A DNA stretch of 54,121 nucleotides from Acidimicrobiales bacterium (lineage in GTDB: Bacteria; Actinomycetota; Acidimicrobiia; Acidimicrobiales; GCA-2861595), in NCBI GenBank assembly GCA_035540975.1, contig DATLFN010000088.1:1-54121 (forward strand). Direction: 5' to 3'. Below, piece by piece: positions 1 through 54,121 of the stretch. The position numbers and the translations under genes were made by a program. Position 1 is the first letter of the stretch. The number at the start of each line of letters is the position of its first letter. The notes under the pieces are model-generated. The model was not told where the DNA came from, searched no databases, and worked only from the letters and a program-made list of their open reading frames with translations.

Positions 1-10
1 GTTCCCCCCC

Positions 11-496
11 GTGGCCGACCTCGTGCCCCCCCTGTTCGGCATCGTCGCCTGCGTCGCCGGCGGGCTCGACGCCGGGGGTCCCGACGTCCTGGCCGTGGTG
101 CGCACGCTGGTCGGCGCCGCCTTCCTCGGGGCGGTGACCGACGCCATGCTCCTCGGCCACTGGTACCTGGTGCAGCCCGGGCTGGGCCGCGAGCCGCTGG
201 TCGAGCTCAACCGGTGGCTGGCGGTGATCTGGCCGGTGGAGGTGGCGGCGCTGCTGTGGCCGACGGGCATGCTCTCCGTGCTGTCCGGCTCGGTCGACGA
301 CGGCTGGGGCGGGCTGCTCGGGTGGTTCTGGGCAACCTGCGCGGTGACCACGGTGATCCTCACCTTCGTCACCCGGGCCGCCCTCAAGGAGCGCGCCTAC
401 TCGGCGGTGATGGCCGCCACCGGCCTGCTGTACCTGGCCATCCTCACCGCCTTCGGGACCGACCTGGTCGCACGGGCGGTCCTCGCACCGGGGTAG
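11..496 (+). CDS. Multi-pass membrane protein of unknown function, probably 5'-truncated
   Basis: I do not recognise this protein. It is at least 161 residues and strongly hydrophobic, with about four membrane segments (roughly residues 8-20, 30-48, 70-92 and 100-155 as two helices). A GHWYLVQPGLG stretch near residue 49 is the most distinctive motif. The reading frame stays open to the window edge, so the GTG at 11 may be internal and the real gene may begin upstream. It ends 19 bp before the convergent nuclease gene. Function unknown. Confidence 0.6.
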   Translation: MADLVPPLFGIVACVAGGLDAGGPDVLAVVRTLVGAAFLGAVTDAMLLGHWYLVQPGLGREPLVELNRWLAVIWPVEVAALLWPTGMLSVLSGSVDDGWGGLLGWFWATCAVTTVILTFVTRAALKERAYSAVMAATGLLYLAILTAFGTDLVARAVLAPG

Positions 497-515
497 CCCC
501 GCCCCTCCCCGGGCG

Positions 516-1052
516 TCAACTCCCCGCCGGCGCCGGCCCGAGGAGCGAGGCGGGGGCCAGGATGGGCGGCCGGGGGTCGCAGCGCACGGCCACCGCCACC
601 GCGTCGGACACCCGCCAGTCGAGGTGGAGCTCGCCGCCGCCCACCTCCACCACGACGTCGGCGGCGAAGGTCGACGTCTCGGGCGAGTGGCTGACGACGA
701 TCCGCACGAGCCGCCCCCCGAGGGCGTCGAGCGTCTGCTTCAGGGCGTCGTGCGTCATCGGGCGCCGGGCCACCCGCCCCTCTAGGGCGAAGGCGATGGC
801 CCCGGCCTCCGGGGGCCCGACGAACACCGGCAACCGGCGGTCGCCGTCCCGCTCCTTGAGGTCGAGGAAGTGGTGGGCGGCGCCCACCTCCCCGAGCCCC
901 ACGCCCTCGAGCGTCACCTCCACCAGTTCGGCGGTCTCCACGGTGTCCTCCCTCCGCTGGGCAAGGAGGGCACGGCGGGCCGCGGTGTACGACTCGCCCG
1001 TCCGGGCGGCGCGTTCCCGTACCAGCCGCTTGAACCCCTTGCCGGTGGTCAT
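516..1052 (-). CDS. Bifunctional nuclease family protein (DUF151)
   Basis: The 178-residue protein has an N-terminal basic, helical segment (MTTGKGFKRLVRERA...) typical of actinobacterial members. From about residue 40 a DUF151 core follows, including the block LPVFVGPPEAGAIAF and the MTHDALKQTLDALGG helix. Family members are described as having DNase and RNase activity, but in vivo roles are uncertain. I chose the ATG at 1052 because GAGGAG lies 5 nt upstream of it; a longer reading to 1199 would add an arginine-rich tail with no family resemblance. It is transcribed alone, 115 bp from the EamA gene that precedes it on this strand. Confidence 0.85.
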   Translation of the reverse strand: MTTGKGFKRLVRERAARTGESYTAARRALLAQRREDTVETAELVEVTLEGVGLGEVGAAHHFLDLKERDGDRRLPVFVGPPEAGAIAFALEGRVARRPMTHDALKQTLDALGGRLVRIVVSHSPETSTFAADVVVEVGGGELHLDWRVSDAVAVAVRCDPRPPILAPASLLGPAPAGS

Positions 1053-1167
1053 GGCTCCTCGCTGGGCGCCGACGGGCGCGCCCTGGTCCGGCCCGAGGAC
1101 TCTGGTCCCCTTCGCCACCAGCCCCACCGGGGCTCGCCGTGGTCGGGCGTCGAGCCGCGCCCGGGCT

Positions 1168-2052
1168 CTACGGTGCGACCGGCGCCGCCGCCCTGTCAAG
1201 GGGTGCGCGGGCCAGCACCACCACGGCGGCGAGGATCAGCAGCCCGCCCACCAGCTGGGCGGCGGACAGGCGCTCGTCGAGCACCAGGGCGGCCAGCACC
1301 ACGGTGACCACGGGCTCGAGCGTCGACAGCGTGGACGCGTCGGTGGGCCCCAGCCGCGCCATGCCGGCGAAGAAGGTGGTGATGGCGACCACCGTCGACA
1401 CCAGGGCGATGGCGACGACCGCCGCCCAGCTGCCGGCGGTGGCGGGGAACGCCGGGCGCTGGACGGCCACCACCCCGGCGTAGACGGCGGCGGCCGCCGC
1501 CATGATCACGGCCGACGCCGGCAGGGCGCCGCTGCGGGGCGTGAGCCGGCTGCCGACCAGGATGTACGCCGAGTAGATGACGGCCGCCGACGCCCCCAGC
1601 ACGACGCCGAGCGGCTCGCCCGACAGCTCGGGCCCGATGGTGAGCACGGCGCCGGCCAGGGCGACGCCCAGGGCGGCCACCCGGGGTCGGGTCAGGCGCT
1701 CGCCCAGCACCAGCACCGACAGGACGGTCACGATGGCGGGGTAGGCGTAGAGGAGCAGCGCCACCAGGCTGGCCGACGCCTTGGTCAGCGCCGTGAAGAA
1801 CGAGAGCGACTGGCCCACGTACCCCAGTCCGCCCATGGCGGCCAGCCCGGCCAGGAGCCGCCCCCGGGGCCACGCCAGCCCCCGCAACCGCATCAGGAGG
1901 GCCATGAGCGGGGCGGCGATGGCGAACCGCAGGAACAGCACGGCCGTGACGTCCGCCCCGTCGTCGTAGGCCAGGCGGGCGAAGACGGCCATGGCCCCGA
2001 ACGACGCCGCCGACACGGCGATGAGCACGACGCCGGCGGCGCGGGGGGACAT
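1168..2052 (-). CDS. EamA/DMT-family transporter
   Basis: A 294-residue integral membrane protein with ten predicted helices arranged as two EamA repeats (about residues 5-135 and 145-285), the standard layout of drug/metabolite exporters. The paired motif GERLTRP at the end of repeat one and DERLSAA at the end of repeat two is characteristic. The substrate cannot be read from sequence. The start ATG at 2052 begins MSPRAAGVVLIAVSAAS, directly followed by the first helix. A weak CAGACT hexamer lies 7 nt before the ATG. A 49-nt palindrome (2080-2128) separates it from the upstream ptsI gene, so it is probably a separate transcription unit. Confidence 0.88.
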   Translation of the reverse strand: MSPRAAGVVLIAVSAASFGAMAVFARLAYDDGADVTAVLFLRFAIAAPLMALLMRLRGLAWPRGRLLAGLAAMGGLGYVGQSLSFFTALTKASASLVALLLYAYPAIVTVLSVLVLGERLTRPRVAALGVALAGAVLTIGPELSGEPLGVVLGASAAVIYSAYILVGSRLTPRSGALPASAVIMAAAAAVYAGVVAVQRPAFPATAGSWAAVVAIALVSTVVAITTFFAGMARLGPTDASTLSTLEPVVTVVLAALVLDERLSAAQLVGGLLILAAVVVLARAPLDRAAAPVAP

Positions 2053-2079
2053 GGGGCGCAGTCTGTCGGGCCAGCGCCG

Positions 2080-2128
2080 GTTCTCTGGACGGAGGACACC
2101 GGATACCGGTGTCCTCCGTCCGGAGAAC
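2080..2128. repeat. 49-nt palindromic element, copy P1
   Basis: Two 23-nt arms (2080-2102 and 2106-2128) pair with one mismatch around a central ATA. The ends read GTTCTCTGGACG and CGTCCGGAGAAC. It lies 16 bp beyond the ptsI stop and 27 bp before the EamA start. There is no T-run, so it is not a classic intrinsic terminator. It belongs to the same 49-nt family as the elements at 15280, 15386, 26974 and 27931. Confidence 0.88.
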
Positions 2129-2144
2129 GGTCGGGCGGCGATAC

Positions 2145-3854
2145 TCAGGCGGTGAGCTCGGCCAGGAGGGCCCGGGCCTCGGCCGCGGTGGCGGCCACGC
2201 GGGCGCGGCCGGCGACGTCCCGGAGGACGGCGAGCGGGTGGCGGCGGAGCAGGTCCTTCACCTCGGCCAACGCGCCGGGGACCATCGAGAGCTCGCGGAC
2301 ACCGAGCCCGACGAGGGCGGCGGCGACCTCGGGGTCGCTGGCCGTCTCGCCGCACACGCCGACCCACGTGCCGTGCTCGGACGCGGCGTCGACGACGGTG
2401 CCGATGAGGTCGAGGACCAACGGCTCGCACACGTCGGTGAGCTCGGCCACCTCGGCGACCAGGCGGTCGACGGCGAAGAGGTACTGGAGCAGATCGTTGG
2501 TGCCGACCGAGAAGAAGTCCACGTGGGGGGCGATGCGGCGGGCGGCCAGGGCCGCCGACGGGACCTCGATCATGACACCGACCTCGACGTCGTCGAGCGG
2601 GACCCCCTCGTCGCCCGCCACCCGCTCCAGCTCGCTGCGGGCGGCGACGACCTCGTCGACCCGGCTGACGAGCGGGAACATGATGCCGGTGACGCCCCCT
2701 CCGGGGCGGGCGGCGTGGGCCCGGAGCAGGGCCCGCAGCTGGTCCTCGAACAGCTTGGGCCGGCGCAGCGACAGGCGGATGCCGCGCACGCCGAGGGCGG
2801 GGTTGGGCTCGGGCTCGCGGACGACGAAGGGGAGCGGCTTGTCGGCGCCCACGTCGAGGGTGCGGAAGACCACCCGCCGGCCCGGGAAGGCGGCGAGCAC
2901 CTCGCCATAGTAGGCGGCCTGCTCGGCGACGGTGGGCTCGCTGCGGCGGTCCTGGAACAGCATCTCGGTGCGGACCAGCCCGGCGCCCTCGGCGCCGGCG
3001 CCCACGGCGGCGGCCAGGTCGTCGCGCCCGGCGACGTTGGCGACCAGCTCGACGAGCACCCCGTCGGCCGTGCGGCCGGGCTCGGCGCTGGCCGCCGACA
3101 GCCGGGCCCGGCGGGCCTCCTCCTCGTCGGACCGCGCCAGCAGGGCGGCGAGGACGTCGCCCTCGGGTTCCACGTGCACCTCGCCGGTGCGGCCGTCGAC
3201 GGCGATGCAGCGGGCACCGGCGGCCACCGTGAGCACGCCGGCGGCGCCGACGACGGCGGGGATGCCGAGGGTGCGGGCCAGGATGGCGGCGTGGCTGGTG
3301 GGGGAGCCGGTCTCGGTGACGATGCCGGCGATGCGGTCCCGGGGGATCTCGGCCGTCTGCGACGGGGTGAGCTCGCGGGCCAGCAGGACCGATCGCCCCT
3401 CGGGGAGGTCGTAGGCGCGGGAGACGCCCGAGAGGATGCCGACGACCCGGGCGCACACGTCGTCCAGGTCGGCGGACCGGGCCGCCAGGTACTCGCTGGA
3501 CGAGGCGGCCAGCAGGGTGCGGAAGGCGCCGAAGGCGGCGGCCACCGCCGACACGGCCGAGCGGCCGGCGTCGATCAAAGTGGCCGCCTGGTCCTCCAGC
3601 TCGGGGTCCTCGGCGAAGGCGGCGTGGGCCTCGAAGATCTCCGCCTCCTCGCCCGCCACCGCCCGCATCCGGTCGGCCATGGCGTGGAGCTCGGCGGCCG
3701 CCTGCACGAGCGCCTGGTGCAGGCGGGCCTTCTCGGCATCCGGGGGGCCGGCCGGCCCCGGGTCGACGACCTCGGTGACGGGGGGCACGACCACGAAGGG
3801 GGCACCGATGGCGACGCCGGGCGCCGCCCCGCTGCCGCGGAGCGAGGCGCTCAC
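2145..3854 (-). CDS. ptsI: PTS enzyme I (phosphoenolpyruvate-protein phosphotransferase)
   Basis: This is the first phosphocarrier of the PEP:sugar phosphotransferase system; it takes phosphate from PEP and passes it to HPr. The 569 residues match the normal length. The phosphorylated histidine is visible at residue 188 in GSPTSHAAILAR. The PEP-binding TIM barrel carries MIEVPSAALAA and FFSVGTNDLLQY, and the catalytic cysteine block GVCGETASDP lies near the C-terminus. The ATG at 3854 overlaps the HPr stop by 4 nt (ATGA), so it is translationally coupled as the last gene of the fructose operon. Confidence 0.97.
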   Translation of the reverse strand: MSASLRGSGAAPGVAIGAPFVVVPPVTEVVDPGPAGPPDAEKARLHQALVQAAAELHAMADRMRAVAGEEAEIFEAHAAFAEDPELEDQAATLIDAGRSAVSAVAAAFGAFRTLLAASSSEYLAARSADLDDVCARVVGILSGVSRAYDLPEGRSVLLARELTPSQTAEIPRDRIAGIVTETGSPTSHAAILARTLGIPAVVGAAGVLTVAAGARCIAVDGRTGEVHVEPEGDVLAALLARSDEEEARRARLSAASAEPGRTADGVLVELVANVAGRDDLAAAVGAGAEGAGLVRTEMLFQDRRSEPTVAEQAAYYGEVLAAFPGRRVVFRTLDVGADKPLPFVVREPEPNPALGVRGIRLSLRRPKLFEDQLRALLRAHAARPGGGVTGIMFPLVSRVDEVVAARSELERVAGDEGVPLDDVEVGVMIEVPSAALAARRIAPHVDFFSVGTNDLLQYLFAVDRLVAEVAELTDVCEPLVLDLIGTVVDAASEHGTWVGVCGETASDPEVAAALVGLGVRELSMVPGALAEVKDLLRRHPLAVLRDVAGRARVAATAAEARALLAELTA

Positions 3855-4126
3855 CGGGGGCCGTCCTCGCCCAGGCCGGACTCCACCAGGAGGACGAGCG
3901 ACTCGAGCACGGCGTCGGCGTCGGCGCCGTCCACCTCGATGGTGACCTCGTCGCCCTGGTGGCAGTCGAGGGTGAGCACCGACAGGACCGAGCGGGCGTT
4001 GACGGTGGTGTCGCCCTTGGTGAGGCGGACCTGGTGGCCGCTCTCGGCCACCGCCGAGGCGAACACCTTGGCCGGGCGGGCGTGCAGCCCGGTGGGGTTG
4101 GGCAGGGTGACGGTGCGGCTCGGCAT
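3851..4126 (-). CDS. ptsH: HPr phosphocarrier protein
   Basis: A 91-residue HPr that relays phosphate from enzyme I to fructose EIIA. The active-site His15 is in TGLHARPA. Ser46 stands in the regulatory position (NARSVLSVL) that HPr kinase modifies in Firmicutes, although such a kinase is not known in actinobacteria and none is seen here. Its start shares one base with the EIIBC stop (TGATG) and its end overlaps ptsI by 4 nt. It is a stand-alone HPr rather than one fused to EIIA. Confidence 0.96.
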   Translation of the reverse strand: MPSRTVTLPNPTGLHARPAKVFASAVAESGHQVRLTKGDTTVNARSVLSVLTLDCHQGDEVTIEVDGADADAVLESLVLLVESGLGEDGPR

Positions 4127-5580
4127 CAGACCGTCACCGCCTCGCGGGGCGCGGCGCCGGCGTCGGCGTGAGCCTGGTCCCGGTGGACCGACTTCAACCC
4201 GACGACCACAGCCGCGGTGACCGCCGTGCCCAGGATCCCGGCGAGCAGGTAGCCGATCTTGCCGTCGATGAGGCCGAGCACGAAGATCCCGCCGTGGGGC
4301 GCCCGCAGCTGGGCGTCGACGGCCATCGAGATGGCCGCGGCGGTGGCCGACCCGGCGATCAGGGCGGGGATGACCCGTAGCGGGTCGCCGGCCGCGAACG
4401 GGATGGCGCCCTCGGTGATGAACGACAGCCCGAGCGGCCAGGCGGCCTTGCCCGACTCCCGCTCGGCGTCGGTGAAGAGCCGGGGGCGGACGGCCGTGGC
4501 CAGGGCCAGGCCCAGGGGCGGCGTCATGCCGGCGATCATCACGGCGGCCATGACGGCGAAGTTGCCCGAGTCGAGGGAGGCGAGGCCGAAGGCGTAGGCC
4601 GCCTTGTTGACCGGGCCGCCCATGTCGAACGCCATCATCGACCCGATCAGCAGCCCGAGCAGGACGGCGTTGGTCCCCTGGAGGTCGGTGAGCCAGTCGG
4701 TGAGGCCCGACTGGACGTCGGCGATGGGGTTGCCGATGAGCAGCACGAGGACGGCCCCGGTCACCAGCGTCCCGACGATCGGGTACACCAGCACGGGCAT
4801 CATCTTGGACAGCGCCCCGCCGACGTTGATGCGCATGAGAAGCATCACCACCGCGCCGGCCAGCAGGCCGCCGGCCAGGCCGCCGAGGAAGCCGGCGCCC
4901 AGCTCGTTGGCGATGAGCCCGGCGACCACGCCGGGGGCGATGCCGGGCCGGTCGACCATCCCGAAGGCGATGAACCCGGCCAGGATCGGGACCAGCATGC
5001 TGAAGGCGATGGCGCCGATCTTGAACAGCAGAGCGCCCAGCTGGACGCGGGAGTCGAACACGGAGGACAGGGCGGGCCAGTCCTCCACCTCGGTCACCCG
5101 GGTGGCGCCGCCGATGGAGAAACCGAGGGCGATGAGGATGCCGCCGGCGACGACGAAGGGCAGCATGTAGCTCACGCCGGTCATCAGCCAGATGCGGAAC
5201 TGCTCGCCGGGCGACGTCCCCGCCGGGGCGGCGGCGGCCATGGGCGACGGCCGGGCGGCGGTGCGGGACGGCGCCTCGGCCGCCGCCGCCTCCACCTCGG
5301 CGATGACCTCGGCCGGCCGGTCGATGGCCCGGCGGGTGCGGACCTCGACGCTGGGCAGGCCGTCGAAGCGGCTGCGCTCGCGCACACCGGCGTCGACCGC
5401 GAAGATCACGGCGTCGGCGGCGGCGATGGTGGCGGCGGAGATGCCGGGGCCGCCGGCGGCGCCCTGGATCTCCACCTCGATCTCGTGGCCCGCCTCGCGG
5501 GCGGCCACCTCGAGGGCCTCGGCGGCCATCGCGCTGTGGGCGATGCCGGTGGGACAGGCGGTGACGGCGACGAGCTTCAC
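4126..5580 (-). CDS. fruA: Fructose PTS EIIBC permease
   Basis: A 484-residue fusion of a cytoplasmic IIB domain and a membrane IIC domain. It transports fructose and phosphorylates it to fructose-1-phosphate. IIB begins KLVAVTACPTGIAHSAMAA, with the phosphorylated Cys at position 9. A short Ala/Pro linker near residue 120 leads to EQFRIWLMTGVSYMLPF, the conserved entry to IIC. IIC motifs include AFDMGGPVNKAAY and the substrate-site block FITEGAIPFAA. The start is the GTG at 5580, overlapping the EIIA stop as GTGA. A separate EIIA gene lies immediately upstream, so no IIA is fused here. Confidence 0.95.
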   Translation of the reverse strand: MKLVAVTACPTGIAHSAMAAEALEVAAREAGHEIEVEIQGAAGGPGISAATIAAADAVIFAVDAGVRERSRFDGLPSVEVRTRRAIDRPAEVIAEVEAAAAEAPSRTAARPSPMAAAAPAGTSPGEQFRIWLMTGVSYMLPFVVAGGILIALGFSIGGATRVTEVEDWPALSSVFDSRVQLGALLFKIGAIAFSMLVPILAGFIAFGMVDRPGIAPGVVAGLIANELGAGFLGGLAGGLLAGAVVMLLMRINVGGALSKMMPVLVYPIVGTLVTGAVLVLLIGNPIADVQSGLTDWLTDLQGTNAVLLGLLIGSMMAFDMGGPVNKAAYAFGLASLDSGNFAVMAAVMIAGMTPPLGLALATAVRPRLFTDAERESGKAAWPLGLSFITEGAIPFAAGDPLRVIPALIAGSATAAAISMAVDAQLRAPHGGIFVLGLIDGKIGYLLAGILGTAVTAAVVVGLKSVHRDQAHADAGAAPREAVTV

Positions 5581-6038
5581 TGGATCTGCTCCTTCAGGAT
5601 GGACACGACGGCCTCGGCGGTGGGGGCCTCGCGCAGGGCGGTTCTGAACGACTGGTGGACGAGCCGGCGGGCCAGCTTGGACAGCACGGTGACGTGGACG
5701 TCGTCGGCCCCGGCCGGCGCCGCGATCAGGAACACCAGGTCGGCGGGGGCGTCCTCGGCGCCGAAGTCGACCCCGCCGGGCACGCGTGCGACGACCACGC
5801 TCGGCTCGGTGACGCCGGCGTGCTTGGCGTGGGGGATGGCGATGCCCGACTCCATGCCGGTGCCGCCCGTCTCCTGCTCGCGGGCCCACACGGCGTCCAC
5901 GAAGCCGTCGCGGTCGGTGAGCCGCCCGGCGGCGGACAGCCGGTCGGCGATCGCCTCGATGGCGGCCCGGCGGTCGGGCGCCTCCAGGTCGAGGATCACG
6001 AGGTCGGGCGTCACGAGCGTGTCGATGGCGACGGTCAT
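5577..6038 (-). CDS. Fructose PTS EIIA component
   Basis: A 153-residue fructose/mannitol-type IIA domain that passes phosphate from HPr to the IIB cysteine. The active His70 is in GIAIPHAKH, the family signature. The ATG at 6038 is preferred because GGGAG lies just upstream and homologous sequence (TVAIDTLVTPDLVILDL) begins there; a reading extended to 6170 would add an arginine-rich tail inside fruK. It follows fruK by 20 bp and overlaps EIIBC by 4 nt. Confidence 0.95.
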   Translation of the reverse strand: MTVAIDTLVTPDLVILDLEAPDRRAAIEAIADRLSAAGRLTDRDGFVDAVWAREQETGGTGMESGIAIPHAKHAGVTEPSVVVARVPGGVDFGAEDAPADLVFLIAAPAGADDVHVTVLSKLARRLVHQSFRTALREAPTAEAVVSILKEQIQ

Positions 6039-6058
6039 GGGGTCTCCCTTTCGGCGGG

Positions 6059-6991
6059 TCAGGCGGACAGGACGAGCGAGCGGGCGGGACGGACGGCGAC
6101 GGCCCCGATGTCGATGGCGCCGGGGCCGGGCACCTCGGTGCCGGGGAGGGCGACGGCGGCGGCCGCCCACGCCACGCCGGCCCGCAGGGCGTCGGCCCCC
6201 GCGCCCCCGGCGGCGAGGAAGCCGGCGAGGAGCGAGTCACCCGCCCCCACGTCGCTGCGGGCGGCGACGGCGGGCGGGACGGCCAGGACGGGCTCGGACC
6301 CGTCCACCAGCAGGGCGCCCCGGGCGCCGATCGAGACGACGACCGCGGCGGCCCCCGCTGCCCGAGCCGCGTCGGCGGCGGCGATGACGTCGTCCACCGT
6401 CGCCAGCGGGCGGCCGGCCAGCTCGGCCAGCTCCGCCAGGTTGGGCTTGATGACGTCGGGCCGGGCGGCGAGGGCGGCGGCCAGCGGGGCGCCGCTGGTG
6501 TCGACGGCGGCCCGCAGGCCGGCGCCGCGGGCGTGCTCGACGAGGGTGGCGTAGATGCCCGCCGGCGCACCGTCGGGGAGCGACCCGCAGCCGACGAGCC
6601 AGGCCGCCCCGCGCATGGCGATGATGGCGGCGTCGACGAGGGCCTCGAGCTCCTCGGGGGCGAGGGGCGCCCCCGGGGCGTTCACCTTGGTGACGGTGCC
6701 GTCCGGCTCGCTCAGGGTGATGTTCGAGCGCGTCCCGCCCGCCGTCGCGACGGTGTGGTGGGGGATGCCCCCCTCGCCCAGCAGCCGCGACAGCACGGCG
6801 CCGTCGCCACCGCCGAGGGGCAGGACGGCCAGGCTGGCGTGGCCGTTGGCGACCAGCGCCCGGGTCACGTTGACGCCCTTGCCGCCGGCGTCGATCCGGG
6901 TGGACGTGGCCCGCAGCACGGCGCCCCGCTCGATGCGGGCGACCTCCAGGGTGCGGTCGACCGACGGGTTGGGGGTGACGGTGACGATCAT
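6059..6991 (-). CDS. fruK: 1-phosphofructokinase
   Basis: A 310-residue PfkB-family sugar kinase that phosphorylates fructose-1-phosphate, the product of the PTS, to fructose-1,6-bisphosphate. It starts MIVTVTPNPSVDRTLEV, has the substrate loop AGGKGVNVTRAL around residue 40, and the ATP/catalytic signature DVGAGDSLLAGFLAA with the general-base aspartate near residue 250. The ATG overlaps the regulator stop as ATGA. The position between regulator and EIIA fixes the assignment as fruK rather than another PfkB kinase. Confidence 0.95.
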   Translation of the reverse strand: MIVTVTPNPSVDRTLEVARIERGAVLRATSTRIDAGGKGVNVTRALVANGHASLAVLPLGGGDGAVLSRLLGEGGIPHHTVATAGGTRSNITLSEPDGTVTKVNAPGAPLAPEELEALVDAAIIAMRGAAWLVGCGSLPDGAPAGIYATLVEHARGAGLRAAVDTSGAPLAAALAARPDVIKPNLAELAELAGRPLATVDDVIAAADAARAAGAAAVVVSIGARGALLVDGSEPVLAVPPAVAARSDVGAGDSLLAGFLAAGGAGADALRAGVAWAAAAVALPGTEVPGPGAIDIGAVAVRPARSLVLSA

Positions 6992-7752
6992 CGGGCGACG
7001 ACCACGTCGAGACCGGCGACCCGGAGGGGGAGCAGGTCGCCGTCCTCGGCGCCGCCGTCGGTGACGGCCACGTCGAGGTCGGCCAGCTCGGCGAAGCGCA
7101 CGAAGTGTTCCTGGCCGAACTTGGTGGAGTCGGCCAGCAGGACGACCCGGTCGGCTGCTCCGACCATGGCCCGCTTCACGGCCGCCTCCGCCGTGTCCGG
7201 CGTGGAGCAGCCCCGCTCGGACACCCCGTTGGCGGCGAGGAACGCCACGTCCACCCGGAGGCTGCGGAGGGCGTCCACCGCGAACTCGTCGACGTTGGCC
7301 AGCGTACGGGCCCGCAACCGGCCGCCGACGACGATGACGGTGACGGTGGGGATGGGCGCCAGCGCCAGGGCGTGGGGCACGGCGTTGGTGACGACGGTGA
7401 GCCGGCGGTCGGTGGGCCACACGTCTACGACCGCCCCCGTGGTGGTGCCGGCGTCGAGGAGCACCGTGCCGCCCTCGCCCGGGAACTGCGCCACCGCCGC
7501 CCGCGCGATGGCGGCCTTCTCGGCGGCCATGTGCTCGGACCGCTCGGCCACGGCCGGCTCCACCCGCAGGTGCTCGAGGGCGACGGCGCCGCCGTGCACC
7601 CGCCGCAGCTCACCGCGGGCCTCGAGCTCGATGAGGTCCCGCCTCACCGTCTCGGGCGTCACGTCGTGGGCGGCGGCCAGCCGGCGGACCGACACCCGGC
7701 CGCGGCGGCGCAGCTCGTCGGCGATCGACTCCCGGCGGTCCTGGGCGTCCAT
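6988..7752 (-). CDS. DeoR-family regulator of the fructose operon
   Basis: A 254-residue DeoR repressor-type protein. The N-terminal winged helix covers residues 1-60, with the recognition helix in VTPETVRRDLIELEARGEL. The C-terminal sugar-phosphate sensor domain has LDAGTTTGAVV and LLADSTKFGQEH, the expected ligand-binding blocks. As first gene of a fru operon it most likely senses fructose-1-phosphate (inference from family and context). The ATG at 7752 is favoured over an upstream start because a TTGACA-N17-CATACT promoter ends 6 nt before it, which would give a leaderless mRNA. It autoregulates if the tandem repeat over its -10 is its operator. Confidence 0.93.
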   Translation of the reverse strand: MDAQDRRESIADELRRRGRVSVRRLAAAHDVTPETVRRDLIELEARGELRRVHGGAVALEHLRVEPAVAERSEHMAAEKAAIARAAVAQFPGEGGTVLLDAGTTTGAVVDVWPTDRRLTVVTNAVPHALALAPIPTVTVIVVGGRLRARTLANVDEFAVDALRSLRVDVAFLAANGVSERGCSTPDTAEAAVKRAMVGAADRVVLLADSTKFGQEHFVRFAELADLDVAVTDGGAEDGDLLPLRVAGLDVVVAR

Positions 7753-7787
7753 GATTGGAGTATGTTGGATATGGCGGCAGATGTCAA
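7753..7787 (-). promoter_or_regulatory. Promoter and candidate operator of the fructose PTS operon
   Basis: On the minus strand TTGACA (7782-7787) is followed after 17 nt by CATACT (7759-7764). Six bases later comes the ATG, so transcription should begin at the start codon itself. A direct repeat, CATATCCAA then CATACTCCAA, covers the -10 and is a good candidate binding site for the DeoR protein. This is one of the most A/T-rich stretches of the window. Confidence 0.75.
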
Positions 7788-7868
7788 CGGAAATCCCACC
7801 GGGATCCCACACCCGGGACGGTCGCCCCGGTACGTCACCGGTGCACGGGGCGGGTGCTCGGGGTCGGG

Positions 7869-7874
7869 TACCGT
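7869..7874 (+). promoter_or_regulatory. Candidate -10 hexamer for the SRPBCC gene
   Basis: TACCGT ends 9 nt before the ATG at 7884, so the transcript would be leaderless or nearly so. No convincing -35 is visible. Confidence 0.4.
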
Positions 7875-7883
7875 CGGGCCCCG

Positions 7884-8429
7884 ATGGGGCCGCAGTACGA
7901 GTTCGCCACCGTGTGGCGGGTGCCCGGCACGGTCGACGAGGTGACCGACGTCCTGGGCGACGCGACCGGGCTGCCGCGGTGGTGGCCGGCCGTCTACCTG
8001 GCCGTGGACCTCGTAGAGGCCGGCGGCCCCGACGGCGTCGGCCGCACGCTCGACCTCCACACCAAGGGCTGGCTGCCGTACACGCTGCGCTGGCGGCTGC
8101 GCATCACCGAGCCCGTCACCCGTGCCGGGTTCGCCCTGGAGGCCGCCGGCGACCTCGAGGGGACGGGCCGCTGGGCGTTCGAGCAGGACGGGCCCGAGGT
8201 GGTGATCACCTACGACTGGCGGGTGAGCGCCACCAAGCCGCTGCTGCGGCGCCTGAGCTGGCTGCTGCGCCCCGCCTTCGCGGCGAACCACCGCTGGGCG
8301 ATGGCCCGTGGGGAGGAGAGCCTGGCCCTGGAGATGCGGCGGCGCCGCGCCGGCTCCGAGGAGGCCCGCCGCCGGGTGCCCCCACCGCCACCGCCCACCT
8401 TCGCCCGGTGGGGGCGGGTCAGGCGATGA
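7884..8429 (+). CDS. SRPBCC (START-like) superfamily protein
   Basis: A 181-residue protein with the pattern of the polyketide cyclase/START-like fold: YEFATVWRVPGTVDEVTDVL at the N-terminus, then the LPRWWPAVY block typical of ligand-pocket entry, and a long C-terminal helix (residues about 130-160). Such proteins bind hydrophobic ligands, and the specific role is unknown. A basic Arg/Pro-rich tail ends the protein. The ATG at 7884 is chosen because the domain begins there and TACCGT lies 9 nt upstream. The gene is convergent with metH and overlaps its 3' end by 11 bp. Confidence 0.8.
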   Translation: MGPQYEFATVWRVPGTVDEVTDVLGDATGLPRWWPAVYLAVDLVEAGGPDGVGRTLDLHTKGWLPYTLRWRLRITEPVTRAGFALEAAGDLEGTGRWAFEQDGPEVVITYDWRVSATKPLLRRLSWLLRPAFAANHRWAMARGEESLALEMRRRRAGSEEARRRVPPPPPPTFARWGRVRR

Positions 8430-11400
8430 AGTACTTGGCCTGGGGGTGGTGGAGCACGATGGCCGACGTCGTCTGCTCCGGGTGGTACTGGAAGCCGGTC
8501 TCCTCGCTGACCTCGACGCCGATGCGGCCCGCCTCGAGCAGCTCGGCCACGGTGAGGTTGTCGGCCAGCTCGGGGCACGCCGGGTAGCCCCACGAGTACC
8601 GCCCGCCCCGGTACTGCTGGCGGAACAGGCCGGTGAGCGTGGGCCCGTCCTCGTCGGCGAAGCCCCACTCCTCGCGGATGCGCCGGTGCCACAGCTCGGC
8701 CAGCGCCTCCGCCATCTCCACGCCCAGCCCGTGCAGCAGGAGGTACTCCTGGTACCGGTCCTCGGCGAACAGGCGGGCGGTGGCCTCGGAGACGGCCGCG
8801 CCCATCGACGCGATGGAGAACGCCACGTAGTCGGGCTCGGCGCCGATCGGGCGGACGAAGTCGGCGATGCACAGCCACGGCTCCTTGCCCTGGCGGGGGA
8901 AGGAGAACCGGGCCCGCTCGGCCGTGCGGGTGTCGTCCGTCCAGATCACGACGTCGTTCCCGTCGGCGTTGGCGGCGAAGAACCCGTAGACCACCTGGGG
9001 CACGAGCAGCCCCTCGGCCTTGGCCCAGGCCAGCTGCTCGCGCAGGATGGGCCGGATGCGGTCCTTGAAGGCGGTGTCCGTCTCCTCGCCGCCCTTCTCG
9101 GGGCGGAACTGCCACTGGTTGCGGAACAGCGCCGTCTCGTTGAGCCACGTGGCGATCTCGTCGACCGCGAGGCCCTTGACCACGCGCGACCCGAGGAAGG
9201 GCGGCTTGAACACCTCGTTGTCGGTGGCCACCTCCGGCGACCGGGCGGGCGCCGGCACGCCGGCGCCGTCGTCGCCCCTCTTCGGTCGAGGTCGCCCGCT
9301 CGGCTGGCGGCCGAAGCTCGGGTCGTCCACGCCGCCCCGCTTGAGCTCCATGAGCCGGTCCATCGTCCGCAGGCCCTCGAAGGCATCCTTGCCGTAGAAG
9401 ACGCGACCCTTGTAGACCTCCCGCAGGTCGGCCTCGACGTAGCGCCGGGTGAGCGCGGCTCCCCCCAGCACCACGGGGATGTGGGCCAGCCCGCGGTCGT
9501 TCAGCTCGAGCAGGTTCTCGCGCATGATGAGGGTGCTCTTCACCAGCAGGCCGCTCATGCCGATGGCGTCGGCCCCCACCTCCAGGGCCTTCTCGACCAT
9601 CTCGGTGATGGCCACCTTGATGCCGAGGTTGTGCACCTCGTAGCCGTTGTTGGAGAAGATGATGTCGACCAGGTTCTTGCCGATGTCGTGGACGTCGCCC
9701 TTCACCGTGGCGAGCACGATGCGCCCCTTGCCGCCCTGGTCGGACTTCTCCATGTGGGGCTCGAGGTGGGCGACGGCCGCCTTCATCGTCTCGGCCGACT
9801 GGAGCACGAACGGCAGCTGCATCTGACCGGAGCCGAACAGGTCGCCGACGACCTTCATCCCGGCCAGCAGGGTGTCGTTGACGATGGCCAGCGCGCTCGT
9901 CGTCCGCAGCGCCTCGTCGAGGTCGGCCTCCAGCCCGTCCCTGTCGCCGTCGATGATCCGCTGCGACAGCCGGCGCTCGACGGGCCAACCCGACCGGTCC
10001 TCCTTGACCAGCGAGGTGGACGACACGCCCTCGAACAGCCCCAGCAGCTCCTGGAGGGGGTCGTAGCCGGGCCGGCGCCGGTCGTAGACGAGGTCGAGGC
10101 AGACCTCCCGGGCCCGCTCGTCGATCTTGGCCAGCGGCATGATGCGGGCGGCGTGGACGATGGCCGCGTCGAGCCCCGCCTGCTGGCACTCGTGCAGGAA
10201 CACCGAGTTGAGCACGTGGCGGGCGGCGGGCGTGAGGCCGAACGACACATTAGACAGGCCGAGGATGGTGCGGACGCCGGGCAGCTCGGCCTTGATGCGG
10301 CGGATGCCCTCGATGGTCTCCACGCCGTCGCGGCGGCTCTCCTCCATGCCGGTCGACAGCGGCAGGGCGAGGGCGTCGAAGAACAGGTCGGTGGGTTCGA
10401 TGCCGTAGCGCCCGACGGCGAGGTCGTGGATGGCCCTGGCCGCCCGCAGCTTCCAGTCGGCCGTGCGGGCCTGGCCCTCCTGGTCTATGCACGTGCAGAC
10501 GACCGCCGCGCCGTACTCGCGGGCCAGGGTGAGGAAGCGGTCCAGGCGGGTGCCCGGCGCGTCTCCGTCCTCCAGGTTCACCGAGTTGAGGATGGGCTTG
10601 CCGCCGATCCACCGCAGGCCCGTCTCGATGACGTCGGGCTCGGTGGAGTCCAGCATCAGCGGCAGGGTGGCCTGGGTGGCGAAGCGGGAGGCGATCTCCT
10701 CCATGTCGGCCACGCCGTCCTCGCCCGTGTAGTCGACGCAGACGTCCAGGACGTGGGCGCCCTCCCTCACCTGCTCCTTGGCCATGGCGACGCAGGTCTC
10801 CCAGTCGTCCGCCAGCATGGCCTCCCGGAACTTCCTGGAGCCGTTGGCGTTGGTGCGCTCGCCGACGACCAGGAACGACGGCGACTGGTCGTAGGGGACG
10901 TGGCTGTAGAGGGAGGCGCAGCCCGGGTCGGGCCGGGTGTCGCGGCGGCCGGGGGTGAGGTCTTTGCATCGCTCGACCACCACCCGCAGGTGCTCGGGCG
11001 TGGTGCCGCAGCACCCGCCGATCACCGTGACGCCGAGCTCGGTGACGAAGCGGGCCTGGTGGTCGGCCAGCTGCTCGGGCGTGAGGTCGTAGTGCATCCT
11101 CCCGTCCACCACCGAAGGGAGGCCGGCGTTGGGGATGCACGAGATCGGGGTGCGGGCGTACTGCGACAGGTGGCGCAGGTGTTCGCTCATCTCCTGCGGT
11201 CCGGTGGCGCAGTTGAGCCCGACGACGTCGGGCCGCAGGGCGTCGATGGTGGTGAGGGCGGCTCCGATCTCGGTGCCCGGGAGCATCCGGCCCGTGAGCT
11301 CCATGGTGACCTGCACCTGGAGCGGCACGTCCCGGCCGGCGGCCGCCATGGCCCGCCGGCAGGCGATCATGGCGATCTTGGCCTGGAGCAGGTCGAACAC

Positions 11401-11871
11401 CGTCTCGATCACGATCAGGTCGACGCCGCCCTCGAGCAGGGCGGCGGCCTGGACCTCGTAGGCGTCCCGCAGGTCGGTGAACCGGATCTGGCCGAGGGAC
11501 GGGAACTTCGTCCCCGGGCCCATCGAGCCCGCCACCCAGGCCCCGTAGCCGTCGGCCACCTCGCGGGCGATGCGGGCCGCCCGGACGTTGAGCTCGTGGG
11601 CACGGTCGGCGATGCCGTACTCGGCGAGCACCGGGGCGAAGGCGCCGAACGTGTCGGTCTCGACCACGTCCACGCCGACCTCGAGGAACGACCGGTGGAG
11701 CTCGTGCACGACGTCGGGCCTGGTCGCCACCAGGACCTCGTTGCACCCCTCCAGGGCGGGGCCGCCGAAGTCGTCGGCACCCAGCTCGCGCAGCTGGAGG
11801 TTGGTCCCGGTGGCGCCGTCGAAGACGACCACCCGCTCGCGCGTCGCATCGAGGTAGCTCCCAGCCGCCAC
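8419..11871 (-). CDS. metH: Cobalamin-dependent methionine synthase
   Basis: A full-length 1150-residue MetH that methylates homocysteine using methyltetrahydrofolate and B12. Domains in order: homocysteine/zinc barrel (1-310) with ligands Cys221 (NCATGP) and Cys287/Cys288 (GGCCGT); pterin domain from about 335 (VVGERTNANGS); helical cap and B12 domain with the cobalt-ligating His728 in DVHDIGKN; a charged low-complexity linker (about 865-905); and the SAM-dependent reactivation domain (about 930-1150), ending GYPACPEL and YHPEQTTSAIV. The start is the GTG at 11871 because TAGCCT ends 6 nt before it, predicting a leaderless mRNA. It is divergent from the lipoprotein gene, with a large palindrome between them. 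Confidence 0.97.
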   Translation of the reverse strand: MAAGSYLDATRERVVVFDGATGTNLQLRELGADDFGGPALEGCNEVLVATRPDVVHELHRSFLEVGVDVVETDTFGAFAPVLAEYGIADRAHELNVRAARIAREVADGYGAWVAGSMGPGTKFPSLGQIRFTDLRDAYEVQAAALLEGGVDLIVIETVFDLLQAKIAMIACRRAMAAAGRDVPLQVQVTMELTGRMLPGTEIGAALTTIDALRPDVVGLNCATGPQEMSEHLRHLSQYARTPISCIPNAGLPSVVDGRMHYDLTPEQLADHQARFVTELGVTVIGGCCGTTPEHLRVVVERCKDLTPGRRDTRPDPGCASLYSHVPYDQSPSFLVVGERTNANGSRKFREAMLADDWETCVAMAKEQVREGAHVLDVCVDYTGEDGVADMEEIASRFATQATLPLMLDSTEPDVIETGLRWIGGKPILNSVNLEDGDAPGTRLDRFLTLAREYGAAVVCTCIDQEGQARTADWKLRAARAIHDLAVGRYGIEPTDLFFDALALPLSTGMEESRRDGVETIEGIRRIKAELPGVRTILGLSNVSFGLTPAARHVLNSVFLHECQQAGLDAAIVHAARIMPLAKIDERAREVCLDLVYDRRRPGYDPLQELLGLFEGVSSTSLVKEDRSGWPVERRLSQRIIDGDRDGLEADLDEALRTTSALAIVNDTLLAGMKVVGDLFGSGQMQLPFVLQSAETMKAAVAHLEPHMEKSDQGGKGRIVLATVKGDVHDIGKNLVDIIFSNNGYEVHNLGIKVAITEMVEKALEVGADAIGMSGLLVKSTLIMRENLLELNDRGLAHIPVVLGGAALTRRYVEADLREVYKGRVFYGKDAFEGLRTMDRLMELKRGGVDDPSFGRQPSGRPRPKRGDDGAGVPAPARSPEVATDNEVFKPPFLGSRVVKGLAVDEIATWLNETALFRNQWQFRPEKGGEETDTAFKDRIRPILREQLAWAKAEGLLVPQVVYGFFAANADGNDVVIWTDDTRTAERARFSFPRQGKEPWLCIADFVRPIGAEPDYVAFSIASMGAAVSEATARLFAEDRYQEYLLLHGLGVEMAEALAELWHRRIREEWGFADEDGPTLTGLFRQQYRGGRYSWGYPACPELADNLTVAELLEAGRIGVEVSEETGFQYHPEQTTSAIVLHHPQAKYFIA

Positions 11872-11877
11872 CCCGCC

Positions 11878-11883
11878 AGGCTA
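11878..11883 (-). promoter_or_regulatory. Candidate -10 hexamer for metH
   Basis: TAGCCT on the minus strand ends 6 nt before the GTG at 11871, so transcription would begin at the start codon. No cobalamin riboswitch can fit in this leader. Confidence 0.6.
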
Positions 11884-11915
11884 CCGGCGGTCCGCGTGTG
11901 GCCCCCGGGCAGCTG

Positions 11916-11964
11916 TTCAGTGCGCGCCGGCGCGCCAGGTGCTGGCGCGCCAGCGCGCACTGAA
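11916..11964. repeat. Near-perfect 49-nt palindrome between divergent promoters
   Basis: Arms 11916-11938 and 11942-11964 (23 nt each) are complementary at 22 of 23 positions around a GTG centre. The ends read TTCAGTGCGCGC and GCGCGCACTGAA, and each arm contains GGCGCGCC. It sits midway between the metH and lipoprotein -10 elements. It has the same 23-3-23 geometry as the ATA-centred family but lacks the ATA and GTTC/GAAC ends, so membership is unproven. An operator is the other obvious reading. Confidence 0.85.
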
Positions 11965-11993
11965 ATGTGGGGCGGGACCCCCGAGCGATGACC

Positions 11994-11999
11994 TAGCGT
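11994..11999 (+). promoter_or_regulatory. Candidate -10 hexamer for the lipoprotein gene
   Basis: TAGCGT ends 8 nt before the GTG at 12008; a leaderless or nearly leaderless start is predicted. Confidence 0.5.
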
Positions 12000-12007
12000 T
12001 CGCCGGC

Positions 12008-13249
12008 GTGCGGAGGGGCCGGTCGTCGCTCGCGGTGGCGGTCCTCGTCGTGTCGTCGCTCGCGGCGGCGTGCGGCGGTGGACGGGGAAGCGACGCCGAC
12101 GACTCCCCGCTCGGGCAGGTGCGCGCCCTGCTCCGGGAGCGGGCGGGCCTGCTCGCCGAGGGCGACGTGGACGGCTACCTGGCCGCCGTGGCCCCGAGCG
12201 CCGAGGAGGCGGAGCGGGCCTTCGCCGAGGGAGCGGCCGCCGTGCCGCTCGCCTACGCCAACGTCACCTTCCGGCCCCGCGGCGCCAGGAGCACGGCGAC
12301 CAGCTTCCGGGACGCCGACGTCCAGCTGGTGTACCGCTACGAGGGGCTCCCGGCGGACAACCAGTTCCGGATGAGCTTCGAGTACGACGTCGAGCGCCGC
12401 GGGGAGAGGTGGCTGGTCACCCGTTCGGAGATGGTGACGGCCGGCGACGAGGGGTTCTCGGGCCCGCCCATCTGGGCCACCGGCCCCGTCGCCGCCTCCC
12501 GCAGCGACCACTTCCTCGCCCTGTACCGGCCCGGCCTCACCAACGCCGAGCGGGCGCTGGCGGCGGCCGAGGAGGCCCGGAAGGGGCTGGCCGAGCGGAT
12601 CGAGGTGCTCGAGCTCGACCCGGTCAACCTCGTGCTGCTGGCGGGCAGCGAGGAGGAGTACGCCGAGCTCACGGGGCGGGCGACCGACGCCGGGGAGCTC
12701 GCCGCCGCCCGGTTCGTCTTCAACTCCCTCGGCGGTCCCGAGTCCCGCCAGATGATGTTCAAGGCCGACGTGGTGGTCGGCGACGGGGAGCCGACGCTCG
12801 GCGAGGGAGGCGAGATCCTCCCCGCCGCGCAGGTCTTCCAGCACGAGCTGGCCCACCTGGCGCTGTCCCGCCACGCCGGCCCGTTCACGCCCGGGTGGGC
12901 CGTCGAGGGAGCGGCCATGTACCTGGCGGGAGAGCGCCGGGTGGCTGCCTGGAGGGTCGGCCTGGCGTCGGGTGCCTTCGACGGGATGTCGCTCGCCGGC
13001 ATGCAGCCCGGCCTGTCGGACGGCCTCCAGTACGCCTACGCCAACGCCGCCGTCCTGCACCTGATCGACGAGCACGGGCCCGAGCGCTTCTTCGACCTCT
13101 ACGCCGGCTTCCGGCCCCTCCGGCCGACGCCCGAGTTCGCGCGCGACCCGATGGGGATCGTGCTGTCGACCCACTACGGTCTCGACGTCGCCCAGCTGGA
13201 CCGGCTCACCCGCGCCTACATCGAACGGGCCGTCGCCGGGAGCGGCTGA
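12008..13249 (+). CDS. Lipoprotein with gluzincin-type metalloprotease motif
   Basis: A 413-residue exported protein. The first 22 residues are a lipoprotein signal (RRGRSS, hydrophobic core, lipobox LAAAC with Cys22). The middle region (about 30-170) resembles a small NTF2-like or ligand-binding domain, by inference only. Near residue 279 is HELAH followed by a glutamate at about 300 (VEGAAMYLAG), the HExxH...E zinc arrangement seen in peptidase-MA-like proteins. It is probably a surface-anchored peptidase, but the substrate is unknown. GTG 12008 is chosen because it starts the signal peptide and TAGCGT lies 8 nt upstream. Confidence 0.78.
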   Translation: MRRGRSSLAVAVLVVSSLAAACGGGRGSDADDSPLGQVRALLRERAGLLAEGDVDGYLAAVAPSAEEAERAFAEGAAAVPLAYANVTFRPRGARSTATSFRDADVQLVYRYEGLPADNQFRMSFEYDVERRGERWLVTRSEMVTAGDEGFSGPPIWATGPVAASRSDHFLALYRPGLTNAERALAAAEEARKGLAERIEVLELDPVNLVLLAGSEEEYAELTGRATDAGELAAARFVFNSLGGPESRQMMFKADVVVGDGEPTLGEGGEILPAAQVFQHELAHLALSRHAGPFTPGWAVEGAAMYLAGERRVAAWRVGLASGAFDGMSLAGMQPGLSDGLQYAYANAAVLHLIDEHGPERFFDLYAGFRPLRPTPEFARDPMGIVLSTHYGLDVAQLDRLTRAYIERAVAGSG

Positions 13250-13258
13250 GCCCGCCGG

Positions 13259-13264
13259 TAGCCT
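13259..13264 (+). promoter_or_regulatory. Candidate -10 hexamer for the adenosyltransferase-pepA pair
   Basis: TAGCCT lies 8 nt before the ATG at 13273, in the 23-bp gap after the lipoprotein gene. Confidence 0.5.
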
Positions 13265-13272
13265 CCGCCGGG

Positions 13273-13827
13273 ATGAGGATCTACACCCGCAGGGGCGACG
13301 ACGGCACCACCGGCCTGTACTTCGGCGGGCGGCTCCGCAAGGACCAGCCGTCCGTGGAGGCGTACGGGACGGTGGACGAGGCGCAGGCCTTCCTCGGCCT
13401 GGCCAGGGCGGAGGCGGAGCAGGGGTCGGAGCTGGACGAGCTGCTGGTCGCCCTCGAGCGCGACCTGTGGGTGCTCATGGCCGACCTGGCGACGGCGCCC
13501 GCGAACCGCCACAAGCTGGAGCCCGGTCGCACCCTGGTGACCGAGGCGATGGTGGCGGCCCTCGAGTCCCGCATCGACGACCTGACGGAGAGGACCACCA
13601 TGCCCGAGGAGTTCGTCGTGCCCGGGGAGAACCGCACGGCCGCCCGGCTCGACGTCGCCCGCACCGTCGTGCGCCGGGCCGAGCGGGCGGCGCTGGGCGT
13701 GGCGGCCGACGGGTCCCACGTGGTGCCCTACCTCAACCGCCTCTCGGACCTGCTGTGGACGATGGCCCGCTGGCAGGCGTCCGCCTTCCTCCCGGCGCGC
13801 GGCGCCGGCGGCGGGAGCCCGTCGTGA
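13273..13827 (+). CDS. PduO-type ATP:cob(I)alamin adenosyltransferase
   Basis: A 184-residue four-helix-bundle enzyme that converts cob(I)alamin to adenosylcobalamin. The N-terminal ATP-binding motif RRGDDGTTGLYFGGR, the EAYGTVDEAQAFLG block, and the C-terminal VVRRAERAAL and NRLSDLLW signatures are all present. Its product is the cofactor needed by the acyl-CoA mutase at 20.9 kb, while metH uses methylcobalamin. The TGA overlaps the pepA GTG (GTGA), so the two are translationally coupled. Confidence 0.94.
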   Translation: MRIYTRRGDDGTTGLYFGGRLRKDQPSVEAYGTVDEAQAFLGLARAEAEQGSELDELLVALERDLWVLMADLATAPANRHKLEPGRTLVTEAMVAALESRIDDLTERTTMPEEFVVPGENRTAARLDVARTVVRRAERAALGVAADGSHVVPYLNRLSDLLWTMARWQASAFLPARGAGGGSPS

Positions 13828-15254
13828 GCCCCGTCCGGTTCTCGGCGAGCGACGAGGTGCCCCACGACGTCGAGGTCCTCGCCGTGCCCGTCCTCCACGG
13901 GGCCGCGCCCCCCGAGACCACCCTCGGCTTCGAGGGCAGGCCGGGGCAGACGCAGCTCGTGGTGTCGGGTGGACGGGCGGTGCTGTCGGTCGGCCTGGGC
14001 GACCCCGACGCGCTCGACGCCGACGCGTTCCGCAAGGCGGGCGCGTGCATCGTCCGCACGGCGTGGAAGGCCCACCGGGTGGCGACGACCGTGCTCGACG
14101 CCGTGCCCGACGGGCCCGACCGCGGGGTGGCGGCCCGGGCGCTGGTCGAAGGCGCCGGCCTGGCCGCCTACCGGTTCTCGCGCTACCGCCGCCAGCCCGA
14201 CGCCTGCCGCGTCGAGGAGCTCACCGTCGTCGTCCCCGACGCCGCCCACGTCGAGCCGGCGCTGGCCCGGGCGGCCCGGGTGGTGGAGGCCGTCTCCCTC
14301 GCCCGCGACCTCGTCAACGAGCCCGCCGGCTCCCTCTCGCCGACGGGGTTCGCCGAGCGCGCCGCCTCGGTGGCGGAGGCGGCCGGGCTGACGATCGAGG
14401 TGCTCGACGAGGCGGCCGTGACCGCCCAGCGGCTGGGCGGCCTGGCCGGGGTCGCCCGGGGCTCGGAGGAGCCGCCCTGCCTGGTGAAGCTCACCTACCA
14501 GCCGGCGGGCGCCCCGTCCGCCACCGTGGCGCTGGTGGGCAAGGGCGTCACCTTCGACTCGGGAGGGCTGTCGCTCAAGACGGCGGACGGCATGATGACC
14601 ATGAAGACCGACATGTCGGGCGCGGCCGCCGTCCTGGGCGCCATGTCGGCCCTGCCGGCGCTGGGCGCCGCGGTGCGGGTCGTCGGGTTCCTGCCCCTCA
14701 CCGAGAACATGCCGAGCGGCCGGGCCGTCAAGCCGGGGGACGTGCTCACCATCCGCAACGGCAGGACGGTCGAGGTGCTGAACACCGATGCCGAGGGCCG
14801 CCTGATCCTGGCCGACGCCCTGGCCCTGGCCGCCGAGGAGGCGCCCGACGCCATCGTCGACCTGGCCACCCTGACCGGCGCCCAGGTGGTGGCGCTGGGC
14901 CGGCGCATCAGCGGGCTGATGGGGAACGACGACGGCCTGGTCGACCGGGTCCGGGCCGCCGCCCAGCGGGCCGGGGAGCCGGCGTGGCGGCTCCCGCTCC
15001 CGCCCGAGTACCGCGACCACCTGGACTCCGAGGTGGCCGACCTCAAGAACATCGGCAAGGCGGGGGAGGCGGGGACGGTGGTGGCCGGGCTGTTCCTCCA
15101 GGAGTTCGTGGGCGACGTCCCCTGGGCCCATCTCGACATCGCCGGCCCGGCCCGGGCCGAGGCCGACGACGGGTGGCTCACCAAGGGCGGCACCGGTGTC
15201 GGCGTCCGCACCCTGATCGAGCTGCTCACGTCCTACGGCGACGGCGACGGCTGA
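13824..15254 (+). CDS. pepA: Leucyl aminopeptidase (M17 family)
   Basis: A 476-residue two-metal cytosolic aminopeptidase. The C-terminal catalytic half shows GKGVTFDSGGLSLK, MKTDMSGAAAV and the family signature NTDAEGRL near residue 320, which hold the metal ligands and catalytic Lys/Arg. The N-terminal half is the usual macro-like domain. It starts at the GTG at 13824 overlapping the upstream stop. The last few codons belong to a roughly 106-bp segment that is repeated just downstream. Confidence 0.95.
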   Translation: MSPVRFSASDEVPHDVEVLAVPVLHGAAPPETTLGFEGRPGQTQLVVSGGRAVLSVGLGDPDALDADAFRKAGACIVRTAWKAHRVATTVLDAVPDGPDRGVAARALVEGAGLAAYRFSRYRRQPDACRVEELTVVVPDAAHVEPALARAARVVEAVSLARDLVNEPAGSLSPTGFAERAASVAEAAGLTIEVLDEAAVTAQRLGGLAGVARGSEEPPCLVKLTYQPAGAPSATVALVGKGVTFDSGGLSLKTADGMMTMKTDMSGAAAVLGAMSALPALGAAVRVVGFLPLTENMPSGRAVKPGDVLTIRNGRTVEVLNTDAEGRLILADALALAAEEAPDAIVDLATLTGAQVVALGRRISGLMGNDDGLVDRVRAAAQRAGEPAWRLPLPPEYRDHLDSEVADLKNIGKAGEAGTVVAGLFLQEFVGDVPWAHLDIAGPARAEADDGWLTKGGTGVGVRTLIELLTSYGDGDG

Positions 15255-15279
15255 CCCGCCGCCCCACCCGCGCCGGCTC

Positions 15280-15328
15280 GTTCCGGCGGCACACCCGGGC
15301 GGATAACGCCCCTCCCTGCCGCCGGAAC
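15280..15328. repeat. 49-nt palindromic element, copy P4
   Basis: The ends GTTCCGGCGGCA and TGCCGCCGGAAC form a 12-bp stem. An inner GGGCG/CGCCC stem (15297-15301, 15307-15311) closes a loop containing ATA at 15303-15305, the exact centre. Length and centre equal those of P1-P3, but the outer-stem sequence differs. Confidence 0.85.
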
Positions 15329-15385
15329 CGCTGCTGACCATCCTCGGCGGCGACGGCTGACCCGCCGCGCCACCGGCGCCGGCGC

Positions 15386-15434
15386 GTCCCGGCGGCAGAT
15401 CCGGGCGCATAACGCCCCTTCCTGCCGCCGGAAC
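15386..15434. repeat. 49-nt palindromic element, copy P5
   Basis: This is the second copy within the tandem duplication. The ends read GTCCCGGCGGCA and TGCCGCCGGAAC (one mismatch), the inner stem is GGGCG/CGCCC, and ATA sits centrally at 15409-15411. It lies 40 bp from the ATP-grasp stop codon. Confidence 0.83.
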
Positions 15435-15474
15435 CGCTGGTCGCCTCCTGAGCGACGGCGGCTGACGGGCGGGC

Positions 15475-16941
15475 TCAGGCCTCGACGACGGCGTTCAGCT
15501 CGGCGGACCGCTGCTCGGCGTCCTCCAGGGTGTCGCCGATGCAGGTGGCCCCCATCTTCCCGAACCGGGGGATGGCGCCCATCAGGTGCAGGCACACGCC
15601 GGTGGCCGTCGCCGGGTCGTAGGCGATGCCGGCCCGGTCGACCGCCTCGATCACGTCGGCCGGGGTGCGGCCCACCAGCCGCTCGGACTTGAGGTTGTCG
15701 GTGGCGACGTAGCGCTTCGGCACCCCGCCCGCCAGCAGCTCGCCCGAAGCGACGTCGTACGTGCCGCCGGTGGCGAGCCGGGTCATCCAGTAGGGGTGGG
15801 TGGTGCCGCCCATGCGCAGGTTGATCTCGCTCAGGTAGACGTCGAAGCCGTCGCCGACGGGGACCACGATGAAGTCGATGCCGAACGAGCCGATGACGCC
15901 CTCGCCCGCCAGCACGTCGGCCACCGCCAGCGCCGCCTCCTGGATGAGGATGCGGTAGCGGGGGTCGGCCGGGAAGCGGCACCCGAGGTAGACGTGGTTG
16001 CTGGGCCCGCCCAGGACCTGGTCGTGGGTGGAGACGACCTCGAACGAGCGGTCGGGCGCGATGCGCACCTGGACGCTGGGCGACACCACGTCGGGCGAGC
16101 GCAGCAGCTCCTCCACGATGCCGCCGCTGGCCTCGATCTTCGCCCCGAACGACGGCCACGACTCGTCCGACGCGCAGAACGTGGTGGCCGACAGCGGCAG
16201 CGGCGACGCCAGCCCGGCCAGGTCGATGAGCGCGTTGCCCTGCCCGGAGAACCCGTGGTTGAGCTTCACCACCACCGCCTCGGCGCCCGGCCGCCGCTCC
16301 CGCAGCCGGTGGATGGCGGCCTCGACGTCCTCCAGCGAGAACAGGCCCTCGTCGCCCTCCAGGACGGCCACCCCGGCCCGGCGGGCGACCCGGCGGGAGC
16401 CCGTCTTGGAGCCGAGGTGGACGAGGTCGGGGTGGGGCCCGTAGAAGGGCAGTCCGAGCTGCTCGCTGAGGTCGTGCTCGGCGGGCGTCATGTTGAACGG
16501 CAGGACGTGGGCGTCGTCCGCCTGCCCGGCCAGCTCCCGAACGCGGGCGACCACCTCGGGGCGGTGGAGCAGCTTCTCGGTGAGGGGCAGGGGCGACGGG
16601 TCGTCCAGCGTCATCATGGTGAGGCGGGCCCGGGCGCCCGCCGCGTCGGGCACGAAGCGCAGGTAGTACTCGACGATGGCCTCGTCCACCGGGAGCGACG
16701 TCAGGTACACCATGCGCAGCTCGGGCCGGCGCAGCAGGAGCGTGGTGAACAGCAAACGCTCCTCGTAGAACTGGATGCCGGTGATCTTCCGCAGCTCGGC
16801 CACCGCGAAGGTGGGCGACGGGAGCACCACCAGCGTGCCCGTGCCGGGATCGGTGGCGTGCCGGCGGCCGCGGCCCTCGGCGAAGGCGCGCTGGCGGTCG
16901 TGCCACGACGACGGAGGGGCCTCCGCCCCGGCCGGGATCAG
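15475..16941 (-). CDS. ATP-grasp ligase, PGM1 (pheganomycin peptide ligase) related
   Basis: A protein of about 488 residues resembling the PGM1-related peptide-ligase family: an N-terminal region LVVLPSPTFAVAELRKITG and FYEERLLFTTLLL, then an ATP-grasp core (VVVKLNHGFSGQGNALIDL, SFGIDFIVV, SEINLRMGGTTHPYW). The family includes an enzyme that joins amino acids or peptides by ATP-dependent amide formation; the substrate here is unknown. No ATG, GTG or TTG precedes the conserved region in frame, apart from a GTG at 16830 that would remove family-like sequence (WHDRQRAFAEG). I infer a CTG start at 16941 that overlaps the upstream stop as CTGA. It is coupled to the aldo/keto reductase. Confidence 0.78.
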   Translation of the reverse strand: MIPAGAEAPPSSWHDRQRAFAEGRGRRHATDPGTGTLVVLPSPTFAVAELRKITGIQFYEERLLFTTLLLRRPELRMVYLTSLPVDEAIVEYYLRFVPDAAGARARLTMMTLDDPSPLPLTEKLLHRPEVVARVRELAGQADDAHVLPFNMTPAEHDLSEQLGLPFYGPHPDLVHLGSKTGSRRVARRAGVAVLEGDEGLFSLEDVEAAIHRLRERRPGAEAVVVKLNHGFSGQGNALIDLAGLASPLPLSATTFCASDESWPSFGAKIEASGGIVEELLRSPDVVSPSVQVRIAPDRSFEVVSTHDQVLGGPSNHVYLGCRFPADPRYRILIQEAALAVADVLAGEGVIGSFGIDFIVVPVGDGFDVYLSEINLRMGGTTHPYWMTRLATGGTYDVASGELLAGGVPKRYVATDNLKSERLVGRTPADVIEAVDRAGIAYDPATATGVCLHLMGAIPRFGKMGATCIGDTLEDAEQRSAELNAVVEA

Positions 16942-17882
16942 AGGACCGCCCCCGCGAGCGCCTCGTCGACGGCGGCGAGGACCTCGGCGGAGAGCGCCAC
17001 GCCGGCCGCGGCCGCGTTCTCCCGCACCTGCTCGGGGCGGCTGGCGCCCACGATGGCGGACGACACCACCGGCGGGCGGAGGACCCACGCCAGGGCGAGC
17101 TGGGCCATGGTCAGCCCTGCCTTGTCGGCCACCGGGACCAGGCGCTGGACGGCGGCCAGCAGGTCGTCGCCCCGCCACCGCTTCATCCAGTGGCCGACCG
17201 CCGGGTCGGCGGCCCGGCTGCCCCCCGGCGGCGGCGAACCGGGCCGGTACTTGCCGGTGAGGACGCCCTGGGCGAGGGGCGACCACACGATGTTGCCGAT
17301 GCCCTCCCGGCGGCACAGCGGGAAGACCTCGGCCTCGGGCCGCCGCCACAGCATCGAGTACTGCGGCTGGCTGGACACGAACCGGGCGACGCCGTCGACG
17401 GCGTGGGCGGCCCGGACCTGGTCCGCCGTCCACTCGCTGAAGCCCAGGTAGCGGGCCTTTCCCTGGTCGACGAGGTGGGTGAGCGCCTCCATCGTCTCCT
17501 CCAGCGGTGTGTCCGGGTCGTAGCGGTGGCACTGGTAGAGGTCGACGTGGTCGGTGCGCAGGCGGCGCAGCGAAGCGTCGCACTGCTTGGCGATCTGGGC
17601 GGCCGACAGCCCCCGGTCGGTGTCCGACATCGGGAAGTAGGCCTTGGTGGCCAGGACGTAGCTGGACCGGTCGACGCCGGCCAGCGCCTCGCCCAGGAAC
17701 GACTCGGCGGCGCCGCGGCCGTAGACGTTGGCGGTGTCGAAGAGGTTGATCCCCACGTCGAACGCGGCCCGGATGCAGGCTTGGGCACGCTCGGCGTCCA
17801 CCGCCGACCCGTAGGTCAGCCACGACCCGAGGCTGATCTCGGACACCTCGAGGTCGCTCGCCCCCAGTCGCCGGTAGTGCAC
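16938..17882 (-). CDS. Aldo/keto reductase
   Basis: A 314-residue NADPH-dependent oxidoreductase with the (beta/alpha)8 fold. The catalytic tetrad is visible as Asp49 and Tyr54 (FDTANVYG), Lys80 (LATKAYF) and His119 (DLYQCHRYD). Its sequence is closest in feel to potassium-channel-beta/YdjG-type reductases (GFSEWTADQV, SPLAQGVLTGKY). It starts at the GTG at 17882, where a TAGCAA hexamer ends 6 nt upstream. It is the first gene of a two-gene unit with the ATP-grasp ligase, so the two may act on the same compound (inference). Confidence 0.92.
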   Translation of the reverse strand: MHYRRLGASDLEVSEISLGSWLTYGSAVDAERAQACIRAAFDVGINLFDTANVYGRGAAESFLGEALAGVDRSSYVLATKAYFPMSDTDRGLSAAQIAKQCDASLRRLRTDHVDLYQCHRYDPDTPLEETMEALTHLVDQGKARYLGFSEWTADQVRAAHAVDGVARFVSSQPQYSMLWRRPEAEVFPLCRREGIGNIVWSPLAQGVLTGKYRPGSPPPGGSRAADPAVGHWMKRWRGDDLLAAVQRLVPVADKAGLTMAQLALAWVLRPPVVSSAIVGASRPEQVRENAAAAGVALSAEVLAAVDEALAGAVL

Positions 17883-17888
17883 CCGGAC

Positions 17889-17894
17889 TTGCTA
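17889..17894 (-). promoter_or_regulatory. Candidate -10 hexamer for the aldo/keto reductase gene
   Basis: TAGCAA ends 6 nt before the GTG at 17882 on the minus strand. The spacing fits the leaderless pattern but the last base departs from TANNNT. Confidence 0.35.
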
Positions 17895-17915
17895 CCAGAA
17901 CCGGGCGCGCAGGCG

Positions 17916-17999
17916 GCGACGCGCCCGGCCCGGCGGGCGACCGCCGGTCGTTCAGGCCGCGACGCGCCGGGCCCCGGGTCGACCGCCGTTCGTCAGGCG
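17916..17999. repeat. 43-bp tandem duplication at a gene 3' end
   Basis: GCGACGCGCC... through GACCGCCGGTCGTTCAGGC is followed directly by a diverged second copy (GCGACGCGCC... GACCGCCGTTCGTCAGGC). The second copy includes the stop codon of the minus-strand gene ending at 17993. This parallels the duplication after pepA, which also includes a stop codon. Confidence 0.7.
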
Positions 18000-18676
18000 G
18001 CGGGAGCGGGCGACGAGCCCTCGGCGGCCGGGTCGACGGTGGACGCCGCCCGCAGCGCCCGGCGGTGGCGGTCCCAGGCCCACGCCGCCGACTCCCGGGC
18101 CAGCGCCGGGTGGTAGCGCCAGCGCAGGAGCTGGCGCTCGGCCGCCTCGAGGTCCTCGCCCAGCTCCAGCAGCGACAGGGCGAGCTGGCGGCCGCGGCGG
18201 CGCATGGCCTCCAGGGCGGGGACCCGGAGGTCCGCCTCCTGGAGGGCCTGGTGCTGGGCCTGGAGCACGGCCGGCAGCCGGAGCACCTGGCGGCGGTTCA
18301 GCGGCGGGACCTTGCGCCGCACGGCGAGGACGGGGTCGCCGTGCGGCTGCGCCAGGTCGAACTGCACGAGGCGGGTGAGCGCCCGCATGAACGGCGAGTT
18401 GCGCCCCCCCTTGTCGCCCAGCCCGAGGCAGCGGGCCGTCTCGGCGAGGGGCAGGTCGAAGCCGGCCGGGTTCGCCTCCAGGCCGGCGACCAGCCGCCGC
18501 AGCAGCCAGGTGGTCGACGGGCCGAGGATTCCCAGCCAGTACGTCTCGACGTAGGCGGAGCGGGGGTCGTGCCCGAGCGAGTCGATGACGTCGTCGGGCC
18601 ACGGGCGGATGGCGAGGGAGCCGGCGGGCTCCGGCGAGTCGGGCGCGGAAAGGGACGGGACGAGCGGGGCAGGCAT
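17993..18676 (-). CDS. Conserved actinobacterial protein of unknown function
   Basis: A 227-residue soluble protein that I recognise only as a type common in high-GC actinobacteria, without assigned function. Conserved-looking blocks are DPRSAYVETYWLGILGP, WLLRRLVAGLE and PPLNRRQVLRLPAVLQ, the last with helix-turn-helix character. The C-terminal half is helical and basic. The ATG at 18676 has GGAGG 9 nt upstream. A TTGACA-type promoter about 60 bp upstream makes this one of the few genes here with a conventional leader. Confidence 0.72.
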   Translation of the reverse strand: MPAPLVPSLSAPDSPEPAGSLAIRPWPDDVIDSLGHDPRSAYVETYWLGILGPSTTWLLRRLVAGLEANPAGFDLPLAETARCLGLGDKGGRNSPFMRALTRLVQFDLAQPHGDPVLAVRRKVPPLNRRQVLRLPAVLQAQHQALQEADLRVPALEAMRRRGRQLALSLLELGEDLEAAERQLLRWRYHPALARESAAWAWDRHRRALRAASTVDPAAEGSSPAPAA

Positions 18677-18736
18677 TTGGTGGCCTCCACGGCGGCGGGG
18701 TGCGGCGAGCGGGAGCGAGGAAGTGCGTTTCGATAT

Positions 18737-18765
18737 ATTCCATGCCCTTCTGCCCCGCCTGTCAA
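18737..18765 (-). promoter_or_regulatory. Sigma70-type promoter for the 227-residue unknown
   Basis: TTGACA (18760-18765) and, 17 nt on, TGGAAT (18737-18742) lie in a local A/T-rich island (ATATAT). The predicted start near 18730 leaves a leader of about 50 nt that contains the GGAGG ribosome site. Confidence 0.6.
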
Positions 18766-18825
18766 GGCCCAAATGCCGTGACACGCTGGCCCGTGCCGGT
18801 TCGTCGACCGGCCGGTCCGCCCGGG

Positions 18826-19422
18826 CTACCAGCCGCCCCGGTGGACCACCTGGTGCAGCGGCCGGCGGCCCCGGACTAGCGTCGAGGACGGCCGGTCGTC
18901 GCCCGCCGGGTGGCCGAGCGCCACGGCGCCGATGGGGTGGAGCTCGGGCGGGACCCCGAGGTCGGCCAGCAGCGCCTCCCCGCCGTCCGGGAGGGCGAAG
19001 AACAGGGCGCCCAGCCCCTCGTCGACGGCGGCCAGCAGCAGGATCATGGTGGCGAAGGCGCAGTCGACGTCCCAGTAGGGCACCCGCCACCGCTGCTCGT
19101 CGGGTGGGACCGAGCCCTTGTCGGGCTCGGCGTAGCGGTCGAGGTACGCCTTCGGGGAGGCCAGGGGGAGCACGAGCACGGGCGCCCGCAGGAGCCCCGG
19201 CCACGGGAAGGCCTCCCGCCGCTCCGGGGGCAGCGTGCGGCTCCAGAAGCGCGCCGTCTGCTCCGGCTCGTCGAGCACCACGAACGCCCACCCCTGGGTG
19301 AACCCGGCCGACGGGGCGCGCACGGCGGCGGCCAGGAGCCGGTCCACCACGGCGCGGTCGACGGGCCGGCCGTCGTAGCTGCGCACCATCCGGCGGCGGC
19401 GGACGACCTCGGCCAGCTCCAT
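18826..19422 (-). CDS. Nitroreductase-family FMN protein
   Basis: A 198-residue flavoenzyme of the nitroreductase fold. The FMN-contact block RRRMVRSYDGRPVD opens the protein, followed by RAPSAGFTQGWAFVVL. The dimer/FMN segment VPYWDVDCAFATMILLLAAVDEGLGALF is split by usual insertions. The substrate is unknown. Stand-alone nitroreductases of this type could supply the FMN-dependent step that is fused to CofE in mycobacterial FbiB, but this gene is far from cofE, so that is speculation. The ATG at 19422 has TAACGT 6 nt upstream. Confidence 0.85.
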   Translation of the reverse strand: MELAEVVRRRRMVRSYDGRPVDRAVVDRLLAAAVRAPSAGFTQGWAFVVLDEPEQTARFWSRTLPPERREAFPWPGLLRAPVLVLPLASPKAYLDRYAEPDKGSVPPDEQRWRVPYWDVDCAFATMILLLAAVDEGLGALFFALPDGGEALLADLGVPPELHPIGAVALGHPAGDDRPSSTLVRGRRPLHQVVHRGGW

Positions 19423-19428
19423 GCCCGG

Positions 19429-19434
19429 ACGTTA
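19429..19434 (-). promoter_or_regulatory. Candidate -10 hexamer for the nitroreductase gene
   Basis: TAACGT ends exactly 6 nt before the ATG at 19422; a leaderless transcript is predicted. Confidence 0.55.
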
Positions 19435-19454
19435 GGACGGCCCCGCCCGTGCGG

Positions 19455-19483
19455 TTGGGGAATGTCGACCGATCAGGTAGGGT
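19455..19483 (+). promoter_or_regulatory. Candidate promoter for the rhodanese-ThiF gene
   Basis: TTGGGG (19455-19460), a 17-nt spacer and TAGGGT (19478-19483). The predicted start near 19490 leaves a leader of about 44 nt carrying GGAAGG. Confidence 0.45.
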
Positions 19484-19533
19484 TTAGCTCGGGGAAACAC
19501 CGAACACCCGTCGTCGGAAGGTTGGTCGCAACG

Positions 19534-20721
19534 ATGCCCTCGAGCCGTGAGCTGCTCGCCCAGGTCAAGGCCCACATCACCGAGGTCGACGCGGCGACGG
19601 CCCAGGCCCGTCTGCGCGAGAGCGTCGTGCTGGACGTGCGGGAGCCCGACGAGTACGCGCAGGGCGCCATCCCGGGCGCCGTGCACCTCGTCCGGGGCCA
19701 CCTCGAGATGCAGGTCGAGGGCAAGATCCCCGACAAGTCCAAGCCGGTGATCGTCCACTGCGCCAGTGGCGTCCGCTCCGCCTTCGCGGCCAAGACGCTC
19801 CAGGACCTGGGCTACACGAACGTCGCCAGCCTGGCCGGCGGCTTCAACCGGTGGAAGGACGAGGGCCGCCCGTGGTCCGAGCCCCGCACCCTGTCGGCCG
19901 ACCAGCGCAACCGCTACCACCGCCACCTCCTGCTGCCCGAGGTGGGCGACCGGGGCCAGCAGAAGCTGCTGGACGCCAAGGTCCTGTTGCTGGGCGCCGG
20001 CGGCCTGGGGTCGCCCGCCGGGCTGTACCTGGCCGCCGCCGGTGTGGGGACGCTGGGCGTCATCGACATGGACGTGGTCGACGCGTCCAACCTCCAGCGC
20101 CAGATCCTCCACAACATGGACCGGATCGGCGACCGCAAGGTGGACTCGGCCAAGAAGACGCTGACCGCCCTCAACCCCGACGTGAACGTCGCCACCTACG
20201 ACGTGCGCCTGGGCGCCGACAACATCCTCGACATCATCGATGGCTACGACGTGATCGTCGACGGCACCGACAACTTCCCGACCCGCTACCTGGTCAACGA
20301 CGCCTCGTTGCTCAAGAGGATCCCGGTGGTCCACGGGTCGATCTTCCGGTTCGAGGGCCAGGCCACGGTGTTCGCGCCCTACGAGGGCCCCTGCTACCGC
20401 TGCATGATCCCCGAGCCGCCCCCCGCCGAGCTGGCGCCGTCGTGCGCCGAGGCGGGCGTGCTCGGCGTCCTGCCCGGCATCGTCGGCAGCATCCAGGCCA
20501 TGGAGGCCATCAAGATCGTCCTCGGCCTGGGCGACCCCCTCGTCGGCCGCCTGCTCGCCTACGACGCCCTCGAGCAGTCGTTCCGGACGTTCAAGGTCCA
20601 CCGGGACCCCGAGTGCCCGGCGTGCGGGCCGAACGCCGGCCCCATCACCATCGCCGAGTACGACGAGCTGTGCATGCCGCACCCTGTCGCCGTCGGAAGC
20701 GGAGCTTCCTCGGCGAGCTGA
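19534..20721 (+). CDS. Rhodanese-ThiF/MoeB fusion (sulfur-carrier adenylyltransferase)
   Basis: A 395-residue protein with an N-terminal rhodanese domain (about 15-115, persulfide Cys76 in HCASGVRS) joined to an E1-like adenylyltransferase (about 122-390). The ATP site is GAGGLGS (154-160), and the zinc cysteines pair as C287xxC290 and C361xxC364. Such enzymes activate the C-terminal glycine of ThiS/MoaD/CysO-type carriers and pass sulfur to it, serving molybdopterin, thiamin or cysteine synthesis; which one cannot be told here. The better-known MoeZ/MOCS3 arrangement has rhodanese at the C-terminus, so the order is reversed. The ATG at 19534 opens [15 protein letters not shown]. Confidence 0.93.
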
Positions 20722-20726
20722 TCGGG

Positions 20727-20757
20727 CAGGGCCGGCCGGCGGAGCCGGCCGGCCCTG
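20727..20757 (+). terminator. Strong hairpin after the rhodanese-ThiF gene
   Basis: A perfect 13-bp inverted repeat, CAGGGCCGGCCGG and its complement, encloses CGGAG, starting 5 bp after the stop. There is no T-run, as usual in such GC-rich genomes, so its terminator role is inferred. Similar CGGAG-loop hairpins occur at 34566 and 44220. Confidence 0.6.
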
Positions 20758-20838
20758 CGCTGACACCTCGTCGCCGCCAGCCGGCGAGGGCCGCCTCTGG
20801 CGGCCGTCGGGCGGCCGCCGGCGCCCGTAGCCGACCTC

Positions 20839-20844
20839 TAGCCT
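20839..20844 (+). promoter_or_regulatory. Candidate -10 hexamer for the acyl-CoA mutase gene
   Basis: TAGCCT ends 8 nt before the GTG at 20853. Confidence 0.55.
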
Positions 20845-20852
20845 CCCCTCTC

Positions 20853-22436
<1,584 letters not shown>

Positions 22437-22453
22437 CCGTCGGGCCCGGGCGT

Positions 22454-22867
22454 TCAGGGCTTCGGGCGGTCCCCGACCCGGTGGACGAACCGCAGGCCCG
22501 ACCACACCTCGTCGATGGCGCAGACCTTGTTGTCGACCAGCCCGGCGTCGAGGCCGAAGGGCTGGACGACCTCGAACGACAGGTCGGTGGCGACGCCCGA
22601 CGCCTTCTTGGGCCACGCCACCCACAGCCCTCCGTCCCACGCCAGGGCCCTCCTGGCCGCCAGGAACCGCCGGCGCAGCCCCGCCGCCGAGGTGGCGAAC
22701 ACGACGATGACGTCCACCGGGTGGCGCAGCCGGGACGGCACGGTGACGCCCTCGTCGGAGAACCGCTCGGCGAAGCCGGGCGGTGCTCCCGGGAACGCCA
22801 CCGCATGCCCCGGCTTCATGCCGAGCTTGCGGGGGAGCGGCGTGCCCGAGTACCCGGCGGGTCTCAT
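22454..22867 (-). CDS. DUF3052 family protein
   Basis: A 137-residue cytosolic protein with the family hallmark N-terminus AGYSGTPLPRKLGMKPGH and the central VDVIVVFATSAAGLRRRF and GGLWVAWPKKASG blocks. Function is unknown; the family is widespread in actinobacteria. It is convergent with the mutase gene (17-bp gap) and divergent from the flavoprotein gene. No clear ribosome site or -10 is visible near the ATG at 22867. Confidence 0.87.
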   Translation of the reverse strand: MRPAGYSGTPLPRKLGMKPGHAVAFPGAPPGFAERFSDEGVTVPSRLRHPVDVIVVFATSAAGLRRRFLAARRALAWDGGLWVAWPKKASGVATDLSFEVVQPFGLDAGLVDNKVCAIDEVWSGLRFVHRVGDRPKP

Positions 22868-23017
22868 CGGCGGCGGCGGGCGTGGACGTGGGCGGCGCGG
22901 GGCCGGCGGGCCTCGGCCGGGAGGTGGAGGCGCTCGTCGGGCGGGGCCACGGCTCCCGTCCTACCCGGCGAGCGGGCCCGCCGGCAACCGGCGGTCGGGC
23001 GGCGCCGCGCCAGCCGT

Positions 23018-23023
23018 TAGCCT
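23018..23023 (+). promoter_or_regulatory. Candidate -10 hexamer for the flavoprotein gene
   Basis: TAGCCT ends 7 nt before the GTG at 23031. Confidence 0.55.
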
Positions 23024-23030
23024 CGGCGGC

Positions 23031-24395
23031 GTGGCCACCGTGCGGTTCGTGATCCTCGGCGCCGGGCCGGCCGGCGTCCAGGCCGCCACGTCGGCCGCCC
23101 GCATGGGCGCCGAGGTCACCGTCGTCGAGCGCGACGTGATGGGCGGCGCCGCCAACCTCTGGGACTGCATCCCGTCCAAGGCCATGATCGCCACCGGCGG
23201 GGTGCTGTCGCTGGTGCACCGGTCCGAGGGCATGGGCCTGGCCCGCCTCCAGGCGACGGTCGACCTGCCCGCGCTGCGCGAGCGCATCAACGCCGTCTCC
23301 GACCACCTCCGGGCGTCGGTGTGCGACCTCCTCGACGACCAGGGCGTGCGGGTCGTCCGCGGCACCGGCCGCATGAAGGGCCCGCACGAGGTGGTGGCCG
23401 AGACGGAGGGCGGCCTGGTGGAGCTGTCGGCCGACGCCGTGCTGCTCGCCACCGGCAGCCGTCCGCGCATCCCGGACTGGGCAGCGCCCGACGGCGAGCG
23501 CGTCCTCACCACCCGCCAGGCCTACCCGCCCCCCGAGCTCCCCCGGCACCTGGTGGTGATCGGATCGGGTGTCACGGGCGTGGAGTTCGTGCACATGTTC
23601 CGCTCGTTCGGGGCCGGGGTCACCCTGATCGTGAGCCGCCAGCAGGTGCTCCCCCAGAAGGACGCCGAGGTGGCCGCCGCCCTGGAGGACGACTTCCTGC
23701 GCTCGGGCGTCTCCCTCTACAAGGGGGCGCGGGCCGTCGGCATCGACCGCGAGGGCGACGAGGTGGTGGTCCGCTGCGACGACGGCCGCGTCGCCCGGGG
23801 GTCGCACGCCCTGCTGGCCGTCGGCTCGATCCCCAACTCCGAGGGCCTGGGGCTGGAGGCGGCCGGCGTCGAGGTGGACGCCGGCGGCTACGTGCCGTGC
23901 AACCACCACTGCCAGTCCAACGTGGCGCACGTCTACGTGGGCGGGGACCTGTCGGGGAAGCTCCCGCTGGCGTCGGTGGCGTCGATGCAGGGGCGCAAGA
24001 TCGCCGAGCACGTGATGGGCCTGCACACCCGCCAGCACCGCCACCTCGACTACGACAAGGCGGCCAGCGCCATCTTCACCGAGCCCGAGATCGCCGACGT
24101 GGGCCTGGCCGAGGCGGAGGCGTTCGCCATCGGCCGCAAGATCCGGGTCACCAAGGTGCCGTTCGCCTCCAACCCCCGGGCGCTCATCGACGGCGACCCC
24201 CGCGGGTTCGTGAAGATCGTCTCCGACCCGGCCACCGGCGTGGTGCTCGGGGGGTCGATCGTGGGGCGGGGGGCGGCCGAGCTCATCTCGGTCATCGCCC
24301 TGGCCGTCAGCGCCCACCTCAAGGTGAGCGAGATCGTCGAGAGCCTGCTCGTGCACCCGGCGCTGGCCGAGGCCCTCTCCGACGCCGCCGAGTAG
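23031..24395 (+). CDS. LpdA-like NAD(P)H flavoprotein (quinone reductase type)
   Basis: A 454-residue member of the pyridine nucleotide-disulfide reductase family: FAD motif GAGPAGVQAA at the N-terminus, NAD(P) motif VIGSGVTGVEF near 180, VYVGGDLSG, and a C-terminal dimerisation domain ending LLVHPALAEAL. At the redox site GGAANLWDCIPSK only the second cysteine (Cys46) remains; position 41 is Ala. It therefore cannot form the dithiol centre of dihydrolipoamide dehydrogenase. The pattern matches mycobacterial LpdA (Rv3303c), an NAD(P)H:quinone reductase. Start GTG 23031, with TAGCCT 7 nt upstream. Confidence 0.88.
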   Translation: MATVRFVILGAGPAGVQAATSAARMGAEVTVVERDVMGGAANLWDCIPSKAMIATGGVLSLVHRSEGMGLARLQATVDLPALRERINAVSDHLRASVCDLLDDQGVRVVRGTGRMKGPHEVVAETEGGLVELSADAVLLATGSRPRIPDWAAPDGERVLTTRQAYPPPELPRHLVVIGSGVTGVEFVHMFRSFGAGVTLIVSRQQVLPQKDAEVAAALEDDFLRSGVSLYKGARAVGIDREGDEVVVRCDDGRVARGSHALLAVGSIPNSEGLGLEAAGVEVDAGGYVPCNHHCQSNVAHVYVGGDLSGKLPLASVASMQGRKIAEHVMGLHTRQHRHLDYDKAASAIFTEPEIADVGLAEAEAFAIGRKIRVTKVPFASNPRALIDGDPRGFVKIVSDPATGVVLGGSIVGRGAAELISVIALAVSAHLKVSEIVESLLVHPALAEALSDAAE

Positions 24396-24404
24396 CGAAG
24401 CCGC

Positions 24405-26207
24405 CTACTCCACCACCGCGAGCACGTCGCCGGCGCTGACGGTGTCGCCGGCGGCGACGTGGAGCTCGCGCACCGTCCCCCCCGCCTCGGCCGTCACGTT
24501 GTTCTCCATCTTCATCGCCTCCAGCACGCAGATGGTCTGCCCCGCCTGCACGGTGTCGCCCACGGCCGCGACCACGGCGACGACCGTGCCCTGCATGGGC
24601 GCCACGACGGTGCCGCTCGACGGGCGGGCGGCGGCGGCTGCTGCGGGCCGGGGCCGCGGGCGCCCCGCCGCCGATGCCGGGCGCCCGCCCAGGGTGGACG
24701 CCGCCGCCGGCGGGCCGGCGGGGACGATGTCGGGCACCCACACGCTCACCCGGTAGCGCCGGCCGTCGACCTCCACGTCCACGTCGCGGCGCACCCGGCC
24801 GTCGGCGGTGGGCGCGGCGCCTGCCGCGGTGGCCGCCCCGGCGGTGGCCACGGGCGCCAGCGCCGAGAGGTCGAGGTCGCGCTCGACCCAGTTGGTGTCG
24901 TGGCGGCCGGCGACGAAGTCGGCGTGCTCCAGCACGGCCAGCTGGGCGGGGATGGTGGTGGGGACGCCCTCGATCTCGGTCTCCCGGAGGGCCTGGACCA
25001 TCCGGCGCCGGGCCGTCTCCCGGTCCGGCCCCCACGTCACGATCTTGGCCATGAGGCTGTCGTAGGCGCCGGGCAGGACGTCGCCCTCCTGGTAGCCGGC
25101 GTCCACCCGCACGCCGATGCCGGCGGCCGGTCGGAACCGGCTGATGGTGCCCGGCGACGGGAGGAAGCGCCCGCCGGTGGGGTCCTCGGCGTTGACCCGG
25201 CACTCGATGGCGGCGCCCGTGCGGACGACGTCGGCCTGGGTGAGGGGGAGGCGCTCGCCGCTCGCCACCCGCAGCTGGAGCTCGACCAGGTCCAGCCCGG
25301 TGACGACCTCGGTGACCGGGTGCTCGACCTGGAGCCGGGTGTTCATCTCCAGGAAGAAGAACCGGCCGTCCTGCACGAGGAACTCGACGGTGCCGGCGTT
25401 GACGTAGCCGCAGGCGGCGCCGACGTGGACGGCCGCCTCGCCCATGGCGGCACGCATGGCGTCGTCGAGGCCGGGGGCGGGCGTCTCCTCGATGAGCTTC
25501 TGGTGGCGCCGCTGCACGGAGCAGTCGCGCTCGCCCAGCCAGACGCCGTTGCCGGCGGCGTCGAACAGGACCTGGACCTCGACATGGCGGGGCCGGGGCA
25601 GGTAGCGCTCCACGTAGCAGTCGGGATGGCCGAAGCCCGCCTTGGCCTCCCGCTGCGCCGACTCCAGGGCGGCGGCCGCGTCGGCGGCACCGTGGACCAC
25701 GCGCATCCCCCGTCCGCCGCCGCCGTAGGACGCCTTGACGGCGACCGGCCAGCCGTTCTCGTCGCCGAAGGCGACGACCTGGGCGGCGTCGGTGAGCACC
25801 TCGGTGGTGCCCGGCACCGGCCTCACGCCTGCGTTGGCGGCGGTGATGCGGGAGCTGACCTTGTCGCCCATGGCCTCCATGGCCTCGGGCGGCGGGCCGA
25901 TCCAGACGAGCCCGGCGTCGGCCACCGCCCGGGCGAAAGAGGCGTTCTCGGAGAAGAACCCGTAGCCGGGGTGGACGGCGCCGGCGCCGCTGCGGCGGGC
26001 GGCGTCGAGGATCTTGGCGGCGTCGAGGTAGCTCTCGGCCGCCGCCTCCCCGCCCAAAGCGAAGGCGGCGTCCGCCAGCCGCACGTGCAGGGCGTCCCGG
26101 TCGAGCTCGGAGTACACGGCCACCGTCTCGACGCCGAGCGCCCGGCACGTGCGGATGACCCGCACGGCGATCTCCCCCCGGTTGGCGACGAGGACCCTGG
26201 CCAGCAT
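24405..26207 (-). CDS. Acyl-CoA carboxylase alpha subunit (biotin carboxylase + BCCP)
   Basis: A 600-residue subunit that carboxylates its own biotin with ATP and bicarbonate for transfer to acetyl-, propionyl- or longer acyl-CoA. Order: biotin carboxylase N-domain (1-115, [17 protein letters not shown]), ATP-grasp (about 117-320, [28 protein letters not shown]), C-domain (to about 445), a Pro/Ala-rich linker (about 450-530), and the biotinyl domain with Lys566 in EAMKMEN. No beta carboxyltransferase is in this window. The start ATG 26207 is 30 bp from the divergent biotin ligase gene that would modify it. With the mutase nearby, a propionyl-CoA route is likely but inferred. Confidence 0.95.
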
Positions 26208-26213
26208 GGCGCA

Positions 26214-26221
26214 TATGGTTA
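26214..26221. promoter_or_regulatory. Shared divergent promoter region, carboxylase and biotin ligase
   Basis: The 30 bp between the two starts contain TATGGT on the plus strand (for birA) and TAACCA on the minus strand, 8 nt before the carboxylase ATG. The two candidate -10s overlap, so divergent transcription may compete. Confidence 0.35.
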
Positions 26222-26237
26222 GCGCATCGACTGGGAC

Positions 26238-26942
26238 GTGCGCCGGTCGGCGGAGGTCGACTCGACCAACCGGGTCGCCCTCGACCTGGCCCGCTCCGGT
26301 GCGCCCGAGGGCGTGGTCGTGGCGGCCTGCTCGCAGACGGCCGGACGGGGCCGGCGGGGCCGGACGTGGGATGCGGCGCCGGGTTCGGCGCTGCTCGTGT
26401 CGGTCCTGCTCCGGCCGGCGTCGGGTGCCGCCCCGCTGCACCTGGCCGTGGCGGTGGTGTCGCTGGCCGCGGCCGACGCGTGCGAGGCGGTGGCCGGGTT
26501 CCGGCCCGGCCTCAAGTGGCCGAACGACCTGGTGGTGGGCGACCGCAAGCTGGCCGGAGTCCTGGCCGAGGTGGCGGGCGACGCCGTGGTGGTCGGAGTG
26601 GGCCTCAACGTGGCGTCGGCCGCGCCCTGGCCGCCGGGCGCGGTGGCGGCCGAGGAGGTCGCCGGCCGCTCGGTGGCGGTCGACCGGCTGCTGGACGCGT
26701 TCCTGGCGGCCCTGGGCGGGCGCTACCCGCCCGGGGACTGGGCGGCCGTCGCCTCCGAGTACCGGCGGGCGTGCACGACGATCGGCCGTGTGGTGCGGGT
26801 GGACCTGCCCGACGGGTCCTTCACCGGGGCCGCCGCCGACGTCTCCGACGACGGCCGTCTCCTCGTCGACGTCGGCACGTGCCGGCGCGCCGTCGAGGCC
26901 GGCGACGTCGTCCACCTCCGTCCCACCCCCGCGCCAGACTGA
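26238..26942 (+). CDS. birA: Biotin-[acyl-CoA carboxylase] ligase, monofunctional
   Basis: A 234-residue biotin protein ligase that attaches biotin to the carrier lysine through biotinyl-AMP. The VDSTNRVA entry motif, the adenylate loop GRGRRGRTW and KWPNDLVV are present, followed by the small C-terminal SH3-like domain. It lacks the N-terminal DNA-binding domain of E. coli BirA, so it is not a repressor. The GTG at 26238 is used; family proteins usually have a few more residues before it, and the upstream frame is blocked by a TAG 15 bp earlier. It is divergent from its likely substrate gene. Confidence 0.93.
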
Positions 26943-26973
26943 GGGCCCACCTCCCCCCGCTCGACGACGACGC

Positions 26974-27022
26974 GTTCTCTGGACGGATCTCGCCGCATAC
27001 CGGCTGTCGACGTCCAGAGAAC
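26974..27022. repeat. 49-nt palindromic element, copy P2
   Basis: The ends GTTCTCTGGACG and CGTCCAGAGAAC pair over 12 bp. An inner GCCG/CGGC stem closes a loop with ATA at 26997-26999, the exact centre. It lies 31 bp after the birA stop and 17 bp before the nuclease start. Confidence 0.9.
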
Positions 27023-27039
27023 GGCGAAAGGGAGGACGG

Positions 27040-27957
27040 ATGGACGCCATGGAGGCGCTCGACCGGCTGGGAGCAGCCCAGCACGGGCTGGTCACCGGCG
27101 CCCAGGTGGACGGCGCCGGGTGGGCGGCGAGCGGGCGGCGGCGGCTGGTGGCCGCCGGCCGCCTGCTCGTCGTGCGGCCCGGGGTGTACCGGCTGGCCGG
27201 GGCGCCGGTGACCTGGGAGCAGGGCGTGCTGGCGGCGGTGCTCGCCGCCGGGCCGGGGGCCGTGGTGTCCCACCGGTCGGCGGCTCGGCTCTGGGGCCTG
27301 CTCGACGGCGACGTGCTCGAGCTCACGGTCCCCGCCCACCGCCGGCCCCGCCTCGGCGGTGCCGTCGTGCACCGTTCGGCGGACGTGGCGGGCGCACCGG
27401 TGGTCCGCCGGCGTGCCGTGCCGGTGACGTCGCCGCTGCGCATGCTCGTCGACCTCGGCGCGGTTCTCGATGCCGGTGCGGTCGAGGATGTCCTCGACCG
27501 CACCCTGGAGCGGCGCCTGGTCACCCTGGCCGGCGTCGAGCGGGCACTGGCGGAGCTGGCAGGCCGCGGGCGGGCCGGGGCCGGGGTGTTGCGCGCCGTC
27601 CTGGAGCACCGGGCCCTCGGTTCGGCGCGGCCGGAGAGCCTGCTCGAGCCCCGGATGGCGCGGCTCATCCGCGACGCCGGCCTCCCCTCGGCCGCCTTCC
27701 AGCACGAGGTCCGCCACGCCGGCCGTCTCGTCGCCCGGGTCGACTTCGCCTACCCCGACGTGCGCCTCGCCGTCGAGGTCGACGGCTGGGGCTCCCACTC
27801 GTCGCCGCGCGCCTTCCAATCGGACCTGGCCCGCCAGAACGCCCTCGTCGCCCTGGGCTGGACGGTGCTGCGGTTCACGTGGCCCGACGTCGTCCGCCGC
27901 CCGGCGATCGTCGGCACCGACATCCGCCGCGTTCTCCGGACGCTACGCACCGCATAG
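27040..27957 (+). CDS. AbiEi-type HTH plus DUF559 (PD-(D/E)XK-like) endonuclease-domain protein
   Basis: A 305-residue protein. Residues 1-55 form the AbiEi-antitoxin-like N-terminal domain ([32 protein letters not shown]). Residues about 60-130 continue as the AbiEi core ([14 protein letters not shown]), and residues about 205-300 match the DUF559/Vsr-like nuclease fold with [20 protein letters not shown] and [20 protein letters not shown]. Asp and Glu/Asp of VDFAYP and EVDG are the likely metal ligands. GGGAGG lies 4-9 nt before the ATG. A 49-nt palindrome lies on each side; the downstream one starts exactly at a codon boundary and encodes the last eight residues and the stop. No partner toxin (AbiEii) is present. 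Cellular role unknown. Confidence 0.85.
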
Positions 27958-27979
27958 CGGCGGTTTCGGTCCAGAGAAC
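27931..27979. repeat. 49-nt palindromic element, copy P3, overlapping the nuclease stop
   Basis: The ends GTTCTCCGGAC and GTCCAGAGAAC form an 11-bp stem with one mismatch. An inner CCGC/GCGG stem closes on a central ATA at 27954-27956. The T and A of that centre, with the next G, form the TAG stop of the nuclease gene. The element ends 16 bp before the 3' end of the convergent pabC gene. Confidence 0.9.
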
Positions 27980-27994
27980 GACGGGCCCGGGGGC

Positions 27995-28816
27995 TCAGGG
28001 GTCGAGGTCGGTCCCGACGATGGCGGTGAGGGCGGCGGCCGCGGCCGACGTGAGGGGACCGGGGCACGACGGCAGGGGGCGGCCGTCGACGGCGGAGATG
28101 GGCTGCACCTCGCGCGTGGTGGACGTGAGGAAGGCCTCGTCCGCCTCGGCCAGGGCCGATACGGGCACGTCCTCCTCGGCCGCCCCGCACGCCTCGATCA
28201 CGAGGGCGCGGGTGACGCCGGCCAGGCACCCGGCGGACAGCGGCGGCGTCACCAGCCGGCCGCCCACCCCGAGCACCACGTTCGACCCCGTCCCCTCGCA
28301 CAGGCTGCCGGCCAGGTTGGCGAAGATCGCCTCCGACGCCCCCCGCCGGCGGGCCCACTCGACGGCGACCACGTTCTCGCCGTACGACGTCGTCTTCAGG
28401 CCGGCGAGCGCCCCCCGCTCGTTGCGGGGCCACGGTACGACGGCGACCTGCACCGACGGCGGCCACGCCGGCAGTGCCCCGGGCACCACCAGCACCGTCG
28501 GCCCAGCCGAGCCGCGGGCCGACCCCATGGGCCCGGGCCCGCCGGTGAGCGTGATCCGCAGGGCGGCGTCGCCCAGGCCGTTGGCGGCGGCGACCGCGTC
28601 CAGCGCCTCCCGCAGCACCCCCGCCGGCGGCGCCACCAGCCCCATCCCCGCCGCCGACGCCGCCAGCCGCGCCAGGTGACGGCGGACGGCGAACGGGCGG
28701 CCCCCGTACGTCTTGAGCGTCTCGAACACGCCGTCGCCCACGGTGAGCCCGTGGTCGGACACCGAGACGCACGCCGAGCGGGCGTCGACCAGCGAGCCGT
28801 TCATCCAGACCTTCAC
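27995..28816 (-). CDS. pabC: Aminodeoxychorismate lyase (class IV PLP enzyme)
   Basis: A 273-residue fold-type IV PLP enzyme. With its coupled neighbour pabB it should convert aminodeoxychorismate to 4-aminobenzoate and pyruvate for folate. Visible motifs are SVSDHGLTVGDGVFETLK at the N-terminus, the PLP lysine in LAGLKTTSYGENV and the EGTGSNVV phosphate-binding loop. Branched-chain and D-amino acid aminotransferases share this fold, so context carries the assignment. It starts at the GTG at 28816, overlapping the pabB stop (GTGA); an ATG at 28804 is a shorter option. Confidence 0.88.
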   Translation of the reverse strand: MKVWMNGSLVDARSACVSVSDHGLTVGDGVFETLKTYGGRPFAVRRHLARLAASAAGMGLVAPPAGVLREALDAVAAANGLGDAALRITLTGGPGPMGSARGSAGPTVLVVPGALPAWPPSVQVAVVPWPRNERGALAGLKTTSYGENVVAVEWARRRGASEAIFANLAGSLCEGTGSNVVLGVGGRLVTPPLSAGCLAGVTRALVIEACGAAEEDVPVSALAEADEAFLTSTTREVQPISAVDGRPLPSCPGPLTSAAAAALTAIVGTDLDP

Positions 28817-29814
28817 GAGGACGCCACCGCCAGCAGCCGCCGGGCCTTGAGCTCGGTCTCCTCCCACTCGCCCTCCTCCGTCGAGTCCCACGTGATGCCG
28901 CCGCCCGTCCCCAGGTGGACCTCGCCCGCCTCGATCCACAGCGTGCGGATGGCGACGTTGAGGTCGCCCCGCCCGGCGTCGCCGTCCACCCACCCGACGG
29001 CGCCGCAGTACGGCCCCCGGGGGACGGGCTCGAGCTTGTGGATCGTCGCCATGGCCGCCAGCTTGGGGGCGCCGGTGACCGACCCGGGCGGGAAGGTGGC
29101 GCCGACCAGCTCGGGCCACCCGGCGTCGGCCCGCAGCCGCCCCCGCACCGTCGACACCAGGTGGAACAGGCCCGGGTGCGGCTCCACCTCGCACAGCCCG
29201 GTCACCTCCACCGACCCGTATTCGCAGACGCGGCCGAGGTCGTTGCGCACCAGGTCGACGATCATGACGTTCTCGGCCCGGTCCTTGGCGAGGAACCCGT
29301 CGGCCGTGGCCGCCGTCCCCTTGATCGGCGACGACTCCACCACCCGGCCGGCCCGGCGGAGGAAGCGCTCGGGCGACGCCGAGGCGACGTGCAGGCCGAG
29401 GGCCGGGAGGCGCACCACCGCCGAGTAGGGCGCCGGGTTGCCGGTGGCCAGCGCCGCGCCCAGGGCGGCGACGTCGGCGTCGGCCGGGGCGGGCGCCGAC
29501 AGCCGGCGGGTGAGGTTGACCTGGTACACGTCGCCCTCGGCGATCGCCGCCCGGACGGCGGCCACGCCGGCGCAGAACGCCGTGCGGTCGAGGCTGGACC
29601 GCCACGACGAGCGGGGCGGCCCCACCCAGGGCCGGCCCGGCCAGGGCGTGGCCGGCCGGACCCGCGAGAAGCGGGCGCACACGGGCGGGCCGTCGAAGGG
29701 GAGCACCACCGCCCAGAACCCCGGCCCGTCCAGGGCCGACAGGTCGGAGGTGACGTCCACCAGCCCCGTGGCCAGCCGGCCGCCGACCACGGCGAGCGGC
29801 GCGGGTCCGGGCAC
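28813..29814 (-). CDS. pabB: Aminodeoxychorismate synthase component I
   Basis: A 333-residue chorismate-binding enzyme. The core motifs are EGDVYQVNLTRRL, SASPERFL, SSPIKGTAATADG, MIVDLVRNDLGRV and PPGSVTGAPKLAAM. It aminates chorismate with ammonia from a PabA glutaminase, not encoded here. The PIKGT lysine is the residue typical of PabB enzymes (anthranilate synthase has an alanine-type site), and the pabC neighbour agrees. Start GTG 29814; TAGGCT ends 6 nt upstream and overlaps the divergent acyl-CoA dehydrogenase -10. Confidence 0.92.
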   Translation of the reverse strand: MPGPAPLAVVGGRLATGLVDVTSDLSALDGPGFWAVVLPFDGPPVCARFSRVRPATPWPGRPWVGPPRSSWRSSLDRTAFCAGVAAVRAAIAEGDVYQVNLTRRLSAPAPADADVAALGAALATGNPAPYSAVVRLPALGLHVASASPERFLRRAGRVVESSPIKGTAATADGFLAKDRAENVMIVDLVRNDLGRVCEYGSVEVTGLCEVEPHPGLFHLVSTVRGRLRADAGWPELVGATFPPGSVTGAPKLAAMATIHKLEPVPRGPYCGAVGWVDGDAGRGDLNVAIRTLWIEAGEVHLGTGGGITWDSTEEGEWEETELKARRLLAVASS

Positions 29815-29820
29815 GGGCGG

Positions 29821-29830
29821 AGCCTACGAT
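29821..29830. promoter_or_regulatory. Overlapping divergent -10 elements, pabB and acyl-CoA dehydrogenase
   Basis: The minus strand has TAGGCT (29821-29826) 6 nt before the pabB GTG. The plus strand has TACGAT (29825-29830) 20 nt before the dehydrogenase GTG. They share two bases, so RNA polymerase cannot occupy both at once. Confidence 0.55.
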
Positions 29831-29850
29831 CGGCGCCCCAGGAGGACGCC

Positions 29851-30993
29851 GTGGACTTCGAGCTGTCGCCCGAGCAGGAGCAGTTCCGGACGGTGGTGCG
29901 CGACTTCGCCGCCGCCGAGATCGCCCCGCACGCCGAGGCCTGGGACCGGGACCACGTCTTCCCGGTGGGCACGGTGCGGGCCATGGGCGACCTCGGGCTG
30001 TTCGGCCTGCCCTTCCCCGAGGAGTACGGCGGGTCCGGCGCCGACCTGACCACCCTGTGCGTCGCCGTCGAGGAGGTGGCGCGCGTCGACCAGTCCCTCG
30101 CCGTCACCCTGGAGGCGGCCGTCGGCCTGGGCGCCACGCCCATCTTCCGGTTCGGCTCCGAGGAGCAGCGGCGGCGCTGGCTCCCCGACCTGTGCGCGGG
30201 CCGCTCGCTGGCCGCCTTCGGCCTGACCGAGCCCGAGGCGGGGAGCGACGCCGGCGCGGTGCGCACGCGCGCCGACCTCGACGGCGGCGACTGGGTCGTC
30301 AACGGCGAGAAGGCGTTCATCACCAACTCGGGGACGCCGATCACGGCGCTGGTCAACGTGACGGCCCGCACGGGCCCGGGCGAGGTGTCCACCATCCTCG
30401 TGCCCGCCGGGACGCCCGGTCTCGACGTCCAGCCGGCGTACCGGAAGATGGGTTGGCACGCCTCCGACACCCACGGCCTGGTCTTCACCGACTGCCGCGT
30501 GCCGGCCGGGAACCTCCTCGGGGAGCGGGGCCGGGGCATGGCCGAGTTCCTCGCCGTGCTCGACGAGGGCCGGGTGGCGCTGGCCGCCCTCGCCCTCGGG
30601 GTGATCGAGGCGTGCCTGGCGGCCAGCACGGCCTACGCCAAGGACCGCTCCGCCTTCGGCCGGCCCATAGGGGCCAACCAGGCCATCGCCTTCAAGTGCG
30701 CCGACCTGGCGGTGGCCGCCGACGCCGCCCGCCTCCTCACCTACCGGGCGGCGTGGCTGCGGGACACGGGCCGGCCGTTCAAGCGGGAGGCGGCCATCGC
30801 CAAGCTGTACGCCACCGAGGCGGCCGTCACCGCCACCCGGGAGGCGACGCAGGTGTTCGGCGGCTACGGGTTCATGGACGAGACGCCGGTCAGCCGCTTC
30901 TACCGCGACGCCAAGGTGCTCGAGATCGGCGAGGGGACGAGCGAGGTGCAGCGGCTGGTCATCAGCCGCTCGCTCGGGTTGCCGGTGACATGA
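29851..30993 (+). CDS. Acyl-CoA dehydrogenase
   Basis: A 380-residue FAD enzyme of fatty- or branched-chain acyl-CoA oxidation. The signatures are all present: FGLTEPEAGSDAG (FAD contact), WVVNGEKAFITNSG, RSAFGRPIGANQAIAFK, QVFGGYGFMDETPVSRFYRDA and the catalytic Glu in GEGTSEVQRL. Chain-length preference cannot be judged. The GTG start at 29851 has AGGAGG 6 nt upstream, one of the few textbook ribosome sites in the window. It is monocistronic or read through to the LCP gene, which has its own promoter. Confidence 0.94.
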   Translation: MDFELSPEQEQFRTVVRDFAAAEIAPHAEAWDRDHVFPVGTVRAMGDLGLFGLPFPEEYGGSGADLTTLCVAVEEVARVDQSLAVTLEAAVGLGATPIFRFGSEEQRRRWLPDLCAGRSLAAFGLTEPEAGSDAGAVRTRADLDGGDWVVNGEKAFITNSGTPITALVNVTARTGPGEVSTILVPAGTPGLDVQPAYRKMGWHASDTHGLVFTDCRVPAGNLLGERGRGMAEFLAVLDEGRVALAALALGVIEACLAASTAYAKDRSAFGRPIGANQAIAFKCADLAVAADAARLLTYRAAWLRDTGRPFKREAAIAKLYATEAAVTATREATQVFGGYGFMDETPVSRFYRDAKVLEIGEGTSEVQRLVISRSLGLPVT

Positions 30994-31013
30994 GTCCCGA
31001 GAGGGGCCGCTGC

Positions 31014-31019
31014 TAGCCT
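31014..31019 (+). promoter_or_regulatory. Candidate -10 hexamer for the LCP gene
   Basis: TAGCCT ends 8 nt before the GTG at 31028. Confidence 0.55.
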
Positions 31020-31027
31020 CGGCCGCC

Positions 31028-32461
31028 GTGGTCATCGAACCGGGCGAGGTACGACCGCGCCGGTGGCCCCGCCGGCTGCTGATCGGCGCCAACGTCCTCG
31101 TCGCCGTCTGCCTGGTCGTCACCGGCGTCACCTACGCCTACCTCCGCTGGCAGTTCGGCAAGGTCGACAAGATCGACTTCGCCTGCGACGTCCTGCGCAA
31201 CTGCGGCGACGACGACCCCGGCCGGCCCATGAACGTCCTGCTGGTGGGTTCCGACAGCCGGGCCGAGATCTCGCCCGAGGAACGCGAGCAGTTCGGCACC
31301 GAGGGGCAGGTCGGCAGCCAGCGCAGCGACACCATCATCATCCTCCACGTCGACCCCGACGCCGAGAAGGCCCGGCTCATGTCCATCCCCCGGGACCTCT
31401 CCGTCCCCATCGCGGGCAGCGAGGACGCCGGCCCGCGGCGCATCAACACTGCCTTCGCCCAGGGCCCCGAGGTGCTCATCGCCACCCTGCGCGACCAGCT
31501 GGGCATCGAGATCGATCACTACGCCCAGGTCGACTTCAACGGGTTCCGGGGGATCGTGGACGCCATCGGCGGGGTGGAGATGTACTTCCCGTCGCCCGTG
31601 CGGGACACCGTCTCGGGCCTCGACATCGCCGAGCCCGGGTGCGTCCATCTCGACGGCGACCGCGCCCTCGCCTTCGTGCGCAGCCGGAACTACCAGTACC
31701 AGGACGGCGGCAGGTGGCGGGTCGACCCCACGGCCGACATCGGCCGCATCGAGCGCCAGCAGACCTTCATCCGCCGGGTCATCGGCAAGGCCTCGCAGGT
31801 GGGCCGCAACCCGGTGAAGCTGAACTCGATCATCAACAGCGCGGTGCCGAACGTGAAGATCGACAAGGCGTTCTCCACCAAGGACATGCTCCGCCTGGCC
31901 AAGCGCTTCCGCTCGCTGGAGGCCGACGCCGTCGAGATGCTCCCCCTGCCCACCGTCCAGACCCGTGAGGGCGGCGCCGCCGTGCTCAAGCTCAAGCAGC
32001 CGGAGGCCGGCGAGATCATCGACCGGTTCGTCGGCCGCGCCGATCCGGTGCAGCCGGCCGGCCCGCCGCCCAAGGTCCTCGCCGGCACGGTCAGCGTCCG
32101 GGTCCTCAACGGGACGGGAACGGGCGGGCAGGCGGGGACGACGGCAGCGGCGCTGCGGGAGGCCGACTTCTCGGTGGCGGCCACCGGCGACGCCGACCGG
32201 TTCGGCTACCCGCGCACCGCGATCCGCTACGCCAAGGGCCAGCTCCCCAAGGCCCAGCTGCTCCAGGCCTACGTGGAGGGCCCCACCCAGCTGACCGAGG
32301 ACACGGCGCTGCGGGGCGGCGACCTGGTGCTGGTCACCGGCGGCGGCTTCCAGGGCATCCGGGAGGCCCCGGGCGCCGCACCGGCGGCCACCGCCCCCAC
32401 GACCGCCGCCCCGACCGCCGCCACCACGGCGGCGCCCGCGCCGGCCGAGCCGGCGTGCTGA
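31028..32461 (+). CDS. LytR-CpsA-Psr family glycopolymer ligase with LytR_C domain
   Basis: A 477-residue membrane-anchored enzyme: a basic cytoplasmic start, one helix (about 17-40), and the LCP catalytic domain (about 65-300) with NVLLVGSDSR, RSDTIIILHVDP, LMSIPRDLSVPI, INTAFAQG and HLDGDRALAFVRSR. A LytR_C domain (about 365-455, VSVRVLNGTGTGG) is followed by an Ala/Pro/Thr tail. LCP proteins transfer lipid-linked polysaccharides to the cell wall. Its place at the head of the sugar-nucleotide and glycosyltransferase genes suggests it attaches the glycan made here. Confidence 0.94.
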   Translation: MVIEPGEVRPRRWPRRLLIGANVLVAVCLVVTGVTYAYLRWQFGKVDKIDFACDVLRNCGDDDPGRPMNVLLVGSDSRAEISPEEREQFGTEGQVGSQRSDTIIILHVDPDAEKARLMSIPRDLSVPIAGSEDAGPRRINTAFAQGPEVLIATLRDQLGIEIDHYAQVDFNGFRGIVDAIGGVEMYFPSPVRDTVSGLDIAEPGCVHLDGDRALAFVRSRNYQYQDGGRWRVDPTADIGRIERQQTFIRRVIGKASQVGRNPVKLNSIINSAVPNVKIDKAFSTKDMLRLAKRFRSLEADAVEMLPLPTVQTREGGAAVLKLKQPEAGEIIDRFVGRADPVQPAGPPPKVLAGTVSVRVLNGTGTGGQAGTTAAALREADFSVAATGDADRFGYPRTAIRYAKGQLPKAQLLQAYVEGPTQLTEDTALRGGDLVLVTGGGFQGIREAPGAAPAATAPTTAAPTAATTAAPAPAEPAC

Positions 32462-32480
32462 GCACATCGAGGAGCACGAC

Positions 32481-33551
32481 GTGAAGGGCCTGATCCTGTC
32501 GGGCGGCGCCGGCACCCGGCTCCGGCCCATCACCTACACCAGCGCCAAGCAGCTCGTCCCGGTCGCCAACAAGCCCATCCTGTTCTACGGCCTGGAGGAC
32601 ATGGCCGCCGCCGGCATCAACGAGATCGGCATCGTGATCGGCGACACCGGCGACGAGATCAAGGCGGCCGTCGGCGACGGCTCGCGCTGGGGCCTGGACG
32701 TCACCTACCTGCCGCAGGACGCCCCGCTGGGACTGGCCCACTGCGTCCTCATCGCCCGCGACTTCCTGGGCGACGACGACTTCGTCATGTACCTGGGCGA
32801 CAACCTGCTCCAGCAGGGGTTGAAGGAGTTCGTGGACCACTTCGAGGAGGACCGGGAGGACGTCGCCGCCCAGATCCTCCTGTGCAAGGTCCCCGACCCG
32901 CAGCGCTTCGGGGTGGCCGAGCTGGACGCCAGGGGCGAGGTGGTGCGGCTGGTGGAGAAGCCGGCCGAGCCGCCCTCGGACCTCGCCCTGGTGGGGATCT
33001 ACCTGTTCGACGCCTCGATCCACGACGCGGTGCGGGCCATCGGGCCGTCGGCCCGCGGCGAGCTGGAGATCACCGACGCCATCCAGACGCTGGTCGACCG
33101 GGGCCACCGGGTGCGGGCCCAGGTGCTCGACGGCTGGTGGATCGACACCGGCAAGCTGACGCCGCTGCTGGAGGCCAACCGCCTCATCCTGGAGACGCTG
33201 GACCGGAGCATCGCCGGCTCGGTCGACGAGGACAGCCGGATCGACGGTCGGGTCGTCGTGCAGCCGGGAGCCGAGGTCGTCCGGTCGACGGTGCGGGGCC
33301 CGGCCATCATCGGCGAGGGCACCCGCATCGTGGACTCCTACATCGGCCCCTTCACCGCCGTGTACCACGACTGCCTGGTGGACGGGTCGGAGGTCGAGCA
33401 CTCGGTGGTGCTGGAGCACAGCCGGATCGTGGAGGCGGGCCGCCTCATCGACTCCCTGATCGGCCGCTCGGTGGAGGTCACCCGCAGCGCCGAGCGGCCC
33501 CGTGCCAACCGGCTGGTGCTGGGCGACCACAGCGTGGTCGACCTGGGCTGA
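32481..33551 (+). CDS. rmlA: Glucose-1-phosphate thymidylyltransferase, long form
   Basis: A 356-residue nucleotidyltransferase making dTDP-glucose. The N-terminal pyrophosphorylase domain has GLILSGGAGTRLRP, SAKQLVPVANKP, YLGDNLL and VEKPAEPPSDLA. From about residue 245 a left-handed beta-helix of hexapeptide-like repeats follows, as in the StrD-type long form rather than short RmlA. The GTG start at 32481 has GAGGAG 7 nt upstream. It is 19 bp from the LCP gene and 17 bp before rmlB. Confidence 0.93.
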   Translation: MKGLILSGGAGTRLRPITYTSAKQLVPVANKPILFYGLEDMAAAGINEIGIVIGDTGDEIKAAVGDGSRWGLDVTYLPQDAPLGLAHCVLIARDFLGDDDFVMYLGDNLLQQGLKEFVDHFEEDREDVAAQILLCKVPDPQRFGVAELDARGEVVRLVEKPAEPPSDLALVGIYLFDASIHDAVRAIGPSARGELEITDAIQTLVDRGHRVRAQVLDGWWIDTGKLTPLLEANRLILETLDRSIAGSVDEDSRIDGRVVVQPGAEVVRSTVRGPAIIGEGTRIVDSYIGPFTAVYHDCLVDGSEVEHSVVLEHSRIVEAGRLIDSLIGRSVEVTRSAERPRANRLVLGDHSVVDLG

Positions 33552-33556
33552 GCCGG

Positions 33557-33562
33557 TAGCCT
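33557..33562 (+). promoter_or_regulatory. Candidate internal -10 hexamer for rmlB
   Basis: TAGCCT lies between rmlA and rmlB, ending 6 nt before the GTG at 33569. A leaderless internal transcript of the surface-glycan operon is predicted. Confidence 0.55.
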
Positions 33563-33568
33563 CCTCCT

Positions 33569-34519
33569 GTGAAGCTGCTCGTCACCGGCGGAGCCGGGTT
33601 CATCGGGTCGAACTACGTCCGCCACGTCCTGGCCACCAGCGACGACGAGGTCACCGTCTTCGACCTGCTGACCTACGCCGGCAACCTGGCCACCCTGGCC
33701 GACCTCGACGACGACCCCCGCTACCGGTTCGTCAAGGGCGACGTGGGCGACCGGGAGGCGGTCGAGCAGGCCATGGCCGGGCACGACGCGGTGGTCCACT
33801 TCGCGGCGGAGAGCCACGTCGACCGCTCCATCGTGAGCCCCGACGAGTTCGTGCACACCAACTGCCAGGGCACCAACGTGGTGGTGGACGTGGCCCGCCG
33901 CCTCGGGACCGAGCGGGTGCTGCACATCTCCACCGACGAGGTCTACGGCTCGGTGGAGACGGGGTCGTCGCTGGAGTCCGACCCCCTCGCGCCCCGCTCG
34001 CCGTACAGCGCCTCCAAGGCCGGCTCCGACCTGATCGCCCTCTCGTACTTCACCACCTACGGGGTGCCCGTGATGGTCACCCGGTCGTCGAACAACTTCG
34101 GGCCCTACCAGTACCCCGAGAAGGTCATCCCGCTCTTCGTCACCAACCTGCTGGACGGCCGGCCCGTGCCCCTCTACGGCGACGGCATGAACGTGCGGGA
34201 CTGGTGCCACGTGGACGACAACTGCGCCGCCGTCGACCTGGTGCTCCGAGAGGGGCAGCCAGGGGAGATCTACAACGTGGGCGGCGGGAACGAGGTCCCC
34301 AACCGGGCGTTGGTCGACATGATCCTCGCCCTGCTGGGCGCCGACGAGTCGATGGTGAGCTACGTGCCCGACCGGCTCGGCCACGACCGCCGGTACTCGG
34401 TGGACTGCTCCAAGGTGCGGCGCCTGGGCTGGGAGCCGTCCCGGAGGCTGGACGAGGCCCTGGCCGCCACCGTCGACTGGTACCGCGACAACCGCTGGTG
34501 GTGGGAGCCGTTGAAATGA
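33569..34519 (+). CDS. rmlB: dTDP-glucose 4,6-dehydratase
   Basis: A 316-residue extended SDR enzyme that converts dTDP-glucose to the 4-keto-6-deoxy sugar. Motifs: NAD-binding GGAGFIGSNY, AAESHVDRS (RmlB hallmark), STDEVYGSVE, the catalytic YSASK, SNNFGPYQYPEK and the substrate region GDGMNVRDWCHVDD. Start GTG 33569 with an internal TAGCCT element. It is followed by a 298-bp repeat-rich gap before rmlD, unusual in this tightly packed locus. Confidence 0.96.
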   Translation: MKLLVTGGAGFIGSNYVRHVLATSDDEVTVFDLLTYAGNLATLADLDDDPRYRFVKGDVGDREAVEQAMAGHDAVVHFAAESHVDRSIVSPDEFVHTNCQGTNVVVDVARRLGTERVLHISTDEVYGSVETGSSLESDPLAPRSPYSASKAGSDLIALSYFTTYGVPVMVTRSSNNFGPYQYPEKVIPLFVTNLLDGRPVPLYGDGMNVRDWCHVDDNCAAVDLVLREGQPGEIYNVGGGNEVPNRALVDMILALLGADESMVSYVPDRLGHDRRYSVDCSKVRRLGWEPSRRLDEALAATVDWYRDNRWWWEPLK

Positions 34520-34565
34520 TCCTCCTCGCTCGCTGCGCTCCGCTCGGAGGAGCTGACCGTGCTCC

Positions 34566-34590
34566 GGCCGGCCGGCGGAGCCGGCCGGCC
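34566..34590. repeat. CGGAG-loop hairpin
   Basis: GGCCGGCCGG (34566-34575), CGGAG, CCGGCCGGCC (34581-34590): a perfect 10-bp stem flanked by TGCTCC and TCCGCTCG. The same flank pattern and a similar loop recur at 44220, and a related loop at 20740. Confidence 0.75.
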
Positions 34591-34676
34591 TCCGCTCGAC
34601 GACTCGTCGGCGGGCCGGCTGGGCCGGCCCGCGTGGCCGCCGGCCATCGGGGCCGCCTGCGGCGGCGTGCGTGGCC

Positions 34677-34793
34677 GGCGGCCCTGGCGACCGAGCCGGC
34701 GGCCCTGGCGACCGAGCCGGCGGGCCTGGCGACCGTGCCGGCGGGCCTGGCGACCGCGCCGGCTGCGCTGGCGACCGCGCCGGCTGCGCTGGC
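34677..34793. repeat. 21-bp tandem repeat array (minisatellite)
   Basis: Five full 21-bp units and a partial sixth. The consensus begins GGCGGCCCTGGCGACCG; units 1 and 2 are identical and units 3-5 drift gradually. Twenty-one bases is seven codons, so one frame reads repeated GGPGDRA, ending in phase with rmlD. Copy number probably varies between strains (inference). Confidence 0.9.
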
Positions 34794-34817
34794 GGGCCTG
34801 GCGCCTCGGGGCTGCTC

Positions 34818-35696
34818 GTGAGGGTGTTCGTGACCGGGGGTTCGGGGCAGCTCGGTTCCGAGGTGGTCTCGGCCTTCGCCGGCCACCGCGTCGTGGCGCC
34901 CGACCAGGCGGACTTCGACCTGGCGTCGCGGGACTCGGTGCTGCAGGGCATCACGTCGATGGCGCCCGACGTGGTCGTGCACGCGGCGGCGTGGACCGAC
35001 GTCGACGGGTGCGAGCAGGATCCCGACCGGGCGTTCCTGGTCAACGCCTTCGGGACCCGCCACGTGGCCGAGGCGGCGCGCATCGTCGGCGCCCGCGTCG
35101 TCTACGTGTCGACCGACTACGTCTTCCCGGGCGACAGCGGGCGGCCCTACGACGAGTGGGACGCCACCGGGCCGATCTCGGTGTACGGGCGGTCCAAGCT
35201 CGGTGGCGAGCACGAGCTCGACCCGGGCTCGACGATCGTCCGCACGTCGTGGGTGTGCGGCCGGCACGGGAGGAACTTCGTGAAGACGATGCTGCGGGCG
35301 GCGTCGGCGCCGCCCCCCGAGGGCCTCGCCGTGGTCGACGACCAGCACGGCTGCCCGACCTTCGCCGACGACCTGGCCACCGCCGTCGCCCGCCTCACCG
35401 TGGCCCGCCTGCCCGGCGTGTTCCACGTCACCAATGAGGGCCGGACCACGTGGTTCGAGTTCGCCCGGGACATCATCGCCGCCGCCGGCGGGGACCCCGA
35501 CGTGGTCCGTCCCATCGCCACCGCCGATCTCCGCCCGGCCCGTCCCGCACCCCGGCCCGCCTGGTCGGTGCTCGACAACGCCGCCCTGCGCCTGGCCGGC
35601 CTGCCCCTGCTCCCGCACTACCGCGAGTCGCTGGACCGCCTGGTCGCCGAGCTCACCGGGCGGCGGGCGGCGACCGCCGCCCCCGCCGCCCCGTGA
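34818..35696 (+). CDS. rmlD: dTDP-4-dehydrorhamnose reductase
   Basis: A 292-residue SDR performing the last step to dTDP-L-rhamnose. Visible features: VRVFVTGGSGQLGSE, HAAAWTDVDGCEQDP, STDYVFPGD, the catalytic YGRSKLGGE and the substrate segment RTSWVCGRHGRNFV. The start is taken as the GTG at 34818 because the Rossmann motif begins immediately. The frame is open back to 34671 through a 21-bp tandem repeat and would add about 49 low-complexity residues, which I consider unlikely. No rmlC epimerase lies in the window. Confidence 0.93.
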   Translation: MRVFVTGGSGQLGSEVVSAFAGHRVVAPDQADFDLASRDSVLQGITSMAPDVVVHAAAWTDVDGCEQDPDRAFLVNAFGTRHVAEAARIVGARVVYVSTDYVFPGDSGRPYDEWDATGPISVYGRSKLGGEHELDPGSTIVRTSWVCGRHGRNFVKTMLRAASAPPPEGLAVVDDQHGCPTFADDLATAVARLTVARLPGVFHVTNEGRTTWFEFARDIIAAAGGDPDVVRPIATADLRPARPAPRPAWSVLDNAALRLAGLPLLPHYRESLDRLVAELTGRRAATAAPAAP

Positions 35697-35736
35697 GCGC
35701 CGCCGTGCCGGCCCCCGGGGCCCCGGGAGGCCGGTC

Positions 35737-37004
35737 GTGAGCCGGGTCGCGGTGGTCGGCACCGGCTACGTGGGGCTGACGACCGGTGCCTACCTCGCCC
35801 ACCTGGGCCACGACGTCGTGTGCGCCGACGTGGTCCCCGAGAAGGTGGAGCGCCTCAACCGGGGCGAGATCCCCATCTTCGAGGCGGGTCTGGAGGAACT
35901 GGTGCGCGAGGGGCTGGACGGGCGTCGCCTGTCGTTCGTGCTGGGGGCCCACCAGGCGGTGCCCGACGCCGAGTTCGTCTTCCTGTGCGTACCCACGCCC
36001 CAGGGCGACGACGGGTCGGCCGACATGAGCTACGTGCAGTCGGCGGCCCGCCAGATCGGGCCGTTGCTGGCCACCGACGCCGTGGTCGTCAACAAGTCGA
36101 CCGTCCCCGTCGGGTCGACGCTGGTCGTCGAGCAGGCCCTCGGGCGCGACGACGTGTCGGTGGTGTCGAACCCGGAGTTCCTCCGTGAGGGCTCGGCCGT
36201 GCACGACTGCCTGCACCCCGACCGGATCGTCATCGGCAGCGTCGACCACCGCGCCGCCATGCGGGTGGCGTCGCTGTTCGAGCGCCTGGAGGCGCCGCTC
36301 ATCGTCACCGACCCGGCGTCGGCCGAGACGATCAAGTACGCGTCGAACGCCTTCCTGGCCACCAAGGTGTCGTTCGTCAACGCCGTCGCCAACCTGTGCG
36401 AGGCGGTGGGCGCCGACGTCCGCGAGGTCGTGCTCGGCATGGGGTACGACAAGCGCATCGGTTTCGAGTTCCTCAAGCCGGGGCCCGGCTGGGGCGGCTC
36501 GTGCTTCCCCAAGGACACCAGGGCGCTCATCCGCATCGGCGACGACGCCGGCTACGACTTCAGCCTCCTGCGGGGCGTCGTCGGGGTCAACGACCAGCAG
36601 CGCGAGCGTGTCGTGTCGAAGGTCGAGCGGATGGTGGGCGGCTCGCTGGACGGTGCCAACGTCGCCGCGTGGGGGCTCACCTTCAAGGCCCGTACCGACG
36701 ACACCCGCGACTCGCCCGCCCTCGACGTCATCCGCCGCCTCCAGGCGCGAGGCGCGACGGTGCGGGCCTACGACCCGGCGGCCGCGCCCGCCGGGCTCGA
36801 CGACATCACCAGGGTCCCGGACCCCTACGCCGCCTGCGAGGACGCCGAGGTGCTCGTCGTGCTCACCGAGTGGGACGACTTCCGGTGGCTGGACCTCGAC
36901 AAGGTCCGCGACGTGATGGCGCACGCCCGCCTGGTGGACGCCCGGAACCTCATCGACCCGGCGGTGGCGCGCCGCAAGGGGTTCGCCTACGAGGGCATGG
37001 GCCG

Positions 37005-37008
<4 letters not shown>
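35737..37008 (+). CDS. ugd: UDP-glucose 6-dehydrogenase
   Basis: A 423-residue enzyme oxidising UDP-glucose to UDP-glucuronate with two NAD+. Motifs: [47 protein letters not shown], and the catalytic Cys256 in GGSCFPKDT. The C-terminal domain contains [18 protein letters not shown]. It starts at the GTG at 35737 with GGGAGG 6 nt upstream, preferred over an earlier frame without family sequence. Its stop overlaps the next GTG (GTGA), matching the metabolic order Ugd then UXS. Confidence 0.96.
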
Positions 37009-37935
<927 letters not shown>

Positions 37936-37946
<11 letters not shown>

Positions 37947-38688
37947 CCGGGCGTCGGGCCCCGGCACGGCCCCCCCGCCGTACAAGCGCCTCTCCGTCCT
38001 GGTCCCCGTGTACAACGAGCGCGCGACGGTGGGCGAGATCCTCCGCCGCATGCGCCGCGTCGAGCTGCCGGGCGACCTCGACCTGGAGATCGTGGTCGTG
38101 GACGACGGCTCCACCGACGGGACCGACAAGGTCCTCTCGGCCATCGAGGACTCCACCGTGCTGGTGCTCAGCCACGACGCCAACCGGGGCAAGGCGGCCT
38201 GCATCCGCACCGCGCTGGCCAGGGCCCGGGGCGACGTCGTGCTCATCCAGGACGCCGACCTGGAGTACGACCCCGAGGACTGGCCGGCCTTGCTGGCCCC
38301 GCTGCTGCGGGGCCGGGCCCAGGTGGTCTACGGGAGCCGCTTCCTCGGCGCCCGGCGCACCACGAGCTACACCACCCACCTCGGCAACCGCTTCCTCTCG
38401 CTGGCCACCGACATCCTCTACAACACGAACCTTTCCGACCTGGAGACCTGCTACAAGCTGTTCGACCGCAGGGTGCTGGACGGGATCACCATCGAGTCCG
38501 AGCGCTTCGAGTTCGAGCCCGAGGTGACGGCGAAGCTCCTGCGGGCCGGGGTGCGCATCTACGAGGTGCCGATCTCGTTCGTGGGCCGGGAGGACGGCGA
38601 GGGCCGGAAGTACGAGCGGCGGGACACCTGGCGGGCGCTGCTGGCGCTGGTCCGGTACCGCTTCGCCCGCTCCGGTCGGCCGGGTTGA
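37936..38688 (+). CDS. Family 2 glycosyltransferase (polyprenyl-phosphate sugar synthase type)
   Basis: A 250-residue GT-A enzyme without a membrane domain, resembling dolichyl/polyprenyl-phosphate mannose or glucose synthases: [54 protein letters not shown] (metal-binding DAD), YGSRFLG and ETCYKLF. It probably charges a lipid carrier with one sugar for extracytoplasmic glycosylation; the sugar is unknown. It starts at the GTG at 37936, 11 nt inside the end of the preceding gene. Confidence 0.88.
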
Positions 38689-39572
38689 GCGCCGGCCACT
38701 CGCAGTCCGTGAGCGCCGTGTCCGTGAGTGCCGTGGTCGTGAACTTCAACGCGCGGGAGCACCTGCTGGAGTGCGTGCGCAGCCTGCGGGCCGAGGGCGT
38801 GGACGACGTGGTGGTGGCCGACAACGACTCGGCCGACGCTTCCACGTGGGCGCTGGCGTCGTCCGACCCCGACGCCCGCATCGTGGCCACGGGGGGCAAC
38901 GTCGGCTACGGGACGGCGGCCAACCGGGGGGCGGCGGTCGCCTCCGGCGAGCTCCTCCTCGTCTGCAACTCCGACGTGGTCGTGGAGCCGGGCTCGGTGA
39001 AGGCGATGGCCGACGCCCTCGCCGCCGACCCCGCCGTCGCCCTCGTCGGCCCCCTGGTGGAGAACCTGGACGGGACCGTGTACCCGACGCCGCGGACGTT
39101 CCCGGACCTGGGCGTGGCGGTCGGCCACGCCTTCCTCGGGATGGTGGCGCCCGGCAACCGGTTCACCCGCCGCTACCGGATGCTGGACGCCGACCGCAGC
39201 CGGCCGGCGGCCGTCGACTGGGTCTCGGGAGCCTGCTTCCTCGTCCGCCGGACGGCGTGGGAGGAGGTCGGCGGCTTCGACGAGTCGTACTTCATGTACG
39301 CCGAGGACGTGGACCTGTGCTGGCGCGCCCACCGGGCCGGGTGGAAGGTCGCCTTCGAGCCCTCGGCCCGGGTGGTGCACGTCCAGGGCGTCTCCAGCGA
39401 CCTGGCCCCGTACCGCATGATCGTGGAGCACCACCGGTCGCTCCTCCGCTTCTACCGGCGCACGACGACGGGGGCCAGGGCCGCCCTGGTGCCGGTCGTC
39501 GCGGCCGGGCTGGCGGTCCGGGCGGCGCTGGCCTGCGCCCGTCGCTCCGTGGAGAGCCTGCGGGCACGGTAG
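38685..39572 (+). CDS. Family 2 glycosyltransferase, rhamnosyltransferase-like
   Basis: A protein of about 295 residues with the WbbL-type GT2 fold: VSAVVVNFNAREHLLECVRSL, VVADNDSAD, GNVGYGTAANRGA, LLLVCNSDVVVEPG, and the acceptor-side block SGACFLVRRTAWEEVGGFDESYFMYAEDVDLCWR. Homologues often use dTDP-rhamnose, which the locus makes, but specificity is inferred. The earliest start is TTG at 38685 overlapping the previous stop (TTGA); GTG codons at 38709, 38718 and 38724 are alternatives. Confidence 0.87.
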   Translation: MSAGHSQSVSAVSVSAVVVNFNAREHLLECVRSLRAEGVDDVVVADNDSADASTWALASSDPDARIVATGGNVGYGTAANRGAAVASGELLLVCNSDVVVEPGSVKAMADALAADPAVALVGPLVENLDGTVYPTPRTFPDLGVAVGHAFLGMVAPGNRFTRRYRMLDADRSRPAAVDWVSGACFLVRRTAWEEVGGFDESYFMYAEDVDLCWRAHRAGWKVAFEPSARVVHVQGVSSDLAPYRMIVEHHRSLLRFYRRTTTGARAALVPVVAAGLAVRAALACARRSVESLRAR

Positions 39573-39575
39573 CTT
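39570..39575 (+). promoter_or_regulatory. Candidate -10 hexamer for the His-motif membrane protein
   Basis: TAGCTT ends 7 nt before the ATG at 39583. Confidence 0.5.
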
Positions 39576-39582
39576 CGACCTC

Positions 39583-40404
39583 ATGGGAAAGGCTTCGAGC
39601 AACAAGAAGGTGGCGCGCGCCGCCAGCACCGGGGGAGGGCGCACCGCCCGCGGCGCTCGGCCCTGGGGGTGGTACGGCGCCATGAGCGTCGTGGTGCTGG
39701 CGGGCAGCCTCACCATCTTCACCAGCCGGAACGAGCGCCAGGCGGCGTCCAACCCGCTCAAGTCGGAGAAGCCGCGCCCGCCCGCCCAGAGCAAGAACTT
39801 CCCGGGCGACCACTGGCACGCCGCCTACGGGATCTACATCTGCGACGAGTTCGTCCCCGCCATCCAGAGCGACCGGGACCCCAGCGGCATCCACACCCAC
39901 AACGACGGCATCATCCACATCCACCCCTTCACGCGGGCGGTGTCCGGGCGGAACGCCACCTTCGGGGTGTTCGCCGACACCGTCGGGCTCGAGGTGGGCA
40001 AAGACTTCATCGAGGTGCCCGGCGGCACGCGCTACGAGAACGGCGACACGTGCGAGGGCCAGGACGAGAAGGGCGAGCTCCAGGTCCTCCTCAACGGCGC
40101 CGAGCGCACCGGCGACCCCAAGAAGCTGCGCCTGCGCGACCGCGACGTGCTGGTGATCGCCTTCGCGCCACCCGATGCCGACATCCCCGAGGACCCGCCG
40201 TCGAAGAGCGGGCTCGACAACCTGAGCGACGTGTCGCCCGTGTCGAACCCCGAGGCGTCGACCACCGTCCCCGCCGGCACGGAGACCACCACGGCCACGT
40301 CGGCGCCCGCGGGCACCGACACCACCACCGCTTCCCCGGCCCCGGCCGGCACGGACACCACCACCGCCACCACCGCCGCCTCGACGCCCAGCCCCTCGCC
40401 GTGA
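39583..40404 (+). CDS. Single-pass exported protein with HxH motifs, unknown function
   Basis: A 273-residue protein with a basic start, one helix (about 28-48), and an extracytoplasmic domain containing GDHWHAAYGIYICDEF and SGIHTHNDGIIHIHPF. These are unusually dense histidines that could bind a metal. A beta-rich region to about 200 is followed by a repetitive Thr/Ala/Pro tail (PAGTDTTTA-type units three times). I recognise no characterised family. It sits inside the sugar-nucleotide operon, with its own TAGCTT element, and its stop overlaps the next GTG, so a role in surface-glycan biology is possible. Confidence 0.7.
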   Translation: MGKASSNKKVARAASTGGGRTARGARPWGWYGAMSVVVLAGSLTIFTSRNERQAASNPLKSEKPRPPAQSKNFPGDHWHAAYGIYICDEFVPAIQSDRDPSGIHTHNDGIIHIHPFTRAVSGRNATFGVFADTVGLEVGKDFIEVPGGTRYENGDTCEGQDEKGELQVLLNGAERTGDPKKLRLRDRDVLVIAFAPPDADIPEDPPSKSGLDNLSDVSPVSNPEASTTVPAGTETTTATSAPAGTDTTTASPAPAGTDTTTATTAASTPSPSP

Positions 40405-41474
40405 GGGCCCTCGTCCTCGTCGGCGGCCAGGGGACGCGCCTGCGCCCCCTCACCCTCAGCGTGCCCAAGCAGATGCTCCCGGTCGCCGAGGTGGCGATGA
40501 TCGAGCGGGTCCTGGCCCACCTCCGGGCCCACGGCATCGACTCGGTCACGCTGTCGATGGGCTACCGGCCCGACGCCTTCCTGGCCGCCTTCCCGGACGA
40601 CCGCTGCGCCGGGTTCCACCTGGACTACGCCGTCGAGCCCGAGCCCCTCGACACGGCCGGCGCCATCCGCTTCGCCGCCCGCCACGCCGGAGTGGACGGG
40701 ACGTTCGTGGTGGTGAACGGCGACGTGCTCTCCGCCGTCGACCTGGGCGCCCTGGCCGACTTCCACCGGTCGTCGGGCGGGGAGGGCACCATCGCCCTCA
40801 CCCCGGTGGACGACCCGTCGTCGTTCGGCGTCGTCCCCACCGACGACAAGGGCCGCGTGACGGCGTTCGTGGAGAAGCCGCCGAGGGACGAGGCGCCCAC
40901 CAACCTGGTCAACGCCGGCTTCTACGTCCTCGAGGCCGACGTGGTGGACCGCATCCCCGACGGCCGGCGGGTGAACATCGAGCGGGAGACGTTCCCTGCC
41001 ATGGCGGCGCAGGGCGCCCTGTTCGCCATGGCCTCGGACTCCTACTGGACGGACACGGGCACGCCCGAGCTGTACCTGGGGGCCAACCTCCACTTCGCCG
41101 GCGACGGGGACGTCCCACCGGCGGCCGGTGCCCGCCGGACCGGCTCCGGGGCCTGGGTGCTGGGCGGGCCGGTCGTGGACGCCGACGTGGGCCCGGGCTC
41201 GCTGGTCGGCGACGCCGCCTTCGTGGGGAAGGGCTCCACCGTCCACCGCTCGGTGGTCGGCGCCGGCTCGCGGGTGGAGGCGGCCACCGTGGAGGAGTCG
41301 GTGCTGCTGCCGGGCGCCGTCGTACGCCCGGGCGCCGTCGTGCGGCGGTCGATCGTCGGCCCCGGTGCGGTGGTGGGCGCCGGCGCCGAGGTGGTGGGAC
41401 TGTCGGTGATCGGTGAGGGTGCGCACGTCGACGGGGGCTCCCGGCTGGACGGTGCCCGCCGCGCCGGGCCATGA
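40401..41474 (+). CDS. NDP-sugar pyrophosphorylase (mannose-1-phosphate guanylyltransferase-like)
   Basis: A 357-residue two-domain enzyme. The N-terminal nucleotidyltransferase has LVLVGGQGTRLRPLT, VPKQMLPVAEV, VVNGDVLSAVD, VEKPPRDEAPTNLVNAG and SYWTDTGTPELYL. From about residue 240, imperfect hexapeptide repeats form a beta-helix. It probably makes GDP-mannose, or another NDP-hexose, for this locus. Start GTG 40401 in a GTGA overlap; the end overlaps the epimerase ATG. Confidence 0.85.
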   Translation: MRALVLVGGQGTRLRPLTLSVPKQMLPVAEVAMIERVLAHLRAHGIDSVTLSMGYRPDAFLAAFPDDRCAGFHLDYAVEPEPLDTAGAIRFAARHAGVDGTFVVVNGDVLSAVDLGALADFHRSSGGEGTIALTPVDDPSSFGVVPTDDKGRVTAFVEKPPRDEAPTNLVNAGFYVLEADVVDRIPDGRRVNIERETFPAMAAQGALFAMASDSYWTDTGTPELYLGANLHFAGDGDVPPAAGARRTGSGAWVLGGPVVDADVGPGSLVGDAAFVGKGSTVHRSVVGAGSRVEAATVEESVLLPGAVVRPGAVVRRSIVGPGAVVGAGAEVVGLSVIGEGAHVDGGSRLDGARRAGP

Positions 41475-42424
41475 GGGCGCTCGTCACCGGGGGGGCGGGG
41501 TTCATCGGCTCCACCCTGGTCGACCGCCTCCTAGCCGAGGGCCACGCCGTCGACGTGGTGGACGACCTGTCCACGGGCTCGTTCGCCAACCTGGCCGACG
41601 CCCGGTCGGACCCGGCCTTCGACTTCACGTTCCACCGCCTCGACGTCCGCTCCGACCAGGTCACCGAGCTGATCGCCCGGCGGCGGCCGGACGTGGTGTT
41701 CCACCTGGCCGCCCAGGCCGACGTCCGGGTGTCCGTCGCCCGCCCCGCCTTCGACGCCGAGGTGAACGTCCTGGGCACCATCAAGGTGCTGGAGGGCGCC
41801 CGCCGGGCCGGCGCCCGCAAGGTGGTGTTCGCCTCCAGCGGCGGGACGATCTACGGCACCGTGGGCCCCGAAGACCTGCCGACCCGCGAGTCGCACCCCC
41901 AGCGGCCGGAGTCGCCCTACGGGGTCGCCAAGAAGGCGGCCGGCGACTACCTGGCCGCCTATCGCGAGCTGCACGACCTCGAGTTCACGGCCCTCGCCCT
42001 GGCCAACGTCTACGGGCCCCGCCAGGACCCCTACGGGGAGGCGGGCGTGGTCGCCATCTTCGCCTCCCGACTGCTGGCGGGAGAGGGGTGCACGATCTTC
42101 GGCGACGGCGACCAGACGCGCGACTTCGTCTTCGTGGACGACGTGGTGGATGCCTTCGTCCGGGCGGCGGACCGGGCCGGGGGGCTCCTGGTGAACATCG
42201 GCACCGGGGTGGAGACGTCGGTGAACGAGCTCTACGACACGCTGGCGCGTGCCGCCGGCGTCGGCGAGCCGGCGACCTACGCGCCGCCGCGCCCGGGTGA
42301 GCTGCTCCGCAACGCGCTGGATGCGGGACGGGCCGGCATCCACCTCGGCTGGAAGCCGTGGACGTCGATCGACGAGGGCTGCGCCGCCACCCTGGACTGG
42401 TTCCGCCGCCGGCCGCCGGCCTGA
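41471..42424 (+). CDS. NAD-dependent epimerase, UDP-glucose 4-epimerase-like
   Basis: A 317-residue extended SDR with GGAGFIGSTLVDRL, HLAAQADVRVSV, the ASSGGTIYG block, catalytic YGVAK, NVYGPRQDPYGEAG and FGDGDQTRDFVFVDDV. The closest well-known activities are UDP-glucose 4-epimerase and UDP-glucuronate epimerase; the motif alone does not decide. The ATG at 41471 overlaps the upstream stop (ATGA). It is convergent with cofE (22-bp gap). Confidence 0.88.
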   Translation: MRALVTGGAGFIGSTLVDRLLAEGHAVDVVDDLSTGSFANLADARSDPAFDFTFHRLDVRSDQVTELIARRRPDVVFHLAAQADVRVSVARPAFDAEVNVLGTIKVLEGARRAGARKVVFASSGGTIYGTVGPEDLPTRESHPQRPESPYGVAKKAAGDYLAAYRELHDLEFTALALANVYGPRQDPYGEAGVVAIFASRLLAGEGCTIFGDGDQTRDFVFVDDVVDAFVRAADRAGGLLVNIGTGVETSVNELYDTLARAAGVGEPATYAPPRPGELLRNALDAGRAGIHLGWKPWTSIDEGCAATLDWFRRRPPA

Positions 42425-42446
42425 CGGACGGTTCAGCGCCAGCGAG

Positions 42447-43151
42447 TCAGCGGAACAGGTCCTCCGACGGGGGGCGCACGACCTCGGTGCGCACCGAGGA
42501 CTCCCGCAGCCAGGCGGCGTCCACGCCCCGCACGACGGCGGCGGGGATGCCCGCCGCCTTTCCCATGACCAGCTCGGCCGCCGATGCCAGCTCGTCCGCC
42601 ACGCACACCTCGGTCACCACGAGCTCGCGCCCGGCGGCGTCGGTCGTTCCCCGCAGGTCGACCACGGCGGCCACCCCGGCGGCCCCGATGGCGACGTCGG
42701 TGAGCCCGCGGCGCCACGGTCGCCCGAAGGTGTCGGACACGATCACGCCCACCCGCACACCGGCCCGCCCGAGCAGCCCGTCGCGGATGCGGCGGGCCGA
42801 GCGGTCGGGGTCCACCGGGAGCAGGGCCGCCGTCCCCGCCTCGACGTTCGACCGGTCGACCCCGGCGTTGGCGCAGACGAAGCCGTGGACCGTCTCGCTG
42901 ATGACCAGGTCGCCCCGCCGGCGCAGCACCCGCACCGACTCCCGCTCGACGACCTCCCTGGCCGCCGCCGCCCCCGCCTCGGCGCCGAGGCGCACGAGGC
43001 GGCCCTCGGCCTTGGAGACGACCTTCTGGGTGACGACGACCACGTCGCCGTCCTCGAGCTCCACGGCGGCGGCCAGCAGGTCGGCGAGCACGTCGCCCGG
43101 CCGCACCTCGGGGACGCCCGTCACCGGCAGGACCGTGAGGGGCCGGGTCAC
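42447..43151 (-). CDS. cofE: Coenzyme F420-0:L-glutamate ligase
   Basis: A 234-residue enzyme that adds glutamate residues to F420-0. Motifs: VVVTQKVVSKAEGRLV, the CANAGVDRSNVEAG block and VSDTFGRPWRRGLTDVAIG. It has only the CofE domain; mycobacterial FbiB carries an additional C-terminal FMN nitroreductase domain, absent here. The start is the GTG at 43151, 10 bp after cofD. This F420 pair is oriented against the surrounding glycan genes. Confidence 0.95.
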   Translation of the reverse strand: MTRPLTVLPVTGVPEVRPGDVLADLLAAAVELEDGDVVVVTQKVVSKAEGRLVRLGAEAGAAAAREVVERESVRVLRRRGDLVISETVHGFVCANAGVDRSNVEAGTAALLPVDPDRSARRIRDGLLGRAGVRVGVIVSDTFGRPWRRGLTDVAIGAAGVAAVVDLRGTTDAAGRELVVTEVCVADELASAAELVMGKAAGIPAAVVRGVDAAWLRESSVRTEVVRPPSEDLFR

Positions 43152-43161
43152 CGGCGCTTGC

Positions 43162-44106
43162 TCACCCGCCCACGACGACGCGGGCGAGGGCGGCCGCCTC
43201 GGCCGGGCCCTTCATCACCGTCGGCGCCACCACGCAGCGGATCCCCTCGGCCTCCACGGCGGGCGCCAGGGCGGCGTCGGCGTCGTCGACGACGAGGCGG
43301 GCGGCGTACGGCGCGTACAGCCGGGCCACGCCGACCACCGAGACCTCGTGGCCCAGGTCGGCCAGGAGCCGGTCGGCCGGTCCCCGCAGGGCGGCGCCGG
43401 CCACGATGGGGCTGACGGCCACCACGTCGTGGCGCCGGGCCCGCACGGCATCGGCCACCCCCGGCACGGCGAGCACGGGGGCGATGGACACGATCGGGTT
43501 CGACGGGCAGATCACGACCACGTCGGCGGCGGCGACGGCGGCGAGGACGCCGGCGGCGGGCGCCGACTCGTCGGCGCCCTCGAATCGCACGGACTCGACG
43601 GGCTCGACGGCCTCGCCGTGGCGGCGGCCCACGAACCACTCCTGGAACCCGATCTCCTCCGACGTGCCGTCGCGCGGGCCGGCCACGGTGATGCGGGTCT
43701 CTACGCGCTCGTCGCTCATGGGCAGCACCCGTACGGCGACGCCCCAGGCGGCGGCGATCTCGGCCGTCACCTCCGACAGCGTCGCCTGCTGGGCCAGCCG
43801 TTGGGTGCGGTAGAGGTGGGTCGCCAGGTCGCGGTCGCCAAGGCGGAACCACGTCTCCCCGCCGTAGCGCTCGAGCGCCTCCATGGTCGTCCACGACTCG
43901 CCCGCCAGGCCCCAGCCCCGCTCCTCGTCGTTGGCGCCGCCCAGCGTGTAGACGACGGTGTCGAGGTCGGGGCTGACGTGCAGCCCGTGGAGGATCACGT
44001 CGTCCGCCGTGTTCACCACCGCCGTGATGTCCGACGGGGGGACGACGCCGGCCAGGCCGCGCAGCATGCGGGCGGCGCCCACCCCGCCGGCCAGGGCGGT
44101 CAGCAC
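43162..44106 (-). CDS. cofD: 2-phospho-L-lactate (or PEP) transferase, F420 biosynthesis
   Basis: A 314-residue CofD/FbiA enzyme joining a guanylylated C3 acid to the deazaflavin Fo. Signatures: LAGGVGAARMLRGL, AVVNTADDVILHGLHVSPDLDTVVYTL split across the N-terminal third, and CPSNPIVSIAPVL. It starts at the GTG at 44106. A TAGCGT element about 48 nt upstream gives a short leader, so this gene is not leaderless. It is the first of the two-gene cofD-cofE unit. Confidence 0.95.
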   Translation of the reverse strand: MLTALAGGVGAARMLRGLAGVVPPSDITAVVNTADDVILHGLHVSPDLDTVVYTLGGANDEERGWGLAGESWTTMEALERYGGETWFRLGDRDLATHLYRTQRLAQQATLSEVTAEIAAAWGVAVRVLPMSDERVETRITVAGPRDGTSEEIGFQEWFVGRRHGEAVEPVESVRFEGADESAPAAGVLAAVAAADVVVICPSNPIVSIAPVLAVPGVADAVRARRHDVVAVSPIVAGAALRGPADRLLADLGHEVSVVGVARLYAPYAARLVVDDADAALAPAVEAEGIRCVVAPTVMKGPAEAAALARVVVGG

Positions 44107-44153
44107 GGGCCGCCCCCCGCGCCCGCCTCGCTCGGGGATGGGGCCACGCGGCC

Positions 44154-44159
44154 ACGCTA
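44154..44159 (-). promoter_or_regulatory. Candidate -10 hexamer for cofD-cofE
   Basis: TAGCGT on the minus strand, with predicted start about 42 nt before the cofD GTG. Confidence 0.4.
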
Positions 44160-44219
44160 GATCGTCGACCTCCTTCGTTCGCTCCGCTCACTCCACTCGG
44201 TCGAGTTTGGTCGTGCTCC

Positions 44220-44244
44220 GGCGGGCGAGCGGAGCTCGCCCGCC
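44220..44244. repeat. Hairpin of the CGGAG-loop family
   Basis: GGCGGGCGAGC (44220-44230), GGA, GCTCGCCCGCC (44234-44244): a perfect 11-bp stem with the same TGCTCC left flank and TCCG right flank as the element at 34566. Confidence 0.75.
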
Positions 44245-44401
44245 TCCGCCCTGTGCCTTCTCCGTGGTCCGCAGCCGCAGAGGCCGCCTGCGGCGGCGGG
44301 TGCGGCCACGGGCCCTGCCGGCTGCCGACGCGGCGGACGTTTGTTTCGTTGTTGACTGGCCGGCGGGCGGCCTGGTCCCGGGGGTGGTGGGGCGTGGCCC
44401 G

Positions 44402-44407
44402 TAGGCT
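44402..44407 (+). promoter_or_regulatory. Candidate -10 hexamer for the glycosyltransferase trio
   Basis: TAGGCT ends 7 nt before the GTG at 44415. Confidence 0.5.
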
Positions 44408-44414
44408 CGTCCGG

Positions 44415-45521
44415 GTGAACGTCCTGCGGGTCGCCGTCGACGCCACGCCCATGCTCGGCGAGCGCACCGGCATCGGCGCCTTCGTCGCCGGCGCCCTGGG
44501 CGCCCTCGGCAGCGATCCGGGCCTCGAGCTCTCCGGCTACGCCCTCTCGCTGCGGGCCCGCAACGGCCTGGCCGCCGCCCTGCCCCAGTCGGTCCGCCCC
44601 CTCACCCGGCCCATGGCGGCCGGGCCGCTGCTCCGGGCCTGGGCGCGGGCCGACCAGCCGCCCGCCGAGTGGTGGACGGGTCCGGTGGACGTCGTGCACG
44701 GCACGAACTTCGTGGTGCCGCCCACCCGCCGGGCCGGCCAGGTCGTCACCGTGCACGACCTCACCCCGGTGCGGTTCCCCGAGCTGGCCCGCCGCTCGAC
44801 CGCCCTGTTCCCCACCCTCGTGCGCCGGGCCCTGGGCCGGGGCGCCCGGGTGCACACGCCGTCGGCCTTCGTCGCCGCCGAGGTGGTGGAGCTGCTGGGC
44901 GCCGACCCCGACCGGGTGACGCCGGTCCACCACGGGGTGCCGGAGCGCCCGGCCCCGTCCGGTGGGCCGCCGGTGGACGGTCCCTACGTGCTCGCCCTCG
45001 GCACCATCGAGCCCCGCAAGGGGTTCCCCCACCTGGTGGCCGCGTTCGACGCGGTGGCCGCCGCCCACCCCGAGCTGCGCCTGGTCGTCGCCGGCCCCGA
45101 CGGGTGGGGGGCGGACGCGTTCGAGCAGGCGCTCGCCCGCGCCGCCCACGCCGACCGGGTCGTGCGCCTGGGATGGGCCGCCCCGTCCGGCATCGCCGCC
45201 CTCCTGTCGGGTGCCACCGTGCTCGCCTTCCCGTCGCTGTACGAGGGGTTCGGCCTGCCGCCGCTGGAGGCGATGGCCGCCGGCGTGCCGGTGGTCGCGA
45301 CCAGGGCCGGGGCGCTGCCCGAGGTGCTGGGCGACGCCGCCTGTCTGGTGCCGGCCGGCGACCACGTGGCCCTGGCCGAGGCCCTCGCCCTGGTGCTCGA
45401 CGACGCCGAGGTCCGGGCCGGGCTGGTCGCCCGGGGGCTCGAGCAGGCGGCCCGCTTCTCGTGGCAGGACTGCGCCGACGGGCTGGCCGGCCTGTACCGG
45501 CGGGCGGCCGAGGACCGCTGA
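44415..45521 (+). CDS. Family 4 (GT-B) glycosyltransferase
   Basis: A 368-residue GT-B enzyme. The N-terminal acceptor domain begins RVAVDATPMLGERTGIG, and VHGTNFVVPP and VTVHDLTPVRFPEL follow. The C-terminal donor domain has LGTIEPRKGFPHLVAAF and the E-x7-E motif in LYEGFGLPPLEAMAAGVPVV. These match mannosyl/rhamnosyltransferases of the WbaZ/MtfB type, but the sugar is unknown. It starts at the GTG at 44415 (TAGGCT 7 nt upstream). First of three related glycosyltransferases in a row. Confidence 0.9.
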   Translation: MNVLRVAVDATPMLGERTGIGAFVAGALGALGSDPGLELSGYALSLRARNGLAAALPQSVRPLTRPMAAGPLLRAWARADQPPAEWWTGPVDVVHGTNFVVPPTRRAGQVVTVHDLTPVRFPELARRSTALFPTLVRRALGRGARVHTPSAFVAAEVVELLGADPDRVTPVHHGVPERPAPSGGPPVDGPYVLALGTIEPRKGFPHLVAAFDAVAAAHPELRLVVAGPDGWGADAFEQALARAAHADRVVRLGWAAPSGIAALLSGATVLAFPSLYEGFGLPPLEAMAAGVPVVATRAGALPEVLGDAACLVPAGDHVALAEALALVLDDAEVRAGLVARGLEQAARFSWQDCADGLAGLYRRAAEDR

Positions 45522-45523
45522 CC

Positions 45524-46603
45524 GTGCGCGTGCTCGTCGCCGCCGAGCAGCTCCGCCGGCCCGCGCCCGGCGGGATCGGCACCTACGTGCGCAGCCTGGT
45601 GACCGCCCTCGACGGCGACCCCGAGGTCACCCTGCTGGCGGGACGCCCGCCGTCGCCCGGCCGGCCCGACCCGGTCGCCGCCCTCGGGCTCCCCGTGCTC
45701 GCCTCGCCCCTGCCCGGGCGGGCGCTGACCCGGGCCTGGGGCTGGGGCGTGGGCGGCGTCGCCGGCCGCCGGTTCGACCTGGTCCACGCGCCGTCGCTGG
45801 CCGTGCCGCCGTCGTCGGTGCCCGTCGCCGTGGCCGTCCACGACGTGGCCTGGCGGCGCCTCCCGGGTGCCTTCCCGGCCCGGGGCCGGCGTTGGCACGA
45901 CCGCGCCCTGGCTCGCGCCGCCCGGCGCGCCGCCCTGCTGCTGGTGCCCACGGCCGGCACCGCCGACGCCGTGGTCGCCGCCGGCGCCCCGCCCTCGCAC
46001 GTGGAGGTCCTCGACCCCATGTACGGGTGCGACCACCTTCCGCCGCCCGACACGGCGGGCGCCGCCCGCACCCTGGAGGGGCTGGGCGTCACGGGCCCGT
46101 ACCTGCTCTCGGTGGGGACGCTGGAGCCCCGCAAGAACCTGCCCCGGCTGGTGGCCGGGTACGGCCGGGCCCGCCCTCGCCTGCCCGAGCCGTGGCCCCT
46201 CGTGCTGGTCGGCCCCACCGGGTGGGGCGTCGACGCCGCCTCGCTCACCGCCGCCCCGGGCGTCCGCCTCGCCGGAGCGGTCGACGACGGCGTGCTGGCC
46301 GGCCTGTACGCCGGCGCCCGCTGCGTCGCCTACGTCCCGCTGTTCGAGGGCTACGGGCTGCCCGCCGTCGAGGCCATGGCCGCCGGCGTACCCGTGGTGG
46401 CGAGCCCCGTCCCCAGCACGGCGGGCGCCGCCCTGGAGGTCGACCCCCTGGACGAGCACGCCATCGCCCGAGGGCTGGTCGACGCCGCCACCGACGAGGA
46501 GCGGCGCGCCGAGCTGGTGACGGCCGGCGCCGTGCGGGCCGGCCAGCTCACATGGAAGGCGGCCGCCGGCCGCCACGTCGAGGCATGGCGGGAGGTGGCG
46601 TGA
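45524..46603 (+). CDS. Family 4 (GT-B) glycosyltransferase
   Basis: A 359-residue GT-B enzyme. Key features: GGIGTYVRSLVTAL at the N-terminus, VAVHDVAWRRLPGAFP, SVGTLEPRKNLPRLVAGY, and the donor-binding E-x7-E in LFEGYGLPAVEAMAAGVPVVA. It follows the previous gene by 2 bp and overlaps the next by 4 nt. It is similar in plan to its two neighbours, suggesting old tandem duplication (inference; identity was not computed). Confidence 0.89.
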   Translation: MRVLVAAEQLRRPAPGGIGTYVRSLVTALDGDPEVTLLAGRPPSPGRPDPVAALGLPVLASPLPGRALTRAWGWGVGGVAGRRFDLVHAPSLAVPPSSVPVAVAVHDVAWRRLPGAFPARGRRWHDRALARAARRAALLLVPTAGTADAVVAAGAPPSHVEVLDPMYGCDHLPPPDTAGAARTLEGLGVTGPYLLSVGTLEPRKNLPRLVAGYGRARPRLPEPWPLVLVGPTGWGVDAASLTAAPGVRLAGAVDDGVLAGLYAGARCVAYVPLFEGYGLPAVEAMAAGVPVVASPVPSTAGAALEVDPLDEHAIARGLVDAATDEERRAELVTAGAVRAGQLTWKAAAGRHVEAWREVA

Positions 46604-47775
46604 CCGAAGCCACCCCCGCCGGCGGCGCGGCGGCCGCCGGCCTCGCCGCCGCCGTGCCCGTCGCCCTGGACGTCACCGCCGTCCCGGCCAACCCGTCGGG
46701 CGCCGGCCGCTACACCATCGACCTGGCCACCGCCCTGTCCCGGCAGGACGACGTGGCGCTCACCTTCGTCGCCCGCCGCGACGACGCCCGGCGCTGGCAG
46801 GAGCTGTCGCCGACGGCGACGGTGGTCGCCGCCGCCCCGAGGAGCCGGCCCGGCCGCCTGGCGTGGGAGCAGGCCCGCCTGCCGAAGCTGCTGCGGGGCC
46901 TGCCCGTGCGGGTCCACCACTCGCCCCACTACACGATGCCCGAATCGGCGAGCGTGCCCCGCGTCGTGACCGTCCACGACCTGACGTTCTTCGACCATCC
47001 CGAGTGGCACGAGCGCACCAAGGTGGTGCTGTTCCGCCGGGCCATCCGGGTCGCCGCCCGCCACGCCGACGCCGTGGTGTGCGTCAGCCGGGCCACCGCC
47101 GACCGCCTCGCCGCCCTGTGCCCGGCGTCGTGCCCGGTGCGCGTCATCCCCCACGGCGTCGACCTGGACCGCTTCCGCCCGCAGCCGCCCGACGGCGCGG
47201 TGCCCGACTCGGTCGCCCTGGCCGCCCTCGGCGTGCGCCCGCCGTTCATCGCCTTCGTGGGGACGATCGAGCCCCGCAAGGACGTGCCCACCCTGGTCAA
47301 GGCGTTCGACCGCATGGCCCCCGGGCACCCCGAGCTGTCGCTCGTGCTGGCCGGCGTCGAGGGATGGGGGAGCAAGCCGGTGGAGGCGGCCATCGGCCAC
47401 GCGGCGGCACGGGACCGGATCGTCCGCACCGGCTACGTGCCCGACGAAGTCGTGCCCGGCCTGCTCCGCCAGGCGGCCGCCGTGGCCTACCCGTCGCTGG
47501 AGGAGGGGTTCGGGCTCCCCGCCCTGGAGGCGCTGGCCTGCGGCGCCCCCCTCGTCACCACCACCGGATCGGCCATGGAGGAGATGGCGGCGGGGGCCGC
47601 CATGCTGGTGGGCCCGGGTGACGTCGACGGCCTGGCCGGCGTCCTGGACATGCTGGTGCGGGGCGACGCCGGCCTGGAAGCCCGGCGCCAGCGGGGGTTC
47701 GCGGTGGCCGCCCGCCACACCTGGGAGGCGAGCGGGCGGGCCCACGCCGAGCTCTACCGGGCCGTGGCGGGCTGA
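46600..47775 (+). CDS. Family 4 (GT-B) glycosyltransferase
   Basis: A 391-residue GT-B enzyme: an Ala/Gly-rich start of about 20 residues, then VALDVTAVPANPSGAGRYT, HHSPHYTMP, VTVHDLTFFDHPEWH, CVSRATADRLA, FVGTIEPRKDVPTLVKAF and SLEEGFGLPALEALACGAPLV with E-x7-E. Start GTG 46600 in a GTGA overlap. It is 3 bp from the downstream sugar-nucleotide reductase gene. Donor and acceptor cannot be assigned. Confidence 0.9.
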   Translation: MTEATPAGGAAAAGLAAAVPVALDVTAVPANPSGAGRYTIDLATALSRQDDVALTFVARRDDARRWQELSPTATVVAAAPRSRPGRLAWEQARLPKLLRGLPVRVHHSPHYTMPESASVPRVVTVHDLTFFDHPEWHERTKVVLFRRAIRVAARHADAVVCVSRATADRLAALCPASCPVRVIPHGVDLDRFRPQPPDGAVPDSVALAALGVRPPFIAFVGTIEPRKDVPTLVKAFDRMAPGHPELSLVLAGVEGWGSKPVEAAIGHAAARDRIVRTGYVPDEVVPGLLRQAAAVAYPSLEEGFGLPALEALACGAPLVTTTGSAMEEMAAGAAMLVGPGDVDGLAGVLDMLVRGDAGLEARRQRGFAVAARHTWEASGRAHAELYRAVAG

Positions 47776-47778
47776 GCC

Positions 47779-48723
47779 GTGCGCGCCTACGTCACCGGCG
47801 GGTCGGGCTTCGTGGGCACGTGGCTGCGCGCCCACCTGACGGAGGCGGGCGACGAGGTCGTCGCCTCGGGCGCCGAGGTGGACGTCACCTCCGGCGCGGC
47901 CATCGCGGCGGCCATGGCCGAGGCCCGTCCCGACGCCGTGTACCACCTGGCCGGGCTGGCCCACGTGGGCCGCTCGTGGCAGGAGCCGGCCGAGTACTTC
48001 CGGGTGAACGCGGGCGGCACGCTCAACGTCCTGGAGGCGGCCCGGCGCTGCCCGGGCCCGCCGCGGGTGGTGGTGGTCAGCTCGGCCGAGGTCTACGGGT
48101 CCGTGCGGCCCGAGCAGATCCCGGTGGGCGAGGGGGAGCCGTTCCGGCCGGTGTCGCCCTACGCCGCCGGCAAGGCCGCCGCCGAGATGGTGGCCGTGCA
48201 GGCCCACCTCGGCCACGGCCTGCCCGTCGTACGGGCCCGGCCGTTCAACCACACCGGGCCCGGGCAGGTGCCCACCTTCGTGGTACCCGCCTTCGCCCGC
48301 CGCATCGTCGCCGCCCAGCGCGACGGGTCGGGCGCCCTCGAGGTGGGCAACCTGTCCGCCGCCCGGGACATCCTGGACGTGCGGGACGTCGTGCGGGCCT
48401 ACCGGCTGCTGGCCGCCGGCGGCGAGCCGGGTGAGGCCTACAACGTGTGCTCCGGCCGGGCGGTGGTCGTGGGCGACCTGGTGCGGCGGATGCTGGAGCT
48501 GGCCGGCGCCGACCTGGAGCTGGTGGAGGACCCGGCGCTGCTGCGTCCCGTGGACGTCCCCGTGCTGCGGGGCGATCCGTCCCGCCTGCGGGCGGCCACC
48601 GGCTGGGTGCCCGAGGTGGCGCTGGACGACACGCTGCGGGCCGTGCTCGGCGAGGCCCGGGCGGCGGCGGCCGAGGCGGCGGCGACCGAGGCGGCGGGGG
48701 CTACCCCTTCAGCGCCGTCCTGA
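47779..48723 (+). CDS. NAD-dependent epimerase/dehydratase, GDP-4-keto-6-deoxymannose reductase-like
   Basis: A 314-residue extended SDR with YVTGGSGFVGTWLRAHL, VYHLAGLAHVGRSW, VSSAEVYGSV, catalytic YAAGK, ARPFNHTGPGQ and RDILDVRDVVRAYRLL. The NHTGPGQ and DVRDVVRAY motifs are typical of GDP-mannose 4,6-dehydratase/RMD enzymes that make GDP-6-deoxy sugars such as GDP-rhamnose. An Ala/Glu-rich tail ends the protein. Its last 23 bp overlap a small gene on the other strand. Confidence 0.86.
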   Translation: MRAYVTGGSGFVGTWLRAHLTEAGDEVVASGAEVDVTSGAAIAAAMAEARPDAVYHLAGLAHVGRSWQEPAEYFRVNAGGTLNVLEAARRCPGPPRVVVVSSAEVYGSVRPEQIPVGEGEPFRPVSPYAAGKAAAEMVAVQAHLGHGLPVVRARPFNHTGPGQVPTFVVPAFARRIVAAQRDGSGALEVGNLSAARDILDVRDVVRAYRLLAAGGEPGEAYNVCSGRAVVVGDLVRRMLELAGADLELVEDPALLRPVDVPVLRGDPSRLRAATGWVPEVALDDTLRAVLGEARAAAAEAAATEAAGATPSAPS

Positions 48724-48895
48724 CGATGTCGATCGCCTCCCGGACGCCGGTCGGGAGGTGCTGCTCGAGGTCGGGTAGCTGCCTGGCCAGCTCGCGGCGC
48801 CGGACCTGGGCCCGCTGGACGCCGATCAAAGCGAACCCGACGGCGACGTAGGCGGCCTCGCGGAGGGCGGTCGGGAGGTCGTCCCCGGCTTCCAC
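48701..48895 (-). CDS. Small conserved helical protein, unknown function
   Basis: A 64-residue protein, one hydrophobic-amphipathic helix (REAAYVAVGFALIGVQRAQV) then a basic region and a helical end (GVREAIDIVRTALKG). I recall similar small actinobacterial proteins without function. Support comes from the promoter: TAAGCT ends exactly 6 nt before the GTG at 48895, the leaderless pattern seen elsewhere. It overlaps the sugar reductase 3' end on the opposite strand by 23 bp. Confidence 0.65.
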   Translation of the reverse strand: MEAGDDLPTALREAAYVAVGFALIGVQRAQVRRRELARQLPDLEQHLPTGVREAIDIVRTALKG

Positions 48896-48901
48896 GGCGC
48901 C

Positions 48902-48907
48902 AGCTTA
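48902..48907 (-). promoter_or_regulatory. Candidate -10 hexamer for the 64-residue protein
   Basis: TAAGCT on the minus strand ends 6 nt before the GTG at 48895. Confidence 0.55.
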
Positions 48908-48956
48908 CGGACCGGCCCGGGCCCGCCGTGACCGGAGGTCCGCGCACCCTCCGGGC

Positions 48957-48962
48957 TAGCCT
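48957..48962 (+). promoter_or_regulatory. Candidate -10 hexamer for the 1045-residue glycosyltransferase
   Basis: TAGCCT ends 10 nt before the ATG at 48973, giving a leader of only a few bases. It argues against a GTG start at 48928. Confidence 0.5.
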
Positions 48963-48972
48963 CCGATCGGAC

Positions 48973-51900
48973 ATGGACACCCCGCGACAGGCGCCGCCCG
49001 TCGTCGCCGTGGTGGTCACCTGCGATTCGGGGCCGTGGCTCGAGGAGGCGCTGGAGGCCCTGGGCGACCAGGACTACCCCAACCTCTCGGTGCTCGTCGT
49101 CGACGCCGCCAGCGCCGAGGACCCCACGGCCCGGGTGGCGTCGGTCCTGCCCCGCGCGTACGTCCGCCGCCTCGACGAGAACCGCGGCTACGCGGCCGCG
49201 ACCAACGAGGTCCTGTCCGTGGTGCAGGGCGCATCCCACTTCCTGCTGTGCCACGACGACGTGGCGCCGGACCCCGACGCCGTGCGCCTCATGGTCGAGG
49301 AGGCCTACCGCTCCAACGCCGGGTTGGTCTGCCCCAAGCTGGTCGACTGGGACGACCCCCGCCGCCTCCTCCAGGTCGGCATGGCCGTCGACAAGAGCGG
49401 GGCGCCCCACCCCATGGTCGACCGCGGCGAGCTGGACCAGGAGCAGCACGACGCCGTGCGGGACGTGTTCTTCGCGCCCGGCGGGTGCACCCTGGTGCGG
49501 GCCGACCTGTTCGCCGGCCTCGGCGGGCTCGACCCCGTGATGCACGCCTTCGGCGAGGACCTCGACCTGTCGTGGCGGGCCCAGGTGGCGGGTGCCCGGG
49601 TGGTGGTGGCGCCGGCGGCCCGGGTGCGCCACCTGGAGGCCATGTCGGGAGGGCTGCGCTCGCCGGGCGGCGGGCCGCCGCCGACGGGGATGGCGGCCCT
49701 GCGGCGGCGGGCCCGTCCCCTCCAGCTGCGCCACCGGCTGCGGACGGTGCTGAAGGGCTACGGCGCCTGGCACCTCGTGCGGGTGCTCCCCCAGGTCGCC
49801 CTGCTGGCCGTCGCCGAGACCGTCTTCGGCGTCCTGTCCGGCCACACGGCCACGGCGCGCGACACGGCCCGGGCGTGGACGTGGAACCTCCGCCGGCTGG
49901 GGGAGCTGCGGGCCGCCCGGCGGGCGGTTCGCGCCGTCCGCCGCCTGCCCGACTCCGAGGTCCGTCGCCTCCAGGTGCGGGGGAGCGCCCGCTTCAGCGG
50001 CTTCGTGCGCGGGCAGCTGGCCTCCGAGCGGATACGGAGGCGCACCACCGGGGCCCTCGCCCGGCGGTGGGGCGCCGACGACGCCGGGGACGAGGCCGCG
50101 CCAGGGTACGTCCTGGCCCTCGCCGTGTGGTCGGCCGTCGGGCTGGTCCTCGTGGTGGGCAGCCGGCACCTGATCACCGGGCGCATCCCCGCCGTCCACC
50201 AGCTGTCGCCCTTCCCCGGCGCCTGGTCGATGCTGCGATCGTTCCTCAGCGGCTGGGACCTCTCGGGGATGGGATCGGAGTCGCCGGCGCCCGCCGCCTT
50301 CGCCCTGCTCGGGGTGGGCGGTGTCGTGCTGGGCGGGGCGACCGCGCTCCTGCGCACCGTGGTCGTCCTGGGGTCGCTCGGCCTCGGGGTGGTGGGGGCG
50401 TACCGGCTCGCCGCCCCCCTGGGGTCGCTCCGTCCCCGCCTGGCCGCCCTGGTCGTCTACGCCGCCATCCCCCTGCCGTACAACGCGCTGTCGCGGGGGC
50501 AGCTGGGCGGGCTGGTGGCCTACGGGTTGGCGCCCTGGGTGCTGCGGTCGCTGCTGGGAGCCGCCGGCCTCCCGCCCTTCGGCGACGACGCCGACGCGCC
50601 GGGGCGGCGGCGGATGGTCGGGCTGGGGCTGGCGGTGGCCGTCGCCGCCGCGCTGGCGCCGCCGGTGGCGGTGATGGTGGTGGCGATCGGGATGGCCCTG
50701 GGCCTGTCGTGCGTCCTGGCGGGCGGGGGCGCCGGGATGGCGCGGGCGCTCGGCGCCTCGCTCGGCGCCGTGGGCGTGGCGGCCGTGGCGCTGCTCCCGT
50801 GGTCGGCCGGCTTCGCCCTGCCCGGTGGTGGGCTGTCGGCGCTCACCGGCGTCGGCTCGTCGACCGCCGCTTCGCACTCGCTGGGAGAGCTGCTGCGCTT
50901 CCAGACGGGGTCGCTCGGAGCGCCGCCCGTCGGGTGGGTGTTCCTGGTGACGGCCGGCCTGCCGCTGCTCGTGGGGCGCGACTGGCGCCTGGCGTGGGCC
51001 GCCCGCCTGTGGGTCGTCGCGCTGACGGCCTGGGGGCTGGCGTGGGCGGCCGGGCGGGGCCACCTGCCGGCGCCGGTGGCCCCGCCCGAGGTGCTCCTGG
51101 CGCCCGCCGCCGCCTGCGTCGCCCTGGCCGTCGCCCTCGGCGTGGTGGCGTTCGAGCTGGACATGCCGCGGTACCGCTTCGGGTGGCGCCAGGTGGTGTT
51201 CACCGCCGCCCTGGTCGCCACCGTGCTGGGCGCCGTGCCGGTGGCGGCGGCGGCCCTGGGCGGGCGCTGGAACGTGCCCCGGGAGGACTTCGCCGGGCTG
51301 CTCTCGTGGATGCCCGAGCGCCGGGCCGAGGGGGCGTTCCGCGTCCTGTGGTTGGGCGACCCCGCCGCCCTTCCCCTCACCGGCTGGCGGCTGGACGACG
51401 GCCTGGCGTACGCCACGTCGCGCGGCGGCCACCCCGACGCCGCCGGCCTGTGGCCGGCCGCGTCGCCGGGCACCACCGACCGGGTCGCCGACGCGGTGGC
51501 GGCCGCCCGGGGCAACGGCACGACGGCCCTCGGGCACCTGTTGGCCCCCGCTGCCGTGCGCTACGTCGTCGTCCCGCTCCGGGCCGCCCCGTCCCGGGCG
51601 ACGAGGCGGCGCCTGCCGCCGCCGCCCGACCTGCCCCTCGCCCTGGACGCCCAGATCGACCTCAAGAAGCTCCAGGGCGACGCCGCTCTCCTCGTCTACG
51701 AGAACGCGGCCTGGGCGCCGGCCCGAGCCCGCCTGGGGCCCGACGTGGACCTCCACCAGGGCGACGACGCGCTGGCGGCGCTGCGGGGGGTGGAGCTGGC
51801 CGGCTCCGAGCCGGTCCTCCCCGCCGAGCGCTCACCCACCCGCTTCTCCGGTCCGCTCCAGGAGGGCGACCGGGTGGCGCTGGCCGAGGCCTCGTCGTCG

Positions 51901-52110
51901 CGGTGGTCCCTGGAGGTGGCCGGGCGGTCGGCGGACCGCTCGGAGGCGTTCGGCTGGACCAACGCGTTCGACTCGCCCGCCACCGGCCCGGCCACGCTGC
52001 GCTACCGGACGTCGCCCCTGCGGTACGCCATGGTGGCCGGCGAGGTGGTCGTGTGGGCGCTGGCGATCCGCTACCTGGTGCGCACCCGCCGCCGGTCGGA
52101 CGGGCCGTGA
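48973..52110 (+). CDS. Large polytopic family 2 glycosyltransferase
   Basis: A 1045-residue protein. Residues 1-260 are a GT2 catalytic domain: VVAVVVTCDSGPWLEEALEAL, VLVVDAASAED, ENRGYAAATNEVL, LLCHDDVAPDPDAV and FGEDLDLSWR. Residues about 375-765 contain around a dozen membrane helices. The remainder (about 765-1015) is probably extracytoplasmic, with a final helix near 1020 and a basic end. A catalytic domain joined to a many-helix membrane part suggests coupled synthesis and export, or a lipid-linked acceptor. The neighbouring DUF5719 gene overlaps it (GTGA), a pairing I have seen in actinobacteria. Confidence 0.85.
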   Translation: MDTPRQAPPVVAVVVTCDSGPWLEEALEALGDQDYPNLSVLVVDAASAEDPTARVASVLPRAYVRRLDENRGYAAATNEVLSVVQGASHFLLCHDDVAPDPDAVRLMVEEAYRSNAGLVCPKLVDWDDPRRLLQVGMAVDKSGAPHPMVDRGELDQEQHDAVRDVFFAPGGCTLVRADLFAGLGGLDPVMHAFGEDLDLSWRAQVAGARVVVAPAARVRHLEAMSGGLRSPGGGPPPTGMAALRRRARPLQLRHRLRTVLKGYGAWHLVRVLPQVALLAVAETVFGVLSGHTATARDTARAWTWNLRRLGELRAARRAVRAVRRLPDSEVRRLQVRGSARFSGFVRGQLASERIRRRTTGALARRWGADDAGDEAAPGYVLALAVWSAVGLVLVVGSRHLITGRIPAVHQLSPFPGAWSMLRSFLSGWDLSGMGSESPAPAAFALLGVGGVVLGGATALLRTVVVLGSLGLGVVGAYRLAAPLGSLRPRLAALVVYAAIPLPYNALSRGQLGGLVAYGLAPWVLRSLLGAAGLPPFGDDADAPGRRRMVGLGLAVAVAAALAPPVAVMVVAIGMALGLSCVLAGGGAGMARALGASLGAVGVAAVALLPWSAGFALPGGGLSALTGVGSSTAASHSLGELLRFQTGSLGAPPVGWVFLVTAGLPLLVGRDWRLAWAARLWVVALTAWGLAWAAGRGHLPAPVAPPEVLLAPAAACVALAVALGVVAFELDMPRYRFGWRQVVFTAALVATVLGAVPVAAAALGGRWNVPREDFAGLLSWMPERRAEGAFRVLWLGDPAALPLTGWRLDDGLAYATSRGGHPDAAGLWPAASPGTTDRVADAVAAARGNGTTALGHLLAPAAVRYVVVPLRAAPSRATRRRLPPPPDLPLALDAQIDLKKLQGDAALLVYENAAWAPARARLGPDVDLHQGDDALAALRGVELAGSEPVLPAERSPTRFSGPLQEGDRVALAEASSSRWSLEVAGRSADRSEAFGWTNAFDSPATGPATLRYRTSPLRYAMVAGEVVVWALAIRYLVRTRRRSDGP

Positions 52111-53522
52111 GCGTGCGCCGCCTCCCCGTCGTCGCCGCCGTCGCCGCCCTGCTGGTGGGCGGCGGGGTCGCCGACCGCGCCGACCGGCCCGCGGCCGACG
52201 TCCCCGCCGCCGCCGCGGCGCGGGCGGTCATGCCCACCGCGCCGCCGGCCGGGGCCCTGTCGTCGACGTGGTTCTGCGTGGGCGCCACCGCCGACGCCGG
52301 GGGCCGGGCCGACGGTGTGGTGTCGGTCGCCAACCCCACGGAGCGGCCCGTCACGGGCACCGTCACCGTCGTCCCCGTGGCGGGCGAGACGAAGGCGGTG
52401 CCGCTCACGGTGGAGGCTCGTTCGGTGACGGCCGTCGCCCTGCGCGACGCCCTGCAGGCGCCGTTCGCCGCCGCCCTGGTGGACGTCGGCGCCGGCCAGG
52501 TGGCGGCCGAGCTGGTCGTGCGGGGGCCCCTCGGGTCGGACGCCACCGCCTGCTCGTCGCGCGCCTCGGACCGCTGGTACTTCGCCGACGGGGTGACGGC
52601 CAAGGACGCCTCGCTGGCGATCTCGCTGTTCAACCCCTTCCCCGAGGACGCCATCGTCGACCTGTCGTTCAGCACCGACCAGGGCCGCGCCGCCCCGTCC
52701 GCCTTCCGGCCGGTGGTCGTCCCCGGCCGCTCGCTGGTGGTCCGGGAGATCGGCGAGCACGTGCGCCGGCGCAACGCCATCTCCACGGCGGTGGCCGTGC
52801 GTACCGGCCGGGTGATCGCCGCCCAGACGCAGACCCGCACGGCGGCCGGCGCCGCCGGGCTCTCCGTGGCGCTGGGGTCACCGTCGCTCGGGACGGTGTG
52901 GCACTTCCCCAACGGCCTGGTCGCCGACGGCGCCGGCGAGCACTTCGCGGTCTCGAACCCCGGCACCGACGAGGCGACCGTGCTCTTCCAGGTGATCGCC
53001 GACGAGGGCGTCGTCGAGGACTTCGAGCGCACCGTCCCCGCCCGGGGCCGGCTGGACGTGGTGCTCGACGAGGAGGTCGGCCTGCCTCGCGGCGTCGGCC
53101 ACGCCACGACCATCCGCGCGCTGGACGGGGTGCCCGTCGTCGCCTCGCGGACGCTGGTGTTCACCGCGCCCACGCCCCGGGTGGGGCGCGCCGACACCCT
53201 GGGCGCCCGCCGGTCTGCCACCAAATGGCTGTTCCCGGCAGGCGGCGGGGGCGGCCCGCTGACCGAGTACCTGGTGATCGCCAACGTCGGGGGTCGCCCG
53301 GCGCGCGTGTCGGCCTCCGGCCTGGTGGGCGGGGAGACGGTCCCCGTGGGCGAGGAGGTGGAGGTCGGCCCCGGTCGCCGGGCGGTGATCGCGGTGGCGG
53401 GCCGGTCGGGCGGCGCCATGCCGGTGCTGGTCACGTCGTCGGCGCCGGTGGTCGTCGAGCGCGACGCCCACGTGCCGGGGAGCCCCGGCGTGTGGGCGAG
53501 CATGGGCATCCCGCTGAGCTGA
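52107..53522 (+). CDS. DUF5719 family exported protein
   Basis: A 471-residue secreted or anchored protein: signal-like N-terminus (RRLPVVAAVAALLVGGGVA), an Ala/Pro linker, then repeated beta-sandwich-like segments each beginning with a W/F-x-F/P-x-G-type phrase (WFCVGATADAGG, WYFADGVTAKD, WHFPNGLVADG, WLFPAGGGG) and an N-P/N-x-G block (VANPTERP, LFNPFPED, SNPGTDE, ANVGGRP). Four such repeats span the chain. Function unknown. Start GTG 52107 is coupled to the large glycosyltransferase. Confidence 0.84.
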   Translation: MSVRRLPVVAAVAALLVGGGVADRADRPAADVPAAAAARAVMPTAPPAGALSSTWFCVGATADAGGRADGVVSVANPTERPVTGTVTVVPVAGETKAVPLTVEARSVTAVALRDALQAPFAAALVDVGAGQVAAELVVRGPLGSDATACSSRASDRWYFADGVTAKDASLAISLFNPFPEDAIVDLSFSTDQGRAAPSAFRPVVVPGRSLVVREIGEHVRRRNAISTAVAVRTGRVIAAQTQTRTAAGAAGLSVALGSPSLGTVWHFPNGLVADGAGEHFAVSNPGTDEATVLFQVIADEGVVEDFERTVPARGRLDVVLDEEVGLPRGVGHATTIRALDGVPVVASRTLVFTAPTPRVGRADTLGARRSATKWLFPAGGGGGPLTEYLVIANVGGRPARVSASGLVGGETVPVGEEVEVGPGRRAVIAVAGRSGGAMPVLVTSSAPVVVERDAHVPGSPGVWASMGIPLS

Positions 53523-53526
53523 CGGC

Positions 53527-53991
53527 GTGGAACGCCTGGTCGTCGCCGCCGTCCTCGTCGTGCTGGCCGTGGTCGTGGCGCGCCTGCTCGAGCGTCGCCG
53601 GCCGGCACCGCCCACCCAGCCGGGGCTGCGGGCGGGCTGGGCTCCGCCCGCCCAGCTCGACCGGGGCGACTTCGAGGGTGCCGATCGCCCGTGGCTGGTG
53701 GCCGTGTTCACGTCGGCGACGTGCGACTCGTGCCGGGCGACCACCGCCAAGGCGCGCGTGCTGGAGAGCCCCCAGGTCGCCTTCCAGGACATCGCGTGGC
53801 AGGAGCGCAGGGACCTCCACGAGCGCTACGGGGTCGAGGTCGCCCCCCTCACCCTCCTCGTCGACGGGGACGGCGTGGTCCGGGCGTCGTTCGTCGGCGA
53901 GCCGACGGCGACCGACCTGTGGGCGGCCCTGGCCGAGGCCCGCAGCCCCGGTTCGGGCCCCGAGCCCGATCTCGGCCGCCCCGTCGACTGA
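53527..53991 (+). CDS. Membrane-anchored thioredoxin-like protein
   Basis: A 154-residue protein with an N-terminal helix (2-20), a short linker, then a thioredoxin fold with WLVAVFTSATCDSC; the CxxC cysteines are 66 and 69. A cis-proline-type segment VEVAPLTLLVDGDG is followed by the final helix. The orientation suggests a thiol-disulfide role next to the exported DUF5719 protein, but I cannot tell whether the domain faces out. GTG 53527 begins 4 bp after the previous stop. Confidence 0.82.
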   Translation: MERLVVAAVLVVLAVVVARLLERRRPAPPTQPGLRAGWAPPAQLDRGDFEGADRPWLVAVFTSATCDSCRATTAKARVLESPQVAFQDIAWQERRDLHERYGVEVAPLTLLVDGDGVVRASFVGEPTATDLWAALAEARSPGSGPEPDLGRPVD

Positions 53992-54068
53992 TGTGGAACG
54001 GCTTGTCAAGTAGGTCGCGACGGGTTCGTCGAGATGACTTCGGGGCGTGCGGAAGTAGGGGGAGGGCG

Positions 54069-54109
54069 GTCAAGGCCGGCCGAAGGCCGCCCGGAGGGGA
54101 AGCCTTGAC
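54069..54109. repeat. Inverted repeat near the window end
   Basis: GTCAAGGC (54069-54076) and GCCTTGAC (54102-54109) form an 8-bp stem around a GC-rich interior. It lies 78 bp after the thioredoxin-like gene and may be a terminator or the edge of a larger structure cut by the window. The 130 bp after 53991 show no gene. Confidence 0.5.
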
Positions 54110-54121
54110 GGCCCGGTGGGC

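Follow-up and report, generated by a model that had tools for sequence, protein, structure and literature searches.

Paired palindromes around actinobacterial AbiEi–Vsr nuclease genes: a candidate enzyme-driven repeat system

What ties a chromosomal nuclease gene to the two palindromes between which it lies, and which of them moves, the gene or the repeats? In the window (the whole stretch of DNA analysed here, 54,121 nt from an Acidimicrobiales bacterium), the original prediction, made from the letters alone, set a nuclease gene between two 49-nt palindromes, pointed to lone copies elsewhere and proposed a mobile cassette whose enzyme is related to its own sites as in RAYT/REP systems. Both palindromes proved to lie exactly where it had placed them, and the sequence confirms that 17 bp separate the end of the upstream copy from the nuclease ATG and that the second copy provides the last eight codons and the TAG stop. 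The locus and the other palindromes of the window are laid out as follows.

2080..2128, + strand: lone type 1 palindrome, a near-perfect hairpin
15282..15326, + strand: type 2 palindrome, whose cognate nuclease gene is on contig C55 of the same genome
15388..15432, + strand: another type 2 palindrome, duplicating the 15282..15326 copy in tandem together with about 60 nt of flank
26238..26942, + strand: birA, for biotin-protein ligase, conserved on the left of the nuclease gene
26974..27022, + strand: upstream type 1 palindrome, 49 nt, with 11-bp arms GTTCTCYGGAC/GTCCRGAGAAC and core CCG-N5-CGG
27040..27957, + strand: nuclease gene, 305 aa, with an AbiEi-like DNA-binding region and a Vsr/DUF559 (EDxHD-like) nuclease domain
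27931..27979, + strand: downstream type 1 palindrome, 49 nt, overlapping the end of the nuclease gene
27995..28816, - strand: pabC-like aminotransferase class IV gene, conserved on the right of the nuclease gene

Palindrome families in the host genome

The predicted GTTCTCYGGAC ends hold, and the predicted CCGCATA core does not, since it is really CCG-N5-CGG with a variable centre. Lone copies also exist as claimed, at 2080-2128 in the window and further afield across the host genome. Specifically, the pattern GTTCTCYGGAC-N27-GTCCRGAGAAC has three matches in the window against none in 100 dinucleotide shuffles, and the 3.45-Mb host genome carries 10 exact type 1 copies, or 27 when up to three mismatches are allowed (reversed-pattern control, 0); all of 98 relatives from the same order lack the exact pattern. 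Position -1 is C and position +1 is G in nearly all copies, so that the type 1 unit is closer to 51 nt than to 49 nt, and because the copies are alike only in the palindrome and this C...G, with unrelated outer flanks, it is the palindrome itself that is repeated. Two further families are dispersed in the same genome: type 2 in about 45-54 copies (54 matches versus 9 in the control) and type 3 in 19 copies (versus 0). The genome encodes three paralogous nucleases, each lying between a different palindrome type that has its own dispersed family.

The two type 2 palindromes of the window belong to a tandem duplication of about 106 bp (15279-15434), and type 2 copies elsewhere in the host genome are often paired about 100 bp apart. 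At 11915-11965 the window also holds a 51-nt palindrome (GTTCAGTGCGCGCCGGCGCGCCAGGTG...) whose centre, GGCGCGCCAGGTGCTGGCGCGC, recurs in the palindrome upstream of a disrupted paralogue of the nuclease gene (L043, contig C74); this is possibly a fourth palindrome type.

Association of palindromes with the nuclease

The flanks of homologous genes were searched without the window's own palindrome sequence as input. In relatives of the order, paired palindromes with a common half-site enclose 26 of 68 genes, as against 0/68 for far-flank controls and 0/68 for shuffles; another sample, drawn from a separate genome collection, has such pairs at 31/68 genes versus 3/206 controls. Under a stricter score a matching pair is found at 60 of 134 homologous genes and at none of 271 control flank pairs; the enrichment in homologue flanks that the original prediction set as a check is present, and the association of nuclease and palindromes is general. 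The flanking palindromes have a median length of 49 nt (range mostly 38-63 nt). The upstream copy ends a median of 65 nt 5′ of the start codon, the start of the downstream copy precedes the stop codon's end by a median of 1.5 nt, and in 31 of 60 cases this copy overlaps the coding sequence, so the palindrome-supplied gene end seen in the window is typical. Of the homologues, about half have no stringent pair, some keeping the upstream palindrome only and others having none visible.

Palindrome type also follows the protein. A strong half-site is common to 72% of protein pairs above 60% identity and to about 0.1-1% of those below 40%, and in a Mantel test of half-site similarity against protein identity none of 500 permutations reached the observed correlation; half-sites differ between subfamilies, in line with the check proposed for the stem type. 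One pair of paralogues in a single genome (L062 and L076 in G008) is 70% identical and has palindromes that differ strongly, so that specificity may have changed recently here.

The presence of the enzyme and that of the repeats can be compared across 151 Micromonospora genomes. All 112 genomes with the cognate nuclease have palindromes (minimum 3, median 27.5), and the 39 in which it was not detected have a median of 2, with zero in 14 (Mann-Whitney p = 2e-14, a value that ignores shared ancestry). Palindromes equally common in genomes free of the nuclease would have told against the predicted association; in most such Micromonospora congeners they are rare or absent. Some genomes do carry 7-33 palindromes with no cognate nuclease detected, which fits enzyme loss and could also reflect assembly gaps or another enzyme.

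The protein itself joins two known families. Pfam places AbiEi_4 at residues 6-53 and DUF559, above its cut-off, at residues 205-299, with MTES_1575 slightly under its cut-off; the AbiEi-like part extends over about residues 1-195 and the Vsr/DUF559 nuclease over about 199-300. When 57 homologues were scanned singly, MTES_1575 was matched in 52, DUF559 in 46 and AbiEi_4 in 42, and none of the 57 has an HUH/Y1 tyrosine transposase domain, only AbiEi and Vsr/DUF559/MTES_1575 families being matched in Pfam. Residues E203, D235, E246, D248, H253, D262 and R265 are near-invariant across homologues (D235 and E246 at 98% each). An AlphaFold2 model (mean pLDDT 94.3) was compared with known structures by Foldseek: the N-terminal part matches the Streptococcus agalactiae AbiEi antitoxin (6y8q, TM 0.64 by target length), and the C-terminal domain matches the I-Bth0305I catalytic domain (3r3p, TM 0.75 by target length), 3hrl and Vsr; 3r3p and 3hrl are matched by sequence as well as by fold. 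The predicted fold is that of an AbiEi antitoxin joined to an I-Bth0305I-like homing-endonuclease domain.

Is the gene simply part of a type IV toxin-antitoxin or phage-defence system (AbiE), with the palindromes incidental? PADLOC labels the window protein AbiEi, and PADLOC and Pfam both assign its N-terminal part to that family, but no AbiEii toxin gene lies beside it, its neighbours being birA and the pabC-like aminotransferase gene, the antitoxin part carries a fused nuclease, and the association with palindromes is far above chance, all of which makes this reading the most improbable of those we considered. It is likely that many actinobacterial AbiEi-DUF559 fusions have been mis-filed as toxin-antitoxin or defence genes.

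Position of the gene and movement of the repeats

The nuclease gene keeps its place while the palindromes around it change. It lies between birA and pabC in the window genome and likewise in two relatives from the order, the surrounding palindromes differing each time (in one of the two relatives the upstream copy alone is seen), and in nine Micromonospora species it occupies one orthologous place upstream of purD (identified by eye from the reading frame), with palindromes of three subtypes. No full-length copy of the gene was found on plasmids or in phages, and a scan of viral contigs with one peptide pattern found no relative. The mobile cassette is the part of the original prediction that is not supported: at least three genomes keep the gene at birA-pabC, Micromonospora keeps it upstream of purD, and a mobile gene cassette was rejected on this positional conservation. 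A plasmid or phage origin is likewise rejected, neither source giving a full-length match.

An ordinary transposable element would combine a nuclease transposase with terminal repeats and leave solo ends of the MITE kind elsewhere, and a gene flanked by two repeats with solo repeats dispersed around the genome has that outline. The positional conservation and the lack of plasmid or phage copies speak against it, as do both ends being whole palindromes, not one inverted-repeat pair, and the combination of random centres with invariant arms, which is not MITE-like. Comparison of empty and occupied sites, in intergenic DNA too divergent to align well, showed no target-site duplication. We regard this explanation as very unlikely.

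The repeats themselves are variable in a particular way. Across 27 Micromonospora copies of subtype i, the outermost 20 nt of either side hardly vary, and the central 16 nt are information-poor, constant in length and, over most of that length, base-paired no more than by chance; the inner columns of type 1 likewise pair no more than expected. Type 3 has a nearly perfect 17-bp stem and a free 4-nt loop. A hairpin in RNA or DNA was rejected as the sole signal on the chance-level pairing in the inner columns of types i and 1, although type 3 is almost all stem. Between orthologous copies the centre changes and the arms stay. The repeat resembles a pair of inverted half-sites, kept a set distance apart and under continual selection or conversion, and a free centre fits half-site recognition on duplex DNA as well as it fits a hairpin loop. 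There are also chimeric palindromes, in which the arms of one subtype are joined to the core of another, suggesting in-place conversion of arms; at loci L339 and L340 (G145) and L332, L333, L337 and L338 (G222), arms of subtype i enclose a core of either subtype ii (GGCGTGTCG) or subtype iii (GATCTTC/GATCTCC). Other large palindromes (TGATTCACGGAAAG, CGATCTTGCACTTTC, CGATCTGGGACTTGTC, ATGATCGCGCTCGATCC) stand at orthologous Micromonospora intergenic sites (L312, L249, L251, L257, L258, L269) and perhaps belong to further nuclease subfamilies.

What moves is the palindrome. At orthologous intergenic sites the place of a solo copy is occupied, empty or filled by another palindrome type, depending on the species. 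In G107, two 57-nt copies differ by one base and lie in a common 65-nt block with unrelated outer flanks, which indicates a recent copying event. In G102, two palindromes (L329 and L330) are identical and have about 45 nt of one flank in common, on opposite sides and inverted; the spacer orientation of this pair is kept despite the inverted flank, as if the centre had flipped. Comparison of these loci shows palindromes being gained, lost and copied between genes while the nuclease gene keeps its chromosomal place. Among 55 intergenic solo copies, with gene orientation called by a codon-bias rule, 32 lie between convergent genes, 22 between tandem genes and 1 between divergent genes.

This distribution bears on the possibility that the AbiEi region acts as a transcription factor or nucleoid-type protein and the palindromes as operators or terminator-like sites, spread by chance and kept by selection for binding, with the nuclease acting elsewhere. 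AbiEi proteins bind inverted repeats and autoregulate, one palindrome lies 5′ of the gene (median 65 nt before the start), arms are conserved around free spacers, and solo copies lie near gene ends. Yet a second copy sits at the stop codon, solo copies avoid divergent promoters (1/55), copying of the repeat itself is evident from near-identical copies whose flanks are unrelated, and the catalytic residues are among the most conserved, so that we think binding alone an unlikely account, if the least unlikely of the alternatives.

A homing or gene-drive process is less probable again. Here the nuclease would make double-strand breaks at sites with no palindrome or one of the wrong type, repair would copy in the palindrome and at times the gene, and palindromes would mark resistant sites. 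The closeness of the catalytic domain to the homing endonuclease I-Bth0305I, the different palindrome types at one intergenic site in different species and the chimeric palindromes are all in keeping with this. However, the copies lie at unrelated sequences with no common target, the gene is flanked by two whole palindromes and does not split one, it is not itself spreading, and full-length copies were not found in plasmids or phages.

Proposed mechanism and relation to known systems

We favour, as the probable explanation, a chromosomal nuclease that recognises one dispersed palindrome type and drives the copying and/or upkeep of that repeat, the cutting and copying by the enzyme being inferred. 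A dimer would bind the inverted arms through its AbiEi winged-helix region, in the manner of AbiEi antitoxins, which bind inverted repeats in their own promoter (PMC11062541), and the two Vsr-like domains would nick or cut in or beside the palindrome, as duplex or in cruciform or hairpin form. Repair from another copy of the palindrome would then spread or restore the arms, and the upstream palindrome would probably double as an autoregulatory operator. A target of nearly 60 bp, on which I-Bth0305I reportedly forms a dimer (PMC3943268), is close in length to the 38-63 bp palindromes and fits their size. Cutting would have to be rare, structure-dependent or limited to a nick, because free cutting of 20-80 host sites would be toxic.

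The closest parallel is with RAYT (TnpA-REP)/REP/REPIN systems (REPtrons), in which a housekeeping-like chromosomal enzyme gene lies in a fixed place between cognate palindromes, and enzyme and repeat change together (PMC2817692, PMC8266576). The likeness includes a dedicated chromosomal enzyme gene flanked by two cognate palindromes (here 60/134 versus 0/271), dispersed extragenic copies including doublets, several types per genome in numbers linked to the presence of the enzyme, joint change of enzyme and repeat, and a gene that keeps its place. The predicted RAYT/REP-like tie between an enzyme and its own dispersed palindromes is in this respect supported, in homologue flanks, across protein subfamilies and in nuclease-free genomes; it is what survives of the original prediction once mobility is removed. 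RAYTs, in contrast, belong to the HUH tyrosine transposases and act on single-stranded REPs of 20-40 nt that carry a GTAG head. The enzyme here combines AbiEi with Vsr/DUF559 and lacks an HUH domain; most of its palindromes measure 38-63 nt, random centres are frequent among them, and the copies number about 10-80, below typical REPs. GTAG/GTGG heads are not enriched among the flanking palindromes (9/120, 7%, versus 12% background). Membership of REP/RAYT was ruled out by the missing GTAG head and HUH domain.

With the EDxHD homing endonuclease I-Bth0305I the nuclease has in common a related catalytic domain by sequence and fold, near-invariant E203, D235, H253 and D262 in motif order (matched to the motif name alone) and a dimer target, of about 60 bp (PMC3943268), near the palindrome length; it differs in being free-standing, not in an intron, intein or split target, in a gene that is not spreading, in its AbiEi DNA-binding part and in having a repeat family as its candidate target. 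Its N-terminal ~195 residues match AbiEi of the AbiE type IV toxin-antitoxin in sequence and fold, and AbiEi binds inverted repeats (PMC11062541), but the nuclease protein lacks an AbiEii partner, carries a fused nuclease domain and has dozens of target-like repeats genome-wide. The C-terminal domain belongs with the Vsr, DUF559 and MTES_1575 families by profile match and conserved D, E and D/H residues; these families are defined by protein sequence only, and we found no palindrome association described for them. Finally, CGTC-tagged REPs are also short palindromes dispersed in bacterial genomes, but are reported with no dedicated enzyme and have another end motif (PMC3733652). No earlier description of the nuclease-palindrome association was found in the literature searched, which covers few subscription journals or preprints, so its novelty is provisional.

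We think it reasonably probable, then, that the chromosomal AbiEi-Vsr nucleases widespread in actinobacteria form a second, independent enzyme-driven palindromic repeat system. Each would have a dispersed set of bipartite palindromes of fixed length, with fixed arms around a free centre, and these would be propagated and homogenised through nicking or cutting with templated repair, not through a tyrosine transposase. If so, REP-like partnerships of enzyme and repeat would have arisen at least twice with unrelated enzymes and would be a recurrent solution, not a peculiarity of RAYTs. Such a system would account for many orphan palindromes in actinobacteria, of which a Micromonospora genome has tens, and would assign a role to a large protein family at present labelled 'AbiEi antitoxin' or 'DUF559'. 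It would also offer natural nuclease/site pairs whose specificity changes at orthologous loci, with recognition and repeat spread testable in culturable strains.
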